A stretch of DNA of 64,000 nt from Spirochaetia bacterium. GTDB lineage: Bacteria; Spirochaetota; Spirochaetia; Sphaerochaetales; Sphaerochaetaceae. Made by a program: the position numbers and the translations under genes. Position 1 is the stretch's first letter. Every line of letters starts with the position of its first letter. Positions 1 to 64,000 of the stretch are shown here, piece after piece. Location of the stretch: the NCBI GenBank assembly GCA_022482625.1, contig JAKVOU010000001.1, positions 496,001 to 560,000 on the forward strand, read 5' to 3'. The notes under the pieces were generated by a model that was given only the letters and a program-made list of their open reading frames with translations, was not told the origin of the DNA and made no database searches.

Positions 1-67
1 TGGATTGGAACTTGTCAAGCTCTATAGGAACAAGAAAAAACTCCAGAAGGAGGTACTGCACAAATGA
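1..67 (+). CDS. ABC transporter permease, C-terminal end only (partial)
   Basis: An open frame enters from the left edge and ends at a TGA at 65-67. It encodes a short basic tail (ending LYRNKKKLQKEVLHK) of the kind found at the cytoplasmic end of permeases. The stop overlaps the ATG of the next permease as ATGA, the usual arrangement for the two paired permeases of a nucleoside (BMP-family) ABC transporter. Only about 21 residues are visible, so the call rests mainly on context; PnrD of the treponemal Pnr system would be the expected equivalent. Confidence 0.6.
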   Translation, partial: GLELVKLYRNKKKLQKEVLHK

Positions 68-969
68 ACATATTGCTGCAGATTCCGACCATACTTATGA
101 TCGTAGCTCCTATACTCATCACTGCCATAGGCGGTATGTTTACTGAACGAAGCGGAGTGGTCAACATTGCTTTGGAAGGTCTGATGGGGCTCGGTGCCTG
201 CGCAGCCGCATGCTGCCATTACCTCATGGAAGCTGCCGGCTATGGACGCTATTCACTCGTGCTTGCGCTTCTTCTGGGTGCATTCGTCGGCTGGGCTTTC
301 TCCCTTATCCATGCAGTGGCCTCCATTGACCTGAAGGCAGACCAGACGATCAGCGGCACAGGCATAAACCTGCTTGCTGACGGCCTGACCATCTTCGTAG
401 CACAGATACTGTTCCATGCAGACCGTACAAAAGAATATAAGATCGGCATGTTACCTGACAAAATAGGTATGTATCCTACTGTCTATATTGCAGTTGCCGT
501 CGTCATCATTGCCTGGTTTGTCATGTTCAAGACTCCTTTCGGCATGCATCTGAGAGCCTGTGGCGAGCACCCTGCTGCTGCGGATTCAGTCGGTATAAAT
601 GTACGTCTGATGCGATACAGCGGTGTCATGATATCAGGAGCACTCGCAGGATTGTCCGGCGGTTGTATCGTCCTGACGCAGACCATCCAGTACACTTCAG
701 GTACCATCGGAGGCCGAGGCTTCATTGCCCTTGCAGCCGTATCCTTCGGCAGATGGACACCGCTTGGGGTAACAGGCGCTGCAATCCTGTTCGGCGGCAT
801 GCAGGCTATGGGAGTAATCGCAACGAATATCACCAGTCTCAGGGGCATACCTTCCGAATACTTCAACATACTGCCATACTTCGTGACCCTTGTCGCCTTG
901 ATACTCACCAGCGGAAAGGATTATGCTCCGCAGGCCAACGGCATTCCATATGAAAAAGGAGCATCATGA
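64..969 (+). CDS. Nucleoside ABC transporter permease (PnrE/YufQ-like)
   Basis: Integral membrane permease of about 301 residues with roughly eight hydrophobic segments and the family signature near the N-terminus, TERSGVVNIALEGLM, typical of BPD_transp_2 permeases that work with BmpA/PnrA lipoproteins. It should form the channel for purine nucleosides together with the partial permease just upstream, with which it shares an ATGA overlap. An AGGAGG Shine-Dalgarno lies at 47-52. A phosphorylase and a nucleoside hydrolase follow directly, which supports nucleosides as the substrate. Sugar specificity cannot be excluded from the permease alone. Confidence 0.85.
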   Translation: MNILLQIPTILMIVAPILITAIGGMFTERSGVVNIALEGLMGLGACAAACCHYLMEAAGYGRYSLVLALLLGAFVGWAFSLIHAVASIDLKADQTISGTGINLLADGLTIFVAQILFHADRTKEYKIGMLPDKIGMYPTVYIAVAVVIIAWFVMFKTPFGMHLRACGEHPAAADSVGINVRLMRYSGVMISGALAGLSGGCIVLTQTIQYTSGTIGGRGFIALAAVSFGRWTPLGVTGAAILFGGMQAMGVIATNITSLRGIPSEYFNILPYFVTLVALILTSGKDYAPQANGIPYEKGAS

Positions 970-970
970 T

Positions 971-1696
971 ATGACGCCTCATAATGCTGCTGAAGTCGGA
1001 ATGATTGCAAAGGATGTACTGCTTCCAGGAGATCCTGCAAGAGCTCGTTTCGTAGCTGAAAATTTCCTGGACAATGCATCCCTTGTTTCTGAAATACGTG
1101 GAATCCCATGCTTTACAGGAACTTACAAGGGAAAACGCATGAGCGTCATGGCTTCCGGCATGGGAGGGCCTTCCGTAGGTATCTACTCATGGGAACTGTT
1201 TGCTGCATATAAAGTTGACAACATAGTAAGAATAGGTACCTGCGGAGGCTATCAGCCGTCTCTTGAAGTAGGAGATCTTGTCTTTGCCTTGACGGCTTCT
1301 ACCGATTCTGCATGGGCACATCAATATGGGCTGAAAGGAACCTTCAGCCCTGTCTGCTCTCCTTCCTTGCTTGGTTGCATGCATACGGCTGTTGAAAGAC
1401 TTGGTTACCGTTATACCATGGGCATGGTACTTTCCAGTGACCTGTTCAGCAGTTACAATGCACTTGGTGCCGATTCTTGGAAAGCTTGGGCTGATATGGG
1501 TGCCTTGGCACAGGACATGGAAACCTATGCGCTCTATTGCAATGCCATGAGAGCCGGAAAACATGCTTTTTCCATCCTCACCATGACCGACAACTGTGCG
1601 ACGGGAAAAAGTTTTGCAGACGCTGACCGTATGAAGGGAAATGAAAAGATGATCAAGGTCGCTTTGGAAGGATTGTACCTGAGAGGAAAAGACTGA
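971..1696 (+). CDS. deoD: Purine nucleoside phosphorylase (DeoD type)
   Basis: Cytoplasmic enzyme that splits purine (deoxy)nucleosides with phosphate to free base and (deoxy)ribose-1-phosphate. The 241-residue product has the PNP/UDP family features: LLPGDPARAR near the N-terminus (phosphate site), GMGGPSVGIYSWEL, RIGTCGGYQ, and the base/ribose-site segment QDMETYALY. The ATG at 971 is chosen because an AAGGAG lies about nine bases upstream and because homologues begin with MTPHN-like sequence; the open frame continues upstream to 923 inside the permease gene. It is the middle gene of a transport-phosphorolysis-hydrolysis operon. A second DeoD is encoded at 46418-47131. Confidence 0.9.
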   Translation: MTPHNAAEVGMIAKDVLLPGDPARARFVAENFLDNASLVSEIRGIPCFTGTYKGKRMSVMASGMGGPSVGIYSWELFAAYKVDNIVRIGTCGGYQPSLEVGDLVFALTASTDSAWAHQYGLKGTFSPVCSPSLLGCMHTAVERLGYRYTMGMVLSSDLFSSYNALGADSWKAWADMGALAQDMETYALYCNAMRAGKHAFSILTMTDNCATGKSFADADRMKGNEKMIKVALEGLYLRGKD

Positions 1697-1697
1697 T

Positions 1698-2627
1698 ATG
1701 AAAGAAAGGATACTTATTGACTGTGACACAGGTCAGGATGATGCTGTGGCAATCCTGCTGGCAGCAGGTTCCGACAAACTGCAGATAGAAGGAATCATTG
1801 CCGTCGCCGGCAACGTCAGCCTAGCCCATACCTTGGAAAACAATTTGCATCTGGTAGAAGCAATGGGAAAAGACATTCCTGTTTTTCGTGGAGCGGAAAA
1901 ACCCCTGGTAAGAGAACCGATCAAAGCAGGACATGTCCATGGTACAAATGGTCTGGCCGGCTATACATTTCCTCCTGACTGCAGCCGCCGTTGCAGTGGA
2001 AACGGCATAGCATTCATCATCAAGACCATAATGGAAAATCCTGGACAGATTTCCTTGGTTGCTACCGGTCCATTGACTGATATTGCCTTGGCCTTCAGGG
2101 AAGAGCCACGTCTGGCAGAAAATGTAAAGCAAGTCGTCCTTATGGGAGGATCGATGGGAGAAGGCAACATAACTCCCAGTGCCGAATTCAACATATATGC
2201 AGATCCTGAGGCAGCCCAGATCGTCTTTTCCAGTCATGCAAGAATCTACATGATGGGACTTGACGTCACACTGCAGGTTACCCTGACGGATCAGATATTG
2301 GAACGGTTCAGAAAAGAACAGGAAGCAGATCCTAGGACCATGAGAGGCCTTTTCCTGAAAGGCATGGAAAGTTATACACGGGCCTGCATGGATGTAATCC
2401 ATGATTTCCCATCCATGCATGATCCCTGCTGCATTGCCTATCTGCTTGACAGCTCACTCTTTACCTTTACAAGAAGAAACGTGGTCGTCGAGACAAAAGG
2501 CACCTACACCTATGGTAGGACCGTTGCATTATGGCCGGAAGAAACCGCCGATACATTCATCGGTATCAAAGTCGATGCCTTGAGGTTCTGGGATTTGCTT
2601 TCAGCCTCGCTCAGCAACCTCAGGTAG
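1698..2627 (+). CDS. Nucleoside hydrolase (IunH/Rih family)
   Basis: Hydrolyses the N-glycosidic bond of ribonucleosides to base plus ribose. The N-terminus carries the calcium-binding signature as LIDCDTGQDDAVAIL, where most relatives have DTDPG; the Asp cluster is intact. Further family segments are VAGNVSL, the region VVLMGGSM, and AEFNIYADPEAAQIV with the active-site Asn/Asp. At 309 residues it is of normal length. It starts one base after the phosphorylase stop, so it is co-transcribed and probably co-translated with it. Whether it prefers inosine, uridine or purines cannot be read from the sequence. Confidence 0.9.
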   Translation: MKERILIDCDTGQDDAVAILLAAGSDKLQIEGIIAVAGNVSLAHTLENNLHLVEAMGKDIPVFRGAEKPLVREPIKAGHVHGTNGLAGYTFPPDCSRRCSGNGIAFIIKTIMENPGQISLVATGPLTDIALAFREEPRLAENVKQVVLMGGSMGEGNITPSAEFNIYADPEAAQIVFSSHARIYMMGLDVTLQVTLTDQILERFRKEQEADPRTMRGLFLKGMESYTRACMDVIHDFPSMHDPCCIAYLLDSSLFTFTRRNVVVETKGTYTYGRTVALWPEETADTFIGIKVDALRFWDLLSASLSNLR

Positions 2628-2638
2628 CACAACGGCAC

Positions 2639-3187
2639 CTACAGTTTCTGCCATACGGATTTCAATGTCGACAGCGCCTTTTCATCCTTTGCAAGGTCAT
2701 CTTTTTCCGAAGCATGGAAAGACAGGTCGACCGTTTTTTCCCACCCGATGTAGTCAAAGATACATCCGAACTGCTTGGATATGAGCTCATACTCCATATC
2801 CTCCAAAGACGCCCCGCCGATACTGATGATACCGGCCTTCTTTGCTTGCTTAGGTCCATCAGGCCCACTGATGCAATAAAGTTTGTCCACTGCCAGTTTC
2901 AGTTGGGCCGAGACTCCCCAGAAATAGACGGGAGTTACGTAAAGGATCGTATCCGCTTCCCTTACGCTGTTGATCATTTCGTTGGTATCATCATCAAAGA
3001 CACAATCTCCCCCATTGTCAAAGCACGCCTTGCAATCCTGGCAAGGCCGGAGGTCCATTTCATTGGTATCAAGGACGATTACCGTCGCATCAGTGATATG
3101 TGATTTCACTGTTTCCGTAATTGTCCGTACGGCAGTACTGCAGTTGCCATCCTTGCGGGGACTTCCGTTGAAAATCAAAAGGTTCAT
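2639..3187 (-). CDS. Flavodoxin-like NAD(P)H-dependent FMN reductase
   Basis: A 182-residue cytoplasmic flavoprotein of the NADPH-dependent FMN reductase / iron-sulfur flavoprotein group. The N-terminus NLLIFNGSPRKDGNC is the phosphate-binding loop for FMN. A cysteine-rich segment, CQDCKACFDNGGDC, follows at about residue 50 and resembles the compact motif of iron-sulfur flavoproteins. Next comes TPVYFWGVSAQLK, which contacts the isoalloxazine ring. An AGGGAGA ribosome site precedes the ATG. The gene converges on the nucleoside hydrolase gene with only 11 bases between the two stops. Its physiological electron partner is unknown. Confidence 0.8.
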   Translation of the reverse strand: MNLLIFNGSPRKDGNCSTAVRTITETVKSHITDATVIVLDTNEMDLRPCQDCKACFDNGGDCVFDDDTNEMINSVREADTILYVTPVYFWGVSAQLKLAVDKLYCISGPDGPKQAKKAGIISIGGASLEDMEYELISKQFGCIFDYIGWEKTVDLSFHASEKDDLAKDEKALSTLKSVWQKL

Positions 3188-3311
3188 TTTCTTTTCTCCC
3201 TGATATAGCCAGTATAGGCTTTTTCATCTGATCAGAAAAGAGATAAGACGCCCTCCGATGTATTCAGGAAACAGTCTTGGCTTATGGCCAGGGATACGCT
3301 ACCATCAGGAT

Positions 3312-3986
3312 ATGAAACCTATTGCAACCATACATACTGACTTCAATACAAAATTCGGAATTCCAAGACAGGCAGGGATCATCCGACATGCAGAAGGATG
3401 GATTACATTTCTTGATGGCTACAGGAATCCCCAGGAATTCATCGGACTTGAAGGTTATTCCCATATCTGGCTCATCTGGCAGTTTTCCGAACACCTTTCA
3501 AAAGGCTGGAAACCCATGGTACGTCCTCCAAGGTTAGGAGGTAATACAAAGGTCGGTGTCTTTGCTACCCGCTCCCCTTTCAGGCCGAATCCCTTGGGCC
3601 TTTCCTGCGTCCGGCTTCTCGGCATTGAAAACTCGGCAGCACAAGGTCCCTTGCTGCATGTGCAGGGTGCAGACATGCTTGACGGTACCCCTATCTATGA
3701 CATAAAACCTTATGTCCCGCTCTATGACAGTATACCCGATGCAAAAGGCGGTTTCGTTGACAGCGTCAGCCGTACCTTGCTTACCGTCTCGATACCTTTG
3801 GAAATCCAGGAAAGGATTCCTGAAGAAAAAAAAGAAAACATACTTTCGATCCTTGCCCAGGACCCGCGTCCGTCCTACCAACATGATCCTGAGAGAATCT
3901 ATGGATTTGTATTCTCAGGGTTGGAAATAAAGTTTACCGTGACAGGGAAGCAACTTACCGTGATTTCAGTAGAAAAAAAGAGTTGA
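3312..3986 (+). CDS. trmO: tRNA (N6-threonylcarbamoyladenosine(37)-N6)-methyltransferase TrmO
   Basis: TsaA/YaeB family enzyme that uses S-adenosylmethionine to methylate t6A37 in tRNA-Thr(GGU). Visible signatures are KFGIPRQAG near the N-terminus, the EGYSHIWLIW strand, RSPFRPNPLGLS, and LDGTPIYDIKPYVPLYDS, all characteristic of the family's SAM-binding beta-barrel. The 224-residue length fits. The ATG at 3312 matches the start of homologues (M-x-PIATIHTDF); its Shine-Dalgarno is weak, and an in-frame ATG at 3258 is possible but would add residues with no family match. The gene stands alone between divergent and downstream neighbours. Confidence 0.88.
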   Translation: MKPIATIHTDFNTKFGIPRQAGIIRHAEGWITFLDGYRNPQEFIGLEGYSHIWLIWQFSEHLSKGWKPMVRPPRLGGNTKVGVFATRSPFRPNPLGLSCVRLLGIENSAAQGPLLHVQGADMLDGTPIYDIKPYVPLYDSIPDAKGGFVDSVSRTLLTVSIPLEIQERIPEEKKENILSILAQDPRPSYQHDPERIYGFVFSGLEIKFTVTGKQLTVISVEKKS

Positions 3987-4013
3987 CAGAGGGCAAGCCG
4001 ACAGGAAAATGCC

Positions 4014-4042
4014 TTGTTATGATACCGCTACTCCGTTATACT
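4014..4042 (+). promoter_or_regulatory. Predicted sigma-70 promoter for the YhhQ-type transporter
   Basis: A -35 box TTGTTA at 4014-4019 and a -10 box TATACT at 4037-4042 are separated by 17 bases, and the ATG follows about 28 bases after the expected start. The leader is short. I looked for a preQ1 riboswitch, common before this family, and did not see the conserved elements. Confidence 0.5.
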
Positions 4043-4076
4043 GCCAGAAAACTCAATATTTTTTGGTGGTACAATA

Positions 4077-4742
4077 ATGACACAACACAAAAAAGAATTG
4101 ATTCTTTTCTCACTGTTCATCACATCTATGGTATTGGTCAATACCATAGGGACCAAGATCATTGCCTTGTTTTCAATCAGGGTGTCGGTCGGCATTTTTT
4201 TCATGCCGATCCTCTTCCTCATCACCGACATCGTCGGTGAGGTAAAAGGTAAAGCTGAAGCACTTTTCTTTGTAAAAGTTGCAACAGGAATGCTCCTATT
4301 CCTTTTCTGCATGGTCGCGCTCTGCGTCAAGATTCCCCCGTATTCCGGTTATTCCTACCAGAAGGAATATGCCTTGATATTCGGCTCGACACTCCGCATG
4401 ACCATTGCTTCACTCATCAGCTTCATGATCAGCCAGAACCTTGATGTCGTACTCTTTGACAAAATCGGCGCTGCCTGCGGCGGTAGATACCTGTGGATCA
4501 GGAACAATACTGCAACGATGACAAGTCAGCTCATTGATACGATTGTCTTCGATTTCATTGCCTTCTATCATCTGACACCACAGTTTGATGTACCTTTTCT
4601 CATTTCCCTTATCCTACCGTACTGGATGTTCAAAGTACTTTTTGCTGCCATGGATACGCCATTCTGCTATCTCGGCGTAAGGTGGTTGAAAGGAGAAAAA
4701 CCTTTCAAGGAAAACCAACTTGCCACAGCCGTATCCTGCTGA
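4077..4742 (+). CDS. Queuosine-precursor transporter, YhhQ/VUT family
   Basis: A 221-residue inner-membrane protein with about six hydrophobic segments. It has the family's pattern: KELILFSLFITSMVLVNTIG in the first helix, LITDIVGEVKG after the second, and a NNTATMTSQLIDTIVFDF helix carrying the conserved TSQ/D residues. The family (formerly DUF165) imports queuosine precursors such as preQ0/preQ1 or queuine in several bacteria. The neighbour trmO is also concerned with tRNA modification, which fits but does not prove the role. The C-terminus is normal. Confidence 0.8.
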   Translation: MTQHKKELILFSLFITSMVLVNTIGTKIIALFSIRVSVGIFFMPILFLITDIVGEVKGKAEALFFVKVATGMLLFLFCMVALCVKIPPYSGYSYQKEYALIFGSTLRMTIASLISFMISQNLDVVLFDKIGAACGGRYLWIRNNTATMTSQLIDTIVFDFIAFYHLTPQFDVPFLISLILPYWMFKVLFAAMDTPFCYLGVRWLKGEKPFKENQLATAVSC

Positions 4743-4807
4743 AATTGTTACGGTAAATTTTTCGGAATCTGCTTCCAATCCTAAGATAGAAAAGTTATCA
4801 TGGTGGG

Positions 4808-6145
4808 ATGAAATCAAATATCAGGTTGATGACAAAAGGAGCAGTCGGACGTGAAATTCTGACATTTGCTTTTCCTGTCTTTCTTGCAAATCTTTTCCAA
4901 CAGTTATATCTTACCGTGGATTCATTGGTTATCGGTAATTTTGTCGGAAAAGAAGCACTTGCTGCCATAACTTCCGTAGGGCCGTTGGTTTTCCTTCTGG
5001 TAGGTCTGTTCAATGGTCTTTTCATAGGTGCGGGAGTAGTAATTTCCAAATACTTCGGTTCAGACGATGCTGACGGTGTCAGCAAGTCCATCCACACGAC
5101 AGTAGCTTTGGGCTTTTCCAGCAGTGCCCTTGTTACCATTGTCGGTATAATCGGTTCCCCATACATCCTCAGATGGATGGGGACCCCTGCCGAGGTTTTC
5201 TCACAGGCAAATTCTTATGTAGAGATCTATTTCATAGGCATCAGCTCACTCATACTCTACAACATGGCCACAGGTATACTCCAGGCTCTTGGAGACAGCA
5301 GGCATCCGCTGTATTTTCTCATTGCTTCATCCCTGACCAACATCGTGCTTGACCTGCTGTTCGTAGGTGTCTTGGACTGGGGAATGGACGGAGCAGCCTA
5401 TGCAACCATCATAAGCGAAGCAATTTCCGCAGTCCTTTCCATGGGACTTCTCTTTCTCACAAAGGAACAATACAGGGTACATCTCCGCCAGGTACGATTC
5501 CATGGCAGGCAACTTGGACGCATCCTGCATATCGGTATTCCTTCCGGTATCCAGAACTCCGTAATTTCAATCGCAAATGTCTTCGTGCAGGCCAGCGTCA
5601 ACAGTTTCGGAGCAGCTGCCATGGCTGGCAATGGGGCTTTCCTGCGTATCCAAGGATTTGTTTTTCTGCCGATTACCAGCTTTGCCCTTGCCTTGACTAC
5701 TTTTACGAGCCAGAACATAGGAGCAGGAGAACTAGGAAGAGTAAGGAAAGGTATACGCTTCTCCCTGGCATTCTGCCTGATCATGGCGGAAACCTTCGGA
5801 TTGTTCCTTTTTTTGTTTGCGAAGCCTCTGCTGTTGCTTTTCAGCAGGGATCCTGAAGTACTTGCGATCGGAACCGAAAAGGCTCACATCGCATGTTTTT
5901 TCTTCTGTTGCCTTGCCTTGTCGCATACCATGGCCGGCATCTTCCGTGGAGCCGGCAGAGCTATCATACCCATGCTGGTAATGCTTGTCTGCTGGTGCCT
6001 GATACGGGTAAGCTATATCTTCATCACTTTGAAATACTTCAATGACATACGGGTCGTATTCTGGGCTTATCCCATCACATGGACTCTCAGCTCATTGATA
6101 TTCATCTTCTATTACTTCAAGGTAGACTGGCTCAGGCAACGTTGA
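4808..6145 (+). CDS. MATE family multidrug/sodium efflux transporter
   Basis: A 445-residue membrane protein with twelve predicted helices arranged as two homologous halves. The first half contains EILTFAFPVFLANLFQQLY and NFVGKEALAAIT, and the second LGRILHIGIPSGIQNSV, all typical of the DinF/NorM-like MATE branch. Members export drugs or metabolites in exchange for sodium or protons. The gene begins 65 bases after yhhQ with a GGTGGG sequence just before the ATG and may share its transcript. Substrate cannot be assigned. Transcription probably ends at the hairpin around 6263-6295. Confidence 0.88.
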   Translation: MKSNIRLMTKGAVGREILTFAFPVFLANLFQQLYLTVDSLVIGNFVGKEALAAITSVGPLVFLLVGLFNGLFIGAGVVISKYFGSDDADGVSKSIHTTVALGFSSSALVTIVGIIGSPYILRWMGTPAEVFSQANSYVEIYFIGISSLILYNMATGILQALGDSRHPLYFLIASSLTNIVLDLLFVGVLDWGMDGAAYATIISEAISAVLSMGLLFLTKEQYRVHLRQVRFHGRQLGRILHIGIPSGIQNSVISIANVFVQASVNSFGAAAMAGNGAFLRIQGFVFLPITSFALALTTFTSQNIGAGELGRVRKGIRFSLAFCLIMAETFGLFLFLFAKPLLLLFSRDPEVLAIGTEKAHIACFFFCCLALSHTMAGIFRGAGRAIIPMLVMLVCWCLIRVSYIFITLKYFNDIRVVFWAYPITWTLSSLIFIFYYFKVDWLRQR

Positions 6146-6254
6146 ACGGTTGCTACGAACCATAAAGATTACGAAAAGACTGAACTCATTGTGTCCCTAA
6201 GCCCTACTGGGTAACTATAACAGCAAGATATCCTAGGCTTTCTTACAACACAGA

Positions 6255-6295
6255 CAAAATAATTCGGATCCGCTGTTTTGCACAACGGATCCGAA
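6255..6295 (-). terminator. Rho-independent terminator downstream of tmRNA (possibly bidirectional)
   Basis: Two perfect ten-base arms, TTCGGATCCG at 6263-6272 and CGGATCCGAA at 6286-6295, face each other over a 13-base loop. On the minus strand the stem is followed by TTATTTTG, and the mature tmRNA 3' end lies 16 bases before it. The hairpin is also suitably placed to stop transcripts from the MATE gene on the plus strand. Confidence 0.75.
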
Positions 6296-6310
6296 CTACA
6301 ATCTGTACAA

Positions 6311-6684
6311 TGGAGGTGGGGAGAGTCGAACTCCCGTCCTGACGTGCCACCCGTAGACCTCTACAGGCTTAGTCCCTGCTTGGTTTTGTCGCCAGAACTT
6401 CTGTGCAGGAACAGACATCATCCTAGCCAAGTCAGCTTTTATGTTCCTCTGCAGCACTGACCTCTGCAGAGGTAAGTCCCTATTGTTACAAGCATCCGAA
6501 AGTTAGGAACAGCACTAAGGGAGCCTGTACGTTCAAGCTAGCTTACGCAGCGAGAGCGTATTCTGCATCGTCGAAGTAATCTTCGTCTTTCTTTGCAGTT
6601 ATTGTTTTTTGCTAGTTTATGGAGTTGGCGCTCCGTCTGCAGCCTCCGGCCTGATCTACGCCAGTCGAAACCAAGTACACCCCC
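6311..6684 (-). ncRNA. ssrA: Transfer-messenger RNA (tmRNA, SsrA)
   Basis: Rescues stalled ribosomes and tags the nascent chain for degradation. On the minus strand the 5' end GGGGGTG at 6684-6678 pairs with CACCTCC at the 3' end (one G-U pair) to make the tRNA-like acceptor stem, followed by a discriminator A at 6311; CCA is not encoded. GGTTTCGACTGGCG near the 5' end and the T-arm with GGGAG/CTCCC around TTCGACT are typical. The resume codon GCA is at 6596-6594, after CAATAACT. The frame encodes the tag AKKDEDYFDDAEYALAA and stops at TAA 6545-6543. Length is about 374 bases. Confidence 0.95.
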
Positions 6685-6713
6685 CAAAGAATTGCTTCTT
6701 CAAGGACAAGCAG

Positions 6714-6742
6714 AATATACTACACAACCAGCAAAAAGGCAA
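6714..6742 (-). promoter_or_regulatory. Predicted sigma-70 promoter for ssrA
   Basis: On the minus strand TTGCCT (6742-6737) and TATATT (6719-6714) are 17 bases apart, about 30 bases upstream of the mature tmRNA 5' end. That distance would require a short 5' leader to be trimmed, as RNase P does for tmRNA. Confidence 0.55.
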
Positions 6743-6768
6743 GTGGCAAAAGAAACTGCCTATGACAT

Positions 6769-7356
6769 TCAAGCAGGATAGTCATAATTTGGCGAATCAA
6801 ATGCACTGGCAGCAGAAAGACAAGCAGGAACTTTCCGTATCATCGCATACCTGAAACAGCAGATACCCTTATCTTTTATATTACCGATAAGCTTCAGCCC
6901 GCAAGCTTCCAGCAAATGTATGGAAGGAAGGTTCTCCTGGGCACATTCTGCCTGAACTTCCCAGATTTCCAAATCAGCAAAAAGATGTTCGATCATTACT
7001 GTCAGGACTTCTTTCATCAGTCCCTTACCCCAGTAACACTTGTTCAGGGCATAGCCTACTGCAGCATCCTGTTCGGAAATCAGCTTTACGGTAAGGATTC
7101 CGACACAACGATGTTCCTCCCGTAATTCCAAGGCATAGACTCCTTCCATGCACACATAATTCCGATAGAGCGTTTCCAAGGCAAGCAATCTTTCCTGTAC
7201 CTTTCCCCAAGGAAGATATCTGGCAACCTCAGGATCCTCGGCCCAACTCAGCATTTCCTCCAAATCCCTGGTACTTACGGGCCGCAGATCGAAATGCGGC
7301 GTTTCCAATCGAGGGAACAGGCTTTTCACCTCCAAACCTCCATACAAGACATTCAA
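6769..7356 (-). CDS. GNAT family N-acetyltransferase (RimJ/RimL-like)
   Basis: A 195-residue acetyltransferase that transfers acetyl from acetyl-CoA to an amine. It shows the N-terminal LETPHFDLRPVSTRDLEEML strand-helix of RimJ/L proteins, the AVGYALNKCYWGKGLMKE region that forms the acetyl-CoA pyrophosphate loop, and the C-terminal ENLPSIHLLEACGLKLIG segment. The start ATG overlaps the stop of the sirtuin gene as ATGA, so the two are translationally coupled. The acceptor could be a ribosomal protein, another protein or a small molecule. The C-terminal 20 residues run through low-complexity sequence close to the tmRNA promoter. Confidence 0.8.
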   Translation of the reverse strand: MNVLYGGLEVKSLFPRLETPHFDLRPVSTRDLEEMLSWAEDPEVARYLPWGKVQERLLALETLYRNYVCMEGVYALELREEHRCVGILTVKLISEQDAAVGYALNKCYWGKGLMKEVLTVMIEHLFADLEIWEVQAECAQENLPSIHLLEACGLKLIGNIKDKGICCFRYAMIRKVPACLSAASAFDSPNYDYPA

Positions 7357-8138
7357 TCCTCCAGTTGTTTCTTCGGTGTAAGTTTTTCGGCAAAGGTGTC
7401 AAGTTTGTCAAAGACTTCAACGAGATCGGTAAAACGGAGTGCTGCCACCCGATCATAATATGTCGGTTGGGCATTGACAATCACGATCTTTCCATGGCGG
7501 ACATAAGAGGGAAACGATGCAGCAGGCTGTACGGTCATGGAAGAGCCGAGGATCAGGCAAAGGTCACAGGCAGAGAACATTTCATAGGCACGAGTCAAAA
7601 TTGAACTGTCAAGTGCTTCCCCATATAAGACGATGTCTGGTTTTATGACTCCGCCGCAGGCTTCGCACCTCGGGACCTTTCCTTCCCGTACAATCGGTGC
7701 AACCTGTGCATATGAGTAGTATTTGCCACAGTTGGTACAGGCATGGTGACGGGCACTACCATGGACTTCATAGACTTTCTTTGAACCTGCCCTTGTGTGC
7801 AGCATGTCGATGTTCTGGGTAAATATACCCTGTACATAGCCTTTGTTTTCGAGCTTTGCCAACACTGTATGCACAATGTTCGGCTGATAATCTTCCAGGT
7901 GGTACCATACATCCTTTGCCCATGCATAGAAAATCTCCGGATGAGTATGGAAGAAGGAGATATCAAGTACCTGTTCAACCTGCATTCCATGCCAAGGATC
8001 CGTATAGACACCATGGGCACCTCGAAAATCAGGAATACCGCTCATCGTCGATATTCCTGCACCTGTAAAGACTACAGTAGAATGACTTTTTTCAAGTAAT
8101 TGCTCCAATTGTCCTATATCGGTATCAAAGTCTTTCAA
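7353..8138 (-). CDS. NAD-dependent protein deacylase, sirtuin (Sir2) family
   Basis: Removes acyl groups from lysine using NAD. Visible motifs in order are VVFTGAGISTMSGIPDFRG (NAD-binding and FRG loop), TQNIDMLH, the catalytic His in YEVHGSARHH, the zinc ligands CTNC and CEAC, and ILGSSMTVQPA plus VIVNAQPT of the Rossmann fold. The TTG at 8138-8136 is chosen because AGGAGGG lies six bases upstream; the open frame continues to 8201 but with no ribosome site. The product is about 261 residues, normal for class III/U-like bacterial sirtuins. It overlaps the acetyltransferase gene downstream by four bases. Confidence 0.88.
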   Translation of the reverse strand: MKDFDTDIGQLEQLLEKSHSTVVFTGAGISTMSGIPDFRGAHGVYTDPWHGMQVEQVLDISFFHTHPEIFYAWAKDVWYHLEDYQPNIVHTVLAKLENKGYVQGIFTQNIDMLHTRAGSKKVYEVHGSARHHACTNCGKYYSYAQVAPIVREGKVPRCEACGGVIKPDIVLYGEALDSSILTRAYEMFSACDLCLILGSSMTVQPAASFPSYVRHGKIVIVNAQPTYYDRVAALRFTDLVEVFDKLDTFAEKLTPKKQLED

Positions 8139-8246
8139 AACATGCCCTCCTATGGTCTGCCATAACAAACGGACAGGCCCTCCTGACAATGATAAAATCA
8201 TCTATGTGTGTTTGCAAGTACCTACTCCCATGCAACAGGAAAGATA

Positions 8247-9572
8247 TTACTTAGCTTGGAAACCGGTCATTGTATTCCCATTGACTCCCGTATATGACAC
8301 GGCAACAACCTCACCTCTCACACATCGGCCAATAGGTGTAAAGGCTACCATTTCGTTATGTTCGCCACGGCCAAGGAACTGCTTTTCATCATTTCTGCTT
8401 ACACCTGTAACCAATATACGATGGGTACCGCTTGCCCTTGCTGTCTTTTCCTCATGGAAAATGATCTGTTGTCTGTCAATCAGCTTTCTCAACCTTTCAC
8501 CTTTGGTTTCTTCCGAAAGTTGTCCGTCCATCTTGACCGCCCTCGTACCTTCCCTTGGATTCCAGTAGTACATAAAAGCTTCAGTACACCGCATCAGTTC
8601 AAGCAAGCTTCGGGTCTCCATGTAGTCTTCTTCTGTTTCACCGGGAAAACCGACCATGACGTCCGTTGAAAAGGTTACGGATGGGATTTCTTCCTTTATC
8701 CGCTGGATCAGGGAAATGAATTGCTCCCTGTCATATTTCCGGTTCATCAGCTGAAGGATCCGTGAACTACCGCTCTGAAGAGGAATGTGCAGATGTTTTG
8801 CAACCCTTGGTTCCTTCTGTATCACCTGGATAAGAGACTCACTGAAATCCTTGGGATGGGGGGATTCAAAACGAATCCATTCCACGCCTTCTGCGGCAGT
8901 ACAGACTGCTTCAAGCAACACAGGAAAGTTCACCTTCCTGCCTGTTGCATCTTCATAGGCGTAACTGTTCACATTCTGTCCCAGGAGCGTAATTTCCTTC
9001 ACGCCTTTTGCTGAAAGGAATCTTACTTCTGTAAGGATTTCTGACAGCGGACGGGAAACTTCCCTTCCACGTACATATGGGACGATACAGTATGAGCAGA
9101 AATTATTGCAGCCATTCATGATCGGCACATAGGTCGACAGATCCCCTTCCTTGTAGTATGACCTTTGGAAATGGTAGGATGTTGCTTTCTCATCCTCATA
9201 CATGCCTTGAGCTATCTCAAGTATTTCCTGCTTGTCATTGGTACCAAGCACATAATCGACATAAGGAGCTTCCTTTTTCAATTGGTCTGAAAGACGCTCA
9301 GCCATACAGCCGGTCACGACCAGATACATGGGACGTTCCTTCTTCAGCCTGGAATAGAAGCCAAGACGCCCCCATATCCTGTTTTCAGCAGTCTGTCTGA
9401 CAGAACAGGTATTCAATACCACAAGGTCCGCTTCTTCTGCACATCGGGCTTTTGTAAGTCCGATTCCCTGCAACTGTGTTTCAAGGGCATTGCTTTCCGC
9501 GACATTCATCTGGCACCCATAGGTTTCAATCAAATAAGAGGCAACCTTCACAGGCTTGTCAGCAATACTCAT
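8247..9572 (-). CDS. miaB: tRNA-2-methylthio-N6-dimethylallyladenosine synthase MiaB
   Basis: Radical SAM methylthiotransferase that converts i6A37 to ms2i6A37 in tRNA. The N-terminal UPF0004 domain has its three cysteines in ETYGCQMN, LNTCSVR and VTGCMAE, ligands of the auxiliary cluster. The radical SAM motif is CNNFCSYC, followed by IVPYVRGREVSR, the MiaB hallmark. A TRAM domain ends the 441-residue protein (around ILVTGVSRNDEKQFLGR). The start ATG overlaps the folD stop by four bases, so MiaB is translated after FolD. Confidence 0.95.
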   Translation of the reverse strand: MSIADKPVKVASYLIETYGCQMNVAESNALETQLQGIGLTKARCAEEADLVVLNTCSVRQTAENRIWGRLGFYSRLKKERPMYLVVTGCMAERLSDQLKKEAPYVDYVLGTNDKQEILEIAQGMYEDEKATSYHFQRSYYKEGDLSTYVPIMNGCNNFCSYCIVPYVRGREVSRPLSEILTEVRFLSAKGVKEITLLGQNVNSYAYEDATGRKVNFPVLLEAVCTAAEGVEWIRFESPHPKDFSESLIQVIQKEPRVAKHLHIPLQSGSSRILQLMNRKYDREQFISLIQRIKEEIPSVTFSTDVMVGFPGETEEDYMETRSLLELMRCTEAFMYYWNPREGTRAVKMDGQLSEETKGERLRKLIDRQQIIFHEEKTARASGTHRILVTGVSRNDEKQFLGRGEHNEMVAFTPIGRCVRGEVVAVSYTGVNGNTMTGFQAK

Positions 9573-10456
9573 ACAGTCTTGTTTCCCTTGACGCTCATCA
9601 AAGCACTTTTCATTGTATTTTCCATAAGCATGGCTATGGTCATCAGGCCCACGCCTCCTGGAACAGGAGTAATGGCAGAAACTTTTTCGCTGACTGGTCC
9701 ATAATCTACGTCGCCGACAAGGCGATAACCACGTTTCCTTGTTGCATCCTCGACCCTGTTGATACCGACATCGATGACGACAGCCCCATCTTTCACCATG
9801 CCAGCTGTAATAAAAGCAGGTTTGCCGATGGCAGCAATGAGAATGTCGGCACTTCTGGTAATAGAAGGCAAATCATATGTCTTGGAATTGCAGACCGTAA
9901 CGGTAGCATCCCTTCCTTTCTGCATGAGCAAGGCAGCCATAGGCTTGCCGACTATGTTGCTTCTCCCCACAATGACGGCATGTTTGCCACAGGTTTCGAT
10001 GCCATAGTGGTCAAGTATGGCAAGTACACCGTTCGGTGTACAGGAGACAAATCCATCAAGCCCTATCAGCAACTTGCCTACGTTCTGAGGATGGAAACCA
10101 TCGACATCCTTGTTGGGATCAATAGTCTCTATGACCTTTTCTTCGTCCATTCCTTTCGGCAAGGGAAGCTGTACCAGTATGCCGTTGACTTCTGGATCCT
10201 CGTTGAGTTCCTTTACCAAGGCAAGGAGATCACTTTCCTTCGTTTCGGCTGGCAGCGTATAGTCACGGTGACCGAAACCAAGGCGGATACAGGCTTTATG
10301 CTTGCTTCGTACATAACTTTGGCTGGCAGGATCATTTCCTACCAAGACAACAGCCAGAGTCGGTACTTTCCCATACGCTTCCTTGAATGTTATACATTCC
10401 TTGGCAATTCTTTCCAGCCGTGCCTCGGCAACCTCTTTTCCTGATAATATCTGCAC
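9569..10456 (-). CDS. folD: Bifunctional methylenetetrahydrofolate dehydrogenase / cyclohydrolase FolD
   Basis: Interconverts 5,10-methylene-THF, methenyl-THF and 10-formyl-THF in one-carbon metabolism. Signatures are SYVRSKHKACIRLG, which includes the catalytic Tyr and Lys, then VQLPLPKG, the NAD(P)-site VIVGRSNIVGKPMA, and the C-terminal PVPGGVGLMTIAML. The start is taken as GTG 10456-10454 because AAGGAG lies five bases upstream; this gives 295 residues, the normal size, whereas the frame's first ATG at 10594 would add a 46-residue extension with no match. FolD leads a two-gene unit with miaB. Confidence 0.93.
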   Translation of the reverse strand: MQILSGKEVAEARLERIAKECITFKEAYGKVPTLAVVLVGNDPASQSYVRSKHKACIRLGFGHRDYTLPAETKESDLLALVKELNEDPEVNGILVQLPLPKGMDEEKVIETIDPNKDVDGFHPQNVGKLLIGLDGFVSCTPNGVLAILDHYGIETCGKHAVIVGRSNIVGKPMAALLMQKGRDATVTVCNSKTYDLPSITRSADILIAAIGKPAFITAGMVKDGAVVIDVGINRVEDATRKRGYRLVGDVDYGPVSEKVSAITPVPGGVGLMTIAMLMENTMKSALMSVKGNKTV

Positions 10457-10560
10457 GTTATGCTCCTTGCCTTTTATATAGCACAATCGTTGCTGTTGTT
10501 CCACTACCGTAGCAAAAAGAAAACACATACAAAGCACATAGACAGTCAGAAAACCTGAGG

Positions 10561-10590
10561 TTGATATGCACAGGCAAAAGTCAGTATCAT
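10561..10590 (+). promoter_or_regulatory. Predicted sigma-70 promoter for the outer-membrane protein gene
   Basis: TTGATA at 10561-10566 and TATCAT at 10585-10590 are 18 bases apart. The expected transcript would carry a leader of about 70 bases before the ATG at 10666. The divergent folD promoter should lie within the same 200-base interval; a TATATA at 10475-10480 on the minus strand is a candidate -10 box. Confidence 0.45.
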
Positions 10591-10665
10591 GCAATAGGGA
10601 GAAAGCTTGTAACGAGACAGCTGATTGGCTGTTGTTCTAATAAAAACATCCCGAGGGAATATTTC

Positions 10666-11298
10666 ATGAAAAAGAAATTATCAGGTCTGTTTCTCTGCAT
10701 CATGCTGCTTGCTTCAACAGGGCTTTTTGCACAGAGCACATACTATGAAAAGGGCAATACATCATTCTCATTCACAGCTGGCATAACAGCACCTTTCTTC
10801 CTCCATTTCTGGACAGGAGAAAACAATCATCCGGACCAGTGGTACTTCTTTTCTAACGACATGAATATCTACGTAGGTGGTTATGCCGCCATTTCCTATA
10901 TGGCTTTCACGAATGAACGGTGGGCTTTTGGAGGAGAGCTTGGCTATTCTTTCAATTATGATAAAGGAGACCATCTGTATTATAATGTCCCGCTAATGGC
11001 AAAGGTAGCCTATTATCCTATACAGACTGGAAAGTTTGATTTATATCTGACTGCTGGTTTAGGCCTAGCATACAACCACTACACTTCCAACAACCTGACT
11101 GATGTTTCACAGGGATTGCTCAGCCCGTATGCCAATCTTGGCATAGGAGGCATGTACTTCTTCAATGACAACTGGGGACTCGGTCTTGAAACCGGGGTTG
11201 ACTTCATCCCACAAATAAGTTTTTACCAAGATACGGCTCAGGACAATGGAACCTTCGCAACCATACCTGTTGTCCTTAAGGTCACCTACAGGAACTGA
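10666..11298 (+). CDS. Small outer-membrane beta-barrel protein (unassigned)
   Basis: A 210-residue exported protein. The N-terminus is a clear signal peptide, MKKKLSGLFLCIMLLASTG followed by LFAQ, with cleavage likely after LFA. The rest alternates polar and aromatic residues in about eight short strands (for example FALGGELGYSF-like repeats, NVPLMAKVAYYP, LYLTAGLGLAYN, WGLGLETGVDF) and ends in a strand with terminal Asn, the pattern of an eight-stranded OmpA/OmpW-like barrel. A GAGGGA ribosome site lies before the ATG chosen. It is followed 13 bases later by a lipoprotein gene and both probably form one transcript. Function unknown. Confidence 0.75.
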   Translation: MKKKLSGLFLCIMLLASTGLFAQSTYYEKGNTSFSFTAGITAPFFLHFWTGENNHPDQWYFFSNDMNIYVGGYAAISYMAFTNERWAFGGELGYSFNYDKGDHLYYNVPLMAKVAYYPIQTGKFDLYLTAGLGLAYNHYTSNNLTDVSQGLLSPYANLGIGGMYFFNDNWGLGLETGVDFIPQISFYQDTAQDNGTFATIPVVLKVTYRN

Positions 11299-11311
11299 GG
11301 AGAGAGAAACA

Positions 11312-12718
11312 ATGAACATTAAGAATATAACCAAAGTTTCAGTAATAGCAGCCTGCGCTGTATCTGCACTGATGTTGACTGGTTGCGATTCTGATGCAAC
11401 CGAGGGTATCTATGCCCAAATGCTGACAGCCCAGACTTCAGTTTCCTATACGACCAAGCAATTGACAGGATACATTTCTAACGGCACAGGGTCTTCCTTC
11501 CTATCATTGGAAGATACAGGAATTTACAAGGTAACAGAAGGTACTACAACCGATGCTGATACGCTCATTTCAACTCCGAATAATTCAGTAGTCAGAACAA
11601 AAATTATAAAGAGTGTGCATACCTTGGATAACGGTACCAAGCAACAGATAGCTTCAATTTACTCTCCAGAAGATGAAGGAATATTCGAATTATATTATAT
11701 CCTTGGTAACAGTGGGGATATAGATGTAGAGGATGCGACGGCAGATAGTCGTCATGCAAAGCTTTATCGATACAGCAGCAGCTCCTCTTCTACTGATCCT
11801 TTGACAGCAGGTACTGCTTTGTCAAATCCTACTGACTATAACTATTATCCCCAGTATTTTACGGCAAACAATTATTTGGTAGGCCTCAAGAATACTACAT
11901 ATGAGACCGACAAAGAAGAGACAGAACAATATGTTACGGAAAAGACCTTGGCTTTGCTTGATGCTTCAACATTTGACTCAAGCGATACAGAAATCGGTTG
12001 GGATACAATCGATTCGGACAAATTGTTGCCAATAGATACGGATGGCGGTTACGGATTGTCCAGTGTTGTACCTGTACTTGATGCGACACAAGAGACTACA
12101 TATGCCACGGACACACCTTTTGTTGTCACAATTGCTGATTCAAATACTGATGAACACTATTACTCATTCTACTTATACGATAGCACTTCAGGTTTCTCAT
12201 CAGAGTTAAATTCTGAAGGTGGTGATGGTACTGACGACGCAATTGAATATGATCTCGTATCAGCAGCTGAGACTGGAGATGGCACAATAATCGGTGTATT
12301 GAAAAACGGCGATATGGTGTATATAAGTGATACTACCGTAAAGGAATTCGATCCTGGTGCCAACTATTCATTCACCTATGGCGGTCCGCGTCCTTCATTC
12401 CTAATTAATAATGATGATGAGGCTTACCTTATCATCATGGATACCAGCTCCGATATGATTGTCTATAAATTTTCAAGTAGCAGTGCACCTACTTCAAAAA
12501 CTTCAAAAAGTGGAGTTTCAATTTCCTGCGTAACAAACGGGTATGCTTCCGATCTTTCCGGCACAGATGAAATCAGCTCATTCATTAAACTCGATACCAA
12601 GAAGTATGTGGTTGCCACTACCAGTTGCGGCTACTATACCATTACCTTCTCCGATGACCCGACTGACGGCGATGGAACCGGCTATGCATCAGTAGAAGGC
12701 ATTGATTTCAGCGAATAA
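11312..12718 (+). CDS. Predicted lipoprotein of unknown function
   Basis: I do not recognise a family. The 468-residue product starts with a lipoprotein signal, MNIKNITKVSVIAACAVSA followed by LMLTGC, so Cys is expected at about residue 25 and the protein would be anchored to a membrane. The mature part is rich in Ser, Thr, Asp and Tyr with few Lys/Arg and contains repeated strand-like segments such as GDMVYISD and DEAYLIIMD, suggesting a beta-propeller or other all-beta surface domain. A GAGGAGAGA ribosome site precedes the ATG. The 3' end overlaps the convergent modC gene by 37 bases. Probably co-transcribed with the beta-barrel gene upstream. Confidence 0.7.
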   Translation: MNIKNITKVSVIAACAVSALMLTGCDSDATEGIYAQMLTAQTSVSYTTKQLTGYISNGTGSSFLSLEDTGIYKVTEGTTTDADTLISTPNNSVVRTKIIKSVHTLDNGTKQQIASIYSPEDEGIFELYYILGNSGDIDVEDATADSRHAKLYRYSSSSSSTDPLTAGTALSNPTDYNYYPQYFTANNYLVGLKNTTYETDKEETEQYVTEKTLALLDASTFDSSDTEIGWDTIDSDKLLPIDTDGGYGLSSVVPVLDATQETTYATDTPFVVTIADSNTDEHYYSFYLYDSTSGFSSELNSEGGDGTDDAIEYDLVSAAETGDGTIIGVLKNGDMVYISDTTVKEFDPGANYSFTYGGPRPSFLINNDDEAYLIIMDTSSDMIVYKFSSSSAPTSKTSKSGVSISCVTNGYASDLSGTDEISSFIKLDTKKYVVATTSCGYYTITFSDDPTDGDGTGYASVEGIDFSE

Positions 12719-13398
12719 CCTAGGCTTGTCTTTCCGTCCGATATTCTAATTGTACGGGAACAAAAAAGTTTTACTTCGGCATCGTTATGAGACACAAAGA
12801 TGACAGGGCATGCAGCAGCAAGCAATGTTTCTTTCAGCTCGTCTGCAATGGCATCCTTCAGTTCTGTATCCAAAGCTGAAAAAGGTTCATCCAGAAGAAT
12901 TACCTCAGGACTGGAAGCAAACAGCCTGGCAAGAGCTACGCGTTGCTGCTGTCCACCTGACAACTGCCTTGGATAACGCTTTTTCAATTGATCGATATGA
13001 AGCAGTTCCAGATAATGTTCCGCGGTCTCGGTTGCCCGAAGCTTCCACTGCTTGCTTGATTCGCCTTTGTCACGTGCGATACTGCACATAAGATTGCCCA
13101 TGACAGTCATATGAGGAAAGAGCGCATAGGATTGGAACAGATAGCCTACCCGTCGGTCACGACAGGGAAGGTTTATTTCCTTCTTACTGTCGAACAGGAC
13201 CTTATGCCCGATGGTCACATGACCTGCATCCGGTTTTACTATTCCCGCTATGCATTTGAGTGTCATGCTCTTTCCGCTTCCGGAAGGCCCAAGCAATCCC
13301 ACGATCTCTCCATCATCTACCTGGATGCTGGAAGAAAGTACAAAAGGTATCTGCCCATCTGAAGACAGGCTCAGCTTGACCGCCACATCTAGGTTCAT
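12682..13398 (-). CDS. modC: Molybdate ABC transporter ATP-binding protein
   Basis: ATPase of the molybdate/tungstate importer. It has Walker A GPSGSGKS, the Q-loop in YLFQSYALFP, the signature LSGGQQQR, Walker B VILLDEPFSALD, and the switch His in FVSHN. At 238 residues it lacks the C-terminal MOP domain present in longer ModC proteins, so molybdate sensing by the transporter itself is not expected here. The ATG overlaps the modB stop as ATGA and AGGAGGAAAGG precedes it. The last 37 bases overlap the convergent lipoprotein gene. Confidence 0.85.
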   Translation of the reverse strand: MNLDVAVKLSLSSDGQIPFVLSSSIQVDDGEIVGLLGPSGSGKSMTLKCIAGIVKPDAGHVTIGHKVLFDSKKEINLPCRDRRVGYLFQSYALFPHMTVMGNLMCSIARDKGESSKQWKLRATETAEHYLELLHIDQLKKRYPRQLSGGQQQRVALARLFASSPEVILLDEPFSALDTELKDAIADELKETLLAAACPVIFVSHNDAEVKLFCSRTIRISDGKTSLGYSLKSMPSTDA

Positions 13399-14057
13399 CC
13401 TTTCCTCCTGCTATTGAAATGAGTCGTCAGTGCCAATGAAATGCAGGAAATGCCTATGATGATGCCTACCCAGATCCATGCTTCAGTCATATCACCGGCA
13501 GCCGTGGCAAAATAGATTGCCATCGGCATCGTCTGTGTCCGTCCTGGGATGTTGCCTGCTACCATCAAGGTCGCACCGAATTCACCGAGGCTTCTGGCAA
13601 AACTAAGAGCCAGACCGGCAATCAACCCGGGCCAGGCTTCAGGAACCATCACCTTGATAAACAACTTCCACTCCGGCATGCCAAGCGTCCGACCAGCCCA
13701 TAGCAGTTGATCATCTATCTGTTCAAAGGCGCCACGGGCAGAACGGTACATAAGCGGGAAGGAAACAACAGTCGCTGCAATGACAGTTGCTTTCCATGAA
13801 AAGATAATCTGCTGCCTTCCTGTCGAGGCAAGAAGTATCCCGATCGGTCCGTTCCGTCCGAACAGTACCAAGAGAAAGAATCCCAGCACCGTCGGAGGAA
13901 GTACCAATGGAAGAGTAAGCAACGTATCAACCAACGTTGCTTTCCTCCCCTGCATCCTATAGCATAACCTGGCGATGATAGGGCCGATGATGAACACAAT
14001 TACACTTGAGAGTATTGCAGCTCTCAAAGAGATATACAGGGGAGAAAAATCAAACAT
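13395..14057 (-). CDS. modB: Molybdate ABC transporter permease
   Basis: A 220-residue permease with five to six membrane segments. The family features are TLPLVLPPTVLGFFLLVLFG in the second helix region and the ATP-binding-protein contact loop LGMPEWKLFIKVMVPEAWPGL, then ARSLGEFGATLMVAGNIPG, which is highly typical of ModB/CysT-like permeases. It lies between modA and modC with a two-base gap on one side and a four-base overlap on the other. Confidence 0.9.
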   Translation of the reverse strand: MFDFSPLYISLRAAILSSVIVFIIGPIIARLCYRMQGRKATLVDTLLTLPLVLPPTVLGFFLLVLFGRNGPIGILLASTGRQQIIFSWKATVIAATVVSFPLMYRSARGAFEQIDDQLLWAGRTLGMPEWKLFIKVMVPEAWPGLIAGLALSFARSLGEFGATLMVAGNIPGRTQTMPMAIYFATAAGDMTEAWIWVGIIIGISCISLALTTHFNSRRKG

Positions 14058-14059
14058 GG

Positions 14060-14833
14060 TTACAGTACGGAGAAACCGTATTTTGCAAAGATCTTTGCAG
14101 CTTCGTCAGTGAAGAGGAAATCTTCATACGCCTTGGCTGCTTCGGGTGCCTTGCAATCCTTTGTCAATCCGACAGGATAGATGATCCGCTTATGGCTGTC
14201 CTGCGGGGCTACTGCACATACGACAACCTTCTTGCTCAGCTGTGCATCAGTAGAATAGACTACACCTGCATCGACATTGCCGGTCTCAACCCAAGAGAGC
14301 ACTTCCCTGACATCCTTTGCCAGTACAAGCTTCCCTTTGAGGGCATCATCCAAGCCAAGGTTGGTAAATACCTGGGCAGCATACTGTCCGGCCGGCACTG
14401 ATTTCGGATCTCCTATGCCGACTTTTTCGACCGAGGCAGCCTTCAAGTCATCAAAGCTTTTCAATTTTTTACCATTTTCAGGAACGATGAGCACGACATT
14501 GTTTTCAAGTATATGCTTGACCGTCGAATCATCCATCAGTTTTTTGTCCTGAAGGGCTGTCATCTGCTTGAGACCAGCAGAAAAGAACATATCAGCAGGT
14601 GCGCCCTGCTCAATCTGCTGCTGAAGTGCTCCTGAAGAGCCATAGTTGCAAGTAATGGTAACCTGTGGATTCTTTTCCATATAGGTAGATTTCAGCTCAT
14701 TCATACAATCTGTCAGGCTTGCTGCGCAACTGACCAGCAATTCTGTCTTTTCTTCGGTTGCCCCTTGGGCAAAACCAGCTGTCAGACATACCAATCCCAA
14801 CAGCATTCCGATGACACACATTTTTTTCTTCAT
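14060..14833 (-). CDS. modA: Molybdate ABC transporter substrate-binding protein
   Basis: Exported periplasmic binding protein, 257 residues. A signal peptide covers about the first 24 residues (MCVIGMLLGLVCLTAGFA core). The mature part has the ModA features LLVSCAASLTDCMNEL, TITCNYGSSGALQQQIEQGA and the oxyanion-site region SWVETGNVDAGVVYSTDA. It is first in the modABC operon and has GAGAGG ahead of the ATG. The promoter and a ModE-like palindrome lie upstream at 14932-14987, so molybdate-responsive repression is likely. Tungstate specificity is equally possible from sequence. Confidence 0.92.
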   Translation of the reverse strand: MKKKMCVIGMLLGLVCLTAGFAQGATEEKTELLVSCAASLTDCMNELKSTYMEKNPQVTITCNYGSSGALQQQIEQGAPADMFFSAGLKQMTALQDKKLMDDSTVKHILENNVVLIVPENGKKLKSFDDLKAASVEKVGIGDPKSVPAGQYAAQVFTNLGLDDALKGKLVLAKDVREVLSWVETGNVDAGVVYSTDAQLSKKVVVCAVAPQDSHKRIIYPVGLTKDCKAPEAAKAYEDFLFTDEAAKIFAKYGFSVL

Positions 14834-14931
14834 GACAAGGACCTCTCTTTCCTTAGTATGGCTTTTGGCAAAGGGATATATGCTCCAAACTTCCGATAGT
14901 CTATTGCATCGTTCCTATTGCTGTATGCAAG

Positions 14932-14957
14932 CCATTATATTTTTATAAATATAATGG
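14932..14957 (-). promoter_or_regulatory. ModE-like operator overlapping the modA transcription start
   Basis: A perfect inverted repeat with eleven-base arms, CCATTATATTT (14932-14942) and AAATATAATGG (14947-14957), separated by four bases. It resembles the TTATAT/ATATAA half-sites bound by ModE. It begins immediately after the -10 box of the modA promoter and covers the expected start site, so a bound protein would block transcription. No modE gene is present in this window. Confidence 0.65.
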
Positions 14958-14958
14958 A

Positions 14959-14987
14959 AGTATAGACAAAGGCACCAGATATGTCAA
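14959..14987 (-). promoter_or_regulatory. Predicted sigma-70 promoter of modABC
   Basis: On the minus strand a consensus -35 box TTGACA (14987-14982) and a near-consensus -10 box TATACT (14964-14959) are separated by exactly 17 bases. This is one of the strongest promoter matches in the window and leads directly into the palindrome at 14957-14932. Confidence 0.75.
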
Positions 14988-15033
14988 TAAAACAGAAAAA
15001 CAAAAAAGAAAGACTCAAACACAGCCAATCAGT

Positions 15034-15900
15034 CTAATTTTTTAAAAATTCCAACAGGTTTTTCAAATCACGTTCCATAAGTTCATGTCCATGCTGATAG
15101 AACGCTGTCAGCACGTCAATGTCACGCTCCATCTGTCCCACAGGAGTCAGTTCAGGACGCATGACAAAGCATTTTCCCTCTTTTTCCATACTGTCAACAA
15201 ATTCAATTTCTTCATTGTAGACCCGAGGACGGTCAAGAAGGCAATTCAATAGCTGTGGATAATCCTTAAGTTTTCTTTTCATCGCCTTGACTGTCAGCTT
15301 TGAATCAGGCTCTTTCCTGTAATCGGCTTGCCTTGTCAATATGACAATCGGCTTGCAATCCGGATATGCTTCCATGGCATGTGCAAGAGGAATAGAATCG
15401 CCTACACCTCCGTCCAAGTACGGTACACCGTCAATGACGACAGGATCACATATGACCGGCATACTGCAGGAAGCCTTGCAAAGAGCCATCGTGTCTTCCC
15501 CTTCTATGCTTTTCATCCTGTGATAAACAGCCTTCCCTGTCAGGCAATTGGTCATGACAACCTCCATTTCAATATCCGAATCTTGATAGGTCGCATAATC
15601 AAAGGGATGCAGGCGGTTCGGATATGCATCAAAAAGCATTTCCATATCCATCAGACCTTTCTTTGAAAACATACCGAGAGGATGGATGTATTGCTCTTTC
15701 TTGTCCGGTATGATCATGCAGTCCCGGGATCTGCCGATTTGTCTTGACACATAGTCAATGGCATTGCAGCTACCTGCGGAAACTCCGATAAGCTTTTGGA
15801 TCCAGATATTCTGTTCCATGAGGTAATCAAGGACGCCGGCGGTGAATACCCCCCGCATCGAACCTCCCTCAAGAATCAAGATTGCGTCATATATGTCCAT
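15034..15900 (-). CDS. Patatin-like phospholipase family protein
   Basis: A 288-residue predicted serine acyl hydrolase. It has the three patatin elements in order: the oxyanion hole GGSMRG near residue 12, the nucleophile elbow GVSAG near residue 40, and the catalytic Asp in LDGGVGDS around residue 160. It matches the YjjU/RssA-like bacterial group, which lacks a signal peptide and so acts in the cytoplasm or on the inner membrane face. The ATG at 15900 has GAGGG upstream; the longer frame to 15939 has none. Substrate is not known. Confidence 0.87.
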   Translation of the reverse strand: MDIYDAILILEGGSMRGVFTAGVLDYLMEQNIWIQKLIGVSAGSCNAIDYVSRQIGRSRDCMIIPDKKEQYIHPLGMFSKKGLMDMEMLFDAYPNRLHPFDYATYQDSDIEMEVVMTNCLTGKAVYHRMKSIEGEDTMALCKASCSMPVICDPVVIDGVPYLDGGVGDSIPLAHAMEAYPDCKPIVILTRQADYRKEPDSKLTVKAMKRKLKDYPQLLNCLLDRPRVYNEEIEFVDSMEKEGKCFVMRPELTPVGQMERDIDVLTAFYQHGHELMERDLKNLLEFLKN

Positions 15901-16031
15901 AATTACCCTCGTCTTTCGATACGATACCAAAAGAACCAAAAAATCAAAAGGGACAGAAAACCCTACTTGTCCCTGACAGCATAACAGATTCCATGGTTAA
16001 AAAAATTCTTGGAAATAAGCCAAAAGAAAAC

Positions 16032-16055
16032 AAAAAAACCGCTGGAACAGCGGTT
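16032..16055 (-). terminator. Rho-independent terminator after the phosphoribosyltransferase gene
   Basis: A seven-base stem, ACCGCTG/CAGCGGT, with a three-base loop at 16038-16054 runs into seven Ts on the minus strand. It lies 22 bases after the stop codon of the phosphoribosyltransferase and marks the end of the nusB-map-phosphoribosyltransferase unit. Confidence 0.85.
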
Positions 16056-16076
16056 ATGCACACTATAGAATCAAGT

Positions 16077-16697
16077 TCAATCGTAATCACCACGTACGCG
16101 ATGCAGGATTTCCCTCACTTCGGAATCCTTGTACTGGCTGTCAATCTCTTCACTCGTCAACCCGATGAACTCATGGCAGTTGTAGTGGATCCATACTTCA
16201 TCTTCAGGTTTTTCGATGACATGCTTGCGGCACCAGTAGTCCGGCTGGATAGGAAGCGGCGCCTTTTCCGGATGGGTAAATACCTTGTAGTCGAAGACAG
16301 CAATTTTCACATCTTCCCGGGGAATCCCTTTCCCCATTACAATTTCAGCCAGGGCATTCACCGTCTTTCCGGTATCGAAGATATCATCTATGATAAGGAT
16401 CTTGTCACCGCTTCGCAGATGCTCGGGTGAATACGTCCAACCATCGACGATGACCTTGCTCTGGCTACGCAGATACCCATAGGAACGTGCCACAACGGCG
16501 GCATAGAATACAGGCCGACCTTTTTCTCTCAGTCGTACCATCTTGTAGTATTCGCTCATCACATTGGCCATGTAGGCTCCGCCCCTCAAGGATGCATAAA
16601 TTACGTCAGGAATAAAACCATCCTCACGATACATCCTGTCGACAAGCTTGAGTGCACTGTCTCTGATGAAATCCGTCTGGACAAATTCCTTTGCCAT
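16077..16697 (-). CDS. Purine phosphoribosyltransferase (hypoxanthine/xanthine type)
   Basis: Type I phosphoribosyltransferase of 206 residues that attaches a base to PRPP. The PRPP-binding motif ILIIDDIFDTGKTV lies near residue 105, and the YASLRGGAYMANVMSEYY segment near residue 35 gives the second phosphate loop. Size and arrangement fit the purine salvage group (hypoxanthine or xanthine). Base specificity is an inference from that resemblance and from the many nucleoside-salvage genes in the window. It lies 14 bases downstream of the broken map gene and is followed by a strong terminator. Confidence 0.78.
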   Translation of the reverse strand: MAKEFVQTDFIRDSALKLVDRMYREDGFIPDVIYASLRGGAYMANVMSEYYKMVRLREKGRPVFYAAVVARSYGYLRSQSKVIVDGWTYSPEHLRSGDKILIIDDIFDTGKTVNALAEIVMGKGIPREDVKIAVFDYKVFTHPEKAPLPIQPDYWCRKHVIEKPEDEVWIHYNCHEFIGLTSEEIDSQYKDSEVREILHRVRGDYD

Positions 16698-16711
16698 TGG
16701 TGAACCTCCGC

Positions 16712-17478
16712 CTATATTTGTGTCAAGATTTCCACACCATCGCTCAATATGACGACCGTATGTTCAAAATGCGCTGCTGGCAGACCATCTGCAGTCCTTA
16801 CCGTCCAGCCGTTGGGATCATCGTCGATGATATCAGCAGTACCGCGGTTTATCATCGGTTCGATTGCAATCACCATACCAGGACGAAGCCTTGGGTTTGG
16901 AGAAAGGATAGAAACGTAATTCGGGATTTCAGGAGGTTCATGGACATCAAGGCCTACCCCATGTCCGCAATATTCCCGCACCACACCGAAGCCATTCTTA
17001 TCGGCATGGTCAAAGACAGCCTTTCCGATAGTATGGACACGTGCATTCCTTGTTCCTGCCGCCTCACAGCCAAGAGCAAGACATTCCTTGGTCACCTTGC
17101 ATAGGCGTTCATCCTCGGGATCACCCTTTCCGCCAACGATAAATGTCCTGGCACTGTCAGAAAAATAGCCGTCAAGGTTGATTCCCAGGTCAATGGAAAC
17201 AAGATCACCGTTCTTTATGATTTTCTTGTCGCTTGGTATGCCATGTATGATTTCATCATTGACGCTGATACAAGCAGTGGTCAGGAAATCCTCCAAAAAG
17301 CTTGAAGGCAGGTTTCCAGCCTCTGTTGGAAATATATTCATAGCAAAAATCGTCTATGAATTTTGTCGTCATACCTTCTTTCAGGTAACCATCACCCAGA
17401 ATATCCAGCAATTTGCACAGCTCATGGCAACTTTTCCGGATACCCTTCAATCTGTTCCTTGTTCTTTATTGTTATCAT
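16712..17478 (-). pseudogene. map: Methionine aminopeptidase (map) with two frameshifts
   Basis: Type I methionine aminopeptidase would remove the initiator Met. The N-terminus MITIKNKEQIEG begins at ATG 17478-17476, overlapping the nusB stop. The frame then slips at about 17442 (GGGTATCC) into IRKSCHELCKLLD, continues to FGGFP, and slips again at about 17280 (CTGACCAC) into TACISVNDEIIHGIP. The rest is intact, with metal ligands in SIDLG, the D-x-x-R region SARTF, GHGVGLDVHE, IAIEPM and FEHTVVI. Removing one base at each slip gives 765 bases, 254 residues, the normal length. Either a decayed copy or sequence error; all catalytic residues are still encoded. Confidence 0.88.
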
Positions 17479-17912
17479 TTGTTTTCCTTTGCATCAGACA
17501 ATTTCTTCTGCATGGCATCCAAGATGCCATTTATGAACTTATAGGTCACATCAGTCGAGAATTCCTGTGAAAGTTTGACAGCCTCATCAATGATGATATG
17601 GGGATGTATGTCAGTTTTGAGAAATGAATAGACGCTCAATCTGAGAATATTCCGATCGACAATGTCAATCTTCTCAATCGGACGATTGATTGAAAATTCA
17701 CTTATCAGCGCATCGATATGATCAAGCTCCTCAAGGGTGCCCCTCAGCATCAGGGAGGCAAAGACCTTTACCTCTTCCTCCAGCTCTGCATTTTCAGTCT
17801 CGTTGATACCTGCAAACGTATCAGGTATCTTGTCGACGGACAATTCATTGTTGAAATCCATTGCATATAGGGTCTGCAAAACCAGCTCACGCGCCCTGTG
17901 TCGTGTCTTCAT
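17475..17912 (-). CDS. nusB: Transcription antitermination factor NusB
   Basis: All-helical RNA-binding factor of the rRNA antitermination complex, working with NusE. The 145-residue product begins MKTRHRARELVLQTLYAMDF, the standard NusB opening with the boxA-binding Arg-rich helix, and later shows IEKIDIVDRNILRLSVYSF and the ending IIDEAVKLSQEFSTDVTYKF followed by INGILD, all diagnostic. The ATG at 17912 fits homologues; the frame extends to 17975 without support. Its stop TGA overlaps the ATG of map. Confidence 0.93.
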   Translation of the reverse strand: MKTRHRARELVLQTLYAMDFNNELSVDKIPDTFAGINETENAELEEEVKVFASLMLRGTLEELDHIDALISEFSINRPIEKIDIVDRNILRLSVYSFLKTDIHPHIIIDEAVKLSQEFSTDVTYKFINGILDAMQKKLSDAKENK

Positions 17913-18089
17913 TGATCTGTCGGCGGAATCAGTAATCCGCCATCCTCCTACGTGTAACGCGGCAGCATACTGCATTCCGCCTGGACTTATGAAAAGCCAA
18001 TAGGAATCAATGCAACGGGGCTGCCACGCCTGAATCCGTTGTTGCTATCAGTCTTACCGCATAATTGTCAAACTTACAATAGCATCTGC

Positions 18090-18120
18090 AGAAAACAACA
18101 GGAGACTCGGTTGAGCCTCC
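18090..18120 (-). terminator. Possible terminator downstream of the parvulin gene
   Basis: On the minus strand GGAGGCTC and GAGTCTCC form an eight-base stem with one mismatch around a four-base loop (18101-18120), followed by TGTTGTTTTC. It is 24 bases after the stop of the peptidyl-prolyl isomerase gene. The T-run is interrupted, so efficiency is uncertain. Confidence 0.5.
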
Positions 18121-18143
18121 CATTGCAATCATATGATATATGC

Positions 18144-19223
18144 CTAGACAAGCTTGGTAATCGTAGCTTGTTTTCTCAGGTCAGTAACCACATTGTTGAT
18201 TGCCAGCTGGTAATTCTTCTGAGCCTGCTGCTGCTTGAGATAATTGGAAATATAATCACGGACCGTTGTCTTGCTGTCAGGATTTATCGGATCATCAATC
18301 TTCAGGAACTTGGCCTGTACATGGGAAAGTACCTTGATGATGTGATAGCCGCTTGTGGAAGTAATGACATCGGAAATCTTGCCGACATCAGTTTCCATGC
18401 ATGCATTGAAGAACGTATCACCGAGAAGCTTCTTGATATTCTGGGTATCGTCCATCGTTACCCAGCCAATCTCTCCACCATTGTTGACGGAACCTTCATC
18501 CTTGCTGTACTGTGCAACGGCTTTTTCAAACGTAATGTCTCCGCTCTCAATCTCACCATGGAGCTTTTCCATCAGGGCCTTGTTATCGGCATCCTGCGTA
18601 CTATCATCTTTGTCAAATGGAATGAATATCTGAGCGACTTTTGCACATTCAGGATTGACGAACTGAGTTGCATTCGACCTGTAGAATGACTTTATGTCAT
18701 CATCGCTTACCGTAACGTTCGAATCCATCAGATCCGGTTGCTTTTTCTTGAGATACTGTCCCAATAGATACTGCTGGGCAAGTGTCGTCTTGAAATTGTC
18801 AACAGAACCGTACGCCGACACAACCTGTTTGTCAAAAGCTTCTTGCGTAAGTGTCACTCCGGACTGCTGCTTATATTGCTGGACAGCACTAGAGAACTGA
18901 GATGTATAGAGATTATCCTTCAACGAATCAGTAACTTCCAAACCTTCATGCTTTGCAGCAATGAGGACAAGCTGGTCATTTATCATAATGTCAAGGACGT
19001 TGCCCTGGGTAAACTGACTCGCGTCACCGCCATTCTGGCTGGCAGCAGCTTTGTAACTTGCTACCTTCTGATTGAGCTCAGTCATACCGATGGCAGTCTT
19101 TTCCCCATATAGGCTGATAAATGCAGCAGGCTGCCCGCTTCCTATAGCATCAGCAAATACCCCTGAAAGCGCAAAAACTCCCAGGACAAAGGAAAGCATA
19201 CATTTCCTTACCAAACCATTCAT
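18144..19223 (-). CDS. Exported parvulin-type peptidyl-prolyl isomerase (SurA/PrsA-like)
   Basis: A 359-residue periplasmic chaperone-isomerase. The N-terminal signal peptide (MNGLVRKCMLSFVLGVFAL core, ending VFADA) is followed by a helical SurA-N-like region with repeated Gln-rich helices. The parvulin domain lies at about residues 195-310 and contains AQIFIPFDKD, EKAVAQYSKDEGS, GGEIGWV and TSTSGYHIIKVL. The ATG at 19223 has GGAGG upstream. Clients are probably outer-membrane proteins. It follows a small flavodoxin-like gene by 13 bases. Confidence 0.87.
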   Translation of the reverse strand: MNGLVRKCMLSFVLGVFALSGVFADAIGSGQPAAFISLYGEKTAIGMTELNQKVASYKAAASQNGGDASQFTQGNVLDIMINDQLVLIAAKHEGLEVTDSLKDNLYTSQFSSAVQQYKQQSGVTLTQEAFDKQVVSAYGSVDNFKTTLAQQYLLGQYLKKKQPDLMDSNVTVSDDDIKSFYRSNATQFVNPECAKVAQIFIPFDKDDSTQDADNKALMEKLHGEIESGDITFEKAVAQYSKDEGSVNNGGEIGWVTMDDTQNIKKLLGDTFFNACMETDVGKISDVITSTSGYHIIKVLSHVQAKFLKIDDPINPDSKTTVRDYISNYLKQQQAQKNYQLAINNVVTDLRKQATITKLV

Positions 19224-19236
19224 CTTTAGCCTCCGA

Positions 19237-19659
19237 TTACTTGGAATCAATATGCAACCGCTTGCCTACTGCAGCAGCTTCTTCATTTTTCTTAAGGATA
19301 TCACTGTTCTTCAGGTACATGCCTTCACCCTCCATAGCCTTCATCAGCATCTGGAGGGTCTTGTTGGCTCTCATGCCAGGTTTCGTAACAAAACCCATGC
19401 ACCTTTTACCGGACAGCTTGCCCGCGCGTGCCAGGAATTGGGAGACTTCAGGAGGAATGCTACCACCAAAGGCACCTGTAGCTTCAGTACCGACAATGAT
19501 ATAATCATAAAAAGAGACTATCTTTCTCTCCTCATGCTTCATATCCAATATATCAACCTGATGCCCTTGGCCATCAATGCCCTTGGCCATGGCATTGCAG
19601 AGCCCCTTCAGATGGGTATCATCTTTTCCCGCTGCAGCATATAAGATACAAACGCGCAT
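19237..19659 (-). CDS. Small flavodoxin-like protein
   Basis: A 140-residue protein with flavodoxin-fold features: the start RVCILYAAAGKDDTHLKG resembles an FMN phosphate loop though it lacks the usual T/S-x-T-G-x-T pattern, and YDYIIVGTEATGAFGG matches the second strand-loop of flavodoxins. The C-terminal half is helical and charged. AAGGAG precedes the ATG. It lies between secG and the exported isomerase, suggesting expression with envelope genes. Whether it binds FMN is unclear because the first loop is divergent. Confidence 0.6.
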   Translation of the reverse strand: MRVCILYAAAGKDDTHLKGLCNAMAKGIDGQGHQVDILDMKHEERKIVSFYDYIIVGTEATGAFGGSIPPEVSQFLARAGKLSGKRCMGFVTKPGMRANKTLQMLMKAMEGEGMYLKNSDILKKNEEAAAVGKRLHIDSK

Positions 19660-19684
19660 GCCTACTCCTTAATACCTAAACACA

Positions 19685-19722
19685 ACGACCGACCGCAGGA
19701 CGATATAGCTGCGATCGGCCGT
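19685..19722 (-). repeat. Long imperfect hairpin between secG and the flavodoxin-like gene
   Basis: Arms CCGACCGCAG (19689-19698) and CTGCGATCGG (19709-19718) pair with one mismatch, and the outer ACG/CGT extends the stem to about fourteen pairs. The loop is ten bases. No clean T-run follows on either strand, so it may be an RNA processing or partial termination signal within the gap-pgk-secG transcript. Confidence 0.45.
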
Positions 19723-19756
19723 AAGCATACAATTTCATTGACGATGCAACATTACC

Positions 19757-20071
19757 TTATTTGGCGGAAGAATCAACCCACCAAGTCTGACTCTGCTGCA
19801 CCTGCTGTGTCTCAACGGAATTGAGCAGGGTGTCCTTGGACGAGGTAGAATTCACCATAGCAATGCACAAGGCCACAATCATGAATGCCGCACCCAGAAC
19901 AGCCGTCGCCTTAGTCACGACACTGCTTGTATGAGAACCGAAAGTTGACTGTGCAGAACTGCCGAAGGCACTCAAGCCATCACTCTCTTCATCCTGGATT
20001 GCAACGATAAAAATCACCAGAAAACCAATGATGATAAAAAGCACCAAAAGAATCGTACTAAACACACCCAT
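19757..20071 (-). CDS. secG: Preprotein translocase subunit SecG
   Basis: A 104-residue inner-membrane protein with two hydrophobic helices, the first at about residues 4-24 (STILLVLFIIIGFLVIFIVA) and the second at about 55-72. Between them lies the SecG-type loop containing QDEESDGLSAFGSSAQSTFG, close to the family's GL-x-x-x-F-G signature. It assists SecYE and SecA in protein export. It is 19 bases downstream of the pgk-tpiA stop; secG next to tpiA is a common bacterial arrangement, which supports the call. The C-terminal tail is Gln/Ser rich. Confidence 0.9.
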   Translation of the reverse strand: MGVFSTILLVLFIIIGFLVIFIVAIQDEESDGLSAFGSSAQSTFGSHTSSVVTKATAVLGAAFMIVALCIAMVNSTSSKDTLLNSVETQQVQQSQTWWVDSSAK

Positions 20072-20090
20072 ATACTACCAACTCCATAAC

Positions 20091-22022
20091 TTACTTGTCA
20101 AAGCAGACGATCGGAAGGAATTTTTCAAGTGAAAGGGAAGCACCGCCGACCAAAGCGCCATCGATGTTTTCCTTAGCCATCAGTTCCTTGACATTCGCAG
20201 CCTTCACTGAACCACCATACTGTATAATTGTCTCTTCTGCAACCGTTTTTCCAAAAAGTTTTTCGACAAGAGACCTGACAAAAGCATGTGCAGTGTCAGC
20301 ATCTTCAGGTGTGGCAGTCTTTCCTGTACCGATAGCCCATACTGGTTCGTATGCCAGGGTAACCTTCTTCATCTGTTCAGCAGTCACACCCTTCAGACCT
20401 ACTTCAATCTGACGGGTCAGCACTTCTTCCAGCTTACCGCCTTCTCTTTCATCAAGGGTTTCACCGATGCAGAGATCAACATCCATACCTTCCTGCAATG
20501 CAAGCAGCACTTTCCTGTTGATGAATTCATCACTCTCACCATAGATATGGCGTCTTTCACTATGTCCCAGGATAACAGCATTTACACCGATATCCTTCAG
20601 CATTTCCGGCGAAACTTCACCAGTAAATGCACCGGACACATGATCATTCATGTTCTGTGCAGATACAACAATGTCACTGCCCTTCAAGGCTTCCACGACA
20701 CCCGGCAATGCCACGAAATTGGGAGCAACCATCACTTTTGCATTGCAACCCTTGGCAGCTTCAGCCAAAGCTTTTGCAAGCTTGACACCCTCACTCGGGG
20801 TCAGGTTCATCTTCCAGTTTCCTGCAATATATGGTCTTCTCATCTTCTTCTCCAAGGCTTTGATACCTGGCAATTCCTTGCCTTCCAAGAATTCAAGTGA
20901 AGCTCCGCCACCGGTAGAAACGTGGCTGATCTTTGAAGCCAAGCCGAACTTATTGATGGCTGCAACAGAATCGCCGCCGCCGACTACAGTCGTTCCCTTG
21001 CACTTTGCAAGTGCCTGGGCAACTTCAAGCGTTCCCTTTGAGAATGCTTCAAATTCAAATACACCCATAGGGCCGTTCCAGACAACGCTCTTTGCATCTT
21101 CCAAAGCTGCACAGATTTCCACAACCGTCTTCGGTCCGATATCCATGCCGATAAGGCCTTCCGGGATATCAGGGCTGTCAACACTGACAGGCTTTGCAGT
21201 TTCACTGAATTCAGCAGCACAGAGATGGTCGACAGGAAGTATGACTTTCACGCCCTTTTCACCGGCCTTCTCAAGGAAGCTTCTGGCAGTATCAAGATAA
21301 TCACTCTCAAGCAAACTACCACCGATGGTATGTCCCTGTACCTTGAGGAACGTATATGCCATGCCGCCGCCGATGACGATGGTATCACAGGTCTTCACAA
21401 GGCTTTCAAGTACGGTAATCTTGCTGGAAACCTTGGAACCGCCGATGATGGCAACGAATGGCTTTTCAGGATTCGAAAGCAACGGAGCCATATATTTGAC
21501 TTCCTTCTCAATAAGGAATCCTGCATAACTTGGCAGATAGTGTGCAACGCCTTCAGTTGAAGCATGGGCCCTATGTGCGGTGCCGAATGCATCATTTACA
21601 TAGACATCCCCATAGGAAGCAAGTTTCTTTGCAAATTCAGGATCATCAGCCGTTTCCTGGCTATAGAACCTGACATTCTCAAGCATCATCACCTCACCCG
21701 GCTTAAGGGCTGCAACCATATCTTCCGTTGCTTTGCCCAATACATCCGGAGCCAGCTTGACATCCTTGCCCAGCAACTCGGAAAATCTCCTGCAGACAGG
21801 AGCAACGGAAAACTCAGGTTTCTTTTCTCCTTTCGGTCTGCCGAAATGGCACATGACGACAAGGGCTGCCCCATCATCAAGCAGATACTTGACGGTAGGC
21901 AATGCTGCCTTGATGCGGGTATCATCAGTGACTTCCCCATCCTTCACAGGACAATTGAAATCTACTCGGATCAAAACTTTCTTTCCGGAAAAAGAAGCAT
22001 CTCTAATTGTATTCAATACCAT
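20091..22022 (-). CDS. Phosphoglycerate kinase / triosephosphate isomerase fusion
   Basis: One 643-residue polypeptide joins two glycolytic enzymes. Residues 1 to about 392 are phosphoglycerate kinase, with [54 protein letters not shown] and the ATP loop GGGDSVAA. The rest is triosephosphate isomerase, with NWKMN carrying the catalytic Lys, GHSERR with the catalytic His, [16 protein letters not shown] with the catalytic Glu, and YGGSVKAAN. No stop or start separates them and the linker is only a few residues. Such a fusion is known from Thermotoga maritima. AAAGGAG precedes the ATG. It lies 76 bases downstream of gap. Confidence 0.95.
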
Positions 22023-22042
22023 GTCTTTACTCCTTTACTGAC

Positions 22043-22073
22043 AAGGCCTGCCCCATTGGTAAGAGCAGGCCTG
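22043..22073 (-). repeat. Hairpin between gap and pgk-tpiA
   Basis: Eight-base arms AGGCCTGC (22044-22051) and GCAGGCCT (22065-22072) are separated by 13 bases in the gap-pgk intergenic region. There is no T-run, so read-through is expected. It could stabilise the 3' end of a gap mRNA and explain unequal expression of gap and pgk-tpiA. Confidence 0.5.
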
Positions 22074-22098
22074 TTCCTCAGTTTCCAAGGGAAGTCGA

Positions 22099-23106
22099 TT
22101 ATTTGCCGATCTTGCGAGCCAAATCAACTACACGAGTGGAATAACCCATTTCGTTGTCGTACCAGCTCAGTACCTTGAAGAACTTGGGCCCCATCTTCAT
22201 GGTCGAAAGTCCATCAACGATGGAAGAGTGGTTGTTGCCGACGATATCATGGGAAACAATCGGATCTTCAGTGTAAGCCAAGATGCCTTTCATCGGGCCT
22301 TCTTCAGAAGCCTTCTTGAAAGCTGCGTTCAGCTCTTCGACAGTGCAGTCCTTCTCGGTTTCGAAGGTAAGGTCTACGATTGACCCGGTAGGAGTAGGTA
22401 CGCGCATTGCCAGACCGTTCATCTTGCCAGCAAGAGAAGGAATGACCTTGCCGATAGCCTTGGCAGCACCGGTGGTAGTCGGGATGATGGACACAGCGCC
22501 GGAACGTGCACGGCGGAGATCAGCCTTCGGCTGGTCAAGCATGACCTGGTCATTGGTATAGGAATGTACGGTCGTCATAAGGCCACGGACAATACCGAAG
22601 TTGTCAAGGATGACCTTTGAAATAGGAGCCAAGCAGTTGGTCGTGCATGATGCATTGGAGAAAGCAGTGTTCTTCAGATCAATTTCATTGTCATTTACGC
22701 CGCAGACGATGGTCTGGTCAATTTCATCTTTTGCAGGAACAGTGAGGATAACCTTCTTTGCACCAGCCTTGAGATGATCCTTGTAGCCACCGCGGGGACC
22801 TTCAGCAGTTCTGAAGACACCGGTGGATTCAATGACGACATCAACACCAAGCTTACCCCATGGCAGAACTTTCGGATCTCTTTCCTTGTAGATCGTAATC
22901 TTCTTGCCGTCTACGGAAATGTAATCTTCACCATAGGTGACGTCATGGTCGTATACACCATAGGTCGAATCATATTTGAGCAGATGAGCCAGAGTCTTCG
23001 GGTCGGTCAAATCATTGATACCGACAATTTCAATAGCAGGATCCTTGGAAGCAATCTTGAATACGTTGCGTCCAATTCTACCAAAACCGTTAATTGCAAT
23101 CTTCAT
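22099..23106 (-). CDS. gap: Glyceraldehyde-3-phosphate dehydrogenase, type I
   Basis: Oxidises glyceraldehyde-3-phosphate with phosphate and NAD. The 335-residue enzyme has the Rossmann start KIAINGFGRIGRNVFK, an Asp-containing NAD site (VGINDLTDPKTLAHLLKYDS), the catalytic ASCTTNCLAP with nucleophilic Cys, HSYTNDQ with the catalytic His, the TGAAKAIGKVIP S-loop and the C-terminal SWYDNEMGYSTRV. GGAGG precedes the ATG, with a strong promoter at 23174-23146. It heads the gap - pgk/tpi - secG transcript. Confidence 0.97.
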   Translation of the reverse strand: MKIAINGFGRIGRNVFKIASKDPAIEIVGINDLTDPKTLAHLLKYDSTYGVYDHDVTYGEDYISVDGKKITIYKERDPKVLPWGKLGVDVVIESTGVFRTAEGPRGGYKDHLKAGAKKVILTVPAKDEIDQTIVCGVNDNEIDLKNTAFSNASCTTNCLAPISKVILDNFGIVRGLMTTVHSYTNDQVMLDQPKADLRRARSGAVSIIPTTTGAAKAIGKVIPSLAGKMNGLAMRVPTPTGSIVDLTFETEKDCTVEELNAAFKKASEEGPMKGILAYTEDPIVSHDIVGNNHSSIVDGLSTMKMGPKFFKVLSWYDNEMGYSTRVVDLARKIGK

Positions 23107-23145
23107 GGAAAAATCCTCCAGATTTATGGTTAGTTTTATGTTTTC

Positions 23146-23174
23146 ACTATACTATCTCAGTAAAGAATGGTCAA
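23146..23174 (-). promoter_or_regulatory. Predicted sigma-70 promoter of the gap operon
   Basis: TTGACC (23174-23169) and TATAGT (23151-23146) on the minus strand are 17 bases apart, five of six matches in each box. The ATG of gap is about 33 bases after the expected start. The AT-rich 190 bases further upstream, to 23359, contain no gene. Confidence 0.7.
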
Positions 23175-23359
23175 CGAATTGCACAGTTTTTATAGGAAAA
23201 ACTTAAAGAAACACACAAAAACGATATTTCAAAAACTAAAGTGAACCAAATTTGATATTATCGGCTTTTTCCCAGTTATAATTCAAAACATATACCAGAT
23301 ATCACATAAACATTCATAAGGCAAAACAAAGTCGCCAACAGGATAAAACAGAAGAAAAG

Positions 23360-24154
23360 CTACCCCTTCTGCTGCTGGTCAGCAGCAGGCCTGAGCTGCA
23401 GTTTTATCTTGTTTATCTTATGCCCTTCGATATCTTCGACAGTAAAAACAGCCTGTCCGTCATCCACATGCTCACCCTTGAGAGGAATCCTTCCAAAAAG
23501 TTCGAAGACATAGCCTCCGATGGTTTCAAAGTCATCCTCATCGAGATTCAGATGGAAGCGTCCGTTGATTTCTTCAATATTGCATCGGGCATCAACTTGG
23601 TAAGTCGAAGCATCCAGCTGGATGATATCATCCTCTTCGTCTTCATCAAACTCATCCTGGATGTCTCCGACGATGACTTCGAGGATGTCCTCCATACAGA
23701 CTATACCTGATACTCCGCCATATTCATCCACGGCGACGGCAATATGGACCTTTCTCTTCTTGAAATCCCGCAACAAGTCATCCAAATGTTTGCTATCAGG
23801 GACAAAATATGCAGGCCTCATGAGCTTTCTTACGTCAAAATGCTCTCTGATGCCCTTCTTGAGCAGGTCTTTTGAATACAGCACACCGATGATATCGTCG
23901 CTGCTTTCCCCAAAGACAGGATAACGCGAATATCCATGTTCACCGATGACCTCATAGAATTGGTCCAGGCTGATATCAGCACTTATGAACTCGACATCTA
24001 TGCGAGGGACCATTACTTCCCTTACGGTCATGTCTTCAAGCGCACCTATGCCCTGAATCATCGTTTCACGTTCCTTGCGTTCTGCTTCCGACAATTCCGT
24101 TGGCATGCAACCTTTTCTACGTTTATGGAACAAGTCCAGCAATCCCACTGTCAT
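23360..24154 (-). CDS. CBS-domain / CorC-HlyC transporter-associated protein
   Basis: A 264-residue soluble protein of the CorC/TlyC family, involved in magnesium or cobalt homeostasis, with some members originally described as haemolysins in spirochaetes. It has two CBS motifs (around VREVMVPRIDVEFISAD and LMRPAYFVPDSKHLDDLL), the acidic linker VDEYGGVSGIVCMEDILEVI, and a C-terminal CorC_HlyC transporter-associated domain starting near IIQLDASTYQVDA. No membrane helices are present. The ATG overlaps the ybeY stop as ATGA, the classic ybeY-corC linkage. Confidence 0.9.
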   Translation of the reverse strand: MTVGLLDLFHKRRKGCMPTELSEAERKERETMIQGIGALEDMTVREVMVPRIDVEFISADISLDQFYEVIGEHGYSRYPVFGESSDDIIGVLYSKDLLKKGIREHFDVRKLMRPAYFVPDSKHLDDLLRDFKKRKVHIAVAVDEYGGVSGIVCMEDILEVIVGDIQDEFDEDEEDDIIQLDASTYQVDARCNIEEINGRFHLNLDEDDFETIGGYVFELFGRIPLKGEHVDDGQAVFTVEDIEGHKINKIKLQLRPAADQQQKG

Positions 24155-24663
24155 TTACCTCCGAGATCAGCCAGGATACGTTCCTGAAGTTCGAGCATAG
24201 GCTCTTCAGCTCCATTGGTGGCATGATCATAGCCAAGAAGATGCAATGTACCATGGATAAGCAATCTTCGGATCTCCTGAGCAAACGGCACGGAAAACTC
24301 TTCGCTGTTTGTTTTGGCAACAGAAAGGCAAATAACCATATCTCCGAGTACGCGCAACCCGTCATCATCGCCGGACGGCCAGAAATCAGTTGCAGAACGT
24401 ACATCGGACTGCACGAAGGAAAGTATGTCAGTGGGACCTTCCTTTCCTCGCCATTCCTTGTTCAGCGTCGCAATCGATGCCTCGCTGACAAAGGAAACAG
24501 ACAGTTCAACACCATCGATCTTCTGATAGGCAAGTACCTGTTCTACCCATTGCCTGACCGACGGCTCATCAGCAACTTCCGCATAGGAAGGTTCTTCATA
24601 TTCTACGTCAATGCTACAGTTCATACTTATGGCAATATGCCTTGCGTGCAGACTATGCAGCAC
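24151..24663 (-). CDS. ybeY: Endoribonuclease YbeY, rRNA maturation factor
   Basis: Metal-dependent ribonuclease required for 16S rRNA 3'-end processing and 70S quality control. The zinc motif H-x3-H-x5-H is seen as HGTLHLLGYDH near residue 140, preceded by DILSFVQ and LGDMVICL. The start is given as GTG 24663-24661, with AGGAGGA about twelve bases upstream; the ATG fifteen codons later (MNCSIDVEYEE) is a credible alternative because homologues start close to it. It sits in the usual phoH - 7TM/HD - ybeY - corC order. Confidence 0.9.
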   Translation of the reverse strand: MLHSLHARHIAISMNCSIDVEYEEPSYAEVADEPSVRQWVEQVLAYQKIDGVELSVSFVSEASIATLNKEWRGKEGPTDILSFVQSDVRSATDFWPSGDDDGLRVLGDMVICLSVAKTNSEEFSVPFAQEIRRLLIHGTLHLLGYDHATNGAEEPMLELQERILADLGGK

Positions 24664-24847
24664 AAAGTTGCCGGTTCCTCCTAGGAACGGTAGGTTTGCA
24701 AACCGTTCTTCTGATATCAGTTGTGACCCGAGGATTGTCTCTCAATCCCCATATGGGACAACGAAAAGCAATTCAATTATAAAAACGATAATGTAATTTG
24801 GAAAGATTGTCTATTTCCCTATGGAAAAATTCATTGAAAAACCCCAT
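24664..24847 (-). other. Structured intergenic region upstream of ybeY
   Basis: This 184-base gap is the largest within an otherwise tight gene block. It holds several short inverted repeats: GGATTG/CAATCC around a five-base loop, the twelve-base palindrome GGTTTGCAAACC nested inside AACGG/CCGTT arms, and CCTAGG next to the ybeY ribosome site. I could not match it to tRNA, SRP RNA, 6S RNA or a known riboswitch. It may be a 5' leader or a small RNA. Confidence 0.4.
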
Positions 24848-27085
24848 TTACCTACGATGATCGGCTTCATATTGTTCATCTCCCGGGTAGCTGATCCTCG
24901 TGTGATATTTGCCTACGAGGCTGTTTTCAAGGGATTTCTCGATTTCATCAAGTTCCGTAAGATCAAGATGAGAATCATTGAGCTGGTTATTCGACAATTT
25001 TCCCATGAAGATAGCATGAATCTTCCTATGAAGCTTTGTCGGTGTGGTATTCTTCAGGGATTTCGTAGCAGCCTCGACACTGTCTGCAAGCATAAGTATT
25101 GCACTTTCCTTTGAACTTGGCGGCTGAGCCGTATAATGATAATCTGCCGCAGCTACTTCCTCGCCGTTTTCATTGTTGCTGTTCATGGCTTCTTCATAAA
25201 AGTACTTGATCAAATCGTTGCCATGGTGTTCACCTATGACCTGTATCACCTCGGCAGGCAAGCCCGCATCACGACACTTTTCAACACCGAGCTTGACATG
25301 GCTTCTGATGATTGCTGCACTCATCTGCGGCTTCAGGTTGGTATGCTTGCTTATCTCCCCTTCCTGGTTTTCTGTAAAATAATCAGGATGGTCAAGCTTA
25401 CCTACATCATGGTACAGAGCTGCGACCTTGCATAGTTCAGCATTGGCTCCGATTGCCAAAGCTGCATTGTAAGCGAGTTCGCTGACCGCAAGGCTATGGT
25501 TGTAGGTACCTTGGGCGGTCGCCTTCAGACGTTCCAGCAAAGGTGTATCCAATGATTCAAGCTCTTTCAGCCTGAATACCGTAGGCAAGTTCAAGGCACT
25601 GTCTACAAACGGCATCGTCAGCAGTACCAAGCTGAAACAGAATGTAAAGTTTACAAGACTTCCTAACAGGGAAATCGAAAGTTCCTGCAATGCGATGTCC
25701 TGAACGAAATAAAACAACACAGTCATAAGCAGATACCAGAGCACTGAAAGAAAGACACTGGCCATCTTTCCCCTGCGTGTGTTGAAGAGATTAGCCAGGA
25801 AAAGGACCCCCAAGGAGGCAATGCAGAGATAAAAGAACGTGAACCAGGTGCTTGACGGGAGAAAGAAGCAATAGAAAGCAAGTTGAATCGTAAAGAGGAC
25901 TCCGTACCGCTTCATGTTCATTGTCTCCGAGATGAACAGGGTACCGAACACAACAGGGACAAAAGCTTCCCAATGAGCCACCCCGAACCTGCCGCACAGA
26001 TACATGGCAAGCAATGTCGTCAATACTGCCATATCCATAAGAATCAGATATAGAATCCAGATGATGCTACGACGTCTGTTTGTCCCATCCATCAGCCAGT
26101 AGAATGCATAGCTGACAAGTGCTGCCAATATCAGAAAAAACAGCCGTCCGCCGATTTCATATCGGTCAAACGGTGCACTATGCAATTCAACCTCTGCCAA
26201 CAGATCAATATCTTCCTGCGTCACCAAGGAATCCTTTACCAGAATCTGTTGCCCGCTTGAAATTACTTTTTCCACAGGTTTTACTGCATCGTATGCCTGC
26301 TGTCGTGCTATAATGGCCCTGCTTCCATCATAAAGCACATTAGGACGCATGGAAAGAGCAAGAATCTGAGAAAGCAACTGGGGATTCTCCACGCCTTCTG
26401 CGGTAAGGAAAGCCGCCAGATTTGCAGCATCCGTCAATTGGGATACCTCATATTCCTGTTCCTGTGAAACCATCTGCTTATAGGACAATCCAGACAGATT
26501 TCCACGGACTGCAATCTTCTTGTACCCTTCTTCTGACACTTTGGAAAGTTCCTTGCTGTCATAGTAACCTGAGTTCAGGATTTCCGTGCCGCATGACTGT
26601 AGGGAAACTGAAAGCTTTGTCCTGGCCTCCGGTGTCATTTCCACCAAAGCCGAAACGACTGCCACTGCCTGCTGTGCAGAGCCCTCGTCAAACAAGCGGG
26701 CAAGCTTCTTCTCGTCTACCGGCGACTGTTTCAATACCGATACCAATTCTTCCAAGTTTCCGACATTTTCCGTAGTTGCCGCAATGTCAAGATAAAAAGG
26801 AGGCAAGACTGCGGCAGCAGCAGCTTCACGAGCCTGCTGGGTAGCCTTCTCATCAATATAGCGGAACCCATTGCGGACATAGACATCACGAGGCGCAAGC
26901 TCCTTTACCTTAAGGGAATCCGAAGTCAGTCCGGTCCCGAGCACATTGCCGGAGAAACGCAAAGGAAGAACCATGACGGCAACAATAGGTAAAATTGAAA
27001 GCAAGACTATCCAAAAGGCTTGGGCAGCAGTCATTTCCCTGTCCTTCGGTATAAGTTCGCTGAAAATGTGTGAACTAGTTTTCAT
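24848..27085 (-). CDS. 7TM receptor with HD hydrolase domain (PgpH/YqfF-like)
   Basis: A 745-residue membrane protein of the 7TMR-HD family, members of which (PgpH) hydrolyse cyclic di-AMP. Architecture: an N-terminal helix, an extracytoplasmic 7TMR-HDED domain to about residue 310, seven closely spaced membrane helices to about residue 490, and a cytoplasmic HD domain with NHSLAVSELAYNAALAIGAN, the metal motif HDVGKLDHP and GEHHGND. The ATG at 27085 is chosen because AAGG precedes it; another in-frame ATG at 27109 lacks a ribosome site. It overlaps the phoH end by 11 bases. It lies between phoH and ybeY, as in Firmicutes and other spirochaetes. Confidence 0.88.
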   Translation of the reverse strand: MKTSSHIFSELIPKDREMTAAQAFWIVLLSILPIVAVMVLPLRFSGNVLGTGLTSDSLKVKELAPRDVYVRNGFRYIDEKATQQAREAAAAAVLPPFYLDIAATTENVGNLEELVSVLKQSPVDEKKLARLFDEGSAQQAVAVVSALVEMTPEARTKLSVSLQSCGTEILNSGYYDSKELSKVSEEGYKKIAVRGNLSGLSYKQMVSQEQEYEVSQLTDAANLAAFLTAEGVENPQLLSQILALSMRPNVLYDGSRAIIARQQAYDAVKPVEKVISSGQQILVKDSLVTQEDIDLLAEVELHSAPFDRYEIGGRLFFLILAALVSYAFYWLMDGTNRRRSIIWILYLILMDMAVLTTLLAMYLCGRFGVAHWEAFVPVVFGTLFISETMNMKRYGVLFTIQLAFYCFFLPSSTWFTFFYLCIASLGVLFLANLFNTRRGKMASVFLSVLWYLLMTVLFYFVQDIALQELSISLLGSLVNFTFCFSLVLLTMPFVDSALNLPTVFRLKELESLDTPLLERLKATAQGTYNHSLAVSELAYNAALAIGANAELCKVAALYHDVGKLDHPDYFTENQEGEISKHTNLKPQMSAAIIRSHVKLGVEKCRDAGLPAEVIQVIGEHHGNDLIKYFYEEAMNSNNENGEEVAAADYHYTAQPPSSKESAILMLADSVEAATKSLKNTTPTKLHRKIHAIFMGKLSNNQLNDSHLDLTELDEIEKSLENSLVGKYHTRISYPGDEQYEADHRR

Positions 27086-28082
27086 AGGTAACCTTGCTGT
27101 CCCTTTCATAGGCGTCGACGATACGTTGTACCAATCTGGACCGGACTACATCCTTCGTCCCAAGGCGTACGAAGCTGATCCCTTCGACCCCTTGGAGAAT
27201 TCTTGAAGCATGGACCAGACCTGACTCGACCTTATAGGGCAAATCAACCTGAGAGATATCCCCTGTCACGACTGCTGAGGAATTGTCGCCGAGCCTGGTC
27301 AGGAACATCTTCATCTGTACCGGGGTGGTATTCTGGGCTTCATCAAGGATAATGACAGCGTTGTGAAGGCTCCTGCCACGCATATAGGCAAGCGGAGCAA
27401 CCTCAATGGCTCCGTTTTCTTCCAACTTGTGAATCATGATAGGACTGAGCAACCACTCCATGGCATCATACAACGGCCTGACATACGGAGTAATCTTCTC
27501 ATCCACGCCACCGGGAAGGAAGCCCAGGCTCTCGCCGGCTTCGACTACCGGCCGCGTAAGTATTATCTTCTGCCGGGTTCCCGAAAGTATCTGTGACAAG
27601 GCATATGCTACCGCAAGGAAAGTCTTTCCGGTTCCTGCAGGCCCGATTGCAAAGGTAAGACGGGCATGCTGCATGGAAAGGATAAGTTCTTTCTGATTCG
27701 GTGACTTCGGCGAAATGACCTTGTTGTTCTGTAGCTTGATAGCCACATCCTCGGGAGCATAGATATCTTCCTGCACCCTGCCAGCCGCTACGTCACCGAC
27801 TGATACTTCGCCTGAGACTGCATTGAGCAGCATCTGCCATTCCATGAATATTTCGCTCTCGCCTAGATATTCCTTGCCATCAGTGCACAGCTGTTCCAAG
27901 TTGTCCATGAGCCGTCGAAACAAACCGACTTGATATTGGTCACCACAAGGAAGCAGCAACCGGTTACCCTGTGTCAGTATTTCAAGGCCAGTCAAAGCTT
28001 CCAGATAAGAGATATTGTGATCATTTGCACCACAGATCGTCCTCATTGCATCCAGGTTGTCAAACTCTATGCTCGTTCCCAT
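27075..28082 (-). CDS. PhoH family protein (YbeZ-like ATPase)
   Basis: Cytoplasmic P-loop ATPase thought to work with YbeY in RNA and ribosome metabolism. It shows Walker A AIGPAGTGKTFLAVAYAL near residue 145, RPVVEAGESLGFLPGG, and Walker B VIILDEAQNTTP, followed by TGDISQVDLP, all standard for PhoH. The ATG at 28082 follows GGAAGG and leaves an intact 335-residue protein; ATGs at 28133 and 28124 lie inside the LptD frame. It begins 11 bases after the LptD stop. Confidence 0.9.
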   Translation of the reverse strand: MGTSIEFDNLDAMRTICGANDHNISYLEALTGLEILTQGNRLLLPCGDQYQVGLFRRLMDNLEQLCTDGKEYLGESEIFMEWQMLLNAVSGEVSVGDVAAGRVQEDIYAPEDVAIKLQNNKVISPKSPNQKELILSMQHARLTFAIGPAGTGKTFLAVAYALSQILSGTRQKIILTRPVVEAGESLGFLPGGVDEKITPYVRPLYDAMEWLLSPIMIHKLEENGAIEVAPLAYMRGRSLHNAVIILDEAQNTTPVQMKMFLTRLGDNSSAVVTGDISQVDLPYKVESGLVHASRILQGVEGISFVRLGTKDVVRSRLVQRIVDAYERDSKVTYEN

Positions 28083-28092
28083 GCGCCTTCCA

Positions 28093-31000
28093 TCAGTCGC
28101 TGTCCAAAGTCCATTGTTGTTCATCGTTATCATAGGACAGTGTATTGTCTACCTTTAGTTCCGGTATTGTCTTCCATTGCAGATAAATGGAAAAAGTTGG
28201 AACCCATTGGTAGGTATAATCTGATAATACAACGCTTCCGGTGTATTTGCAATGGAGATTCCAGTCATCCATGTAATGGACCATTTCGATGCTGATATCT
28301 TCCATATTGAACTGCGTATTCTTGTTGCCGCCGCCAATGATATCAAAGGACCTCAGCAAATCCGCTGAAAGTGAAGCAAAGCTGAAGTTTCCATCATCGT
28401 CTTCATAGGCTTGGAATCCATAATTGGAGCTATCCAGCGAAATCTTCAAGTCAAGGAACTTTGCAATCGAATAGGTCGTATCGAGTGAGAATGTCATATA
28501 TGATGAAGTGAAATCCGCAAAATCCCAATACAGCCTGAATGACATGCCTACCTTCCATTGGATACGCCCCTTCCATTGCCGTATCACAAGATCATCGAAG
28601 CTCAGCTTCTGGTCCAGATAGCTCAAGTCTACATCACCGTCATACGATGAAAGTGAAAGGCTGATATCATAGTAGCTACTGTCAAACGAAGTGATGATCG
28701 ACGGGAAACAATTATGATAACCATCATCATATCCTTCAAAATCTACTTCCTGCGAAAGCTTGCCGACCCAAGGGAGCCTGATACTTAGCGAACTGGTAAG
28801 ATCGAGCGGGTCAAGTAAGCTTTCATAGCCGCTGTCATATTCCAGGTCATACTCTGCGTCAGCCGTGAATGATACCCGTCCCATTTCAAAAGCAAGGTCA
28901 TCATTGATGGCTGACGGATACAGTTCCCCTGAGGAACTGGATCGAGCAAAATCCATGCTGACGGTATTGGAGGTATCCAGATAGGAAAGCGTAAGGGAAG
29001 GTGACAGCTTCCAGTCAAGAGGCGGAAGCTGCAGGGCTATTGACGGGACAAAGGACAGTTCCCCTGCATTCCACGTATGCTTGAGCGAAATATAGTGCTT
29101 GGTAACGAAATCATCGGAAAAAGCAAAGGACTCAATGTCAAGCGACGGGTTGTCATTACCAGTACTGTCGCTACTATCATAGGAATATTCAGACTGGTAA
29201 AGCTTTGCATTGAAACCATAGGTAAAGCCCAGGGGATCTATGTATATCTTGTTGGTCGTCGTCAGCTTGAAAGTATTTTCTGCATCGTAGGATGAGGAAG
29301 AAGCATAGCTGTTCCGCTCATATATATTGCTGCCGTCTATGCTGCTGCTGACCGTAAGCAGATTGCTGAACTTGGCATCAAGGTCCAAGGAACCTTTGGC
29401 TTTATCATAACGGGTCGATTCTTCATCGCTGCTGTCAATCATATCGGTAGTGGTATCATAATACGTATCGGTCAGTTGATATCCCAAATCAATGCCACCA
29501 GCAGAGCTCACTGCTGCACTTGATGCAGAAGACTCATCAGCGGAAAGAGGCTTCCCCCATATCGAACTGTATGTACTGTCTTCTGCATTTGTCTGGGAAG
29601 TCGTCTGCTGAGCTGTTGCATTATCTACGTTATCGGGCGATTTGCTGCCGTCCTCACTTGATGTGCCATTTCCGTCGGTTGCCTTGCCTGCTTTTGCAGC
29701 ATCAGGTGAAAAAGATATATTCAACAGCTCGCCTTTCATGCCTGCGGTCATCTTCGGCAAAGTCATTGAATAGAGATGATAGCCATATACAGAATCGACT
29801 TTCCTCCACTTCCATACCAGAGAGGAACTGAGGCTTGTAATATCCAGGCTCTGGATATACTGGCCGAACATATCGGTAGGGACCTGCAGGCTACCAGTCA
29901 AAGACCATGTATAGGAAGTAATGTCGGAAGAATAGGTTGTCGGAAAACTCAGGTCATAGTTCCACAGTGCATCTATGGAAAAGGAAGAAAGTCTGTTTGC
30001 ATAGGCCTCCCTTACCTTAGGATCGGATAGTATCGGCATGGTCAGGTCCAGCTTCATCCATTTGGTCTTGACCTTCAACTCATTGGAAAAATCAAACCGC
30101 GCCACAGGATAATAGCTGTACGACGACTGCGCAAGCGTATCTCCGTCAGCTGCGAACCCTAGGAATCCTCTGGAAAAAAATGTAACTGCATTGTCAGGCA
30201 AGGCAAGCTGTGTTTCATATCCCAAGACTGCCGACCCATTATTGCTATCGCTGTTGCTATCATAGGTATGTTGATAGGCATCAAAAGTCAAAGCCAAGTA
30301 ACTTGATGTTGCTTTCACCCATTTATCAAAATCAGAATCTTTACTGGAATTCCCTCGGTTTTTATAGATAGGCCCGGAGGGAACGGCATTGCTGGTATCA
30401 GTTTCGGATTGAAGAAGGCTTGAAAAACTGGTTCCCTCAGCGTCAGCAAAAGACGGATATGTTCCGAACAATACATATGTGGTATTGACGAAAAGACCTC
30501 GGTTGCTTTCCATGCCGACGGAAGGATGCCCTGTCATGGTTGCGCCTGGATAAAAGAAATACGGAAAGTACAACAGTGGTACCCGGCCTATCTTGATTGT
30601 GGCATCCTTGAGAAACATATCGCCATGCGGAAGGATGGCAATGGTATCGGCATGAATGGATGAATAGGAGGTCTCGGGATCAGTAGTGATTATGCCATCT
30701 TTCATGATCATGGAATCGCTTGACCTGTCATAGTTCAGCAAGGAAGACGTCGCCGTGAAGGTGACCTGATCACCATTGCTGTTTTTTCTATCCGTTGTCA
30801 CCGTGCCGCCGCTGACCGTCAGATTACTGTTTGACCAGTCAAGGACAACGATCGATCCTCCTATCTGCTGGATTGCTTCCTGTACCGCAGAATCATCCTT
30901 GTCACTGAAGGAAACCTGTCCGAGAGCAGACAGACGCGTATGTTTCAGATCCACGATCATCCTGGCTGCTGAAAGTACCCTCTCCCCTTTTTCGTTTGCA

Positions 31001-31428
31001 AGAGAAAAACTTACCTGGACATTTCCTGAAAGAAAGACCAATGACTCATTTCCCCCTAGCTTCTCCATTGAATCGGCATGAAGGATAGTAAGCGTATAGT
31101 TACCTTTGGTTGCAGCAGAAGCCTGTCCAGATGCCTCGGCTTCCTTATCAGCAGGTCCGGCAGCAGCGGAAGCAGGTTGCATACCTGTATTTGTACTAAC
31201 AGCAGTGCTGTTGGTGTTGCTGTCATTGATTCCCATTGCAGCCTGCAGTCTGTCCCTCAGTTCCTGTTCCGTCCCATCAGTCGGCAATCCACGTACCGCA
31301 CAGAGCAATTCGAGCTCATCTGCCCCAGCCTCATCCAAGGCAATTGACTGCAGATCAAGCTGACTGCCCCATACGGGGAAGCATGCTGCTGAAAGGAAAA
31401 AACAGAACAGGAAGAGGATTTTTCTCAC
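28093..31428 (-). CDS. LptD/OstA-like outer-membrane protein with N-terminal SAP-like module
   Basis: A 1111-residue exported protein. A signal peptide (about residues 1-21, ending PVWGS) precedes a short helix-loop-helix stretch (about 36-64) that resembles a SAP motif, then a Ser/Ala-rich linker, an OstA/LptA-like jelly-roll domain (about 110-270; LTILHADSMEKLGGNESLVF, LSGNVQVSF), and a very long beta-barrel rich in alternating Tyr/Ser/Asp strands, ending LKVDNTLSYDNDEQQ followed by WTLDSD. This is the LptD layout; in treponemes the equivalent gene is also beside uvrA. It starts at GTG 31428 with GAGGG upstream. Many spirochaetes lack LPS, so the cargo may be another glycolipid. Confidence 0.82.
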   Translation of the reverse strand: MRKILFLFCFFLSAACFPVWGSQLDLQSIALDEAGADELELLCAVRGLPTDGTEQELRDRLQAAMGINDSNTNSTAVSTNTGMQPASAAAGPADKEAEASGQASAATKGNYTLTILHADSMEKLGGNESLVFLSGNVQVSFSLANEKGERVLSAARMIVDLKHTRLSALGQVSFSDKDDSAVQEAIQQIGGSIVVLDWSNSNLTVSGGTVTTDRKNSNGDQVTFTATSSLLNYDRSSDSMIMKDGIITTDPETSYSSIHADTIAILPHGDMFLKDATIKIGRVPLLYFPYFFYPGATMTGHPSVGMESNRGLFVNTTYVLFGTYPSFADAEGTSFSSLLQSETDTSNAVPSGPIYKNRGNSSKDSDFDKWVKATSSYLALTFDAYQHTYDSNSDSNNGSAVLGYETQLALPDNAVTFFSRGFLGFAADGDTLAQSSYSYYPVARFDFSNELKVKTKWMKLDLTMPILSDPKVREAYANRLSSFSIDALWNYDLSFPTTYSSDITSYTWSLTGSLQVPTDMFGQYIQSLDITSLSSSLVWKWRKVDSVYGYHLYSMTLPKMTAGMKGELLNISFSPDAAKAGKATDGNGTSSEDGSKSPDNVDNATAQQTTSQTNAEDSTYSSIWGKPLSADESSASSAAVSSAGGIDLGYQLTDTYYDTTTDMIDSSDEESTRYDKAKGSLDLDAKFSNLLTVSSSIDGSNIYERNSYASSSSYDAENTFKLTTTNKIYIDPLGFTYGFNAKLYQSEYSYDSSDSTGNDNPSLDIESFAFSDDFVTKHYISLKHTWNAGELSFVPSIALQLPPLDWKLSPSLTLSYLDTSNTVSMDFARSSSSGELYPSAINDDLAFEMGRVSFTADAEYDLEYDSGYESLLDPLDLTSSLSIRLPWVGKLSQEVDFEGYDDGYHNCFPSIITSFDSSYYDISLSLSSYDGDVDLSYLDQKLSFDDLVIRQWKGRIQWKVGMSFRLYWDFADFTSSYMTFSLDTTYSIAKFLDLKISLDSSNYGFQAYEDDDGNFSFASLSADLLRSFDIIGGGNKNTQFNMEDISIEMVHYMDDWNLHCKYTGSVVLSDYTYQWVPTFSIYLQWKTIPELKVDNTLSYDNDEQQWTLDSD

Positions 31429-31438
31429 CGGGCAGCCC

Positions 31439-34283
31439 TCACTTTATTCCCATCTTAGCCAAATACTGGCCAGTATATGAAGCCTTGCAACGGGCAACTT
31501 CCTCAGGGGTGCCACTGGCAACGACAAACCCGCCTGCATCACCACCCTCAGGACCGAGGTCAATCAGATAATCGGCACATTTCACTACATCAAGGTTATG
31601 TTCAATGAGTACGACAGTATTTCCTTTTTCTACCAGACGTTCAAGGACTTCGACAAGTTGCTTTATATCGGCAAAATGCAGGCCTGTCGTCGGCTCATCA
31701 AGGAAATAGAGAGTCTTTCCGGTACCGACCTTGGACAATTCCAAGCTCAGCTTGACCCGCTGTGCTTCTCCTCCGCTCAAAGTCAATGCACTCTGCCCTA
31801 GCTTCAGATAACCTAGGCCGACAGACTGCAGGGTCGTCAATTTACGGGAAATCGAAGGAAAGGCAGAAAAGAAATTACTGGCTTCGTTGACAGTCATTTC
31901 AAGGACATCATGGATATTCTTTCCCTTATAATGTACTGACAGCGTTTCCTGGTTATACCGTTTTCCATGGCAGACATCACATTTGACATAGACATCCGGC
32001 AAAAAGTTCATTTCAATCTTGATCGTACCATCCCCTTTGCAGTTCTCACATCTGCCACCTGGGACATTGAAACTGAACCTACCGCTTTTGTACCCTCGCG
32101 CCTTTGATTCAGGCAAAGAGGCAAACAAATCCCTGATCGGCGTAAAAGCTCCGACGTAAGTAGCAGGATTGCTCCTTGGTGTCCTACCTATCGGGGTCTG
32201 GTCGATGTTGATCATCTTATCAATGTCTTCGACGCCACTCAAAGCCGTATAACCATCGTACGACAGTTCTTTTTTCTCCAAGCTGGCCTTTATCGCAGGA
32301 AGCAGCACTTCTTCAAGCAAGGTTGATTTACCGGAACCAGATACACCGGTAATGACGACGAGTTTGCCCAATGGAAGTGTTATATCGATGTTCTTGAGAT
32401 TATTCTTGCTTGCCCCCTTCAATACAATCTTCTTGCCAGAACCCTTTCTCCGTTCCTTGGGAATAGGAATTGAAAGTTCCCCGGAAAGGAAGCGTCCCGT
32501 CAGGGATGCCGGATTCTTTTCAATTTCTTCAGGGGTACCCTGTGCAGTGATATAGCCTCCATGTACGCCGGCACCAGGTCCAAGATCGACTACATAATCA
32601 CTTTCCCTTATCGTCGTTTCATCATGTTCAACGACAATGAGGGTATTGCCGATATCACGCAACTTCTTCAATGTCCTGATCAGCCGGTCATTGTCCCGTT
32701 GATGGAGCCCTATGGACGGTTCGTCCAACACGTACATGACTCCTGTAAGGGCAGAACCTATCTGCGTTGCCAGACGTATGCGTTGGGCCTCTCCTCCGCT
32801 AAGTGTTCCACTGGTACGGTCCAATGTCAGATAAGTAAGGCCAACATCCTGCAGGAAACCGAGCCTCGAACCGATTTCCACCAGCAACTGGCGGGCAATT
32901 TCCTGCTTGACAGGGGGAAAATCAAGATTTTTAAAAAAATCAATGCTCTGGGTAACCGTCATGGCTGTTACATCCATGATGGTCTTTCCTCCTACAGTAA
33001 CGGCAAGCGCTTCAGGTCTCAACCGTTTTCCATGGCAGACAGGACAGGACTGACTGGTCTTGAAAGACTCATACCATAGCCACATCTGATGGGAAGCACT
33101 CTGTTTCTGCCGTCTGTCCAATTCGTTGACAATACCCTCAAACGGCCTTACTTTCATCATGCCAGCCTGGTGTGCATCCTTTTCATAATACATGGGAAGA
33201 GGTTTCGCATACCCATAGAGTATGGCATTGATTACTTCATCGGGCAAATCCTTGAACGGAGTATCCAATGAAAAGCCCATTGCTGCTGACAAAGCTTCAA
33301 AGGATGCCCTGTTCCATGAAGCTTGCGGATTATGGGTTTTTATCGCATGCTGGTTAAAACTGAGATTCCAGTCAGGAATAAGCAGATGTACATCAAAATG
33401 AGCTACAAATCCCAGCCCATGGCATTCAGGGCAGGCTCCGTAAGGGTTGTTGAAGGAAAAAAGACGAGGCTCCGGTACCGGAAGGGAAATCCCACAGTGA
33501 GGGCAACTGTTGTTTTCACTATAGATATGTTCCTTTTCATCGAAACCACCTTCCGGCCCTGGCAGAAAAGGCTGTCACTTTTACCAGGCCTCCTGCGGTT
33601 TCGATGGCTGTTTCAAGGGAATCAGCCAATCTGCTTCGCGCCTGTACATCAAGCACCAATCGGTCTACGATGATATCGATATCATGCTTGTACTTCTTGT
33701 CGAGCTTTATATCCTCATCCAACAGACGGATCTGGCCGTCGACTTTGGCACGTTGGAAACCTGCGGCCTTGGCATCACTGAATACTTTCTTGAACTCACC
33801 TTTCTTTCCCATTGCAACCGGGGCGCTTATCATAAGACGGGTTCCTTGAGGAACCGTTGCAATGGCATCTATGATCTGGTCAATGCTCATATCAGAAATT
33901 TCTCTGCCACATTTCGGGCAGTGAGGAGTCCCGGTACGGGCCCAGAGCAACCGATAGTAGTCATAGATTTCCGTAACAGTCCCCACGGTAGACCTAGGAT
34001 TGTTGTTTGTTGATTTCTGTTCTATGGAAATGGCAGGAGAAAGTCCCTCCATGTAATCAACCTCAGGCTTGTCCAACCGCCCCAAGTACTGCCGTGCATA
34101 GGCACTGAGAGATTCAACATAACGGCGCTGCCCTTCGGCAAAGATGGTATCAAAAGCCAGGCTGCTCTTGCCTGAACCGGACAAGCCACTGATGACAATC
34201 AGCTTGTCCTTATCCAGCGTAAGATCAATATTCTTCAGGTTATGGACCCTAGCTCCCTTGATGATCAATTTCTTATCTTGCAT
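31439..34283 (-). pseudogene. uvrA: Excinuclease ABC subunit A (uvrA) with one frameshift
   Basis: DNA-damage recognition ATPase of nucleotide excision repair. The first part, 34283 to about 33570, has Walker [17 protein letters not shown] and zinc residues CPKC. The frame slips at the A4 run 33566-33569 (TTTT on the coding strand): upstream reads GLVKVTAF, downstream [19 protein letters not shown]. The second part, read continuously to 31439, carries CPVCHGKRL, LSGGEAQRIRLA, VLDEPSIGLH, the second Walker A ITGVSGSGKSTL, CENCKGDG and CDVCHGKRYN. Taking one base out gives 2844 bases, 947 residues, the full family length. All functional motifs remain, so sequence error is a real possibility. 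It overlaps the ispG end by 11 bases. Confidence 0.9.
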
Positions 34284-35325
34284 CAGCTGCTATTGCCTCC
34301 AGCAATACGTTCTTCGCATCCTTCTTGTCCACTTCCTGGTATAATGCACCATGCTTGTACAAAAACACTTTCCGACCTATCCCTGTTATGGCAAAGTCTG
34401 CATGGGATGCTTCTCCGGGGCCATTGACTTGGCACCCCATGATAGCAACGGAAATATCCTTTTCAATCTTCAGCAGATCAGGTTCGACGGAAGCAAGGAA
34501 TCCCTGGGAATCAAAAGTATGGCGTCCGCAACGGGGGCAGCTTATGATTCGCACGCCTTTATGTCGGAGGCCCAATGTCCGCAGTATCTCCACGCCTGCA
34601 TAGACTTCATCTTCCAAGGAACCGGTAATGGAAATACGCATCGTATTGCCTATCCCCTTCTTCAGCAGATTGCCCAATACCCATGTGGAACGAGCCACGC
34701 TTGAAACCACGGAACCTGCTTCAGTCACACCCAGGTGCAGGGGGTATCCGCTCTGTGATGCAAAGGATTCGTTGGCAATCCTTGTGATTTCCAGATCCGT
34801 GGACTTGAGTGACACTACCGTATTATAGAAACCGAACTGTTCGAAGAGAGAAAGATAGGAAAGTGCAGAATCGACCATCAGCTTGGCCTGCCCTACAGGC
34901 TCTTCACTTTTGGGCAATGACCCGGAATTCAGGCCTATCCTGATTGCAGCGCCATGGTCTGCAGCACTTCTGACAATTTCCTCCACCTTCCATCTCGCCC
35001 CGATATTGCCGGGATTGATCCTGACCTTGCAAAACCCGCAATCCAATGCGGCAAGTGCCATCTTGTAATCAAAATGGATGTCCGCAACAAGTGGCATCGG
35101 GCTTTTTTTGCAAAGGTAGACAAAGGCATCCCTATCATCATCACTGGGGTAGGAAAATCGCATGATATCGCATCCCATGGCCTTCAAGGAAACCATCCTC
35201 CGCAGAAGTTCATCCAAATTCTCCCTGTCATGCGGAACCGGCGAATCATACATGGTCTGGATACTGACAGGATATCCTTCCCCTATGGAAATCCCACCTA
35301 CATGGGCGTTATGCTTATTCATCAT
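34273..35325 (-). CDS. ispG: 4-hydroxy-3-methylbut-2-en-1-yl diphosphate synthase IspG (GcpE)
   Basis: Iron-sulfur enzyme of the MEP isoprenoid pathway that reduces methylerythritol cyclodiphosphate. The 350-residue protein has a TIM-barrel start ([18 protein letters not shown]), [20 protein letters not shown] and the C-terminal cluster ligands in [11 protein letters not shown] and [12 protein letters not shown]. This is the short bacterial form without the inserted plant domain. It is the first gene of the block ispG-uvrA-lptD-phoH. A second in-frame ATG one codon later is equally possible. Confidence 0.94.
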
Positions 35326-35420
35326 GATGCTCCTGAATCAACGTATAATCGTTTTTGATGATACCTTAATGCTCCAGGCTTGAACAGGCCTTGCCGGCAG
35401 TCATGGCAGGTATTGATAAA

Positions 35421-35461
35421 ACAAAACCCAGTCGAAATCCGCTAGGATAACAACTGGGTTT
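35421..35461 (-). terminator. Rho-independent terminator after the radical SAM gene
   Basis: Nine-base arms AAACCCAGT and ACTGGGTTT (35424-35432 and 35453-35461) face each other across about 20 bases, which may fold further, and the minus strand continues TTGTTTTATC. It follows the radical SAM stop codon by 21 bases. Confidence 0.75.
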
Positions 35462-35482
35462 CAGACTGAAAGCAAAGGTCAG

Positions 35483-36883
35483 TTATTTCTGCCCCTCAGC
35501 CTTCTTCTTCTTTGCTTCCATATGTTCTTTCCACAGTGAATCAGCTACAGGTGCCCAATCTTTGGCATACTCTACACACTTGCTGCAGAGGTGATCGGCA
35601 CTTTCCCTGTCACATAGGTCAGTGGATACAGCACCTGTTTCCTTGACCATCTGGGGAAGCCTGTCAGGATTCTCAAGCATCGGACAAGGCTGGTAGAGAT
35701 TGCTGTTGAACGGCTGCGCTTTCTTATAAGCCCTGAACAGTGGCTGCTGCAAAGCTTCAAGAAGCGTCTCCTTATGGATGTTTGCACTTGAGTAATGAAT
35801 GAACACACAGGGTTCGACATCACCGTTTGAATTGATATGCAGGTAATTCTTACCTCCTGCGATACATCCGCCGATATACTCACCGTCATTCTGGAAATCA
35901 ATCGGGAAAATCAGCTTGCCGTTGTTCTCATTCCTCAGGTTCCTGATGGCATTGAACATGAACGTGCGCTGCTCGGCAGTCGGCAGGAATGTCGTGTCAG
36001 TGTCCTGGCCTACCGGCATGAAATGGAAATACCAAGTCCACAGACAGCCATGCTCAATGATCATATCAATGAATTCGTCGCTGATGACCGTCTTGTAGTT
36101 CTTATTGGTCCAGCAGATTGAAGTTCCGAAAGCCAGCTTGTTCTTCTTCATCAGGTCCATGGCTGCCATGACCTTGTCAAAGCATCCCTCACCTCGTCTG
36201 AAGTCATTCTCTTCCTTGAATCCTTCAAGGCTCAATGAAAGTATGATATTTCCGCAGTCTCTCGCTTGGTCACAGAAATGCTGGTCTATCAATGTACCGT
36301 TCGTAAACAGATGGAATATGCAGTCACTGTGTTCCTTTGCAAGCTTGACGATGTCATTCTTTCTCATCATAGGCTCCCCGCCTGTATAGAGGAAGAAATG
36401 GGTACCCAAGTCAACTGCCTGCTTGATGATGGAATCCAAGTCATCATAAGAAAGTGCAGTCGTCTTCTGATACTCACTGGACCAGCAACCGGTACAGTGC
36501 AGGTTACATGCAGATGTAGGATCAATGACAATTGCGAAAGGTATATTGCAGTCATACTTCTCGCAAAGCTTCCTGCTCATATTCCAACCGAGGTAACCGC
36601 CCTCATAACCAAGGTTGAGCATCATATTCTTCAATATCTTGGAATCAACGGAATTAAAGATATGATTGGCATATTTTGCCCATTTTGCATTCGGATCGGA
36701 CATATATTTTGACATGCCTCTGAAAGCATCCGCTTTTTCAGCACCATTCTTTGAACTGTAGTACTTTGTAAACAGATCAATAACTTGAGAAATTCCATCC
36801 TTGGGATTTTTCTTGGCATGATTCAATGCAAGTTCAAAACCAGCACCGATTGCAGCTCTCGTTGCCTTGTGCGATAAATCCAT
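35483..36883 (-). CDS. Radical SAM protein with N-terminal helical extension and C-terminal Cys-rich (SPASM-like) region
   Basis: A 466-residue radical SAM enzyme of unassigned reaction. The cluster motif CNLHCTGC is at about residues 126-133, preceded by VIDPTSA; the SAM-binding YTGGEPMM follows. About 120 residues precede the motif and form a helical domain not usual in this superfamily. The C-terminal third has Cys in GGCIAGG, VEPCVFIHYSS, YQPCPMLENPD, TDLCDRE and LCSKC, the spacing expected for SPASM/Twitch auxiliary clusters. The ATG at 36883 has GGAGGGG just upstream. It is a single-gene unit with its own promoter and terminator and no precursor-peptide gene beside it. Confidence 0.8.
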   Translation of the reverse strand: MDLSHKATRAAIGAGFELALNHAKKNPKDGISQVIDLFTKYYSSKNGAEKADAFRGMSKYMSDPNAKWAKYANHIFNSVDSKILKNMMLNLGYEGGYLGWNMSRKLCEKYDCNIPFAIVIDPTSACNLHCTGCWSSEYQKTTALSYDDLDSIIKQAVDLGTHFFLYTGGEPMMRKNDIVKLAKEHSDCIFHLFTNGTLIDQHFCDQARDCGNIILSLSLEGFKEENDFRRGEGCFDKVMAAMDLMKKNKLAFGTSICWTNKNYKTVISDEFIDMIIEHGCLWTWYFHFMPVGQDTDTTFLPTAEQRTFMFNAIRNLRNENNGKLIFPIDFQNDGEYIGGCIAGGKNYLHINSNGDVEPCVFIHYSSANIHKETLLEALQQPLFRAYKKAQPFNSNLYQPCPMLENPDRLPQMVKETGAVSTDLCDRESADHLCSKCVEYAKDWAPVADSLWKEHMEAKKKKAEGQK

Positions 36884-36948
36884 ATACCCCTCCATTTCCA
36901 AAGAACCACAGTGTCAGGGCAACTTTTGCAGTTCCTTGGATAGACTTG

Positions 36949-36977
36949 ATTATAGTAATAACGTGAGGCTTACACAA
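36949..36977 (-). promoter_or_regulatory. Predicted sigma-70 promoter for the radical SAM gene
   Basis: TTGTGT (36977-36972) and a perfect TATAAT (36954-36949) on the minus strand are 17 bases apart, some 58 bases before the TATATG start region. A second candidate, TTGACC further upstream, has a poorer -10 partner. Confidence 0.55.
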
Positions 36978-37617
36978 CATCGTCGGCCTATATTTTCTCA
37001 CTTGAATGGCAAATGGTCAAGTTATGGAAAAAAAACTTTGTAAAAGTTGAAAATTACAAAATCATGAAGGCATATTCCAATGTCTGACATAGAAATCGCA
37101 CAACCACAAGAAAAGGATTGTACAAAAAATACAGGATACTTTCCTGCTGTCAAACATCCAAAATTGTCAGATATTTACTTCATGACAGCAGCTCTTGCCT
37201 GACATTGTCCCTGTATATCCATCATTATGGCATCGAACCCTACTGTATCAAATTGCGATGTCATCATATAGATCTATCCTTATCAGGATACCCTGCTTTC
37301 AGAAAAAAAATGGCAAATCTCACGAAAGAACTCTTTTCTGGGTATATTGCATTCTTCATATTTACAAGTCATTGCAAAGAGTTTTGGATATCATCTGCCA
37401 AGCAGACAATCAAAGCAAGACAAACGAAAGGAGTCAGACCAATTACATCCATCCTAAATATCAGTTTTTTTGCTATGAATTCATATTCAAGCAATACAAC
37501 TTGTGTTTGAAGGAGAAATTGTCCATAGCATCCGATGAAGCTCTGCCCATACTACATGTACAGAGAAAACGGCAGGTTTTGCTTGCACCTTTTTCCTAGT
37601 TTTCATCAAACCAAAAT
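36978..37617. other. Gene-poor AT-rich interval
   Basis: About 640 bases between the radical SAM promoter and the V-ATPase terminator. Open frames here (the longest about 130 codons on the plus strand at 37118-37510) have no ribosome site, no recognisable motif and a cysteine/serine-rich composition unlike neighbours, so I do not call a gene. No RNA gene or repeat family was recognised. Confidence 0.5.
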
Positions 37618-37651
37618 CAAAAAAATGATGGCACCGCGAAAGCACCATCAT
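37618..37651 (-). terminator. Rho-independent terminator of the V-ATPase operon
   Basis: Arms ATGATGG (37625-37631) and CCATCAT (37645-37651), extended by a few weaker pairs inside, end in a run of seven to eight Ts on the minus strand. It lies 32 bases after the stop codon of the subunit K gene. Confidence 0.88.
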
Positions 37652-37683
37652 CCAATCCGTTGTCACGGAGATTCCTCTTCGGT

Positions 37684-38121
37684 CTACTGAAGTACCAAAA
37701 GAGAGAAGACCAAGGTAAACAGAGCGACGGTTTCAACGATACCGATGACAATAAAGTAGTTTGCCGTTCCTTTGTCCGTCGAAGCCAAAGCATCACAGGC
37801 TGCAGCAGCAACCTTACCCTGCATAAGGGCAGAAACACCAATGGCAAGTCCACCGAAGACGCCCACACCGAATCCAAGGTAACCGGAAGTACCACCAGCA
37901 ACTGCCGCCTTGATGAAGTTCATCAGAAGAAGGCCGTAGATGGTCTGGGTAAGAGGCGCACCGGCAAAAGCAACCAGCAGGAAGGATGCCTGCTTTCCGC
38001 TTGCATAACATTTTTTCCATCCACCGATTGCTGCTTGGGAAGCAAAACCGGTACCAAAGCCAGAACCCACTGCAGAAAGTGCCAAGGCACATGCCATTCC
38101 GATAAATGCAAAACTATTCAT
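37684..38121 (-). CDS. ntpK: V-type ATP synthase subunit K (proteolipid)
   Basis: Membrane rotor subunit, 145 residues, built as two helical hairpins (about residues 4-30/46-70 and 80-105/122-143). The ion-binding Glu is E130 in IVETVALF of the second hairpin; the first hairpin has Gln (LTQTIYG) at the corresponding place, as in Enterococcus NtpK. T58, Q59, Q101 and E130 correspond to the sodium ligands T64, Q65, Q110 and E139 of that protein. It is the last gene of the operon, followed by a strong terminator. Confidence 0.93.
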   Translation of the reverse strand: MNSFAFIGMACALALSAVGSGFGTGFASQAAIGGWKKCYASGKQASFLLVAFAGAPLTQTIYGLLLMNFIKAAVAGGTSGYLGFGVGVFGGLAIGVSALMQGKVAAAACDALASTDKGTANYFIVIGIVETVALFTLVFSLLVLQ

Positions 38122-38156
38122 GATTAAACTCCTTAGTTGTCCAATGACAACGGTAA

Positions 38157-40004
38157 TTACTTGAGTACGACCGTTTCACGAAACGGTTCATAGGCGATAC
38201 CAGACCACTCCATGCCGAGCTGGCCCGAGAATTCCAACAGATTCAACCTTACTCCATGCACGAAGACAGAGAGCAGACCCATCATCAGGTTCAGGCCATG
38301 TCCAAGGGCCAGTACGAGCAGCCCTGCGACAGTTGCCCATCCTCCGATCAACGGTGCAGCCATGGCATTGAAGCTCTGCGCTATGGCAAGGGTTGCAAGT
38401 CCGACAGCAAACAACCTGATATAACTCATCAGATTGGAAAAGCAGCTGATCGTATCCAGGAATGTCGTAAAGAAACCCGCAAGTCCATGAAGTATGCCGA
38501 TTCCAAAAGACTGTCCCTTCTGCTGACTGCCGAAGAACACTACCAGCAGGAAACCTACGCCGATTACGCTGAATGAGAATCGGTAATTGCATGGAGCCTG
38601 GATAACGAGGCTAAGTACGACAAAATACAAAACCAGGATATCCATCAGCCAACCGACATCAGCAAGGAAAGAAATCTCTTTCTTTGCCAATTTTCGTGAA
38701 ATATTGATGACTTCTGCAAGGCTCAGCTGAATCGTTCCCAGGATGAAGCAGAAATGCATGAGGTTGTTCTGGGCAACCTTGGCATCCACTCCAAAGAGAG
38801 CCGGATAGCTTGCCAGTGGCGCAAATACGAGGTATTTCAGCGGAGTATACTTGACGATGGACTCACTGCCGAACCATGTCCCTGTAAGGCTGCCCCACAC
38901 TACTGTCGCAATGGAAAGCACATACAGCAACTTGACCGCATCCGTAGCCTTATGCTGCTTCACATGCAGCAGTATCGTCACTGCCAGGAAAATCATTCCA
39001 TAGCCGGCATCCCCGATGATCATGGCAAAGAACAAGGTAAAGAACATCAGGAACCATGTCGATATCTCACCTTCCCTATAGGCAGGAACCGTACCGAGAA
39101 TATCGAACAAAGGTTTGATGATGCCCACTCCCCTTGCATATTTGACATAGGTAGGAGGAATATCATCATCCTCGGGATCATCCATCAGATATCCCCAGGC
39201 ATTCTTCTTTGCAGCTTTCTGGAATGCGACGACTGCTGTCTGCGGAATATATCCGGTAACATAGCAGAGATTCTCGCCACCTCCCATCTGAGAAGCAACT
39301 TGTTCGAACTTCTGGTCCATTTCATTGACCCTGATGGTCAATGCATAGGCATCAAGGTACTTGCAGCTGTCCCTGAGGAAACTGTCAACGTCAGCAACCT
39401 TCTTCCTGCTGTCCGCAATCCTTTGCCGGAGGGCCGAGGGGCCAAGCTCAGGCAATTCAAATCTTGTCGCAGGATAGGCAGAAAGATCCAAAGGCTTGCC
39501 GACGGTTGCTATGGCTCTCTGCTTGTTGACAGGATCAAGCAACAGATAGTCGACATCCGAACCAAGCTTTTCAAATTCCTGCTTGCTCAGCGTGTAAAAG
39601 AAAAGCGACACGCCTTCGTCAGCAAGTTTTCTGATCTGTGAGGGATCAAATTCACCCCATGCACCGACCTGCTCGACCAACTGCGTATCCTTTCCAATCT
39701 GCTCGACCAGTTCTTTTTTCAAGTCAAGCTGGCTGACAAGTTCCTTATGTATTGATTGGAAAGCTTCCTCTGTCAGTTTCACCTGCTTCCCGGCAGTTGC
39801 ATTCTTGTCGGCAGCCAAGTTTTCCTGAAGAGCTTTCTGGACCAACTGCAGGGAAGCATGTTCCTTTTCCAGCTCCTCACCCTTGGTACTCTTTCCCTTT
39901 TCATCATAGATATGCATCACACCGAGTTTCCTCAGCCTTCTGAGCATATCGAGCTTTTCCGAAGTCTGCACGACGACGGTAACTTTTTTCATGGGTACTA
40001 TCAT
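38157..40004 (-). CDS. ntpI: V-type ATP synthase subunit I (stator a-subunit)
   Basis: A 615-residue protein with a cytoplasmic coiled-coil half (residues 1 to about 330, beginning MIVPMKKVTVVVQTSEKLDM) and a membrane half of seven to eight helices. Conserved segments are WFLMFFTLFFAMIIGDAGYG, then SYIRLFAVGLATLAIAQ, carrying the essential half-channel Arg, and LALGHGLNLMMGLLSVFVHG. It anchors the peripheral stalk and forms the ion half-channels. The ATG overlaps the subunit D stop as ATGA. Confidence 0.93.
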   Translation of the reverse strand: MIVPMKKVTVVVQTSEKLDMLRRLRKLGVMHIYDEKGKSTKGEELEKEHASLQLVQKALQENLAADKNATAGKQVKLTEEAFQSIHKELVSQLDLKKELVEQIGKDTQLVEQVGAWGEFDPSQIRKLADEGVSLFFYTLSKQEFEKLGSDVDYLLLDPVNKQRAIATVGKPLDLSAYPATRFELPELGPSALRQRIADSRKKVADVDSFLRDSCKYLDAYALTIRVNEMDQKFEQVASQMGGGENLCYVTGYIPQTAVVAFQKAAKKNAWGYLMDDPEDDDIPPTYVKYARGVGIIKPLFDILGTVPAYREGEISTWFLMFFTLFFAMIIGDAGYGMIFLAVTILLHVKQHKATDAVKLLYVLSIATVVWGSLTGTWFGSESIVKYTPLKYLVFAPLASYPALFGVDAKVAQNNLMHFCFILGTIQLSLAEVINISRKLAKKEISFLADVGWLMDILVLYFVVLSLVIQAPCNYRFSFSVIGVGFLLVVFFGSQQKGQSFGIGILHGLAGFFTTFLDTISCFSNLMSYIRLFAVGLATLAIAQSFNAMAAPLIGGWATVAGLLVLALGHGLNLMMGLLSVFVHGVRLNLLEFSGQLGMEWSGIAYEPFRETVVLK

Positions 40005-40615
40005 ATATTCCCCCCTGTTACCTTTGCCTTTGCAATCTTTCCTCGTACCACAGCAGCGGACATCTGATCGCCTATATAGATGCTGATTTTCTTGATGTTC
40101 GCCTTCGCTTCCGGGATCTTGACTTTCTCGAAGAGATTCACCCTTTGCGATGTCGTCCGCAGTTCCTTGCCAAGCAACTTTTTCTGTATCTCAAGTGTCG
40201 ACACCAAAGCATCCAGCCTTGCATATTCACGCAATGTCTGGATTCCCTTGTCGACCCATAGAGGATACACATCAAGGTCATAGTCAATATCCTTGAAGGT
40301 AAGCTCCTTGAACCGGGGAATCATCACACCTGCAATGTTTCCTTTTTCACGGACAACTTTGTCAACTTGGACAAGGTTGGAAAGATCTTTTTCAGGACCA
40401 AAGGCACGGTTTTCTGCATAGACTGCAATCCAATCCTGCATTCCGTCCACGAGCTGCTTCTGCTGGACCTTCAGCTTGGCAATACGCGCTTCGATATCCA
40501 TGATTACCGACTGAAGCTGCTGTTTCTTCAATTGCAGCGTCGGAAGATATCGGGTGTACTGCTTCAGCTGGTCTTTCTGCTTCTTCAGTTCGTTTTTCGT
40601 CAATTTGACGGCCAT
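40001..40615 (-). CDS. ntpD: V-type ATP synthase subunit D (central stalk)
   Basis: A 204-residue, mostly helical shaft protein that turns inside the A3B3 head. It begins MAVKLTKNELKKQKDQL, matching the family start (usually ...PTK-x-x-L-x-x-L-K), and has a long N-terminal coiled coil, a short central hairpin and a C-terminal helix (LRTTSQRVNLFEKVKIPEA), which is the standard subunit D signature. It starts nine bases after subunit B and overlaps subunit I. Confidence 0.9.
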   Translation of the reverse strand: MAVKLTKNELKKQKDQLKQYTRYLPTLQLKKQQLQSVIMDIEARIAKLKVQQKQLVDGMQDWIAVYAENRAFGPEKDLSNLVQVDKVVREKGNIAGVMIPRFKELTFKDIDYDLDVYPLWVDKGIQTLREYARLDALVSTLEIQKKLLGKELRTTSQRVNLFEKVKIPEAKANIKKISIYIGDQMSAAVVRGKIAKAKVTGGNI

Positions 40616-40624
40616 GGTTCCTCC

Positions 40625-41932
40625 CTACTTGTTGAGTTTCTTGGGCCAGCGGCTCATAATCAGATCAGTCTTGAGTCCTGTTTCATTGGGTTCAAAACAT
40701 TCAGCAAGGATTTCCCAGCCGAGATCCAAAGCCTCTTCCAAAGGAATGTTGACAGAAAGGTCCATCATCTTGGCTTCAAACAATTCGCCGTACTTGAGGA
40801 GTTTTTCATCCCAATCAGACATCTGGAAACCCATGGAACGCTTCTCCAGGCTTTCCTTGTAGGATGCATAGAGCTTGATCATTGCGTCCATCAATGCCCT
40901 GTGGTCATCCCTGGTATCCTTGTTGACCTGTTGCTTCAACCTGGAAAGTGAACCGAACGGTTCAATCCTTCCACCTTTGAGGTAGTACTGTCCTTCGGTG
41001 ATATAACCGGTATTGTCAGGAACCGGATGGGTGACATCGTCACCGGGCATCGTAGTCACTGCCAAAATCGTAAGGGAACCTGCGCCGTCAAAGTCAACTG
41101 CCTTTTCGTAGCGTGAAGCCAAGGCAGAATATAGGTCGCCGGGATAACCACGGTTGGAAGGTACCTGGTCCATGGTGATTGCCATTTCCTTCATGGCATC
41201 GGCAAAGTTGGTCATATCCGTAAGAAGGACAAGCACTTTCTTGCCGTCGATTGCAAATTTCTCAGCTACAGCCAGCGCCATGTCAGGGACAAGCATACAT
41301 TCGACGGTAGGATCACTTGCCGTATGGATGAACATGATGGTCCTGCTCATTGCACCGCTCTTTTCAAGCGTGTTCTTGAAATAGAGATAGTCATCATATT
41401 TCAGACCCATGCCACCCAGTACGATCAAGTCGACCTCGGCCTGCATTGCAATACGTGCAAGCAACTGGTTGTATGGTTCGCCGGATACGGAGAATATAGG
41501 GAGCTTCTGGCTTTCTACAAGCGTATTGAAGACATCGATCATCGGTATACCGGTACGGATCATGTTCCTAGGTATGATACGTTTTGCAGGATTGACAGAA
41601 GGACCGCCGATCTCAATCATGTTCTCATCGAGTGCAGGACCATGGTCCCGGGGCACCCCGCTTCCGTTGAACACCCTGCCAAGCAGCGCATCCGAATAGG
41701 AAACCCTCATCGAATGTCCGAGGAAACGGACATGGTCGCCTGTCGAGACACCTGCAGCTCCTGCAAATACCTGCAACGATACCATGTCGCCTGAAAGCTT
41801 GATGACATTGGCATAGCTTTCCTTGTTCCCTGAAGAAACGATGGCCAATTCATTATTGTGTACGCCCTTTGCGCGTACCGTAATGACATTGCCGATTATG
41901 GATTCAATCTTTGTATATACTTTTTGCATCAT
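40625..41932 (-). CDS. ntpB: V-type ATP synthase subunit B
   Basis: Non-catalytic head subunit, 435 residues. It has [20 protein letters not shown] at the start, [35 protein letters not shown], a degenerate nucleotide loop ([11 protein letters not shown]) in place of a P-loop, and [19 protein letters not shown], all typical of V-type B subunits. A second in-frame ATG one codon downstream could serve. It follows subunit A by seven bases. Confidence 0.95.
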
Positions 41933-41939
41933 TGGCCCC

Positions 41940-43697
41940 TTACATCAGCTTCTCACCGGCTTTGTCATAGCCGATGCAAGTCTTCTCATACTGTGCCTTG
42001 ATTTCCTCTTCCTTCTGTCCGAAGCGAGGATCATCGAACTCAACATTGTTCCAGTCAAGGAAATTCTGTCTGAGGGCATTGAAGAACTGTCTGACTTCCT
42101 TCTTGTCCTCAAGCTGGAACTTTGCACACAGGACCTTGAACAGAAGATCAAAGGTACGGCGCTGGCGTTCGACCGAAACAGAGGCATCAACGGGGTCAAA
42201 TGAATTCTGCTGCAGATAGACAGCGTCAAGGAGCTCACTCTTCTGATAAAGGATGTAATCATCTATGCTGGTTCCTTCTTCACCGACAACCTTCATCATC
42301 TGGTTGATTTCACTTCCATGATGGAGAATTTCGCTTGCATAATTGACCTTCGCATTGTCAATGACTCCCGAGTACTTTGACCAGGAAGTAAGACTGTCTA
42401 TGGCAGGATACTTACGGGCATCTGATCTTTCCCTTGAGAGGCCATGGAAAGCTCCGACGACCTTGAGCGTCGCCTGTGTGACAGGCTCTTCAAAGTTACC
42501 GCCGGCAGGAGATACGGTACCGCCGATGGTAACCGAAGCTATCCTTCCGTCATTCAACCGGACTTTTCCGGCCCTTTCATAAAATTCAGAAATCCTTGAT
42601 TCAAGATATGCAGGGAAAGCTTCCTCCCCAGGAATTTCCTCCAACCTGCCGCTCATTTCCCTCATGGCCTGTGCCCAGCGGGAAGTAGAGTCTGCAAGCA
42701 ACAGTACGTCAAGTCCCATCTGCCTGTAGTATTCTGCCATGGTCACCGCAGTGTAGACGGAAGCTTCACGGGCAGCAACCGGCATACTGGAAGTATTGCA
42801 GATGATGATGGTTCTTTCCATCAATGACCGCCCTGTCTTCGGATCGGTCAGCTCCGGGAACTCCTTGAGGATTTCCACGACTTCACCTGCACGTTCACCG
42901 CAGGCAGCGATGATAACGACATCTACATCAGCATTTCGGCTTTCCATGTGCTGGAGCACCGTCTTGCCTGCACCAAAAGGTCCCGGCGTACAGAAAGTAC
43001 CACCCTTTGCAACAGGAAGGAACGTATCGATGACCCTTACTTTCATTACCAGAGGATCGGTAGGCATAAGCCGCTCGGCATAATTGGTGATAGGAACCTT
43101 TACCGGCCAGGAGAATACCATGGTCAGATCCTTTTTGTTTCCTTTCGGATCCTCGACCGTGGCAATCTTTGCCCTGACATTGTATTTGCCTGCAGGGACT
43201 ATGGAAACAACCTTCCACTCCACATCGGCAAAATTGAACGGAACCATGATCTGATGGGTAAACAGCCCTTCCGGTACAGTCGCAAACGTATCACCGACAT
43301 GCAGGATATCTCCGACCTTTGCAACAGGAGTAAGGTCCCAGTCCTTGTTCGGGATAGGATCCATGTACACGCCTCTCTGCAGGAAGAAGCCGCACTGCTC
43401 TGCAAGATCCGGAAGCGGATTCTGCAGGCCATCATAGATTTGCGTGAGCAGGCCTGGCCCAAGTTCAACGGAAAGCATCTCCCCGGTGAATTCCACCTCA
43501 TCGCCCACGGCAACACCATTGGTTGACTCAAAGACCTGCAGGGAAGCTGCTTTCCCACTGATCTTGATCACTTCACTTTTCAGCCGGATATTGCCTACAT
43601 GAATGTATCCGACCTCATTCTTTGAAATGGCTGTGTCGAATTCAACAGTGACCATGTTTCCATTGACACCGGTGACACGCCCGCTCATCTTTTCCAT
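41940..43697 (-). CDS. ntpA: V-type ATP synthase catalytic subunit A
   Basis: Catalytic head subunit, about 585 residues. Seen in order: the N-terminal barrel ([16 protein letters not shown]), the long V/A-type insertion (the [11 protein letters not shown] region), the P-loop GPFGAGKT, the catalytic Glu in [31 protein letters not shown], and the C-terminal helical domain. The ATG at 43697 is preceded by TGGAG at seven bases; an upstream GTG at 43709 gives four extra residues but has a poorer site. It converts ATP hydrolysis into ion pumping, or the reverse. Confidence 0.95.
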
Positions 43698-43710
43698 AGC
43701 ATTCTCCACA

Positions 43711-44244
43711 TTAATTGCCTTTCATCATCGACTTCAGATTGCCCAGCAAACCATCAAATTCCTTATTTCCATCCGCCGTATCAAACTCGCTCTTTCTTTC
43801 AAGCAACCGAAGCTTGAGACTATAGGCCAATAGGCCGGTCAGATCAAACATATGGTTGACGCTGGCATCATCCAGATATTCCCAGAACAACCGGAGTAGG
43901 ATCAGTTCACCTTCCAGAGGATTCTGTGCCCCGATGGCATTCCTCACGGCCTCACTGATCTGAAATTCCCTGTCACCCGAATTCCTGTACTTGTCTCCAC
44001 GGAGATTGAGCTTCTTGCTCCGCTGCTCGGACAACTCCATGCGGACCATCTGCTGGAATTCTTCCCACTGACGGACAAACCCATTGGCACAGGGTTCACC
44101 GGCCAGAGCCTTCGTCATGGTCGTGTAGTCCTTTCCCTTCATGTTTCCCTGGCAGTCTTCGAGGAACTTTACGACACTCATCGGTGCCGGATCCTCCCAG
44201 CGAAGCATAGGAAGGGAAGCTGCCAGATAGTAATATGAAGCCAC
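43711..44244 (-). CDS. DUF2764 family protein of the V-ATPase operon
   Basis: A 177-residue soluble, helical protein of unknown biochemical role. It starts at GTG with GGAGAG upstream and begins ASYYYLAASLPMLRWEDP, the sequence by which this spirochaete/Chlamydia V-ATPase-linked family is recognised. The rest is charged and helical (LEDCQGNMKGKDYTTMTKAL, LRLFWEYLDDASVNHMFDL). In the operon it takes the place where genes for subunits C and F are found in other bacterial V-ATPases, and neither of those is present here, so it may supply part of the central-stalk or collar function. That role is an inference. Confidence 0.82.
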   Translation of the reverse strand: MASYYYLAASLPMLRWEDPAPMSVVKFLEDCQGNMKGKDYTTMTKALAGEPCANGFVRQWEEFQQMVRMELSEQRSKKLNLRGDKYRNSGDREFQISEAVRNAIGAQNPLEGELILLRLFWEYLDDASVNHMFDLTGLLAYSLKLRLLERKSEFDTADGNKEFDGLLGNLKSMMKGN

Positions 44245-44256
44245 TCTGCCGCTCTC

Positions 44257-44853
44257 CTATTCGCCGATGATTTCTGCGATTGCAGGTGAAAGGAACGGGA
44301 GCATAAGCTTGGCTACATCTTCATCGCTGAAATCGTAGTATCCCGATCCATCTTTGTCACTGAGCCTGAATCCGACAGAAACAGACTTGACTGGTTTGAT
44401 CTCCAACCCATTGCGGACGGCATCTCCCAACTCTTTGACAAGCGTCTTGCCAAGCGCATCGAAATCCTTCTGGGACAGCTGAAGTTCAGTCTTGCTCGGA
44501 TCAACTATATCCTGGAGGAGGATTTCCTTGATGAGTTTTACCAAGTTGTCAGACGAATATGCCTTTGCAATCTTGGTTTCAAGCAAACCATTCAGCTGCT
44601 TTTCCAGTGCATTTCTCAGAGAAAGCTGCACATCTCTGGCTGCCTGCTTGAGACCAGCTTTCGCACTCTGGTCCCTCAGTTCAATGTCCCTTTGGGCATC
44701 GGTAACCAACTTGTCTGCTTCCTTCTTGCCGTCGGCAACGATCTTTGCCGCCTGCTCCTTGGCATCGGCAATGATCTTGGCTGCTTCGGCATTGGCCTTG
44801 TCAATGCCTTCTTTCTGAATGGAAGCAACCAAATCCTGAATCTGTTGTGCCAT
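44257..44853 (-). CDS. ntpE: V-type ATP synthase subunit E (peripheral stalk)
   Basis: A 198-residue peripheral stalk protein. The N-terminal half is a long Ala/Lys/Glu-rich coiled coil (DKANAEAAKIIADAKEQAAK), and the C-terminal half is a globular domain with VSVGFRLSDKDGSGYYDFSD and the ending LSPAIAEIIGE, a well-known form in spirochaete subunit E. It is the first gene of the operon, with AAGG-rich sequence before the ATG and the promoter at 44951-44922. Confidence 0.88.
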   Translation of the reverse strand: MAQQIQDLVASIQKEGIDKANAEAAKIIADAKEQAAKIVADGKKEADKLVTDAQRDIELRDQSAKAGLKQAARDVQLSLRNALEKQLNGLLETKIAKAYSSDNLVKLIKEILLQDIVDPSKTELQLSQKDFDALGKTLVKELGDAVRNGLEIKPVKSVSVGFRLSDKDGSGYYDFSDEDVAKLMLPFLSPAIAEIIGE

Positions 44854-44921
44854 ACTGTACTACCTACCTTATGATTGATTTCCATGCTTTGGCCGTTGTC
44901 AAAAAAATTCCAACATTGACA

Positions 44922-44951
44922 ACTATACAAAAAACCACAAATTGTGTCCAA
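44922..44951 (-). promoter_or_regulatory. Predicted sigma-70 promoter of the V-ATPase operon
   Basis: TTGGAC (44951-44946) and TATAGT (44927-44922) on the minus strand, five of six matches each, are 18 bases apart. A second TTGACA at about 44902 lies downstream in the leader but lacks a good -10 partner. The leader to the ATG is about 60 bases. Confidence 0.6.
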
Positions 44952-45112
44952 TGCATTGCATGGTTTTCATCCAAAACAACGGTACTTCTGCCATTGCAAG
45001 ACAAACTTCATCTGTTTTCCATATTGGAAATGAACATATCTTCTATCGATATGGCATCTGGCTGCAAGTGCGATACCGATGGAAAAACAAGAACATACCA
45101 TCAGGAAAACCC

Positions 45113-45442
45113 TCAGGCCTCCTCATACAGGGCAATGCCTTCTGCCTTGAACCTTGCTTTCTGCAAGGCAAGAAGCTTCGCCAAGTCCTCCTTGTCTTCG
45201 GCAAGGGCAACCGGTTCAATTGCAAAGAGTTCAAGACCTATCCTTGCATATTCCTCCTGCAGGCAAGCATTGGTGTACAGGCCCATGTCCAGGCTGAAAC
45301 GTATCCTGCCCATGTCCTTCACCACGTCGTTGCTCTCCACCAGCAGGCTTCTGTCAGTCTGTTGGTTATAGATTCTCAGGATGCCTCTCTTTGGCCCATC
45401 AGCCAGGAAACAAAGAGAAGACAGTGAATCATCAGATATCAC
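45113..45442 (-). CDS. GIY-YIG-like small protein coupled to uridine phosphorylase
   Basis: A 109-residue protein resembling a degenerate branch of GIY-YIG domain proteins. The pattern is [20 protein letters not shown] (normally G-x-F/Y-x-I-x-N ... V-G-S-S-x-N-L), then [20 protein letters not shown] and [11 protein letters not shown]. The strictly catalytic Tyr of GIY is Leu, so nuclease activity is doubtful, though the later Glu is kept. It starts at GTG overlapping the uridine phosphorylase stop as GTGA, so it is translated with that enzyme. I see no ribosome site of its own. Function unknown. Confidence 0.65.
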
Positions 45443-46254
45443 TGTCTTGCCTCGTGTGCCTGCTGGTCATTGCCATCTTTTTCCCTGTCGGCTTTGATGA
45501 GGTTCCTTACCCCTTCGACCGCAACCTTGATCGCTGCCTCAGTATCATGCAGGATAGGATTGTCCATGCCGAGTTTTTCCCGTTCCTGGTTGCCGACGAC
45601 AAAGAATTCGCTGCCGCACCTTGCTCCGAGTCTGGCGCAGACGGTAAATATGGCAGCACTCTCCATTTCCGAAGCCAAGACACCAAGACGCTTCCAAGCC
45701 TCCCATTTTTCAGTCAGTTCATAGCTGACAGGCATGATCTGCGGTGAATGCTGTCCATAGAAGGAATCCTTGCACTGGACCACTCCCATATGATGGCGAT
45801 AACCAAGGGACTTGGCAGCTTCCCTGAGGCAAAGGGCAACATCGAAAGTTGCAACGGCAGGAAATTCGATAGGTGCGTACTCACGGCTCGTACCTTCCAT
45901 CCGCACCGCAGCCGTGGCAATGACTACATCGCCTCCGACGACAGGAAGCGCAATCCCGCCACAGGTTCCCATCCTTACGAAGGTATCTGCGCCACAGGTG
46001 TACAGTTCCTCAACGGCAATTGCAGCCGATGGGCCGCCTATACCCGTACTGGTAACAGAAACCTTTTCGCCTTCGAGCATTCCCGTATAAGTAACAAATT
46101 CCCTGCTATCCGCCACAAGTACAGGATCATCCAGATATTTTGCAATTTTCTTTACCCGTTTTGGATCCCCGGGAAGAATCACATACCTGCCTACATCACC
46201 CTTCTGTATCCGCAGATGATACTGGATACCGGTGCCTCCCATATAATCTGACAT
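45439..46254 (-). CDS. udp: Uridine phosphorylase (nucleoside phosphorylase, NP-I family)
   Basis: A 271-residue enzyme that splits pyrimidine nucleosides with phosphate. Features are [19 protein letters not shown] (phosphate loop), [37 protein letters not shown], and [13 protein letters not shown] (ribose Glu/Met-Glu), and [18 protein letters not shown] near the base site, closest to uridine phosphorylases. The ATG at 46254 has AAGGAG eight bases upstream; the frame runs to 46440 but without support. It is divergent from a deoD gene, the two sharing a 163-base control region, and coupled to the GIY-YIG-like gene downstream. Confidence 0.88.
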
Positions 46255-46417
46255 ACTGGACTCCTTGTTACGCAACTGTAAAAGAGTGCGTATGGGCAAG
46301 CATATCCCAGAACCACAAAAACCGCAACAGAGATAACTAAAATGATTATCGGAAGAGGGTGTCCAGTTCCCTGCAATCCATGATATACTGGTTCCCACTA
46401 GCACAGGAGGTGCCAAT

Positions 46418-47131
46418 ATGAACATTCCTACTCCGCACATTCAGGTGACGGATCCCGCGCTTGTGGCAACAACCGTACTTATGCCAGGTGACCCTTTGCG
46501 GGCAAAGTACATTGCAGAAACGTATCTTGAGGACTATGTCAGGATCAATGAAGTCCGCAACATGTTCGGCTACACAGGTTATTATAAGAAGAAGAAAATC
46601 ACCGTCTTTGCCTCAGGCATGGGAATACCGAGCATAGGCATCTATTCCTATGAACTGTTCAGTTTCTACAACGTGGAACGTATAATCCGTATCGGCTCCT
46701 GCGGCTCTTATGGCCCCCAGCTGAAACTGTATGATGTTGTACTGGCAAGCGATGCCTTCAGTACATCAACTTATGCACAGGTCCTGAACGGTGATACACG
46801 CAACATCATCGAGCCTTCCATGGAACTCAACAAGGCGCTTATGGAATCTGCAGCAGGACTGGATATTCCCCTGCATCCTGCACGGGTAAACAGCGAAGAT
46901 GCCTTCTATACAAATGACCCCAAGCATTATCTGAAGATGCGGGATGAAATAGGATGCAAAGTCGTTGAAATGGAATCATTCGGACTATTTGCCAATGCAC
47001 AGGCCCTCGGACGGCAAGCTGCCTGCCTGCTGACAGTATCTGACGAAATTGAAAGCGGCAGGAAAACTACCAGCGGCGAACGCCAGACTGCCTTCGGCAG
47101 AATGATGGAAATCGCTCTCAACGTCCGATAG
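46418..47131 (+). CDS. deoD: Purine nucleoside phosphorylase DeoD
   Basis: A 237-residue hexameric-type purine nucleoside phosphorylase. It shows MNIPTPHIQ (the usual DeoD start), [44 protein letters not shown] and [13 protein letters not shown], then TVSDEI with the catalytic Asp, a closer match to the classical DeoD than the copy at 971-1696. AGGAGG is eight bases before the ATG. It is divergent from the uridine phosphorylase gene and convergent with mutS2. Confidence 0.95.
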
Positions 47132-47181
47132 CAACCAAAAGTAAGCATCCGGTGGCAAGACCGTGACGGGAACAGTTTTCC

Positions 47182-49542
47182 TTACAGTTCCACATAGGTC
47201 TTGCCCATGCCTCCGTCATCCGGTTTGGCAAAATGAAAGTCCTTTATGTTCTGGTCTTGTTTCAGATACCGCGTAATACCGGTCTGAAGGATGCCGTTGC
47301 CCAGGCCATGGATTACTTGGAAAGAAGACAGACCATGGACCATGCAGGCTTCAATCTGACGCTGCAATGCATCCAAAGCCTGTTCCAGGGTCAGACCACG
47401 GACATCGATGCACAGCTTCGGCCTCGGAGAAGAAGACAGATAGCTGACATTGACTTTCTGGGATTGAGGTTCCTGCTTGTCGATGGGCTCCAAGTCCTTT
47501 TCCTTGAGCGTAATGCGCATAGAACCGATACCTACTTCCCATTTGTCCCGGCCTGCAGCAGAAAGGATGATACCTTCCTTCTTCAGGGAACCGCACAGGA
47601 CATGGCATCCTACAGAAAGCACAGGTTTCGATCCTTTCATGTTCCTTGCATGCAGTTCCGTCTCTTCCTTGTCCAGCTGGTCTGAAAAATCCGCCTGCTT
47701 CTCTCCGATATCCGCAATGAATGTCTTTACAGCCTGGGTCTTTTCTTTCGTCAGTTTTCCCGTGGCAACATCCGATACAAGTTTTTCCAGCCTTGATCTG
47801 CTTTCCCTCACATATCTTGAAAGTTCAGTCGACTGGCTGACCTTGAGCATATGCTCTTTCTGCCGGACCTGAAGCTCATGCAGGTCAATCTGACGACGCA
47901 GTTCGGACAGCTGCCGCTCCCGCTCCTCAAGTTCCTTTGCCTTCCAGGCAGCCTCGCGCTGCCTGCTTTCCAATTCTTTGATGATCTTGCCCATCTGCAG
48001 GTTGTCAGACCCAAGGTAACGGCGCGCGGCTTCAATCACCTCATCAGGAAGCTTCATGCGAATTGCCGTATCAAGGGCATGGCTGTCTCCCGGCAACCCC
48101 TGTATGACATTGAACGTAGGCAAATGGCTGTCTTCATTGAACTCCATGCTGGCATTCATCATCGACGGCGAAATATAAGCCTTGTGCTTCAGGGATACCT
48201 GGTGAGATGTAATGAGGCTGAGACCGGCATGGACAGCCAGGTAGTCCAGGACACCGCAGGCAATGGCACCACCCTCGGCAGGATCGGTGCCCGATCCAAG
48301 TTCATCAAGGATGACCAAGGAACTGTCAGTACAGCCACGGAGTATCTGCGCAAGGTTATGCATATGGCCTGAAAACGTACTCAGTTCATCGCTGATGCTC
48401 TGTTCGTCCCCGATATCAGTGTACAGGCCGCTGAAAAGAGGCAATGCAGAACCTTCACTGCAAGGAATGAAACCAGTCAGCTGATTAAGCAATACAAAAA
48501 GTCCTACCGTCTTTATGGTTACCGTCTTTCCGCCTGCATTCGGACCGGAAAGGACCACGGCCCTGATATTCTCCTTCAGGTCAATGGTAATGGGAACAGC
48601 CTTCTGCCCCAGCAACGGGTGGCGGGCCTTGAGCAATCTTACCGGTGAAGGAGCCTCTTCCAGCAGCGTCTGCGTGCAATGCTGGTCAACGGACCATACA
48701 GCCATGGCATAAAGGCAATCTATCTGCGTCACGACGGAAGAAAGCACCCTCAGCTCCGTTTCCAACGACTTCAGCTGCTGTGAAAGCTCACTCAGGATCC
48801 TTGCAATCTCTATTTGTACCTGCTGTTCTGCCAGCACTACCTGGTTGTTGTACTCAACCAACTTGTAGGGTTCCATGAATATGGTATTGCCACTTGCAGA
48901 AGCACTGTGGACAAAACCATCAACCCTTGACTTGGCATCACTGCGGACAGGAAGGACCAGCCTGCCGTCACGGACGGTTTCCGGTTGGTCACGCATGGCA
49001 TCGACATGGCCTTTGATGAATTTCCTGGCATAGTCGGTCCTGCTGTGTCTGGACGCATCCGCAGCTTCAAGCAGCTTGCGGATTGAAGGATATGACTCCT
49101 TTACCTTGCCGTCCCCGTCCAGGACCTGGGTAGCTTTTTCTGCATATTGCAGAAGTTCAGGGATCAGATGTTCGGAAAGGGATGAGCCCAACGAAGGTTC
49201 AGATTCATCAAGGCACAAGAAATCAAGAAGTTTCCTGCTGCTGTCCACATACTCGGCAGATGCAAGCAGGCATATGCCATCCAGAGACTGATAGGTGCGG
49301 TCAAATTCTTCCAACACAGGTTCCAGTGAAGGAAAAGCCTCAGGCTTTTCCGTATGTGGACGTTGCAGCAACGCACGCAACCTATCAACTATATGCTGGC
49401 GTTCCAAAAGCAAGGTCCGGTCACCTATGAAATCATCAAATCCAAGCCTTGCCTTTCCTTCGCATGTCAGGCAATGCGAGGCAATCATCTGCCTGACCTG
49501 GGGGAAACCAAGGTCTTCCAAAGTCTTCTTGCTGACGGTCAT
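47182..49542 (-). CDS. mutS2: Endonuclease MutS2 (recombination/ribosome-rescue MutS homologue)
   Basis: A 786-residue MutS paralogue without the mismatch-recognition domain. It has an N-terminal lever/core region (LRALLQRPHTEKPEAFPSLE), LVLPVRSDAKSRVDGFVHSA, Walker A GPNAGGKTVTIKTVGL near residue 330, Walker B VILDELGSGTDPAEGGA, a long coiled coil (about 520-630), and a C-terminal Smr domain (LCIDVRGLTLEQALDAL, VIHGLGNGIL). MutS2 blocks recombination and, in Bacillus, splits collided ribosomes. Its ATG overlaps the rsgA stop as ATGA; pairing with RsgA, another ribosome factor, fits the second role. Confidence 0.94.
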   Translation of the reverse strand: MTVSKKTLEDLGFPQVRQMIASHCLTCEGKARLGFDDFIGDRTLLLERQHIVDRLRALLQRPHTEKPEAFPSLEPVLEEFDRTYQSLDGICLLASAEYVDSSRKLLDFLCLDESEPSLGSSLSEHLIPELLQYAEKATQVLDGDGKVKESYPSIRKLLEAADASRHSRTDYARKFIKGHVDAMRDQPETVRDGRLVLPVRSDAKSRVDGFVHSASASGNTIFMEPYKLVEYNNQVVLAEQQVQIEIARILSELSQQLKSLETELRVLSSVVTQIDCLYAMAVWSVDQHCTQTLLEEAPSPVRLLKARHPLLGQKAVPITIDLKENIRAVVLSGPNAGGKTVTIKTVGLFVLLNQLTGFIPCSEGSALPLFSGLYTDIGDEQSISDELSTFSGHMHNLAQILRGCTDSSLVILDELGSGTDPAEGGAIACGVLDYLAVHAGLSLITSHQVSLKHKAYISPSMMNASMEFNEDSHLPTFNVIQGLPGDSHALDTAIRMKLPDEVIEAARRYLGSDNLQMGKIIKELESRQREAAWKAKELEERERQLSELRRQIDLHELQVRQKEHMLKVSQSTELSRYVRESRSRLEKLVSDVATGKLTKEKTQAVKTFIADIGEKQADFSDQLDKEETELHARNMKGSKPVLSVGCHVLCGSLKKEGIILSAAGRDKWEVGIGSMRITLKEKDLEPIDKQEPQSQKVNVSYLSSSPRPKLCIDVRGLTLEQALDALQRQIEACMVHGLSSFQVIHGLGNGILQTGITRYLKQDQNIKDFHFAKPDDGGMGKTYVEL

Positions 49543-50507
49543 AGTATCTTTTCCTTCTGGTTCATCTTCTTATCCGGCATCTTGTACCTGGCCTTGCTTG
49601 TTGATCCCGTACTGCCCTTCCAGCAGGGACCCTGTTCTTCCAAGCTCTGCAATATCCTCAAGTAGCTCTCATACCGGTCAGCATCTATCAATCCTTCTTC
49701 AACTTGACGTTTGACTTCGCAGTCAGGCTCACTGTCATGCAGGCAGCCGTCATAGGCACATCTGGAAGCAGGTTCCCTGAACTCAGGAAAGCTGTTTGCA
49801 ATCTCAATAGGATCACGATGGGGAACGATCAGCTCACGTACTCCCGGAGTATCTACGATATGCAGGTCTCCCTGTTCCAGCAAGAGTGCATAGTTGGTCG
49901 TATGTCTTCCCCTGTTGTATTTGAGGGAAACATCACCCGTCCTTTGCCCACTGCCGAGCAGCACATTGACAAGCGTCGATTTGCCTACGCCGCTCTGCCC
50001 TACGAATGCGGCGAGCTTACCCCTGAGATAGTCCGACAATTCCTCGATGCCTCTTTCCTCCAATGCACTGGTCCTGAACACAGGGTAGCCCAGGCGGCCA
50101 AAAAGTTCGAGCCGTTCCTGTTCCTGTTCCGTCATATCCAGTTCCATCTTGTTAAGTACAATGATGACCGGAATTCCTTGGCTGCTGGCTATGACACGAT
50201 CGATGAACCTAGGCCGAAAAGGCGGTACCCCGCAGCTGCATACGCAGACAAGCAAATCCATATTGGCAACTACCGTCTGGTTACATTGCCCCTTTACATT
50301 CCATCTCTGGAAACAATTCCTTCGAGGAAGGCGACGGGTGACAAGCCCCTCCTGGGTACCTGTAACGGTAAATTCCACCAAGTCTCCCACAGAGAGAGGA
50401 TTATATTCACCACTGACAGCTTCAAGCTGCTTTCCCTTGATACGACAAGAGTAGACTGTCCCTTCACACTTTGCTGAAAAAATGTTGTTGATACCTCTGG
50501 TAATCAT
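49539..50507 (-). CDS. rsgA: Ribosome small-subunit GTPase RsgA
   Basis: Circularly permuted GTPase that helps mature 30S subunits. Order of motifs: an OB-fold (about 1-75), then G4 as VLNKMELD, G5 as TSALEERG, G1 P-loop GQSGVGKSTLVN, G2 region GRHTTNYALLL and G3 DTPGVREL, followed by a zinc knuckle (CAYDGCLHDSEPDCEV). The start at the ATG giving MITRGINNIFSAKCEG is chosen by comparison with homologues; ATGs at 50516 and 50525 are possible and none has a good ribosome site. The last 25 residues are a basic, Ser/Lys-rich tail. Confidence 0.9.
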   Translation of the reverse strand: MITRGINNIFSAKCEGTVYSCRIKGKQLEAVSGEYNPLSVGDLVEFTVTGTQEGLVTRRLPRRNCFQRWNVKGQCNQTVVANMDLLVCVCSCGVPPFRPRFIDRVIASSQGIPVIIVLNKMELDMTEQEQERLELFGRLGYPVFRTSALEERGIEELSDYLRGKLAAFVGQSGVGKSTLVNVLLGSGQRTGDVSLKYNRGRHTTNYALLLEQGDLHIVDTPGVRELIVPHRDPIEIANSFPEFREPASRCAYDGCLHDSEPDCEVKRQVEEGLIDADRYESYLRILQSLEEQGPCWKGSTGSTSKARYKMPDKKMNQKEKIL

Positions 50508-50545
50508 TCCGACCATGCTTTGCATGTTAGAGAAAAGAGAAAGGC

Positions 50546-50573
50546 TTGACAAGCATCAGATTTCTGATACGCT
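50546..50573 (+). promoter_or_regulatory. Possible promoter with internal palindrome before the pentapeptide-repeat gene
   Basis: TTGACA (50546-50551) and TACGCT (50568-50573) are 16 bases apart; the spacer contains a perfect palindrome, ATCAGA and TCTGAT around two bases (50555-50568). The expected start lies at or next to the A of the ATG at 50580, and there is no Shine-Dalgarno, which would make a leaderless message. The -10 match is modest. Confidence 0.4.
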
Positions 50574-50579
50574 GGATGC

Positions 50580-51179
50580 ATGTTCACATTTCAAACCTGC
50601 AAAAAAGAAGGATGCAATGCCTTTGTCTGCATGGATGGCGAGTACTGCTACAGGCATGCCCCAGACAGGGAAAAGCTACGGCAGAGACTGCGGGACCTGC
50701 TGGAAAGCGACCAGGACAGGATTGCTGACCTTTGCTTTACCCATGGAGAATTTGAAGATTTCGTCATAAAGAAAAAAAGATTGACCAGCAGCAACCTTTC
50801 ATGGTGCGTATTCCGGAACATTGATTTTTCAGGCTGTACGATCAACTCAAGTTTCTTCAGCTTCTGTATTTTTGACACCTGTAGGTTCAAGGATGTCGAC
50901 ATAAGGTATTCCGTCTTTTCAGGAAGCAAGATCATTGGCTGTGACTTTTCAGGTTCGCTTCTTATCCATGACAATTTCATGGGAATCGACGCATGGAACT
51001 GTGACTTCAGCAGCAGTGATCTCTACTTCACGACTTTCTGCAGTTCGCAGCTCAGGGATGTTTCCTTCGAAGATACCAATCTGAAGAAATCAGATTTCCG
51101 GATGACCGTGCAACGCAGGCTTAATTTCCGCTACTCGAACCTTGAATCAGCAAACGGCAGTTCCATGGCCGTACTGTGA
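50580..51179 (+). CDS. Pentapeptide-repeat-like protein with N-terminal Cys/His motif
   Basis: A 199-residue protein. Residues 1-30 contain a small Cys/His cluster (CKKEGC, then CMDGEYCYRH) that could bind zinc, followed by a charged helix. From about residue 60 to 190 there are repeated five-residue units with Phe/Leu at the centre (NLSWCVFRNIDFSGC, RYSVFSGSKIIGCDFSG, DLYFTTFCSSQLRDVSFED), which form a quadrilateral beta-helix. Repeats are cysteine rich and imperfect. Sixteen bases separate it from the metallo-beta-lactamase-fold gene, so they form an operon. Known pentapeptide proteins include gyrase protectors and scaffold proteins; the role here is unknown. Confidence 0.72.
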   Translation: MFTFQTCKKEGCNAFVCMDGEYCYRHAPDREKLRQRLRDLLESDQDRIADLCFTHGEFEDFVIKKKRLTSSNLSWCVFRNIDFSGCTINSSFFSFCIFDTCRFKDVDIRYSVFSGSKIIGCDFSGSLLIHDNFMGIDAWNCDFSSSDLYFTTFCSSQLRDVSFEDTNLKKSDFRMTVQRRLNFRYSNLESANGSSMAVL

Positions 51180-51195
51180 AAAGGGAGGAAATAGA

Positions 51196-51798
51196 ATGAA
51201 AATATACCAGCATTTTTCCGTAGTAGGGTTCTGCAATACCTATATCATCGGAGGTCCTGAAGGCGGACAGGCCATCCTCATTGACCCCGGACATGTAGAC
51301 AATGAGCTGATTGCAATAATCGAACGGAACCATTATACGTTGGGAACGATCCTGCTTACCCACCGTCACAAGGCCCACACCCAAGGCGTAGGGACCTTGC
51401 TCAAGATCTACAGTCCGAAGATATATGCCTATGCAGAAAAGGTCTATGACTTCCCCGTGACCAGGATACATGGGGATGAGACCATTGACTGCGGCGGTAT
51501 CAAAGTAGAAACCATACATGTACCTGGACACAGCGTCGATTCCTTGGTCTTCAAGATAAGCCATGCACTGTTCACAGGGGACACGCTCAATGCCGGCAGA
51601 ACCAGTTCAACTCCAGGCTATATGGAACGGTCTATCCTTGCAGACCAGATTGAAAAGAAACTGATGTGCCTGGACGGCAATTTCCTTCTGTTTCCAGGAC
51701 ACGGAGCTCCGAGCACCATCAACAACGAACGGCTGTTCAACCCCGATCTGTCAGAAAGGACCGCCTCACAGTGGATTCAAAGCTCACATCATTCATAG
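51196..51798 (+). CDS. Metallo-beta-lactamase-fold hydrolase with altered metal motif
   Basis: A 200-residue MBL-fold protein of the glyoxalase II-like type. The first metal motif, normally H-x-H-x-D-H, reads THRHKAHTQG, so the Asp is replaced by Ala while all His remain. Later metal ligands are present: VPGHSVDS, LFTGDTL and LFPGHGAPS. Start ATG 51196 has GGGAGG upstream; the frame extends to 51142 inside the previous gene. The loss of the Asp should weaken the second metal site, so it may use one metal, have another substrate, or be inactive. It pairs with the pentapeptide-repeat gene. Confidence 0.8.
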   Translation: MKIYQHFSVVGFCNTYIIGGPEGGQAILIDPGHVDNELIAIIERNHYTLGTILLTHRHKAHTQGVGTLLKIYSPKIYAYAEKVYDFPVTRIHGDETIDCGGIKVETIHVPGHSVDSLVFKISHALFTGDTLNAGRTSSTPGYMERSILADQIEKKLMCLDGNFLLFPGHGAPSTINNERLFNPDLSERTASQWIQSSHHS

Positions 51799-51838
51799 GA
51801 CAGGACATAAGATAAGGTTACCGAAGGAATATGGCAGG

Positions 51839-52813
51839 CTACAGCTGTCGGATAATCTGCTTGAACCGCTGTGGCATAGGAGAGCGGAAGTTGAGCCGCC
51901 TGCCATCACGCGGATGATCAAGTTCAAGGGAAAAGGAATGGAGCATCAATGTCGCTTGGGGAAAAGTCCTGTCAGGACGGGCATAGATCGGATCTCCCAG
52001 AAGAGGATGCCCTATCGATGCCATATGGACACGGATCTGATGGGTGCGTCCTGTATGGATGCTGATGCGTACCAAAGCATAGCCTTCAAACTGCCGCAGG
52101 ACCACAAAAGAAGTATCTGCAGACTTTCCCTTGGGAGGTTGGCAGATGGTAAATTTCTTCCTGTCTTTCCGGTCCCGGACCAGATTGGTCTGGATCCTGC
52201 CCCGTTTGTTTGTGAAAAAACCCTTGCAGATAGCTATATATACTTTACTGACCGTGTGTTCCTTGAATTGGGCAGCAAGCTTCCGATGGCTTTCCCTGTT
52301 CAAGGCAATGACCATTGTGCCGCTTGTGTCCTTATCCAGGCGATGCACGATGCCAGGCCTCAGCGGATCAAGCTGCCAGGCCTCGTCCTCGTCGATATCA
52401 GCAGCTGAATCGGCATTTTTGGAAGAAGCTGGATCACCGCTTTCAAAATCCCTGCCATACCTGAATACCAATGCATTTACAAGCGTATGATGCAGGTTTC
52501 CCGCCCCAGGATGTACAACCATTCCTTGGGCTTTGTCAACGACAAGCAAGTCAGCATCCTCATACAGGATATGAAGCGGCAGATCTTCTCCCTCTATTTC
52601 TCCGAAGCACTCCTGGCTATATGAGACGACTATCCGGTCGCCACAGGAAACCTTGCTGCTGTTCTTTGCCGGTTTCCCGTTTATGGTAATCTCTGCATCG
52701 GCGACAAGGGAACGGGAAACATCATCCCGACAGGAAGCGACATATTTGTCCACCCTCACAGGCTGTGCGATTTCTCCGACAGTCAGTTCTATCAGTCCTT
52801 TGTCCAGGGACAT
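51839..52813 (-). CDS. rluD: Ribosomal large-subunit pseudouridine synthase, RluD family
   Basis: A 324-residue enzyme that isomerises specific uridines in 23S rRNA. It has an N-terminal S4 RNA-binding domain (VRVDKYVASCRDDVSRSLVA), the family segment LLVVDKAQGMVVHPGAGN, and the catalytic Asp in GIVHRLDKDTSG, then YIAICKGFF and RTHQIRVHMASIGHPLLGD. A short acidic insert (about 118-140, SADSAADIDEDE-like) is unusual. ATG 52813 overlaps the previous stop by one base; a TTG one codon earlier, with better spacing to GGAG, is also possible. Confidence 0.92.
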   Translation of the reverse strand: MSLDKGLIELTVGEIAQPVRVDKYVASCRDDVSRSLVADAEITINGKPAKNSSKVSCGDRIVVSYSQECFGEIEGEDLPLHILYEDADLLVVDKAQGMVVHPGAGNLHHTLVNALVFRYGRDFESGDPASSKNADSAADIDEDEAWQLDPLRPGIVHRLDKDTSGTMVIALNRESHRKLAAQFKEHTVSKVYIAICKGFFTNKRGRIQTNLVRDRKDRKKFTICQPPKGKSADTSFVVLRQFEGYALVRISIHTGRTHQIRVHMASIGHPLLGDPIYARPDRTFPQATLMLHSFSLELDHPRDGRRLNFRSPMPQRFKQIIRQL

Positions 52814-53184
52814 CAATTGAATTCTCCTATGATATAGTCTGTGACGGCAATGAACAGGGAAATTGTCGCCGCAACGACAAGCTCCTGCTTCAGCAGCTGC
52901 AGATCGTCATCAGGATAGGAAAGCAATCCTGCGCTTACTCCTACTCCGTAGCCAAGCGTAACTACCGGCATTGAAAAAGCAAGCGAACCGAAGAAAAGTG
53001 ATTCGCCTCTCCGCAACTTTACTGCCCATGACGGGAATTCCTCAGCCTTGTAGGGCTCAAACGTAAAGTCCTGGCTGTCATCAGTAGTATCGCTGCTACT
53101 GCTGTCTGTAGCAAACAAAGAAGCACAGGACAGGCACAGGACTACCAGAAGCAGCAAAGGAAGCTTATGTTTCACCTTATGCAT
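52813..53184 (-). CDS. Small exported/membrane protein of unknown function
   Basis: Not recognised. The 123-residue product begins with a signal peptide (MHKVKHKLPLLLLVVLCLSC, ending SLFATDS) followed by a Ser/Thr/Asp linker, then EEFPSWAVKLRRGESLFFGS and two hydrophobic segments (about 72-92 and 101-119). The SC-A context after the hydrophobic core might be a spirochaete lipobox. It overlaps the end of yggS by eight bases and meets rluD at TGATG, so it is translated with both. Similar small proteins occur in related spirochaetes only as hypotheticals as far as I know. Confidence 0.65.
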   Translation of the reverse strand: MHKVKHKLPLLLLVVLCLSCASLFATDSSSSDTTDDSQDFTFEPYKAEEFPSWAVKLRRGESLFFGSLAFSMPVVTLGYGVGVSAGLLSYPDDDLQLLKQELVVAATISLFIAVTDYIIGEFN

Positions 53185-53869
53185 CCTTGTTCCCGTAGTC
53201 ACGCTTTCCGAATATCTTCGTTCCGACTCTGATGAGCGTTGAACCACACTGCAGGGCAAGAAGGTAATCACCGCTCATACCCATGCTCAGTTCATGCAAG
53301 TTGAGAGAGGGAACATCACTTGCAAGTCTGGACTGGATTTCAACCAGATGCTCGAAAGCCTGCTTGGTCTTTGCATGGTCGTCTCCCAATGGTCCGATCG
53401 TCATCAGTCCGTCAATCCTGATATGAGGAAAATCGCCGGCATGCTGGCAAAGTTCCAGGATCTCAGCATAGGAGCCGAATCCGCTCTTGTTTTTCTCTCC
53501 GCTGGTATTGTATTCAAGAAGCACAGGCATGATGATGCCGAAATCAGCTGCGGAGCTATTGATCAAACGTGCTACCTTCATGCTGTCGACACTGTCAATT
53601 GCATCAACATAGGAAACCGCCTTCTTGACTTTGTTGGACTGCAGGTGTCCGATCAAGTGCAGCTCCATCCCCTCCGGTCTTGCACCCTTCGGAGGAAATT
53701 TCATCAGCACTTCCTGTACACGGTTCTCTCCGAACAACCTTTGTCCAAGGTCATAGGCCTCCATTACCGCTTCCCAGGGATGGGTCTTGCTGACAGCCAT
53801 CAGCCTGGTTTTCCCTTCCCTTCCACATTCCTCGATCTGTCTATGTATTTCATTCAATGCTTCTTTCAT
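53177..53869 (-). CDS. YggS/PROSC family pyridoxal-phosphate homeostasis protein
   Basis: A 230-residue TIM-barrel protein that binds pyridoxal 5'-phosphate and keeps free PLP low. It shows TRLMAVSKTHPWEAVMEAY, with the PLP Lys, then FGENRVQEVLMKFPP, LHLIGHLQSNKVKKAV, and the C-terminal LSMGMSGDYLLALQCGSTLI followed by RVGTKIFG, all standard. The ATG at 53869 has GAGGTG eight bases upstream; the longer frame to 53899 is not needed. It leads the yggS - small membrane protein - rluD unit. Confidence 0.93.
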   Translation of the reverse strand: MKEALNEIHRQIEECGREGKTRLMAVSKTHPWEAVMEAYDLGQRLFGENRVQEVLMKFPPKGARPEGMELHLIGHLQSNKVKKAVSYVDAIDSVDSMKVARLINSSAADFGIIMPVLLEYNTSGEKNKSGFGSYAEILELCQHAGDFPHIRIDGLMTIGPLGDDHAKTKQAFEHLVEIQSRLASDVPSLNLHELSMGMSGDYLLALQCGSTLIRVGTKIFGKRDYGNKDA

Positions 53870-53915
53870 CAGAGTCACCTCTGCGTATAACCATACCACA
53901 CACGATCAAAAAATC

Positions 53916-54842
53916 CTAGGTTCCGGAAACTTCGGGACAGGCTATCCAATGGTCGTCCCCGACCAGCCTGAGCTTCGGAACGCCATTGTCACAGGAAGGC
54001 ATATGGTCTGTACAGGCCGAGGCAAACGGGCATCTTCCATCCTCTCTTCCAGAAGAATCCTCCATCAAACCTGCAAAGCCACTGCCACTGGCAGCAAGAA
54101 GTTGCCTTGTATAGAAATGAAGGGGATTCCTGACCACGGCAACGGCGGGGCCCACCTCAACTATCCTTCCCATATACATGACGGCAATCCGATCTGCCAT
54201 ATAGGAAACGACATCCAGGTCATGTGAAATAAAAAGATAGGTTAGATTCAATTTCTTCTGCAAGGCAGAAAGCAGGTTCAGGACCTGTGCCTGTACAGAG
54301 ACATCCAAGGCAGAAACACTCTCATCAAGAATAAGGAAAGATGGACGGAGTACCAAGGCCACGGCCAATGCCAGCCTCTGGCGCAGTCCTCCGGACAAGC
54401 GGGAAGGCCGGCTGTCAAGATACATCAGGTCCAGTCCGACAGCAGCCATCATTTCCTTGACCATGGAAAGCCTGTCTGACTGGTCAGTGTTTCCATGTAT
54501 GACAAGCGGCTCCTCTATGAGGTACCGGACTGTCTTGAGGTCATCAAGGCTGCTGTAGGGATCCTGGAATACGATCTGGACATTCCTTCGGAAACTCTTG
54601 TAATCCCGCTGGCACAGTACATTCATATCTTCCCCGTTGAACAGGACTGTGCCGCTGTCGGGGACCAACAGATGTGAAGCAACCTGTGCAAGCGTTGATT
54701 TACCGCAGCCGCTTTCACCTATCAAAGCAAAGGTTTCCCCCTTCCTGATGGACAGGTCAATGTCATGCAGGACGGACTTCTTCTGTCGTCTCCCGATCCT
54801 GTAGGAGAAACAGACATCCCTGAATTCTAGCATCGGCTCCAT
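53916..54842 (-). CDS. dppF: Dipeptide/oligopeptide ABC transporter ATP-binding protein (DppF-like)
   Basis: Second ATPase of the peptide importer, about 308 residues. Walker A is LIGESGCGKSTLAQV, the Q-loop FQDPYSSLDDLKTV, signature RLSGGLRQRLALA, Walker B FLILDESVSALDVSV, and the H-loop LFISHDLDVV. The C-terminal OppF extension has the cysteines of an Fe-S or disulfide motif (CPFASACTDHMPSCDN). The start at 54842 follows GGGAGGAGG and lies inside the end of dppD (16-base overlap). It is last in the dpp operon. Confidence 0.9.
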   Translation of the reverse strand: MEPMLEFRDVCFSYRIGRRQKKSVLHDIDLSIRKGETFALIGESGCGKSTLAQVASHLLVPDSGTVLFNGEDMNVLCQRDYKSFRRNVQIVFQDPYSSLDDLKTVRYLIEEPLVIHGNTDQSDRLSMVKEMMAAVGLDLMYLDSRPSRLSGGLRQRLALAVALVLRPSFLILDESVSALDVSVQAQVLNLLSALQKKLNLTYLFISHDLDVVSYMADRIAVMYMGRIVEVGPAVAVVRNPLHFYTRQLLAASGSGFAGLMEDSSGREDGRCPFASACTDHMPSCDNGVPKLRLVGDDHWIACPEVSGT

Positions 54843-55810
54843 CCGTCCTCCTCCCTGAGCAAATGGCATAGGGCCTTCTGATCATCCCTGCAGACAAGAG
54901 GTGGCAGCTGACGGCTGCAGATAGGCAAGGCCCTTTTGCACCGGGGGGCAAAAGGACACCCTTCGGCAATACGTCCTTCCAGGGAAGGAACCGTTCCTTG
55001 TATCGAAGGCAAGCTGGCCCCACGCTTGTCAACGGAAGGCAAGGAAGCAAGAAGGTCCTGGGTATAAGGATGGGCTGGTGCCTGCAAGACTGCACTGCTA
55101 CTGCCAGTTTCAACTATCCTGCCTGCATACATGACATATACCCTGCTGCAGACTGTCGAAACGAGCATAAGGTCATGGGAAATGAAAAGCAAGGAAGTAT
55201 CCGACAATGAATAAATACCCTTCATCGTCTCAATCACCTGACGTTGGATCCTGGAATCGAGAGCCGTGGTAGGTTCGTCGGCAACAAGCAAGGATGGATG
55301 CCCCATCAATGCAATGCAAATCATGATCCGCTGTCTCATACCACCGGAAAGCTGATGCGGATAGCAACGATACAAGCGGTCAATATCAACGAAGCCGACC
55401 TTTTCCATCATCTCATGGGCCAGAATTGAAGCTTCTTTCCTCTTGATCCCATGGCAAACGGAAGCTTCCTCAATCTGTCTGCCGACACGGACAAGGGGAT
55501 CAAGGGCAGTAAGTGGTTCCTGGAAGATCATCGACACCTTCGTACCCCTTGCTTTCATCCATTGCCGTGGAGAGTATGAAAGTACATCTTCGCCTTCCAG
55601 CAAGATCCTGCCCTCCAAAGGCTTTGAACCTGCAGGAGCAAGCCCTGCTATGGAAAGTGCCGTCAGGCTTTTGCCACAGCCGCTCTCTCCTACCAAGGCT
55701 ACGGCTTCACCTTTCCCGACTTCAAGGTCAAGCTGGGTAACGGCAGAAATCATCCGACCTTCGACAGGAATACCGAGCGAATATCCTTGGATCTGCAGTA
55801 CGTAGTTCAT
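54827..55810 (-). CDS. dppD: Dipeptide/oligopeptide ABC transporter ATP-binding protein (DppD-like)
   Basis: First ATPase of the peptide importer, 327 residues. It has Walker A LVGESGCGKSLTALSIAGL, the Q-loop FQEPLTALDPLVRVGRQIEE, signature QLSGGMRQRIMICIAL, Walker B LLVADEPTTALDSRI, LFISHDLMLV, and the C-terminal OppD-type GCPFAPRCKRALPICSRQL. It overlaps the dppC stop as ATGA and overlaps dppF by 16 bases, so expression is tightly coupled. Confidence 0.93.
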   Translation of the reverse strand: MNYVLQIQGYSLGIPVEGRMISAVTQLDLEVGKGEAVALVGESGCGKSLTALSIAGLAPAGSKPLEGRILLEGEDVLSYSPRQWMKARGTKVSMIFQEPLTALDPLVRVGRQIEEASVCHGIKRKEASILAHEMMEKVGFVDIDRLYRCYPHQLSGGMRQRIMICIALMGHPSLLVADEPTTALDSRIQRQVIETMKGIYSLSDTSLLFISHDLMLVSTVCSRVYVMYAGRIVETGSSSAVLQAPAHPYTQDLLASLPSVDKRGASLPSIQGTVPSLEGRIAEGCPFAPRCKRALPICSRQLPPLVCRDDQKALCHLLREEDGWSRC

Positions 55811-56610
55811 CCCTGTACCTCCCGCAAGCCACTCCCCAGCAGGTTGAATCCCAGGACAAGTATGACGAGTACTACAGCAGGAGCAAGGATATAATGAGGG
55901 GCAACAAGGATATATGGCTGGGCATCACTGAGCATTTTCCCAAAGCTTGGAGTCGGCGGCTGTATACCTAGCCCCAGATAGCTCAGCCCGGCCTCGCTCA
56001 TTACGGCAGAAGCAAATGAAATGGAACATGTATTGAGTATGTCTGCCTTGATATGCGGAAGTATATGGAACACCATGATCCTGAGGCTACCTGCTCCTCT
56101 TGCTTTTGCCGAAAGGACATAAGTCTGGTTCCTGTGTGCCATGAAACCTCCTCTGGCGACCCTGGCAAAACGAGGAAGCCCCATCAAAGACAATGCCATG
56201 ACCATACTTGAGTAATTTGCTGATAGGACTGCAACGAACATAAGGGCCAGCAGAATGCCAGGAAAAGACATCAGCGTATCTATGACCTTCGTGACTGCTG
56301 CATCCACCTTGCCCCCGAAGTAACCGGCGAAAGCTCCCAGCGGAGTACCGACGACAAAACTGAGAGCAACGACCACACATCCCAGTGAAAGGGAAATCCG
56401 GGCTCCGACCATCAGGCGGGAAAGGATATCCCTGCCAAGATGATCACACCCCAGCAGATGGGCACGGCTGAGACCTTGCAACTTGCTGGAAATATCAACG
56501 GTATTGGGATCATACGGCAGGTATATCAATCCGACCAGCATCAGCAGGACAATGCTTGCAATGCAGCAGAAACCTATGGTAAAGCTTTTGTTCCTGAAAT
56601 ATATTCCCAT
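55807..56610 (-). CDS. dppC: Dipeptide/oligopeptide ABC transporter permease (DppC-like)
   Basis: A 267-residue permease with an N-terminal OppC domain helix (about 12-34) and five further helices. Features: HLLGCDHLGRDILSRLMVGA, the AFAGYFGGKVDAAVTKVIDT segment, the EAA-type loop YVLSAKARGAGSLRIMVFHI, and LGLGIQPPTPSFGKMLSDAQ. It lies three bases from dppB and overlaps dppD. Confidence 0.93.
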   Translation of the reverse strand: MGIYFRNKSFTIGFCCIASIVLLMLVGLIYLPYDPNTVDISSKLQGLSRAHLLGCDHLGRDILSRLMVGARISLSLGCVVVALSFVVGTPLGAFAGYFGGKVDAAVTKVIDTLMSFPGILLALMFVAVLSANYSSMVMALSLMGLPRFARVARGGFMAHRNQTYVLSAKARGAGSLRIMVFHILPHIKADILNTCSISFASAVMSEAGLSYLGLGIQPPTPSFGKMLSDAQPYILVAPHYILAPAVVLVILVLGFNLLGSGLREVQG

Positions 56611-56613
56611 GGC

Positions 56614-57555
56614 CTACTCCAACCTGATCCTTGGATCGATCAAGCGATAGACGACATCAACTGCAAAATTACACACGATGACGATGAAGGAAAGATAAAG
56701 GACAAGGGCCTGGAGCAAAGGCAAGTCCCGGCTGGTAATGCTGGAAGTAAGCAACTTGCCTATTCCTGGCAGTGAAAAGACATTTTCAATGATGATGCTT
56801 CCCCCCAGCACATCGGCAACCAGCATGCCGAATATCGTTACCACAGGAACAAGGGAATTTCTCAGCACATGCAGATACAGGATACGGGATTCGCCGGCAC
56901 CTTCCGAACGTACCGTACGTACATAGTCCTTTTTCTGCTGTTCCAAGATACTTGAACTGAGGTATTGGGACAGGACGGATGCACAGCCGATTGCCAGGGA
57001 CAGCGAAGGAAGAAATATGGAAGCAAACCAACGCGAATGGGACTGGGAAAACCTGACATACCCCATGGAAGGAAAAAGAGGAATCCTGACAGCAAGCAGG
57101 GAAATGAGAAGGATACCTACAAGGAAAGCAGGTACAGAAAGTCCCATCTGGGACAAGAAGGTAAGTACCATTCCTTTGCCATGCGATTTCCGGCTGGCCA
57201 AAAGGACACCAAGCGGAATGCCGATGAGGACCGACAAGCCAAGGCCAAGCAAGCCTATGGACAGTGAAACAGAAAATGCATTCCAGATCAAAGAACTTAT
57301 AGGGAGCCCATAACGGTAGCTTGTACCGAAATCCCCTTTCGCTGCAGCCTTCAACCACTTGAAAAATCGCAACGCGGTATTGCCGTCAAGCCCCATGCTC
57401 TGGTGGAGCTGCGCAACCTGTGCAGGATCGGCATCAGGGCCAAGCATGACCAAGGCCGGGTCTCCCGGCAATATCTGAAATACAAGGAAAGTAATCAAGG
57501 CAACCAATATGATTGTCAGAAGCGTACTTGTAAGCTTTCGTAGCACATAGCGCAT
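56614..57555 (-). CDS. dppB: Dipeptide/oligopeptide ABC transporter permease (DppB-like)
   Basis: A 313-residue permease with six helices and the family features LVALITFLVFQILPGDPA-like first helix, LGLGLSVLIGIPLGVLLA, the coupling loop DYVRTVRSEGAGESRILYLH, and VLGGSIIIENVFSLPGIGKL. It pairs with DppC to form the channel. It follows dppA by 58 bases, in which I see no clear terminator. Confidence 0.93.
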   Translation of the reverse strand: MRYVLRKLTSTLLTIILVALITFLVFQILPGDPALVMLGPDADPAQVAQLHQSMGLDGNTALRFFKWLKAAAKGDFGTSYRYGLPISSLIWNAFSVSLSIGLLGLGLSVLIGIPLGVLLASRKSHGKGMVLTFLSQMGLSVPAFLVGILLISLLAVRIPLFPSMGYVRFSQSHSRWFASIFLPSLSLAIGCASVLSQYLSSSILEQQKKDYVRTVRSEGAGESRILYLHVLRNSLVPVVTIFGMLVADVLGGSIIIENVFSLPGIGKLLTSSITSRDLPLLQALVLYLSFIVIVCNFAVDVVYRLIDPRIRLE

Positions 57556-57613
57556 GGGCAGCCCTCATCTGCTGGCATGGTACAGCAATTCATGAAAACG
57601 GAAAAGGCCCGTC

Positions 57614-59113
57614 CTATTCGAAGTAAAGCGAAGCAAAATCATAGTAACCTGCGAAATAGAACTTATATCCCTTCAGGTTTTTCCTTACCGCCACGGTCAT
57701 CTCAGGATCACAGATCCAAATTGCCGCAGCATCTTTTGTCGCAAGCTGCTGTGCCTGCTTCAGCAAAGAGACATATTTCGTCTGGTCTGTAGCAACTGAT
57801 GCCTGCTTCAGCAAGGCATCATAAGCATCGTCTGTATAATTGAAGAAATTTTTCTTGTAGCCTGAGGTGTAGCGGAACATGACTGCATAAGGGTCAACCT
57901 TTCCCGTAAGTCCGATGACAGTCGCCTGGTAGTTCCTGTCCGTGTAGACATTCTGAAGCCATGTACCCCATTCAACGCTGTCAATGGTGACATCAATGCC
58001 GAGCTTTGCCAATTGGCTGACCAATATCTGGGCAGTATCAACATGCTGGAAGTAGTTTGCAGGAACGGTAAGCGTCATCCTGAAACCATCAGGATAACCG
58101 GCCTGGGTCAGCAACGCCCGTGCTTTTGCAAGATCATGGGGATAAGACTCTGCCAATTCCGTATTGCAGTATGCATCCATGGCGGGGCTGACATTGGTAT
58201 ACATCGGTACTGCCTTGCTTGAAAAGACCCCGTCAATGATTTCTTTCCGATCAATACCATAGTAGATGGCTTGTCTTACCCGTGGATCATCAAACGGTTT
58301 GCGCTTGTTGTTGAGTGCAATGAGATCAGCCATGTTCATCGGATCCGCTTCCAGGACAAAATCCTGCTGCAACGGAGCAAAGAGGTCTGCCGAGACAAGG
58401 CCGAAATCAAGCTGTCCGGACTGGAATGCAGAAACCATGGCCGCTGAATCCGTCATGATATATACCTCGACACGGGCTATTGCAGGCTCTTTGCCCCAAT
58501 AGGAATCATTCCGTACGAGATCTACCTGCTGACCGGGGACATAAGCTTTGAAACGATACGGCCCGGTACCTATCGGAGCCGTGGCATTTTCCGTGTAACC
58601 GGCTTTCACGATCGGCTGGATGGCAAGTGGCAGAAACGTCGACGAAGGATGGTCCAGGGTAACCTTCACCGTATAGGGATCGGGAGCAGAAATGGCACTG
58701 ATGATTGAAAACTCATCCAACAGCCTGCTGTTTCCATCCAGACCTGCATACCTATCATAGGTATAGAGCACATCCTTGCTTGTAAAAGGAGTACCATCAT
58801 GGAACGTGACATCCTTCCGCAGATTGAACGTATAGGTCAATCCATCAGGGCTTACCGTATAGGATGTAGCAAGGCTAGGCTGCAGGCTACCATCGGTATC
58901 AAAGGTCAGAAGTCCTTCATAGATATTTTTCAGCAATGACAACGTATCAAAGGCGGCAGCTTTGAAAGGATCAAGAGAATCAATGTCACTGGTCATGCAC
59001 ATCCGTACGACATCCCTCTTCACAGGAGCCTGTGCTTCTTCACTTTTCCCAGAAGCAACAGCCAGCGGAAGCGCAAGCAACAGACTCAGCAGCAATGTCA
59101 GTATTTTCTTCAT
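57614..59113 (-). CDS. dppA: Peptide ABC transporter substrate-binding protein (DppA/OppA-like)
   Basis: A 499-residue exported SBP_bac_5 protein. The signal peptide (MKKILTLLLSLLLALPLAVA) is followed by SGKSEEAQAPVKRDVVRMCM without a clear lipobox Cys, so a soluble periplasmic protein is likely. The mature part has DSLDPFKAAAFDTLSLLKNI, the family block YTFNLRKDVTFHDGTPFTSK, LVRNDSYWGKEPAIARVEVY and DPRVRQAIYYGIDRKEII. AAGGAG precedes the ATG. It heads dppABCDF with its own promoter. Peptide length preference, or nickel or other ligands, cannot be settled. Confidence 0.92.
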   Translation of the reverse strand: MKKILTLLLSLLLALPLAVASGKSEEAQAPVKRDVVRMCMTSDIDSLDPFKAAAFDTLSLLKNIYEGLLTFDTDGSLQPSLATSYTVSPDGLTYTFNLRKDVTFHDGTPFTSKDVLYTYDRYAGLDGNSRLLDEFSIISAISAPDPYTVKVTLDHPSSTFLPLAIQPIVKAGYTENATAPIGTGPYRFKAYVPGQQVDLVRNDSYWGKEPAIARVEVYIMTDSAAMVSAFQSGQLDFGLVSADLFAPLQQDFVLEADPMNMADLIALNNKRKPFDDPRVRQAIYYGIDRKEIIDGVFSSKAVPMYTNVSPAMDAYCNTELAESYPHDLAKARALLTQAGYPDGFRMTLTVPANYFQHVDTAQILVSQLAKLGIDVTIDSVEWGTWLQNVYTDRNYQATVIGLTGKVDPYAVMFRYTSGYKKNFFNYTDDAYDALLKQASVATDQTKYVSLLKQAQQLATKDAAAIWICDPEMTVAVRKNLKGYKFYFAGYYDFASLYFE

Positions 59114-59140
59114 GATAATCTCCTTGGCTAAATCAGTCTA

Positions 59141-59169
59141 ACGATACAGTCTCATCCAGATTGTTTCAA
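59141..59169 (-). promoter_or_regulatory. Predicted sigma-70 promoter of the dpp operon
   Basis: TTGAAA (59169-59164) and TATCGT (59146-59141) on the minus strand are 17 bases apart, with the dppA ATG about 28 bases beyond. It faces away from the tRNA-Val promoter 34 bases to the right. Confidence 0.6.
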
Positions 59170-59202
59170 CAGCACGTACTCTTGTTTTTTCTTCTGATTC
59201 TG

Positions 59203-59231
59203 TTGACACTTTTCGTCGGCTGTGCTAACTT
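59203..59231 (+). promoter_or_regulatory. Predicted sigma-70 promoter of tRNA-Val
   Basis: A consensus -35 box TTGACA (59203-59208) and TAACTT (59226-59231) are 17 bases apart, and the mature tRNA begins 19 bases after the -10 box, giving a short 5' leader for RNase P. Confidence 0.65.
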
Positions 59232-59249
59232 CACTCAAGTGATACGAAA

Positions 59250-59321
59250 GGGCGGATAGCTCAGTGGGAGAGCGGTTGCCTTACACGCAACTGGTCGGGG
59301 GTTCAAATCCCTCTCCGCTCA
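59250..59321 (+). tRNA. tRNA-Val (anticodon TAC)
   Basis: A complete cloverleaf: acceptor GGGCGGA paired with TCCGCTC (one G-U), D-arm TAGCTCAGTGGGAGAGC, anticodon stem GTTGC/GCAAC with loop CTTACAC (anticodon TAC, reading GTA and, with modification, other GTN codons), and T-arm GGGGGTTCAAATCCCT. Discriminator A; CCA is not encoded. It is a single-gene unit with its own promoter and terminator. Confidence 0.96.
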
Positions 59322-59329
59322 TAGAAAAA

Positions 59330-59357
59330 GCAGGTCTTCAGAGACCTGCCTTTTTTT
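59330..59357 (+). terminator. Bidirectional terminator between tRNA-Val and guaB
   Basis: Perfect eight-base arms GCAGGTCT and AGACCTGC around a four-base loop (59330-59349) are followed by CTTTTTTT on the plus strand and by TTTTTC on the minus strand. It ends the tRNA transcript and can also stop the convergent IMP dehydrogenase message, which additionally has a hairpin GCGAAAGGGC/GCCCTTTGC at 59372-59395. Confidence 0.85.
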
Positions 59358-59412
59358 ATCTTCCTGCCACTGCGAAAGGGCTATGCCGCCCTTTGCAACA
59401 GAAAAGATACTT

Positions 59413-60921
59413 CTATTTCGATGTATTTGAATTATTGTCTTTCAACAGCACATCATGTGCCCCACCCTCTACGATTGAAGTTGCTGAGACAAGTGTCAGC
59501 TTTGCCTGTTTCTGCAACTGGGAAATAGTCAGGCAACCACAGTTGCACATCGTACTTCTGACTTTGCTCAACGTCATCTCAACATTGTCTTTCAGGGCAC
59601 CTGCATAGGGAACATAGGAATCGACACCTTCTACAAAAGAAAGTTTCCTGTCTCCACCCAAATCATAGCGCTGCCAGTTCCGGGCCCTTGCACTTCCTTC
59701 TCCCCAGTACTCTTTCATGTAACTTCCGTTTACATTGACCTTCTGGGTAGGACTTTCATCGAAGCGGGCAAAATAACGACCCAACATGACGAAATCAGCT
59801 CCCATAGCCAAAGCCAAAGTGAGATGGTAATCATGGACGATACCACCATCAGAACAAATAGGCACATAGGTACCGGTCTGCTCAAAATAATCGTCCCTTG
59901 CCTTGGAGACTTCAATCATTGCCGTAGCCTGGCCTCTTCCGATACCCTTTGTTTCCCTTGTAATGCAGATGGAACCGCCTCCTATGCCTACCTTGACGAA
60001 ATCAGCACCGGCTTTTACCAAAAACAGGAAACCTTCGCGGTCAACCACATTTCCGGCTCCGACCTTTACTGAATCCCCATATTTTCCACGGATCCAGGCC
60101 AGGGTATCGGCCTGCCATTGGGAGTATCCTTCGGATGAATCGATGCATAGCACATCAGCTCCCGCGTCGACCAGAGCCGGTACCCGCTCTTCATAGTCAC
60201 GGGTATTGATACCTGCACCTACGACATATCGCTTATGGCAGTCAAGCAATTCATTCGGATTATCCTTATGGCTATCATAATCCTTGCGGAATACAAAATA
60301 ACAGAGCTTCCCGTCCGCATCGACGACCGGTAGGGAATTGAGCTTGTTATCCCAGAGCATGTCATTGGCCTGGGACAAGGTTATGCCATCCTCCGCAAAG
60401 ATCAGTTTTTCCTTAGGAGTCATGAATGTCCTGACCTTGGTGTCAAGGGACATCCGGCTCAGCCGCCAGTCTCTGCTCGTCACGACACCCATCAAAAGGC
60501 CGTTGGGACTACCGTCATCAGTAACAGCTATGGTAGAGTGACCGAGACGTTTCTTCAATTCGACGACATCTGCAAGCGTCTGGTCCGGCATGATATTTGA
60601 ATCAGATGGTACAAATCCTGCCTTGAAGGCCTTGACTGCACGGATCATAGCAGCTTCGTCTTCGATTGACTGTGACCCGTAGATAAAGGAACAGCCACCT
60701 TCCCTGGCCAAGGCCTCGCCCATCCTTACACCGCTGACAGACTGCATGATGGCACTTACCAAGGGAATATTAAGGGTCAATCCAGGTTGTTCACCTTTCC
60801 TGTATTTGACCAACGGAGTCTTCAGTGAAACATTGCGGGGAATACACTGTTCGCTTGAATAACCAGGAATCAGCAGGTACTCACTGAAGGTATGTGAGGG
60901 AGTATCATAGTAGTATGCCAT
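59413..60921 (-). CDS. guaB: IMP dehydrogenase (CBS-domain type)
   Basis: Converts IMP to XMP with NAD, the first committed step to GMP. The 502-residue enzyme has a TIM-barrel start ([20 protein letters not shown], ending [14 protein letters not shown]), a CBS pair inserted at about 100-215 ([40 protein letters not shown]), [14 protein letters not shown], and the catalytic loop [20 protein letters not shown] with its Cys, then SDGGIVHDY. The loop reads GIGGGSIC rather than the common GIGPGSIC. Start ATG 60921 has AGGAGG six bases upstream. Confidence 0.92.
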
Positions 60922-61032
60922 AGAGGCCTCCTGTCTTTTTGACAAAGTATGATGAAGGAAAAAAGAGGTTGGTTCAATACAAGACACGCTTCTTTTCAAC
61001 AATTTTGCAACAGCTTAGCACTACTATGCAAC

Positions 61033-61069
61033 AAAAGTACAGCCATCCAGGGAATTTTCCCAGGATGGC
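61033..61069 (-). terminator. Terminator after malQ
   Basis: Arms of about thirteen bases, CAGCCATCC plus GGGAA on one side and TTCCC plus GGATGGCTG on the other (61038-61069), form a stem with one mismatch and a tiny loop. The minus strand then reads TACTTTTG. It lies 39 bases after the malQ stop; the T-run is short but the stem is strong. Confidence 0.65.
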
Positions 61070-61107
61070 TGAGCAACACAATCTGCAGAAAGCAAAATTA
61101 CAAGGAT

Positions 61108-62625
61108 TCACATCCTGCCATAAAGGAAAATCTTCTCACGAAGATCGGAGAGTACAGGAGTAAGGTCAGCTTCCGGCATCAGCTGCCAAGCCCAATTGTG
61201 TCCCCCGCAGGTTGCCGGAGTATTCATCCTCGCTTCATCTCCCAATCCAAGGATATCCTGCAAGGGGAAAATTGCATATCTGGCATGGCTTTGCATGACA
61301 GCCTTGACCATACCGGCACACACATCCTGCTTTGTACATCCAAGATAACTGCACACCTGTTTCTTTTCCTTCTCCTTCAAGTCTTCAAACCAGCCTTTCA
61401 CCGTCTGGTTATCATGCGTTCCCGTATAGGCGACACATCGTTCCCCATAGTTATGGGGCAGGAAAGTGTCATAGGGATGCAGTTTTCCTCCGGCATCAAA
61501 GGTAAAGCCGAACTGGGCTATCCGCATCCCAGGAAAGCCATTGCTGTCCCTGAGGGCTTCGACGTCAGGCGTGATCACACCAAGGTCTTCTGCAAAAATC
61601 CTTATCGCCGGGAATCTTTCCTTCACCTTGCAGAAGAAATCCATACCGGGGGCTTTTTCCCATGTGCCGATTTCAGCAGTAGGATTTCCATACGGCACAC
61701 TCCAATAGGCCTGAAATCCCCTGAAATGATCAATCCTGATGATATCAGTCAGTTCCTGAAGCCGTTTCAGACGCTGCAACCACCACTCGTAACCGTTTTC
61801 TTGCATGACCTTCCAATCATAGACAGGATTTCCCCACAGTTGCCCGGTTACGCTGAAATAATCAGGAGGCACACCTGAGACAAAGGAATAGCGCCCTGCC
61901 TCATCGGTTTTGAACAATTCGATATGGCTCCATGAATCCACGCTGTCAGGAGCAACAAAGATAGGGATGTCACCGACGATGCTGATACCAAGAGAATTGG
62001 CCGTTTCCTTCAGACGGTGCCATTGTACGTCAAAGAAAAACTGGAGCACTTTCCAGACTTCAATCATCTTTGCCTGTTCCTTACGGACAGCTGCAAGAGT
62101 TTTGCTATTCCTTCTACCCAAGGCTTCCGGCCATATCGAATGCCATCGTGCATCTCCAAAACGCTCATACAGGACCATGAAAAGCGCATAGTCATCAAGC
62201 CAATAGCTGTTGTCGGCACAGAATGCTTCATAGGCCCCTTTATCAGCAGCACCATAGAGAAAACGTTCAGCTGCCCGTTTCAGCAACCCGATCTTCCAAG
62301 GCATGACCATATCATAGGCTACCCGTCCCCATGGAAAAGGAGGCCTGTCAGTGACAAGCTCTGAAGCTAACAGCAATCCCTGGTCCTTCAGGTCATCAAG
62401 GGACAGCAGCAATTCATTGCCAGCAAATGAAGATCTGGCTGCATATGGGCTGTTTCCATAACCTGTCGGTCCCAATGGCAGGACCTGCCAGATACGTATG
62501 CCGTCTTCAGCCAGCAGGCGTATGAACTTTCTGCACCCAGGTCCGATATCCCCGATGCCATAGGGAGTAAAAAGAGAAGTAGGATGCAGCAGTATGCCGC
62601 AGAACCTTCTGTTTTTGGTATCCAT
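61108..62625 (-). CDS. malQ: 4-alpha-glucanotransferase (amylomaltase)
   Basis: GH77 enzyme that disproportionates maltodextrins, releasing glucose. The 505-residue protein has GILLHPTSLFTPYGIGDIGP, WQVLPLGPTGYGNSPYAARS, the nucleophile region IRIDHFRGFQAYWSVP, the acid/base segment RIFAEDLGVITPDVEALRD, and YTGTHDNQTVKGWF, all diagnostic. AAAGGAG precedes the ATG. It follows two sugar ABC permease genes by 52 bases, so the operon probably imports and processes maltodextrins. Confidence 0.95.
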   Translation of the reverse strand: MDTKNRRFCGILLHPTSLFTPYGIGDIGPGCRKFIRLLAEDGIRIWQVLPLGPTGYGNSPYAARSSFAGNELLLSLDDLKDQGLLLASELVTDRPPFPWGRVAYDMVMPWKIGLLKRAAERFLYGAADKGAYEAFCADNSYWLDDYALFMVLYERFGDARWHSIWPEALGRRNSKTLAAVRKEQAKMIEVWKVLQFFFDVQWHRLKETANSLGISIVGDIPIFVAPDSVDSWSHIELFKTDEAGRYSFVSGVPPDYFSVTGQLWGNPVYDWKVMQENGYEWWLQRLKRLQELTDIIRIDHFRGFQAYWSVPYGNPTAEIGTWEKAPGMDFFCKVKERFPAIRIFAEDLGVITPDVEALRDSNGFPGMRIAQFGFTFDAGGKLHPYDTFLPHNYGERCVAYTGTHDNQTVKGWFEDLKEKEKKQVCSYLGCTKQDVCAGMVKAVMQSHARYAIFPLQDILGLGDEARMNTPATCGGHNWAWQLMPEADLTPVLSDLREKIFLYGRM

Positions 62626-62677
62626 TACGACTCCTTTCTCAAAACATGTAACATAGCCGAAACCATATCTGGATCAC

Positions 62678-63517
62678 TCAACCTTTCACGGCTCCTGCAA
62701 TGACACCTTCGATGATGAACTTCTGCGAAAAGAAGTAAAAGAAAATCACCGGAATCATAGCAAGGATCAGCATGGCCATCATTGCCCCCATGTCCACTGA
62801 ACCGTAACCTCCGCGAAGATATTGAATTGCAATAGGAATGGTCTTGTAATCGGTACCGATCGTAAGGTAAGGAAGCAGGTAATCATTCCATACCCACATG
62901 GTATTGAGAATGGAAACGGTAATTGCCGTCGGCTTGAGCATGGGCAGCACGATTTGGAAAAAAGTCACTATCGGCGTAGCGCCGTCGATCATGGCAGCCT
63001 CTTCCAAGGCAAGGGGTACACTTTTTATGAACCCGCTGAACATGAAGGTCGAAAGCCCGGCACCGAATCCTACATACAGGACGATTATCCCTACAGGATT
63101 ATCCAGATGCAGCATGTTCGCCGTTTTGCTCATGGTGAACATGACCATCTGGAACGGTACGATCATGGAAGTGACAAGCAACAGGTACATAACGGACGTA
63201 AACTTCGTCTTCACCCTCGTCAGATACCAACCAAGCATGCTGGTGACCAAATCAATGGCCAATACGGAAAAGACCGTGATGAACAGTGAGTATCTGAATG
63301 CGGAAAAGAAATCAATCTTCTCTACCCCGTTCACATAGTTCTTCATCCCTACGTAAGTCTTGGCCTGCGGCAAGGAAAAAGGACTGCTGGATATGAAGAA
63401 CCTGCTCTTGAAAGAATTGATCAGTACAATGAAAATCGGAACCAGGAACAGGATGCAGATTATCAGAAGTACAAGGAACAGTATGGCTTCTACCGTCGGA
63501 TTTCTTTTTTTTGACAT
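62678..63517 (-). CDS. Sugar ABC transporter permease (MalG-type)
   Basis: A 279-residue permease with six helices; FSLPQAKTYVGMKNYVNGVE lies in the first periplasmic loop and the EAA coupling loop is PLALEEAAMIDGATPIVTFF, followed by IVLPMLKPTAITVSI and WNDYLLPYLTI, typical of MalG-type carbohydrate permeases. It overlaps the upstream permease gene as TGATG. With malQ next to it, maltodextrin is the likeliest substrate, but other oligosaccharides are possible. Confidence 0.9.
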   Translation of the reverse strand: MSKKRNPTVEAILFLVLLIICILFLVPIFIVLINSFKSRFFISSSPFSLPQAKTYVGMKNYVNGVEKIDFFSAFRYSLFITVFSVLAIDLVTSMLGWYLTRVKTKFTSVMYLLLVTSMIVPFQMVMFTMSKTANMLHLDNPVGIIVLYVGFGAGLSTFMFSGFIKSVPLALEEAAMIDGATPIVTFFQIVLPMLKPTAITVSILNTMWVWNDYLLPYLTIGTDYKTIPIAIQYLRGGYGSVDMGAMMAMLILAMIPVIFFYFFSQKFIIEGVIAGAVKG

Positions 63518-64000
63518 CAGGCTTCAACCTCCCTGCTTCGTGTAAGCTTAAGCTGAGAGAAAGCAATGACAGCTACCAAGACAGTGAATACCAAAGCCTT
63601 GGCTTGTCCTACTCCTTCAAAGCCGCTCCTGCCGTAGAATGTATTGACAATATTCAAAGCCAGCATTTCAGTCTGCCTGCCTGGATCTCCTGCAGTCAAG
63701 GCAAGGTTCTGGTCAAAGAGCTTGAACCCATTCGTAACTGAAAGGAAAAGGCAGATGGTGAAAGTACTCATCATTGAAGGAATGATGACATCCTTCAGCG
63801 TAACCCATTTCCCGGCTCCGTCGATTTCAGCAGCTTCAAGGAGGTCACTGGATATGTTCTGTATCCCGGCAATATAAATGATCATATTATAACCGATGCT
63901 TTGCCAGTTCATGACGCAGACAAGGCCCCAGAATCCATATTTGGGATCAGTAACGATCGTCGCATTGTATTTGAGCAGGACACCGTTGATGATGACCTGC
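63517..64000 (-). CDS. Sugar ABC transporter permease (MalF-type), partial
   Basis: The C-terminal 160 or so residues of a permease whose frame stays open through the right edge of the window. Upstream of the first Met the frame reads FWGLVCVMNWQSIGYNMIIY, and the coupling loop is SDLLEAAEIDGAGKWVTLKD followed by VIIPSMMSTFTICLF, the MalF-type pattern. It ends one base into the next permease gene. The binding protein and remaining parts should lie beyond the window. Confidence 0.88.
   Translation of the reverse strand, partial: QVIINGVLLKYNATIVTDPKYGFWGLVCVMNWQSIGYNMIIYIAGIQNISSDLLEAAEIDGAGKWVTLKDVIIPSMMSTFTICLFLSVTNGFKLFDQNLALTAGDPGRQTEMLALNIVNTFYGRSGFEGVGQAKALVFTVLVAVIAFSQLKLTRSREVEA

Follow-up and report, generated by a model that had tools for sequence, protein, structure and literature searches.

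A pentapeptide-repeat protein and an MBL-fold protein lacking the motif aspartate form a class-wide gene pair in spirochaetes

Introduction

The described systems closest to the locus considered here lie among the MBL-fold hydrolases and the pentapeptide-repeat proteins (PRPs). The model of the MBL protein has the same fold as S. aureus GloB (7l0b; Z 25.7, rmsd 1.9 over 183 residues) and Salmonella YcbL (2xf4; Z 25.3, rmsd 2.1 over 186 residues), and five histidines and Asp129 are common to it and to hydrolases of this type. Unlike them, the family to which it belongs is without the motif aspartate in all 71 of its ligand-complete members, has lost further ligands in 31 of 102 members and has a PRP as partner. 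The protein shows the fold and the Pfam profile of the superfamily, with HRHKAH in place of the HxHxDH motif, and it scores far below the equivalog cut-offs for GloB (TIGR03413; 72.1 bits, cut-off 200.8) and for the NCBIfam sulfur dioxygenase (20.1 bits, cut-off 625).

The fold is also shared with the persulfide dioxygenase ETHE1, whose iron ligands are given as His79, His135 and Asp154 (PMC4383860) and have their equivalents in His56, His112 and Asp129 of the MBL protein. ETHE1 keeps the motif aspartate, Asp83, which in that account is not one of the iron ligands, whereas none of the 71 ligand-complete family members has it and 27 of the 102 are without at least one of the iron-ligand equivalents. 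A different comparison is offered by CPSF100 and INTS9, described as MBL pseudoenzymes that act as binding subunits and have a damaged motif 2 (PMC4819959, PMC7980224). These differ in being eukaryotic, in belonging to the beta-CASP group and in having a sister nuclease that is active, and the likeness is that of the superfamily fold.

The pentapeptide-repeat beta-helix of the PRP is common to MfpA, AlbG, Qnr and McbG-like proteins, unlike which the PRP has an N-terminal C-C-C-H knuckle and an MBL partner. Its scores against the NCBIfam equivalogs are low both for Qnr (24.4 bits, cut-off 240) and for MfpA (20.7, cut-off 360), the Qnr, MfpA and HetL models together giving 12.8–33.5 bits against cut-offs of 240–500. 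There is a weak match to HalA of the Hailong system (anti_phage_HalA), at 21.8 bits for the PRP and 33.1 bits for TP0405 of Treponema pallidum against a cut-off of 250. Phage defence was set aside, neither protein having a match in PADLOC; an antibiotic-resistance or immunity cassette was rejected as the main reading, as the model scores are far below cut-off and the gene is class-wide and chromosomal.

The first-pass annotation of this DNA knew of no described system that joins the two proteins and left their function unassigned. This agrees with the open-access literature searched, in which no description or functional study of the pair was found; a term search of PMC3726837 gave no mention.

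Results

The gene pair and its products

The window is the whole stretch of 64,000 nucleotides of Spirochaetia DNA that was analysed. The PRP gene precedes the MBL gene in one tight pair, as the first-pass annotation had it, with 16 nt between the PRP stop and the MBL ATG and GGGAGG within them (Table 1). The mechanically called reading frame of the MBL protein opens at TTG 51142, but ATG 51196 is the likelier start, because GGGAGG lies just 5′ of it and methionine is found there in at least 90% of 50 alignment rows. Since the flanking genes on both sides are oppositely oriented, the pair probably forms its own two-gene transcription unit; a promoter and terminator scan gave no excess over shuffled sequence. 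To the left are rsgA and then mutS2, and to the right an RluA-family synthase, a 152-residue protein and yggS, all on the minus strand.

Table 1. Features of the gene pair and its immediate neighbours, in window coordinates.
Feature	Position	Strand	Details and basis
rsgA, 30S biogenesis GTPase, divergent neighbour	49539..50552	-	TIGR00157 E 5.7e-56, above cut-off
PRP (pentapeptide-repeat protein) gene	50580..51179	+	ATG 50580, TGA 51177-51179, 199 aa
PRP layout: N-terminal C-C-C-H knuckle, short helix, pentapeptide-repeat beta-helix	50580..51179	+	
Putative zinc knuckle of PRP, C7-x4-C12-x10-C23-x2-H26	50598..50657	+	Family alignment
PRP pentapeptide-repeat domain, residues ~62-192	50763..51155	+	Pfam, alignment, AlphaFold2 model
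GGGAGG, probable ribosome-binding site of MBL gene	51183..51188	+	Inferred from sequence
MBL-fold protein gene; 200-aa product resembling GloB/YcbL in fold, with Ala for the Asp of HxHxDH	51196..51798	+	Stop 51796-51798
Altered motif of MBL, T55-H-R-H-K-A-H61	51358..51378	+	Ala60 codon GCC at 51373-51375
RluA-family pseudouridine synthase, convergent neighbour	51839..52816	-	TIGR00005 E 3.5e-72, above cut-off

Both proteins match Pfam above cut-off, the PRP to Pentapeptide (PF00805; E 4.2e-14, 52.2 against 20.2 bits) and Pentapeptide_4 (PF13599; E 1.3e-13, 51.3 against 38 bits), and the MBL to Lactamase_B (E 2.3e-12, 47.7 against 22.7 bits). Within the repeat domain of the PRP the segments DLY, C-N-L-K and YSNxEEA are conserved and specific to the family. 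The AlphaFold2 models are of high confidence, with pLDDT values of 93.0 for the MBL and 95.6 for the PRP. By VIA the predicted MBL structure most closely matches S. aureus GloB, BLEG-1, YcbL, a glyoxalase II, TTHA1623 and ETHE1 with Z of 24.2–25.7. The best match to the predicted PRP is MfpA (2bm5; Z 22.4, rmsd 1.6 over 155 residues), although MfpA, other natural PRPs, AlbG and synthetic PRPs all match about equally (Z 21–22); because PRPs share one fold, such matches cannot separate their functions. A strongly acidic, DNA-mimicking surface was also considered for the PRP, for which the median whole-protein pI of the family, 5.36, is not decisive.

Of 78 aligned PRPs, 72 have the N-terminal knuckle as C-C-C-H and two as C-C-C-C, and four are without it. 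A similar knuckle is present in 16 of 25 further PRPs and absent from nine, the PRP of T. pallidum being among those without it, and overall 13 of 103 PRPs are missing the knuckle. From its pattern it presumably binds zinc, and the exchange of the histidine for cysteine fits a zinc site. Pfam Zf_WRKY19 (PF24906) gave weak matches in 7 of 58 PRPs at E up to 0.5 (best 0.0017), the window PRP not being included, and the three matches of the knuckle to solved structures (best E 0.55) were taken as chance. The Cys-rich PRP with a possible zinc cluster that had been proposed for the window is in this way narrowed to one N-terminal knuckle, the other cysteines being scattered in the repeat and probably ordinary. 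A coupled loss of the knuckle and of the MBL ligands was considered, three of the four knuckle-less rows among the 78 (L075, L079, L093) having a degraded MBL. It was dropped, as knuckle-less PRPs also adjoin ligand-complete MBLs (L142/L168, L144/L164, L146/L173, L154/L162).

Co-occurrence in spirochaetes and beyond

The PRP and MBL are a core two-protein module of spirochaetes, a class-wide gene pair of known folds. In searches of 150 related genomes with each window protein at E 0.001, 141 had MBL matches and 112 PRP matches, many of them to other MBL or PRP genes. Family members were accordingly defined as MBLs with E ≤2.1e-20, plus that of G091, which is split by a contig end, and PRPs with E ≤1.9e-16, plus those of G042 and of G101, the last being weak by single-sequence search and 8.3e-60 with the PRP profile. 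On these cuts both proteins occur in 105 genomes and neither in 44, with the MBL alone in none and the PRP alone in one (G042), where its match is weak and partial. The immediate upstream neighbour of the MBL gene, in the same orientation, is the PRP gene in 102 of these 105 genomes, so that the linkage expected of the homologues is conserved, although, the flanking block being itself highly syntenic, adjacency within the class is partly background and weaker evidence than the raw count. The gap is 2–98 nt in 101 genomes and in G074 the matches overlap by 1 nt (range −1 to 98). In three genomes of genus g32 the pair is split onto different contigs and both genes are retained. In the loci of this genus (L069, L070, L087, L088, L101, L102) the MBL gene still lies by the RluA-type gene, the two sharing a strand in L069 and in L101; the PRP gene is found elsewhere.

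Across 392 genomes of the phylum the PRP profile matched 204 at E ≤1e-12, some of these matches being other PRPs; the 188 without a match include at least 15 of family f19 (0.9–1.8 Mb) and at least five small Sphaerochaetaceae. Thirty further genomes were picked from the profile matches. Of these, 25 have the full family PRP, with the MBL adjoining in the same order and orientation in all 25, and five have weaker PRP matches and no adjoining MBL (G156, G168, G184, G205, G277). The sole test beyond the phylum, a scan of 84,980 species with one peptide pattern that leaves room for relatives elsewhere, returned 38 relatives. Thirty-six are spirochaetes, overlapping with the genomes of the other surveys, and have the PRP beside the MBL in every case (35 called by rule and L230 by its short gap, as for G007); the other two are deltaproteobacterial MBLs that have HxHxDH intact and, in the stretch fetched, no PRP. 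Outside class Spirochaetia the family was met in five genomes (G163, G174, G198, G212, G219).

Among the 25 genomes with the adjoining pair is that of T. pallidum (G201), where the two frames overlap by 4 nt and the neighbours are a glutamate racemase gene (tested) on one side and, on the other, what we take to be the fliG–fliJ group. In its MBL, Arg, Asp, Ala and Thr replace His56, His58, Asp60 and His61, and Tyr replaces His112. Published mapping places tp0404 at nucleotide 430384 (PMC7162541), which is within the MBL gene of G201 (430046–430549), and the pair is therefore TP0404/TP0405. The two are named ‘MBL fold metallo-hydrolase’ and ‘penta-peptide repeat protein’ in PMC8525777, where their log2 ratios of rabbit over in vitro are −1.06 and −1.30, both about twofold lower in rabbits, a shared shift that is one among many in that table. 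On the basis of annotation and modelling, others have named TP0405 a homologue of McbG (PMC9200625, PMC5956850). The present comparison suggests that neither ‘MBL fold metallo-hydrolase’ nor ‘McbG-like’ is a label to be trusted for function.

The metal site of the MBL protein

The absence of the expected aspartate from THRHKAH, first noted in the window, was confirmed, codon 60 of the MBL being GCC (Ala). The comparison set of 102 distinct MBL sequences was made up of the 76 that remained of the window and 89 loci once identical rows and three PRP-only loci had been removed, together with 26 more. The five histidines and the bridging Asp129 are all kept in 71 of these, which at the aspartate position have Ser (31), Ala (19), Asn (11), His (4), Arg (2), Gln (2), Gly (1) or Pro (1) and never Asp. 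The change is thus common to the MBL subfamily, as had been asked of it, and a sequencing error at Ala60 is very unlikely. Asp is found at position 60 in three of the 102 (L072, L090, L182), all of which have lost other ligands. The 13 other MBL genes of the window's own genome, taken as a control, all have the aspartate (Fisher p 1.6e-15 against 0 of 71 in the family, related sequences being treated as independent). Loss of the aspartate is a family trait and, from the alignment, most simply an ancestral one; a tree of the family MBLs with paralogues gives two changes of label, on branches too long to prove one origin.

The window MBL has lost one ligand only, with His56, His58, His61, His112, Asp129 and His169 all kept (numbering from the ATG). 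That the other ligands remain is true of the window and of 71 of its 102 relatives but not of the other 31, in 29 of which two or more further ligands have gone. At least one of His56, His112 and Asp129 is missing from 27 of the 31, Asp129 itself from eight of the 102, and the family MBLs from outside the class are ligand-poor. On a tree built with the ligand columns removed, parsimony requires 10 changes, at least five of them forced by well-supported branches; the tree is from a short search and has several long branches.

In the two measurable pairs, the ligand-poor MBLs are under strong purifying selection, with dN/dS of 0.081 (L079/L093) and 0.076 (L076/L105), slightly above the 0.014, 0.065, 0.068 and 0.073 of the four ligand-complete pairs with usable dS; the remaining pairs were saturated. 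The values for the PRP are 0.103 and 0.161 in the ligand-poor pairs against 0.040–0.075 in five ligand-complete pairs (four genus- or family-level pairs and L030/L097), so that constraint may be relaxing there. Nine further positions, Asn14, Tyr16, Asp30, Thr55, Phe126, Gly128, Pro167, Gly170 and Glu178, are each kept in 100–102 of the 102 MBLs. These counts are from the full set and are unbiased. Alignment A1 has ligand-complete rows only (50 chosen of 76), which biases its list of invariant positions and the model derived from it.

Discussion

It would seem, at a little below an even chance, that the PRP and the MBL are partners in one stable complex, in which a non-canonical MBL serves mainly as a binding scaffold and the PRP links it to a target. 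Linkage, co-presence, ligand loss, purifying selection in the sampled pairs and the covariation of distances described below are what is observed, and the folds are as modelled. The physical complex, the scaffold role and the existence of a target are the parts that we infer. The complex would be encoded by genes that are widely retained in class Spirochaetia, and its MBL would derive from a hydrolase of the GloB/YcbL type, the second metal site of which may have been dismantled early with the loss of the aspartate, several lineages later losing further ligands. Rather than act as a canonical dinuclear hydrolase, the MBL would contribute a binding surface and would often be metal-free, while ligand-complete members may retain a single structural or regulatory metal. 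The PRP would form a stiff beta-helix rod whose N-terminus mostly carries a zinc knuckle; presenting a conserved face, it would join the MBL to a macromolecular target, either protein or nucleic acid. Hints as to the target come from Hsp33, in three of the five relatives outside the class, and from gyrase, through the PRP fold only.

Repeated decay of the catalytic ligands in a fold that selection maintains is as expected of a binding subunit, for which INTS9 and CPSF100, as described (PMC7980224, PMC4819959), are a precedent within the superfamily, and both T. pallidum genes shift expression in the same direction (PMC8525777). Of the functions first suggested for the pair, which were protein binding, detoxification and redox handling, the first is favoured over the second, since ligand loss under purifying selection moves the balance from detoxification by hydrolysis to protein binding; the one hint at redox handling is the Hsp33 gene discussed below. 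Against the scaffold are the PRPs without a knuckle, the raised dN/dS of the PRP in the ligand-poor pairs, the synteny of the surrounding block and the stronger covariation of another pair of genes within it. The retention of the five histidines and Asp129 by most members, Asp129 being lost from so few, would also be odd if metal were never bound.

A bolder form of the binding scaffold, possible but on balance unlikely, is a machine specific to spirochaetes, an obligate complex of a zinc-knuckle PRP rod and an MBL pseudoenzyme that controls a core process by binding and not by catalysis. Step by step a GloB-like hydrolase would have been taken apart to give this MBL, which even T. pallidum, with a genome of 1.1 Mb, has retained; the process controlled could be related to proteostasis, topoisomerase or the ribosome.

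Kept by most of a class that includes the small-genome agent of syphilis, the two proteins are promising candidates for a part in the core biology of spirochaetes. The MBL family, moreover, is a natural series from a near-complete metal site to hardly any ligand, so that it can be tested whether bacteria can use an MBL fold that does not catalyse.

The main rival, unlikely though it has to be taken seriously, is that the MBL has remained catalytic with one metal, bound at site 1 (His56, His58, His112, Asp129). It could then be an iron oxygenase like ETHE1, or a thioesterase or lactonase with one zinc; the PRP would regulate or stabilise it, and some lineages would have lost the activity secondarily. 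Consistent with this, the window MBL keeps the equivalents of the ETHE1 iron ligands, ETHE1 as described does not use its motif aspartate for metal (PMC4383860) and the nearest folds to the model include those of ETHE1 proteins (4ysb, Z 24.2). In BcII, replacement of Asp120 with Asn is reported to reduce activity more than 100-fold with the second zinc still bound (PMC2422870), and 71 of 102 family MBLs have the five histidines and Asp129. The ligand-poor MBLs argue the other way, nearly all being without part of the iron site, and two such pairs are under strong purifying selection; the GloB and sulfur-dioxygenase scores, too, are far below cut-off.

Rather less probable than either enzyme or scaffold is a redox or zinc-stress proteostasis module acting with the chaperone Hsp33, which would accord with the putative zinc knuckle of the PRP. 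In three of the five family genomes from outside the class (G163/L194, G174/L197, G212/L196) the next gene downstream of the pair is that for Hsp33, which shares its strand and overlaps the MBL frame, but the Hsp33 gene does not follow in G198 (L195) or G219 (L181) and does not recur near the pair inside the class among the gene clusters listed, to the 45th. Of the 105 genomes that have the pair, 85 also have Hsp33, as do 28 of the 45 that lack the pair. Each thus occurs independently of the other; Hsp33 was rejected as an obligate partner and is a lead and not a mechanism. Hsp33 and the region that follows it occupy 6465–8594 of L194, 7191–8431 of L196 and 7192–9262 of L197. A gene for a PilZ-domain protein comes after Hsp33 in L194 and L197 (tested), the start of a similar frame is seen in L196, and in L195 the PilZ gene directly follows the pair.

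It is highly improbable that the PRP, with the MBL as partner, protects or regulates DNA gyrase in the manner of Qnr, MfpA or McbG, although the mcbG-homologue annotation or modelling of tp0405 (PMC9200625, PMC5956850) and the modelled fold matches to MfpA (Z 22.4), AlbG (21.4) and EfsQnr (21.2) could suggest it. Synthetic PRPs score as well in the fold comparison, the Qnr, MfpA and HetL scores are a small part of their cut-offs, the family has a median pI of 5.36, and the gene is chromosomal and class-wide.

The pair stands within a block, mutS2–rsgA–(murI)–PRP–MBL–RluA-type synthase–small membrane protein–yggS, seen in the window (47182–53899) and in loci L062–L121, which from its gene order is an old syntenic block conserved across class Spirochaetia. 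Upstream, mutS2, rsgA or murI is found in 43 of 48 fetched loci with enough flank, and downstream the RluA-type gene, the membrane protein or yggS in 45 of 49. PRP and MBL distances are correlated at 0.51 (p 0.001; 34 loci, controlled for yggS, the RluA-type gene and rsgA), against −0.09 to 0.33 for either protein with the three neighbour genes; as RluD and RsgA covary even more (0.59), the covariation is supportive and not specific to complexes. That there is no functional tie, the genes being an ancestral block never rearranged, would explain flanks conserved in about nine of ten loci with enough flank but is very doubtful, for the pair is intact where the block is absent on both sides (L079, L093), where it is gone downstream in T. 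pallidum and where it is gone in the four loci read from outside the class, both genes are retained where the linkage is broken in genus g32, and an MBL without a PRP occurs in none of the 150 genomes.

The 152-residue protein encoded between the RluA-type gene and yggS (52813–53271, minus strand) has homologues in 50 of 60 fetched loci and no NCBIfam match, and is a second uncharacterised family of the block. Elsewhere in the window the reading frames at 45439–46440 (minus) and 46418–47131 (plus), presumably nucleoside-phosphorylase-like, are divergent, their mechanical starts overlapping slightly. A tmRNA gene lies at 6308–6684 on the minus strand and a tRNA-Val gene at 59250–59321 on the plus strand.
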